This document shows, in pieces, positions 1-6,306 of a stretch of DNA of 6,306 bases (position 1 is the first letter of the stretch; the number at the start of each line of letters is the position of its first letter). The notes beneath the pieces are model-generated. The model ran no database searches and was not told the origin of the DNA. It saw only the letters and a program-made list of their open reading frames with translations. The stretch comes from Acidobacteriota bacterium (lineage in GTDB: Bacteria > Acidobacteriota > Thermoanaerobaculia > Thermoanaerobaculales > Thermoanaerobaculaceae): NCBI GenBank assembly GCA_021782525.1, contig JAJXUY010000098.1, forward strand, positions 1-6,306, read 5' to 3'. The position numbers were made by a program, and so were the translations under genes.

Positions 1-1368
1 GCCGAGGTGCTCGAGCGCGCGAGCGTCGCCTCCGACGAATCGACGCAGGACCCGATCGACCTGGCGATCGTGCGCGAGGCCCAGGCGCGCGGCGTCGACA
101 CCGCGCCGCCGGCCGGGCGGCGGTTCGTCCCGTTCGACTCCGCCACGAAGCGCTCGGAGGGGATCGTCCCCGACGGCGCCGGCCGGCGGCGCGTCGTCAA
201 GGGAACCCCCGCGACGGTCCTGCCGCTGGCCGGCCCGGCGGGCGCGGCGCTCGCGGCGGAGGTGCAACGGCTCGGCACCCTGGGCGCGCGGGTCCTCGCG
301 GTGGTCGAAGGGGACGCAGGGGAGGCCAGCGTGTTGCGGCCGGTCGGGCTGATCGGGCTCGCGGACCCGCCGCGGCCGGATGCGGCGGAGCTGGTCGGCC
401 ACCTGCACGAGCTCGGGGTCAGGGTGGCGATGGTCACCGGCGACGCCGAGGCGACCGCCGTGGTGGTGGCGCGCCAGGTCGGCATCGGCGAGCGCGTGTG
501 CCCGGTGGAGGCGCTACGCCGGGACGCGGACGGCGTGCTCGAACACGATGTCTTCGCCGGCGTGCTGCCGGAGGACAAGTTCCATCTCGTGCAGGCGTTG
601 CAGCGCCGCGGCCACGCGACCGGGATGACCGGCGACGGCGTCAACGACGCCCCGGCGTTGAAGCAGGCGGAGGTCGGGATCGCGGTCTCCAGCGCCACCG
701 ACGTCGCCAAGGCGGCCGCCAGCCTCGTCCTGACGACCCCCGGCCTCGGCAACGTGGTCGCGGCGGTGCGGACGAGCCGGAGGATCTACCAGCGGATGGT
801 GACGTACACGCTCAACAAGGTCATCAAGACGTGCGAGATCTCGCTCCTGCTCAGCCTCGGCCTGGTCCTCACCGGCACGTTCGTGACCACGCCGACGCTG
901 ATCGTGCTGCTGCTGTTCACCAACGATTTCGTCACCATGGCGATCGCCACCGATCGGGCGACGGTACAGGCCGCCCCCACGCGCTGGCGGATCCGCCCGC
1001 TGATGCGCACGGCGCTGACGCTGGCTGCGCTGATCCTGCTGCTGTCGTTCACCGTGTTCTTCGCGGCGCGCAGCGTGCTCCACCTGCCGCTGCCACAGCT
1101 GCAGACCCTGATGTTCGTCCTCCTCGTGGCGAGCGGCCAGGGGACGGTGTACCTGGTGCGGGAGCATCGCCACTTCTGGCACTCGCGGCCGAGCCGGTGG
1201 CTGCTCGGCAGCTCGGTTGCAGATCTTCTCGCCGTGGCCACGATGGCGAGCCTGGGCATCCTGATGGCGCCGATCCCGTTCTGGCTGGTCGCGTCCACGC
1301 TGGCGCTGGTGGCGGTCTACCTCGGCGTCCTCGACCTGGTCAAGGTGCGCCTGATGCGCGCCGTGTGA
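1..1368 (+). CDS. P-type cation-transporting ATPase, P3A (H+-ATPase)-like, C-terminal part (5' truncated)
   Basis: The reading frame is open from the first base and ends at TGA 1366-1368; the gene begins before the window. P-type ATPases couple ATP hydrolysis, through a phospho-aspartate intermediate, to cation transport across the cytoplasmic membrane. Numbering residues from the codon at 7, the visible parts are: the nucleotide-binding domain with FDSATKRS (43-50) and KGTP (65-68); the GLADPPRPD segment (117-125); MVTGD (142-146); the hinge motif TGDGVNDAP (208-216); and about six hydrophobic segments (M5-M10) up to residue 445. The YQRM at the start of M5 and the ND (306-307) in M6 resemble plasma-membrane H+-ATPases as I remember them. 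The DKTGTLT phosphorylation site, the actuator domain and M1-M4 must lie upstream. Transported ion: proton is a reasonable inference, but an Mg2+ or other cation pump is possible. It is convergent with the cytochrome operon and probably unrelated to it. Confidence 0.93.
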   Translation, partial: AEVLERASVASDESTQDPIDLAIVREAQARGVDTAPPAGRRFVPFDSATKRSEGIVPDGAGRRRVVKGTPATVLPLAGPAGAALAAEVQRLGTLGARVLAVVEGDAGEASVLRPVGLIGLADPPRPDAAELVGHLHELGVRVAMVTGDAEATAVVVARQVGIGERVCPVEALRRDADGVLEHDVFAGVLPEDKFHLVQALQRRGHATGMTGDGVNDAPALKQAEVGIAVSSATDVAKAAASLVLTTPGLGNVVAAVRTSRRIYQRMVTYTLNKVIKTCEISLLLSLGLVLTGTFVTTPTLIVLLLFTNDFVTMAIATDRATVQAAPTRWRIRPLMRTALTLAALILLLSFTVFFAARSVLHLPLPQLQTLMFVLLVASGQGTVYLVREHRHFWHSRPSRWLLGSSVADLLAVATMASLGILMAPIPFWLVASTLALVAVYLGVLDLVKVRLMRAV

Positions 1369-1392
1369 TACGAATTCAACGTCCGTCGTAGC

Positions 1393-1428
1393 GCGATGGG
1401 GTGGCGCGCGCCCAGTGAGCCCCATCGC
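1393..1428. terminator. Stem-loop between convergent genes, possible bidirectional terminator
   Basis: GCGATGGGG (1393-1401) and CCCCATCGC (1420-1428) are perfect 9-base inverted repeats. The loop itself contains a 10-base palindrome, GGCGCGCGCC (1403-1412). The structure starts 25 bases after the ATPase stop and lies 146 bases beyond the stop of the opposing operon. No T-tract follows on either strand, so it is not a classical intrinsic terminator. A transcript-end hairpin or 3' stabiliser is the likeliest role. The remaining intergenic DNA to 1573 shows nothing else I can name. Confidence 0.4.
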
Positions 1429-1573
1429 AAGGCGCGCCCCTACCCGCAGGGTTTGTATGAGCACCGGGGCTGGCGTTGCGAGCGTGCCATGACTGCGTAT
1501 CGGTCACGAGCCGTTGACGAAGGCGTGTGGGCAAGCCACCGCATCCATCAGGGCGCCGCCGGTCCCGCCCCTC

Positions 1574-3118
1574 TCATTCCGCGAGCTCCAGCGCTGTGCG
1601 AAGCGCATCGCCGGTCTCGGTCAGCGGCAGGCTTGCGAGCAGCGCCCGTACCTCAGCCGGCATGGTCGCGTGTCCAGCCATCCCCCTCATCGCCTCTCCC
1701 AGATAGCTGTGCTCTAACAGGAGGCTGAGAACGGCCAGCAGAAAGCGTTGCTTGGCGGGCTGCAGCTGCCCAAGGCGGTGGAACTTGTCGCGGAAGAAGG
1801 CGCTAGTGGCACAGTGCAGCGCCCCGCGCACCTCGTCCACCGTCATCCCGATGGGCTTGATCACCGGCTCGACCAAATTGTAGCGACGCAGATCGTGCAC
1901 GGCGATGGAATCTCTCAGCTCCTGGTAGAGGTCGGCGTATGGCCACGGGGTGAGCGCGAGGAAGAACGCCATGTCGGGTGCGTACCATTTTGCCAGCTCG
2001 ACGGTGGCGGCGATCTTCTCGGGAGTCTCGTCCGGGGTACCGAGTACGAACGAGGTCTCACTCACCATGTCGTGGGCGTTGATCAGGTCGATCGCGCGCT
2101 TGGACTGCGAAACCCTGAGGTCCTTGCAGTAGAGGTCAAGCGTGGCCTGGTCGGTGGACTCCACACCCACGTAGATGTGGGAAACTCCAGCGGCCCGATA
2201 GCGCGGCAGCAACGGCTCGTCGCGCACGATGTCATCGACACGTGTTTCCAGCAGCAACTCCACCCCGACGCGGTGCTCGATCAGCAGGTCGAGGATGCGC
2301 TGCCAGCGGACTGGATCGAGTGTCGGCGTCTCGTCCGACAGCATCGCCACCCGCACGCCATGACGGTCGCGCAGGAGCTCCAATTCGGTCACGAACGACT
2401 CCGGCGTGCGGCCACGCCACGAGCGCTGCCAGAACTTTTGCTGCGAGCAGAACGAACAGCGCTGGCGGCAGCCGCGCGAAGAGCTGACGATGGCCAGCCG
2501 CCCTTCCGGCGCCGGCCGGTAGAAGTAGCGCGGCCACTCCACCAGGTCCCACGCCGGCTGCAGGCGGTCGAGGTCTGAGAGGAACGGCCGGTCTGGCGTG
2601 CTCACCGGGACACCGTCGCGGCGGTAGGCGAGCCCGGGCACGGCGCAGAGGTCCGTACCCGCCGACGCGGCCCCGATCAGCTCGCCGATCGTCGATTCCC
2701 CTTCGCCGCGCACGACGACGTCGACCGCCGGCTCGTCGTCGAGGAGCTGGCGCCAGCAGAACGTCGGGTGCACATTCCCGGCGACCGTGAGGATGGCCGG
2801 ATCGATTTGCTTGGCCGTACGGCATACCTCGCGGGCGTCCGGTTCCATCGCCGTGATCGCGGTGACGCCGACGATGTCCGGACGCCAGTCCGAGATCTCG
2901 CGGGCGATATCGGCGTGACCGTCTTGGAGCGACATCGCGTCATAGATCCTCACCTCGGCCCCTGCGGCTCGGGCATGACCGGCGAGGTAGACGAAGTGGA
3001 GCGGTAGCCACACACCGGCCGCCTCGACCACGCCGGAGTGGTACGGGGGAGTGATCAGGAGAAGGCGCGGCCGCACCCCCGCGGTAGATCGCCGGCCCAG
3101 CAGCCGGCTACGCCTCAC
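1574..3118 (-). CDS. B12-binding radical SAM protein, BchE-like (anaerobic Mg-protoporphyrin monomethyl ester cyclase family)
   Basis: A 514-residue protein. The N-terminal B12-binding-like domain (about 18-155) opens with PPYHSG (24-29) and carries DAM (60-62), VGVTAIT (84-90) and VVRGEGE (135-141). The radical SAM core (about 205-400) has the 4Fe-4S ligands C217, C221 and C224 in CRQRCSFC, followed by SQQKFW (225-230), then GVES (318-321) and LGTPDET (359-365). TPWPYADLYQEL (390-401) and YNLVEP (413-418) follow. This series of motifs matches BchE as I remember it almost segment by segment, including CSFCSQxKFW and TPWPxxDLxQEL. BchE forms the isocyclic ring of bacteriochlorophyll without oxygen, using cobalamin and S-adenosylmethionine. 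As in BchE, the cobalamin domain has no DxHxxG motif. The GTG start is preceded by GAGGTGG and overlaps the lipoprotein stop by 4 bases. An internal GTG at codon 15 is a weaker alternative. The actual substrate is unknown: no other chlorophyll gene is visible, so a different tetrapyrrole or lipid is possible. Confidence 0.88.
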   Translation of the reverse strand: MRRSRLLGRRSTAGVRPRLLLITPPYHSGVVEAAGVWLPLHFVYLAGHARAAGAEVRIYDAMSLQDGHADIAREISDWRPDIVGVTAITAMEPDAREVCRTAKQIDPAILTVAGNVHPTFCWRQLLDDEPAVDVVVRGEGESTIGELIGAASAGTDLCAVPGLAYRRDGVPVSTPDRPFLSDLDRLQPAWDLVEWPRYFYRPAPEGRLAIVSSSRGCRQRCSFCSQQKFWQRSWRGRTPESFVTELELLRDRHGVRVAMLSDETPTLDPVRWQRILDLLIEHRVGVELLLETRVDDIVRDEPLLPRYRAAGVSHIYVGVESTDQATLDLYCKDLRVSQSKRAIDLINAHDMVSETSFVLGTPDETPEKIAATVELAKWYAPDMAFFLALTPWPYADLYQELRDSIAVHDLRRYNLVEPVIKPIGMTVDEVRGALHCATSAFFRDKFHRLGQLQPAKQRFLLAVLSLLLEHSYLGEAMRGMAGHATMPAEVRALLASLPLTETGDALRTALELAE

Positions 3119-3642
3119 CGTCCACCTCTTTCGCCGATACCGTGGCCGGCCGTGGCGGAGCGCGGCCCGGCGCCGGGTGGCTGGAGGTATCGGGACGACA
3201 GCGTTCGGCCTTCGAGGACGCGCCAGTGGCCGTCTTCGTGCACAAGCTGGTACTCCATCGTCATCTCGGAGGTGAAGACCGGCCCGCCGACGCCGCCCGG
3301 GCGGGCAGGCCGGTCATGGTAGGTCCACCGCTCCCGCGTGCGTACTGTGACCCCAGTCGCCGTGCGCGTCGAATCGAGCAGCGAGAAGTCTTCCAGCGAG
3401 CATTCGAGCACCAGTCCCGAGGCTCGCTTGAGATCCACAAGCGCGGCCACGCGCCGCACCTCTCCGGGCCCGGCCACTGCCGCCAGGGGGGCGAGGTCGC
3501 CGGTGCGGTACGCCGTGATCAGGGCATCGTCGTACGCCCGTGCCACTCCGGCAGTGGCCCAGCGCAGCCGCACGGCATCACACCCTGCCAGCGTGCTGGC
3601 GAAAAGCGCAATCCACGCCGCCGCGCGCACCGCGGCGGTCAC
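3115..3642 (-). CDS. Small lipoprotein, possible NTF2/IMS-like fold, unknown function
   Basis: A 175-residue protein that I cannot name. It begins with a lipoprotein signal peptide: a short hydrophobic stretch (about 5-20) ending in the lipobox LAGC (18-21), so C21 should be lipidated. The next residue is Asp22, which in enterobacteria retains lipoproteins in the inner membrane; whether that rule applies here is unknown. The mature part runs from ARAYDDALITAYRTGDL (34-50) through an alternating region with RTRERWTYHD (101-110) to YQLVHEDGHWRVLEG (131-145). This helix-then-strand pattern ending in 'W-R-V' resembles NTF2/SnoaL or IMS-type (Arc6-like) domains, which is a tentative call. After lipidation only C81 remains as a free cysteine, so it is not a CxxC thiol-disulphide protein such as ResA/CcsX. 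GTG start, preceded by GGTGGGG; its start overlaps the CcsA-like stop by 4 bases and its own stop overlaps the radical SAM start. The last 20 residues are Gly/Arg-rich and low in complexity. Confidence 0.82.
   Translation of the reverse strand: MTAAVRAAAWIALFASTLAGCDAVRLRWATAGVARAYDDALITAYRTGDLAPLAAVAGPGEVRRVAALVDLKRASGLVLECSLEDFSLLDSTRTATGVTVRTRERWTYHDRPARPGGVGGPVFTSEMTMEYQLVHEDGHWRVLEGRTLSSRYLQPPGAGPRSATAGHGIGERGGR
3122..3128 (-). promoter_or_regulatory. Ribosome binding site supporting the GTG start of the BchE-like gene
   Basis: GAGGTGG on the minus strand lies inside the end of the lipoprotein gene; its GAGGT core ends 5 bases before the GTG at 3118. It supports this start over the internal GTG at 3076, which has no comparable purine-rich sequence. 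Confidence 0.55.
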
Positions 3643-4460
3643 GATCGCCCCACCAGGTAGAAGTTATGGATGGTGGGTGTGACCAGCACGACAACGTAGA
3701 TCGTCACCACCATGAGGAGGAACGCCAGAAGGGTCAGATACGCCATGCGGCGGCCGCTCCAGCCGTGCAAGAGCCGGAAGTGCAGGATCACGCCATAGGC
3801 GATCCAGGTGGTCAGCGAGCTGGTCTCGATCGGGTCCCACGCCCAGTACCGGCCCCACGACTGGTAGGCCCAGAGCGAGCCAGCGACGATCATCACGCCG
3901 AGGAACAGGAACGCCAGCAGGAGGAACTGGTGGCCGTACAGGTCGGCCCGTTGCGGCGAAGGCAGCCGTGGCAGACGGCTGGGATCCCGTTCCTTGATCA
4001 GATACACCACGGCGCACGCTGCCGCGAGGATCACGGCGGCGCCGAACGCCTTGGCGAACGCGATGTGCAGGTACAGCCAGGCCGACTTGAAGATGATCGG
4101 CACCTCCTGCCTGACGTTGAACGCCGTGGCGGCCCCCCCGAGCAAGAGGAACGCCACCGGCAACACAAGCGCGCCCAGGCCGCGTAGCGCCCGCGTCACG
4201 AGCACCGCCACTAGGAAGAACGTGACCAGGACGAAGGCGTTGGCGGAGAGGACCTCGTAGCGGGAGGAGAACGGGCCATGTCCGACCTCGCGCCAACGCA
4301 GGGCGAGCGAGGCGGCGTGAGGGACGAGCCCGAGCGCCGCCACGGCGACACCCCATCGCGCGGCGCCGTCGCGCCGGAACGCCAGCGCGACGAAGAACAG
4401 CGCGGTCGCCAGCGCGTAGGCTGTGGCGGCAGCCCAGAAGGCGAGTAGCTGGTCGATCAT
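3639..4460 (-). CDS. ccsA: Cytochrome c biogenesis protein CcsA/ResC-like (System II haem export and ligation)
   Basis: A 273-residue membrane protein with about eight hydrophobic segments (near 4-27, 35-53, 70-90, 92-110, 126-152, 177-197, 210-228 and 236-260). It belongs to the CcsA/CcmC/CcmF haem-handling family. The tryptophan-rich 'WWD' haem-binding motif is WGRYWAWDPIETSSLTTW (202-219). Candidate haem-ligand histidines sit where the family has them: H48 in VPHAASLALR, H132 in YLHIAFAKAFG, H227 in ILHFRL and H265 in TPTIHNFY. With ResB it forms the System II synthetase, which moves haem to the outer face of the membrane and attaches it to CxxCH sites of apocytochromes. ATG start, preceded by GGGGGG with a 5-base gap; the ATG overlaps the ResB stop (ATGA). 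It is slightly shorter than many family members (about 300-400 residues), but no core element is missing. Confidence 0.93.
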   Translation of the reverse strand: MIDQLLAFWAAATAYALATALFFVALAFRRDGAARWGVAVAALGLVPHAASLALRWREVGHGPFSSRYEVLSANAFVLVTFFLVAVLVTRALRGLGALVLPVAFLLLGGAATAFNVRQEVPIIFKSAWLYLHIAFAKAFGAAVILAAACAVVYLIKERDPSRLPRLPSPQRADLYGHQFLLLAFLFLGVMIVAGSLWAYQSWGRYWAWDPIETSSLTTWIAYGVILHFRLLHGWSGRRMAYLTLLAFLLMVVTIYVVVLVTPTIHNFYLVGRS

Positions 4461-5671
4461 GCTTTCCCCCCAGGTTCGGCGTCGCGATTATCGCTACACT
4501 CGTCCCACTCTGCCAACAGCGCCTCGTTGCCCCGGTTTACCCACACACGGCCGGCCATCTCTGCCCCCTCGCCGGCGATGCACGCCACGCCGGCGGGAAA
4601 CAGCAGCAGCGTCGCGCCCAGCAGCACGAGGGCGAATCCGGCGTACACCGCCGTCATCCCTGGCGAACGGCTGAAGGTGAATCCGGCCCAGCGCGACACC
4701 TGCACCAGGCGTGCCTGCGCCGTTCCGAACTGAAAAAACGATCCCGGGCGCAGGGCGGTGACGACGCCCTCGTGCTCCTCCCAGATGCTCAGTGCTCCGG
4801 TCCCGGTTGCATCGTCGAGACGGCGCTCCCCCCGCACCCCCAGGCGCACCGCTGCGCCGCCAGGCGCGGTGAACGTGGCGGACGCGGCAAACCTGCTTCG
4901 GGCGCGCAGGTGCAGCGCCCGCACCCCGAGGCCTGGCACGTCGACGACCAACGCGAGGCCCGTGGGAATCGCCTGGAAGATCGTGGCAGCGCGAGTTTGC
5001 ACGCCGTGGGCGCGGTCAACGAACGCCTCTGCCGTGGCCATTCCAGGCCGCTCCAGGAGCACGCGGCTACCTCGGTCTGCCGCGAACCCCAATTGATGCA
5101 GGAACGGATCAAAGGCGAGCAAGGTGACGCGCAGCGCCGGCGGCGCCGCCGGCGCCAGCAGGCCACGGGCTCGCGCGAAGACCGCCCGCGGCGCCCTCAG
5201 ATCCAAGGTCTCCCCCTCCGCCACCTCAAACGCGCCCGTATCGTGGAACGCCTGCTGCATGCCGGTTGCCGCCATGAGGACGAGCAGGCCGGCATGGAAG
5301 ACCACTCCGCCGAACAGCGCCGGACGGTTGCGGAACAGCGCGGCGCCGTGCGCGCGAAAACCGTGCCGTTCCGTCAGGAACTGGGTGAGGTTTGCGTTCC
5401 CCCGACGGGGCAGCGTTGCCGCGGCCGGCGGCATGACGCCCCGCCACACGGCAGCCAACCCGCGGGCCCGATATGCGGTACACGTTGCGGTGTTGAGAAA
5501 CAGCAGTCCGCAAGCGACCAGAAATGGCCAACTCGAGAACGGGTTCCTCCCGCCGGGCACGCTTGTTTGGCTGCCGCCCAGCCAGGTTGCGAGGCCACAG
5601 AACGCGGCGATGAAAAGCAGGAGAGAGAGCGTGAGGCGGACGGAGCGCAGCCCGCGAAAAATGGTCCCCAC
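4457..5671 (-). CDS. resB: Cytochrome c biogenesis protein ResB/Ccs1-like
   Basis: About 404 residues from the chosen GTG at 5671. It is the ResB half of the System II cytochrome c synthetase, thought to hold the apocytochrome and reduced haem on the outer side of the membrane. Topology: TM1 about 13-32 after an RGLRSVRLT segment, TM2 about 47-67, TM3 about 119-137 carrying H126 in VVFHAG, a large extracytoplasmic domain (about 138-338), then TM4 about 339-358 introduced by a SRSPGM turn, and a short cytoplasmic tail. The four-helix plan with a large domain before the last helix is that of ResB/Ccs1. The frame stays open upstream to an ATG at 6052, but those extra ~126 codons lie over the cytochrome gene, are Pro/Ser/Thr/Arg-rich and low in complexity, and would put a non-homologous extension before TM1. 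The start is therefore placed after the cytochrome stop, at GTG 5671 (or the adjacent GTG 5674). Confidence 0.9.
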   Translation of the reverse strand: MGTIFRGLRSVRLTLSLLLFIAAFCGLATWLGGSQTSVPGGRNPFSSWPFLVACGLLFLNTATCTAYRARGLAAVWRGVMPPAAATLPRRGNANLTQFLTERHGFRAHGAALFRNRPALFGGVVFHAGLLVLMAATGMQQAFHDTGAFEVAEGETLDLRAPRAVFARARGLLAPAAPPALRVTLLAFDPFLHQLGFAADRGSRVLLERPGMATAEAFVDRAHGVQTRAATIFQAIPTGLALVVDVPGLGVRALHLRARSRFAASATFTAPGGAAVRLGVRGERRLDDATGTGALSIWEEHEGVVTALRPGSFFQFGTAQARLVQVSRWAGFTFSRSPGMTAVYAGFALVLLGATLLLFPAGVACIAGEGAEMAGRVWVNRGNEALLAEWDECSDNRDAEPGGKA

Positions 5672-5676
5672 CACGG

Positions 5677-5682
5677 CACCCC
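5677..5682 (-). promoter_or_regulatory. Ribosome binding site deciding the ResB start
   Basis: GGGGTG on the minus strand sits between the cytochrome stop (5688) and tandem GTG codons (5674 and 5671). The spacing to GTG 5671 is 5 bases. The same 5-base spacing is seen before the CcsA-like ATG (GGGGGG, 4466-4471), the lipoprotein GTG (GGTGGGG, 3648-3654) and the radical SAM GTG, which favours 5671. Confidence 0.5.
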
Positions 5683-5687
5683 GCCGA

Positions 5688-6306
5688 TCAGTGACCCCAG
5701 CCGTCGTTACCACACCCGCAGTTGCTCTGCCCCCACGTGGCGGTGTTGCTCGTCGGGTAGCTGTTGATGCGCAGTCCCTGGTTGCCCGAGGGGAGCTGCA
5801 GGTACGGGGCGGCGTCGGTCGCGAGCACCCCATTGATCGAGCTGCTATTCGACGGGCAGACCAAGAGCCCGGGCCGGGCGGTGCCGTGTGGGATCGCGCT
5901 GTGGCAGTTGAAACACTTGATGGGCCCGCCGCTGGGTGGACTGGTAGTGTGCTGGCTGAGGGTGTGTCGTGGAAAGCGACTGTTGGCAAAGGTGGCGCTG
6001 TGGCAATTGGCGCAAAACGTCCCGGCTGGCATCCCAGAGGTCGTCCCCCCAACGGTGCCGTCCCACTTGGTGTTGGGCCCCTTGAGGATGAAGCCCGCGG
6101 TCGAGCCGTGCGGGCCGTTGGGGTCGGCGGTGTTGTCGGATTCGTGGCAGTCGCTGCAGGTCATTGTGCTGGTGCGCGTCCACGGCGACAGGATGTTGGA
6201 TGTTGCGCCCAGGTTGCTGCCGGCCGAAGCCAGGACTGGGTGGTAACTGCCGTAGTTGCTGCCAGAGTTCGTGTTGTTCGGGTTGAACTCGCGCGCGGTG
6301 TCGGTC
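5688..6306 (-). CDS. Multihaem c-type cytochrome, C-terminal part (5' end beyond window)
   Basis: The frame is open from the right edge of the window to TGA at 5688, at least 205 residues, and starts outside. An internal ATG at 6162-6164 is not the start: coding sequence of the same character continues upstream with REFNPNN (6293-6273), YHPV (6245-6234) and LSPW (6191-6180). Three canonical haem c attachment motifs are visible: CSDCH (6158-6144), CANCH (6014-6000) and CFNCH (5915-5901). Nearby histidines in NGPHGS, FPRHTLSQH and IPHG are candidate distal ligands for bis-His haems. Patterns such as EFNPNN...YHPV, GPHGS and FILKGPN are, from memory, recurrent in large secreted multihaem cytochromes of Geobacter-like bacteria, so an extracytoplasmic electron-transfer role is inferred. 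The tail ends CGCGNDGWGH, which is not a CxxCH site. It is the first visible gene of the maturation operon and the obvious client of the ResB/CcsA pair about 16 bases downstream. Confidence 0.9.
   Translation of the reverse strand, partial: TDTAREFNPNNTNSGSNYGSYHPVLASAGSNLGATSNILSPWTRTSTMTCSDCHESDNTADPNGPHGSTAGFILKGPNTKWDGTVGGTTSGMPAGTFCANCHSATFANSRFPRHTLSQHTTSPPSGGPIKCFNCHSAIPHGTARPGLLVCPSNSSSINGVLATDAAPYLQLPSGNQGLRINSYPTSNTATWGQSNCGCGNDGWGH

Follow-up and report, generated by a model that had tools for sequence, protein, structure and literature searches.

The last gene of a cytochrome c maturation operon in an Acidobacteriota contig encodes a cobalamin-dependent radical SAM enzyme from a family that resembles BchE, forms its own clade and recurs beside ResB and CcsA genes. 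We propose that this family is an accessory of a dedicated System II (ResB-CcsA) synthase for multihaem cytochromes, most likely altering haem before its export; we hold this reading tentatively, at a probability of roughly 0.42. The clade, the linkage and the dedicated synthase are supported, and the alteration of haem is put forward as a hypothesis.

On the minus strand of the window, i.e. the whole stretch of 6,306 nt that was analysed, the gene order is multihaem cytochrome, ResB, CcsA, lipoprotein and finally the enzyme (Table 1). The TGA of the lipoprotein gene and the enzyme's GTG at 3118 share a 4-nt overlap, and equal overlaps join the lipoprotein gene to CcsA (3642/3639) and CcsA to ResB (4460/4457). 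The enzyme may start 14 codons downstream, at 3076, where a second GTG agrees better by eye with the N-termini of relatives, which leaves some doubt whether it overlaps the lipoprotein gene. The preliminary description had the GTG lying over the preceding stop in an operon with a multihaem cytochrome, ResB and CcsA: the 4-nt overlap and the operon stand, the start at 3118 is less sure, the gene overlapped is the lipoprotein's and not CcsA, and the cytochrome is present by its C-terminal part only. The fragment of a P-type ATPase gene lies tail to tail with the operon; its match to TIGR01647 (plasma-membrane proton-efflux) reaches 314 bits, below the cut-off.

Table 1 Features of the window, with positions counted from its first nucleotide.
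Feature	Position	Strand	Remarks
P-type ATPase, C-terminal part	1-1368	+	best model TIGR01647
Cobalamin-dependent radical SAM enzyme, probable BchE sister	1574-3118	-	514 aa; GTG start at 3118, alternative GTG at 3076
Lipoprotein	3115-3642	-	175 aa; lipobox LAGC (by eye); NTF2-like / ARC6-IMS-like fold
CcsA/CcsB-type haem exporter and cytochrome c synthase subunit	3639-4460	-	PF01578; WWD-type motif
ResB, System II synthase partner	4457-5674	-	PF05140; start uncertain, GTG at 5674 or 5671 (by hand)
Multihaem cytochrome, C-terminal part	5688-6305	-	three CXXCH in view; runs off the window edge

Both marks of a System II synthase, ResB together with a CcsA that carries a WWD-type motif (WGRYWAWDP in the translation), are present in the window. 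ResB matches PF05140 at 1.9e-10 and a profile built from the 80 loci described below at 1e-54; the corresponding values for CcsA are 4.3e-29 (PF01578) and 1.4e-93, and its score against TIGR03144 is 142.1 bits, under the cut-off of 187.6. From the gene order, ResB-CcsA is predicted to attach haem to the neighbouring cytochrome. The latter matches PF09699 at 5.7e-5 and, below the cut-off of that model, PF14522 at 3.8e-4; it has relatives in three of the loci (L003, L008 and L049) at 5e-47 to 3e-57.

The enzyme consists of a B12-binding domain (PF02310, 5.6e-26) followed by a Radical_SAM domain (PF04055, 4e-20), and its CX3CX2C 4Fe-4S site, C217, C221 and C224, is invariant in 51 sequences; domain order and cluster site are both those of the cobalamin-dependent radical SAM superfamily. 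An AlphaFold2 model made from 51 sequences has a mean pLDDT of 88.7, and Foldseek matches it to B12/radical-SAM structures such as AprD4, TsrM, CysS, TokK, MgmA and OxsB. No signal peptide was seen by eye. The best of 20 NCBIfam matches is TIGR02026 (BchE), at 396.6 bits against an equivalog cut-off of 481.35, and the enzyme also stays under the cut-offs for the hopanoid enzymes HpnR (147.6 of 650 bits) and HpnJ (91.6 of 577.6 bits). The likeness to BchE nearly from end to end was correctly noticed at the outset: the motifs CRQRCSFCSQQKFW, TPWPYADLYQEL and VVRGEGE occur in the translation of the minus-strand reading frame, and TIGR02026, though below its cut-off, covers residues 18-468.

A protein search gave 2793 matches among 7995 scored candidates. 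Among the best 120 of these, one has 98% identity and the others 64-75%, and many of the named proteins are labelled Mg-protoporphyrin cyclase by their source. Scanning a single genome for each species, we confirmed 208 relatives, of which the best 80 make up our locus set; their hosts are Geobacter-type bacteria, Nitrospirota, Anaeromyxobacter and other Myxococcota, Verrucomicrobiota, Acidobacteriota, Hydrogenedentes, Binatota, Lentisphaerota and two Pseudomonadota bins. For comparison, six reference BchE proteins (38-41% tblastn identity) were taken from plasmid records; they represent Pseudomonadota and Cyanobacteriota, with none from Chlorobiota, Chloroflexota or Heliobacteria in the tree. 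Five have bch or photosystem genes annotated nearby, and the sixth, from the cyanobacterium Kovacikia, comes without annotation.

A quick tree of 95 rows puts the window protein and all 80 loci on one side of a branch with an SH-aLRT of 99, and the six BchE in a separate group at 100; HpnJ and HpnR form very long branches in this tree and no clean outgroup, and L001 entered it only as the longer piece of its reading frame. A more careful tree, of 42 rows and with nearer outgroups, supports the family clade at 99/97 and the six BchE at 100/100. The check suggested in the preliminary description thus places the window protein apart from the BchE of phototrophs, not inside their clade; it groups with Myxococcota and a Victivallales bin. 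Judged by their sequences, the family members form a separate, supported clade, probably sister to BchE or close to it. Which group is its exact sister, and with that its relation to BchE, is not firm, because a group with an HCWGVQVVGTW N-terminus lies outside the family and joins BchE weakly (84/49). Genes of this type are found at L094:10982-12460, L096:7826-9316 and L098:2885-4381; L096 and L098 each have another BchE-like gene nearby.

The TIGR02026 cut-off is exceeded by none of 39 family-level relatives of a Geomonas genome, and by a protein in one of 22 related genomes. This protein (L091, from the Verrucomicrobia genome G022) lies just over the cut-off and groups with Allocoleopsis and Sphingobium proteins, apart from the six BchE; given this placement, the cut-off may not be clean. 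In L079, labelled Nitrospirae, the BchE-like protein falls inside the Geobacter-type rows, perhaps through a mis-binned contig or a transfer.

When the genes around the 80 family members were clustered, the commonest neighbours were CcsA (55 loci), ResB (47) and multihaem cytochromes (38). By profile search CcsA is present in 60 loci, ResB in 54 and either in 62, including 38 of the 45 loci of at least 19 kb. The profiles were built from the same 80 loci in which they were counted; a cross-check with the window's own proteins as queries found ResB or CcsA in 61/80 family loci, 4/11 further loci and 0/40 control loci. These controls surround other B12/radical-SAM paralogues from 18 of the 22 genomes and were hand-picked, not random; by profile, too, both CcsA and ResB were found in 0/40, and cytochromes with at least five CXXCH in 2/40 against 49/80 family loci. 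The further loci (L093-L103), centred on paralogues that match the BchE model in these genomes, are a mixture of family members, the HCWGVQ type (L094, L096, L098 and L099) and weaker or other paralogues (L101, L102 and L103), and 5/11 hold ResB or CcsA by profile.

The nearest CcsA or ResB lies on the strand of the enzyme gene in 62/62 linked loci, at a median gap of about 1 kb and at less than 100 bp in 15 of them. The gene immediately upstream of the enzyme is CcsA in 23/80 loci and a small protein, c4, in 13/80. By phylum, linkage was found in 23/27 loci of Thermodesulfobacteriota, 17/24 of Nitrospirota, 8/14 of Myxococcota, 7/7 of Verrucomicrobiota, 2/2 of Pseudomonadota, 1/1 each of Binatota, Lentisphaerota, Acidobacteriota and Hydrogenedentes, and 1/2 of other records; it spans eight named phyla plus Hydrogenedentes, in rows that share ancestry, so that the counts are not independent events. 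The survey proposed beforehand has therefore found the arrangement well beyond one genome, and a partnership of the enzyme with System II synthase genes is well supported. Two layouts recur. The first, as in the window, has the cytochrome, ResB, CcsA, sometimes the lipoprotein, and the enzyme in succession; the second, in many Nitrospirota and Geobacter-type loci, runs ResB, CcsA, a second B12/radical-SAM protein, a LuxE-like ligase, c4 and the enzyme.

Neighbourhood could also arise if the enzyme made another product, such as a lipid, a quinone or part of a surface glycan, and were merely co-regulated with electron-transfer genes. Some loci do contain a LuxE-like ligase, a second B12 radical SAM protein, a PMT-type transferase or a PRK07208-family FAD oxidoreductase, and 18/80 have neither ResB nor CcsA, some of them being short contigs. 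Those neighbours are nevertheless less widespread than ResB and CcsA, which recur across phyla and on the same strand throughout, and in the window the enzyme gene is the last in a series joined to the synthase genes by 4-nt overlaps; we consider this explanation somewhat unlikely. The 18 loci count against our preferred accessory of haem attachment as well, as do the synthase gene being within 1 kb in only 31/62 linked loci and the other genes that stand between synthase and enzyme in the second layout.

The synthase itself appears to be dedicated. Each of 13 genomes has 3-7 CcsA matches, and in 11 of them, the exceptions being G006 and G011, a CcsA lies within 10 kb of the BchE-like gene (distances by hand). 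These 11 linked copies score 132-201 bits, 10 of them under the CcsB cut-off of 187.6, and another copy above that cut-off is present in 9/13 genomes, which supports the view that the CcsA copies near the enzyme gene are mostly extra ones. By itself, an extra synthase could reflect special binding motifs, since synthases specialised for special sites, NrfI and CcsA1, are described from Wolinella in the available part of PMC12285233.

The window lipoprotein has no Pfam match, but its family profile finds it at 1e-28, and the lipobox cysteine is near-invariant in 17 sequences. Its model (pLDDT 89.9) has an NTF2-like fold, for which the closest Foldseek matches are the intermembrane-space domains of ARC6, 5d9r being the best (E 1.6e-6). 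In 7/7 Verrucomicrobiota loci this domain is fused to the C-terminus of ResB (L047, L057, L073, L041, L060, L072 and L080), which ties the lipoprotein to the synthase.

Two further neighbours, whose profiles have no significant match in the window, accompany the family elsewhere. The membrane protein c4 (about 116 aa, e.g. L031:11020-11367) is matched once in 15/22 genomes and has no match at E 1e-6 in 7/22; in 14 of these 15 genomes its distance to a BchE-like gene is at most 3.3 kb, and in the remaining one 9.8 kb (by hand). Its His15 and Lys95-His96 are invariant (the histidines in 12 sequences), a plain hydropathy scan of one member gave three hydrophobic stretches, and it resembles CopD weakly. 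The LuxE-like acyl-protein synthetase/ligase (PF04443, e.g. L068:1951-3450) of the second layout is matched in 8/22 genomes at E 1e-20, seven times on the same contig less than 11 kb from the BchE-like gene; the eighth match is weak and elsewhere in the genome. Two other clusters were set aside. A FAD protein of four loci, considered as a protoporphyrinogen oxidase, proved in 3/3 scanned members to be of the PRK07208 family, under the protoporphyrinogen-oxidase cut-offs; a MoaA/NirJ-like radical SAM protein of eight loci stays, in two scanned members, far under the heme-d1 and Ahb cut-offs.

The remaining neighbours may be combined into an undescribed pathway, in which the enzyme would oxidise or cyclise a haem propionate with the help of the LuxE-like ligase, the second B12 radical SAM enzyme and c4, and ResB-CcsA with the lipoprotein would install the resulting haem c in electron-transfer cytochromes. 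In one layout the ligase would stand in for BchM by activating the carboxylate, the second B12 radical SAM enzyme would also act, and c4 would hand over the haem. We regard the pathway in this full form as doubtful.

Residue conservation bears on the substrate. With L062 left out, 90 positions are identical in 6/6 BchE and fixed in at least 90% of the 80 family rows, and 23 of these, among them Y26, E32, G35, W37, M62, W195, E354, W392, P418 and K421, occur in at most 2/8 other B12 radical SAM proteins. A further 31 positions are fixed in the family differently from BchE, so chemistry or substrate may differ; taken together, the residues suggest BchE-like chemistry on an altered substrate. The 75 same-strand cytochromes of the loci contain 1089 CX2CH, 140 CX4CH and 31 CX3CH sites, and other CXnCH spacings in the range 1 to 11 occur 0-15 times. 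In Anaeromyxobacter-type bins, the gene that directly follows the BchE-like gene encodes a giant cytochrome, with 51 CXXCH in one case (L008:3653-11689) and 55 in another (L009:11672-19153).

The unusual CX4CH and CX3CH sites would suit an enzyme that modifies the apocytochrome polypeptide before export, e.g. by C-methylation or a crosslink, and leaves the dedicated synthase to attach ordinary haem. According to the portion of PMC13142503 at hand, methylation is the presumed activity of most cobalamin-dependent radical SAM enzymes, and PbsB has a peptide as its substrate; among the top solved Foldseek matches are AprD4, TsrM and MgmA, of which MgmA methylates glutamine in a protein. Such a role agrees poorly with the BchE signature residues kept by the family, mostly missing in the eight other proteins, and with cytochromes whose size varies from 5 (the counting limit) to 55 CXXCH. 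We find it improbable.

An oxygen-free step of normal haem synthesis, with the enzyme standing in for HemN or protoporphyrinogen oxidase, is very improbable. Among 16 genomes with a BchE-like gene, classical HemN is over its cut-off in 4 and HemY in 8 (HemG and HemJ being outside the search), and among the 39 family-level genomes, of which G005, G008, G010 and G020 were picked for having the gene, HemN is over its cut-off in none, as expected of such a stand-in. Yet all four HemN genomes also carry the BchE-like gene, ferrochelatase is over its cut-off in 13/16, and a similar sub-cut-off HemN-like match (E 1e-30) is present in 39/39 relatives. At E 1e-90, a threshold that the HCWGVQ type passes as well, 22/39 have a BchE-like protein and 17/39 lack one, which argues that the enzyme is an accessory.

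The preliminary description had asked whether bchM and bchH are present, and had remarked that the window shows no chlorophyll gene. In the related genomes BchM is over its cut-off in 0/22 and BchH in 0/15, so a Mg-tetrapyrrole pathway was not found there, although, genome completeness not being given, each absence may be a gap; in the window, no bch gene was seen in the ORF list, Pfam or NCBIfam. That the enzyme is a true BchE of a phototroph, or a chlorophyll-pathway remnant, is rejected as scarcely credible on these absences, its score and its place outside the clade of the six BchE. A Binatota bchE without bchM is mentioned in the accessible part of PMC8262859.

Returning to an accessory that alters haem, the enzyme would act in the cytosol, in keeping with its apparent lack of a signal peptide, on haem b or its precursor. 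Its target would most likely be a haem propionate side chain, as with BchE, reached with SAM and cobalamin under anoxia. BchE oxidises the monomethyl ester by six electrons at its C13 side chain, which yields protochlorophyllide, and needs SAM, cobalamin and a reductant, ferredoxin among them (PMC13142503, in part); CcsBA transports haem b out of the cytosol into the periplasm and links it by thioethers at its vinyls (PMC12285233 and PMC10663686, both in part). Since BchE-type chemistry spares the vinyls, both would be left free, and the altered haem could still be bound. The dedicated ResB-CcsA would carry it across the membrane and bind it to CXXCH or CX4CH motifs of the operon cytochromes; the lipoprotein would be a periplasmic component of this synthase. 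Earlier, haem, a haem precursor or the cytochrome had been offered as substrates; the synthase partnership behind that proposal is supported, as is the distinct clade, and for the substrate we infer haem b or a precursor.

A BchE cousin beside haem-attachment genes, in hosts without detected chlorophyll genes, suggests an undescribed chemical step in the making of multihaem cytochromes. If haem is altered, c-type cytochromes of metal-reducing and of subsurface bacteria would hold an undescribed tetrapyrrole with its own redox potential. Many non-phototroph genes labelled as a chlorophyll enzyme would gain a role, BchE-type chemistry a second function, and the presence of several cytochrome c synthases in one genome a testable reason. 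The cobalamin mechanism of BchE-type enzymes is still debated, and we know of no multihaem cytochrome structure with an altered haem. Within the literature searched, as far as its texts were available, we found no BchE-type accessory enzyme of a System II synthase and no link of ResB/CcsA or Geobacter with radical SAM enzymes or BchE; the available part of PMC3787301 does not mention BchE, and that of PMC2825233 has one radical SAM table entry and neither ResB nor a haem lyase.

Compared with known systems, the family shares fold and cofactor domains with HpnR, HpnJ, AprD4, TsrM and MgmA; HpnR and HpnJ differ by their 19-26% identity to family rows and lack most BchE signature residues. With BchE it shares the domain order, the CX3CX2C site, the 90 fixed positions and, with small exceptions in single rows, the motifs YHSG..E.AG.W, DAM, TPWP and YN(L/F)V.P(V/I).KP. 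Unlike BchE, whose aligned positions are 35-38% identical to those of the window protein, the family forms a separate clade with 31 fixed differences; the long C-terminal extension ending in ACG(G/A) is BchE's and is missing in four family rows shown, and the neighbours are ResB and CcsA instead of bch genes, in genomes without BchM or BchH over cut-off. As in the System II synthase (ResB-CcsA or CcsBA), ResB and a WWD-type CcsA stand next to a cytochrome; to this the window operon adds the probable BchE sister and an ARC6-IMS-like lipoprotein.
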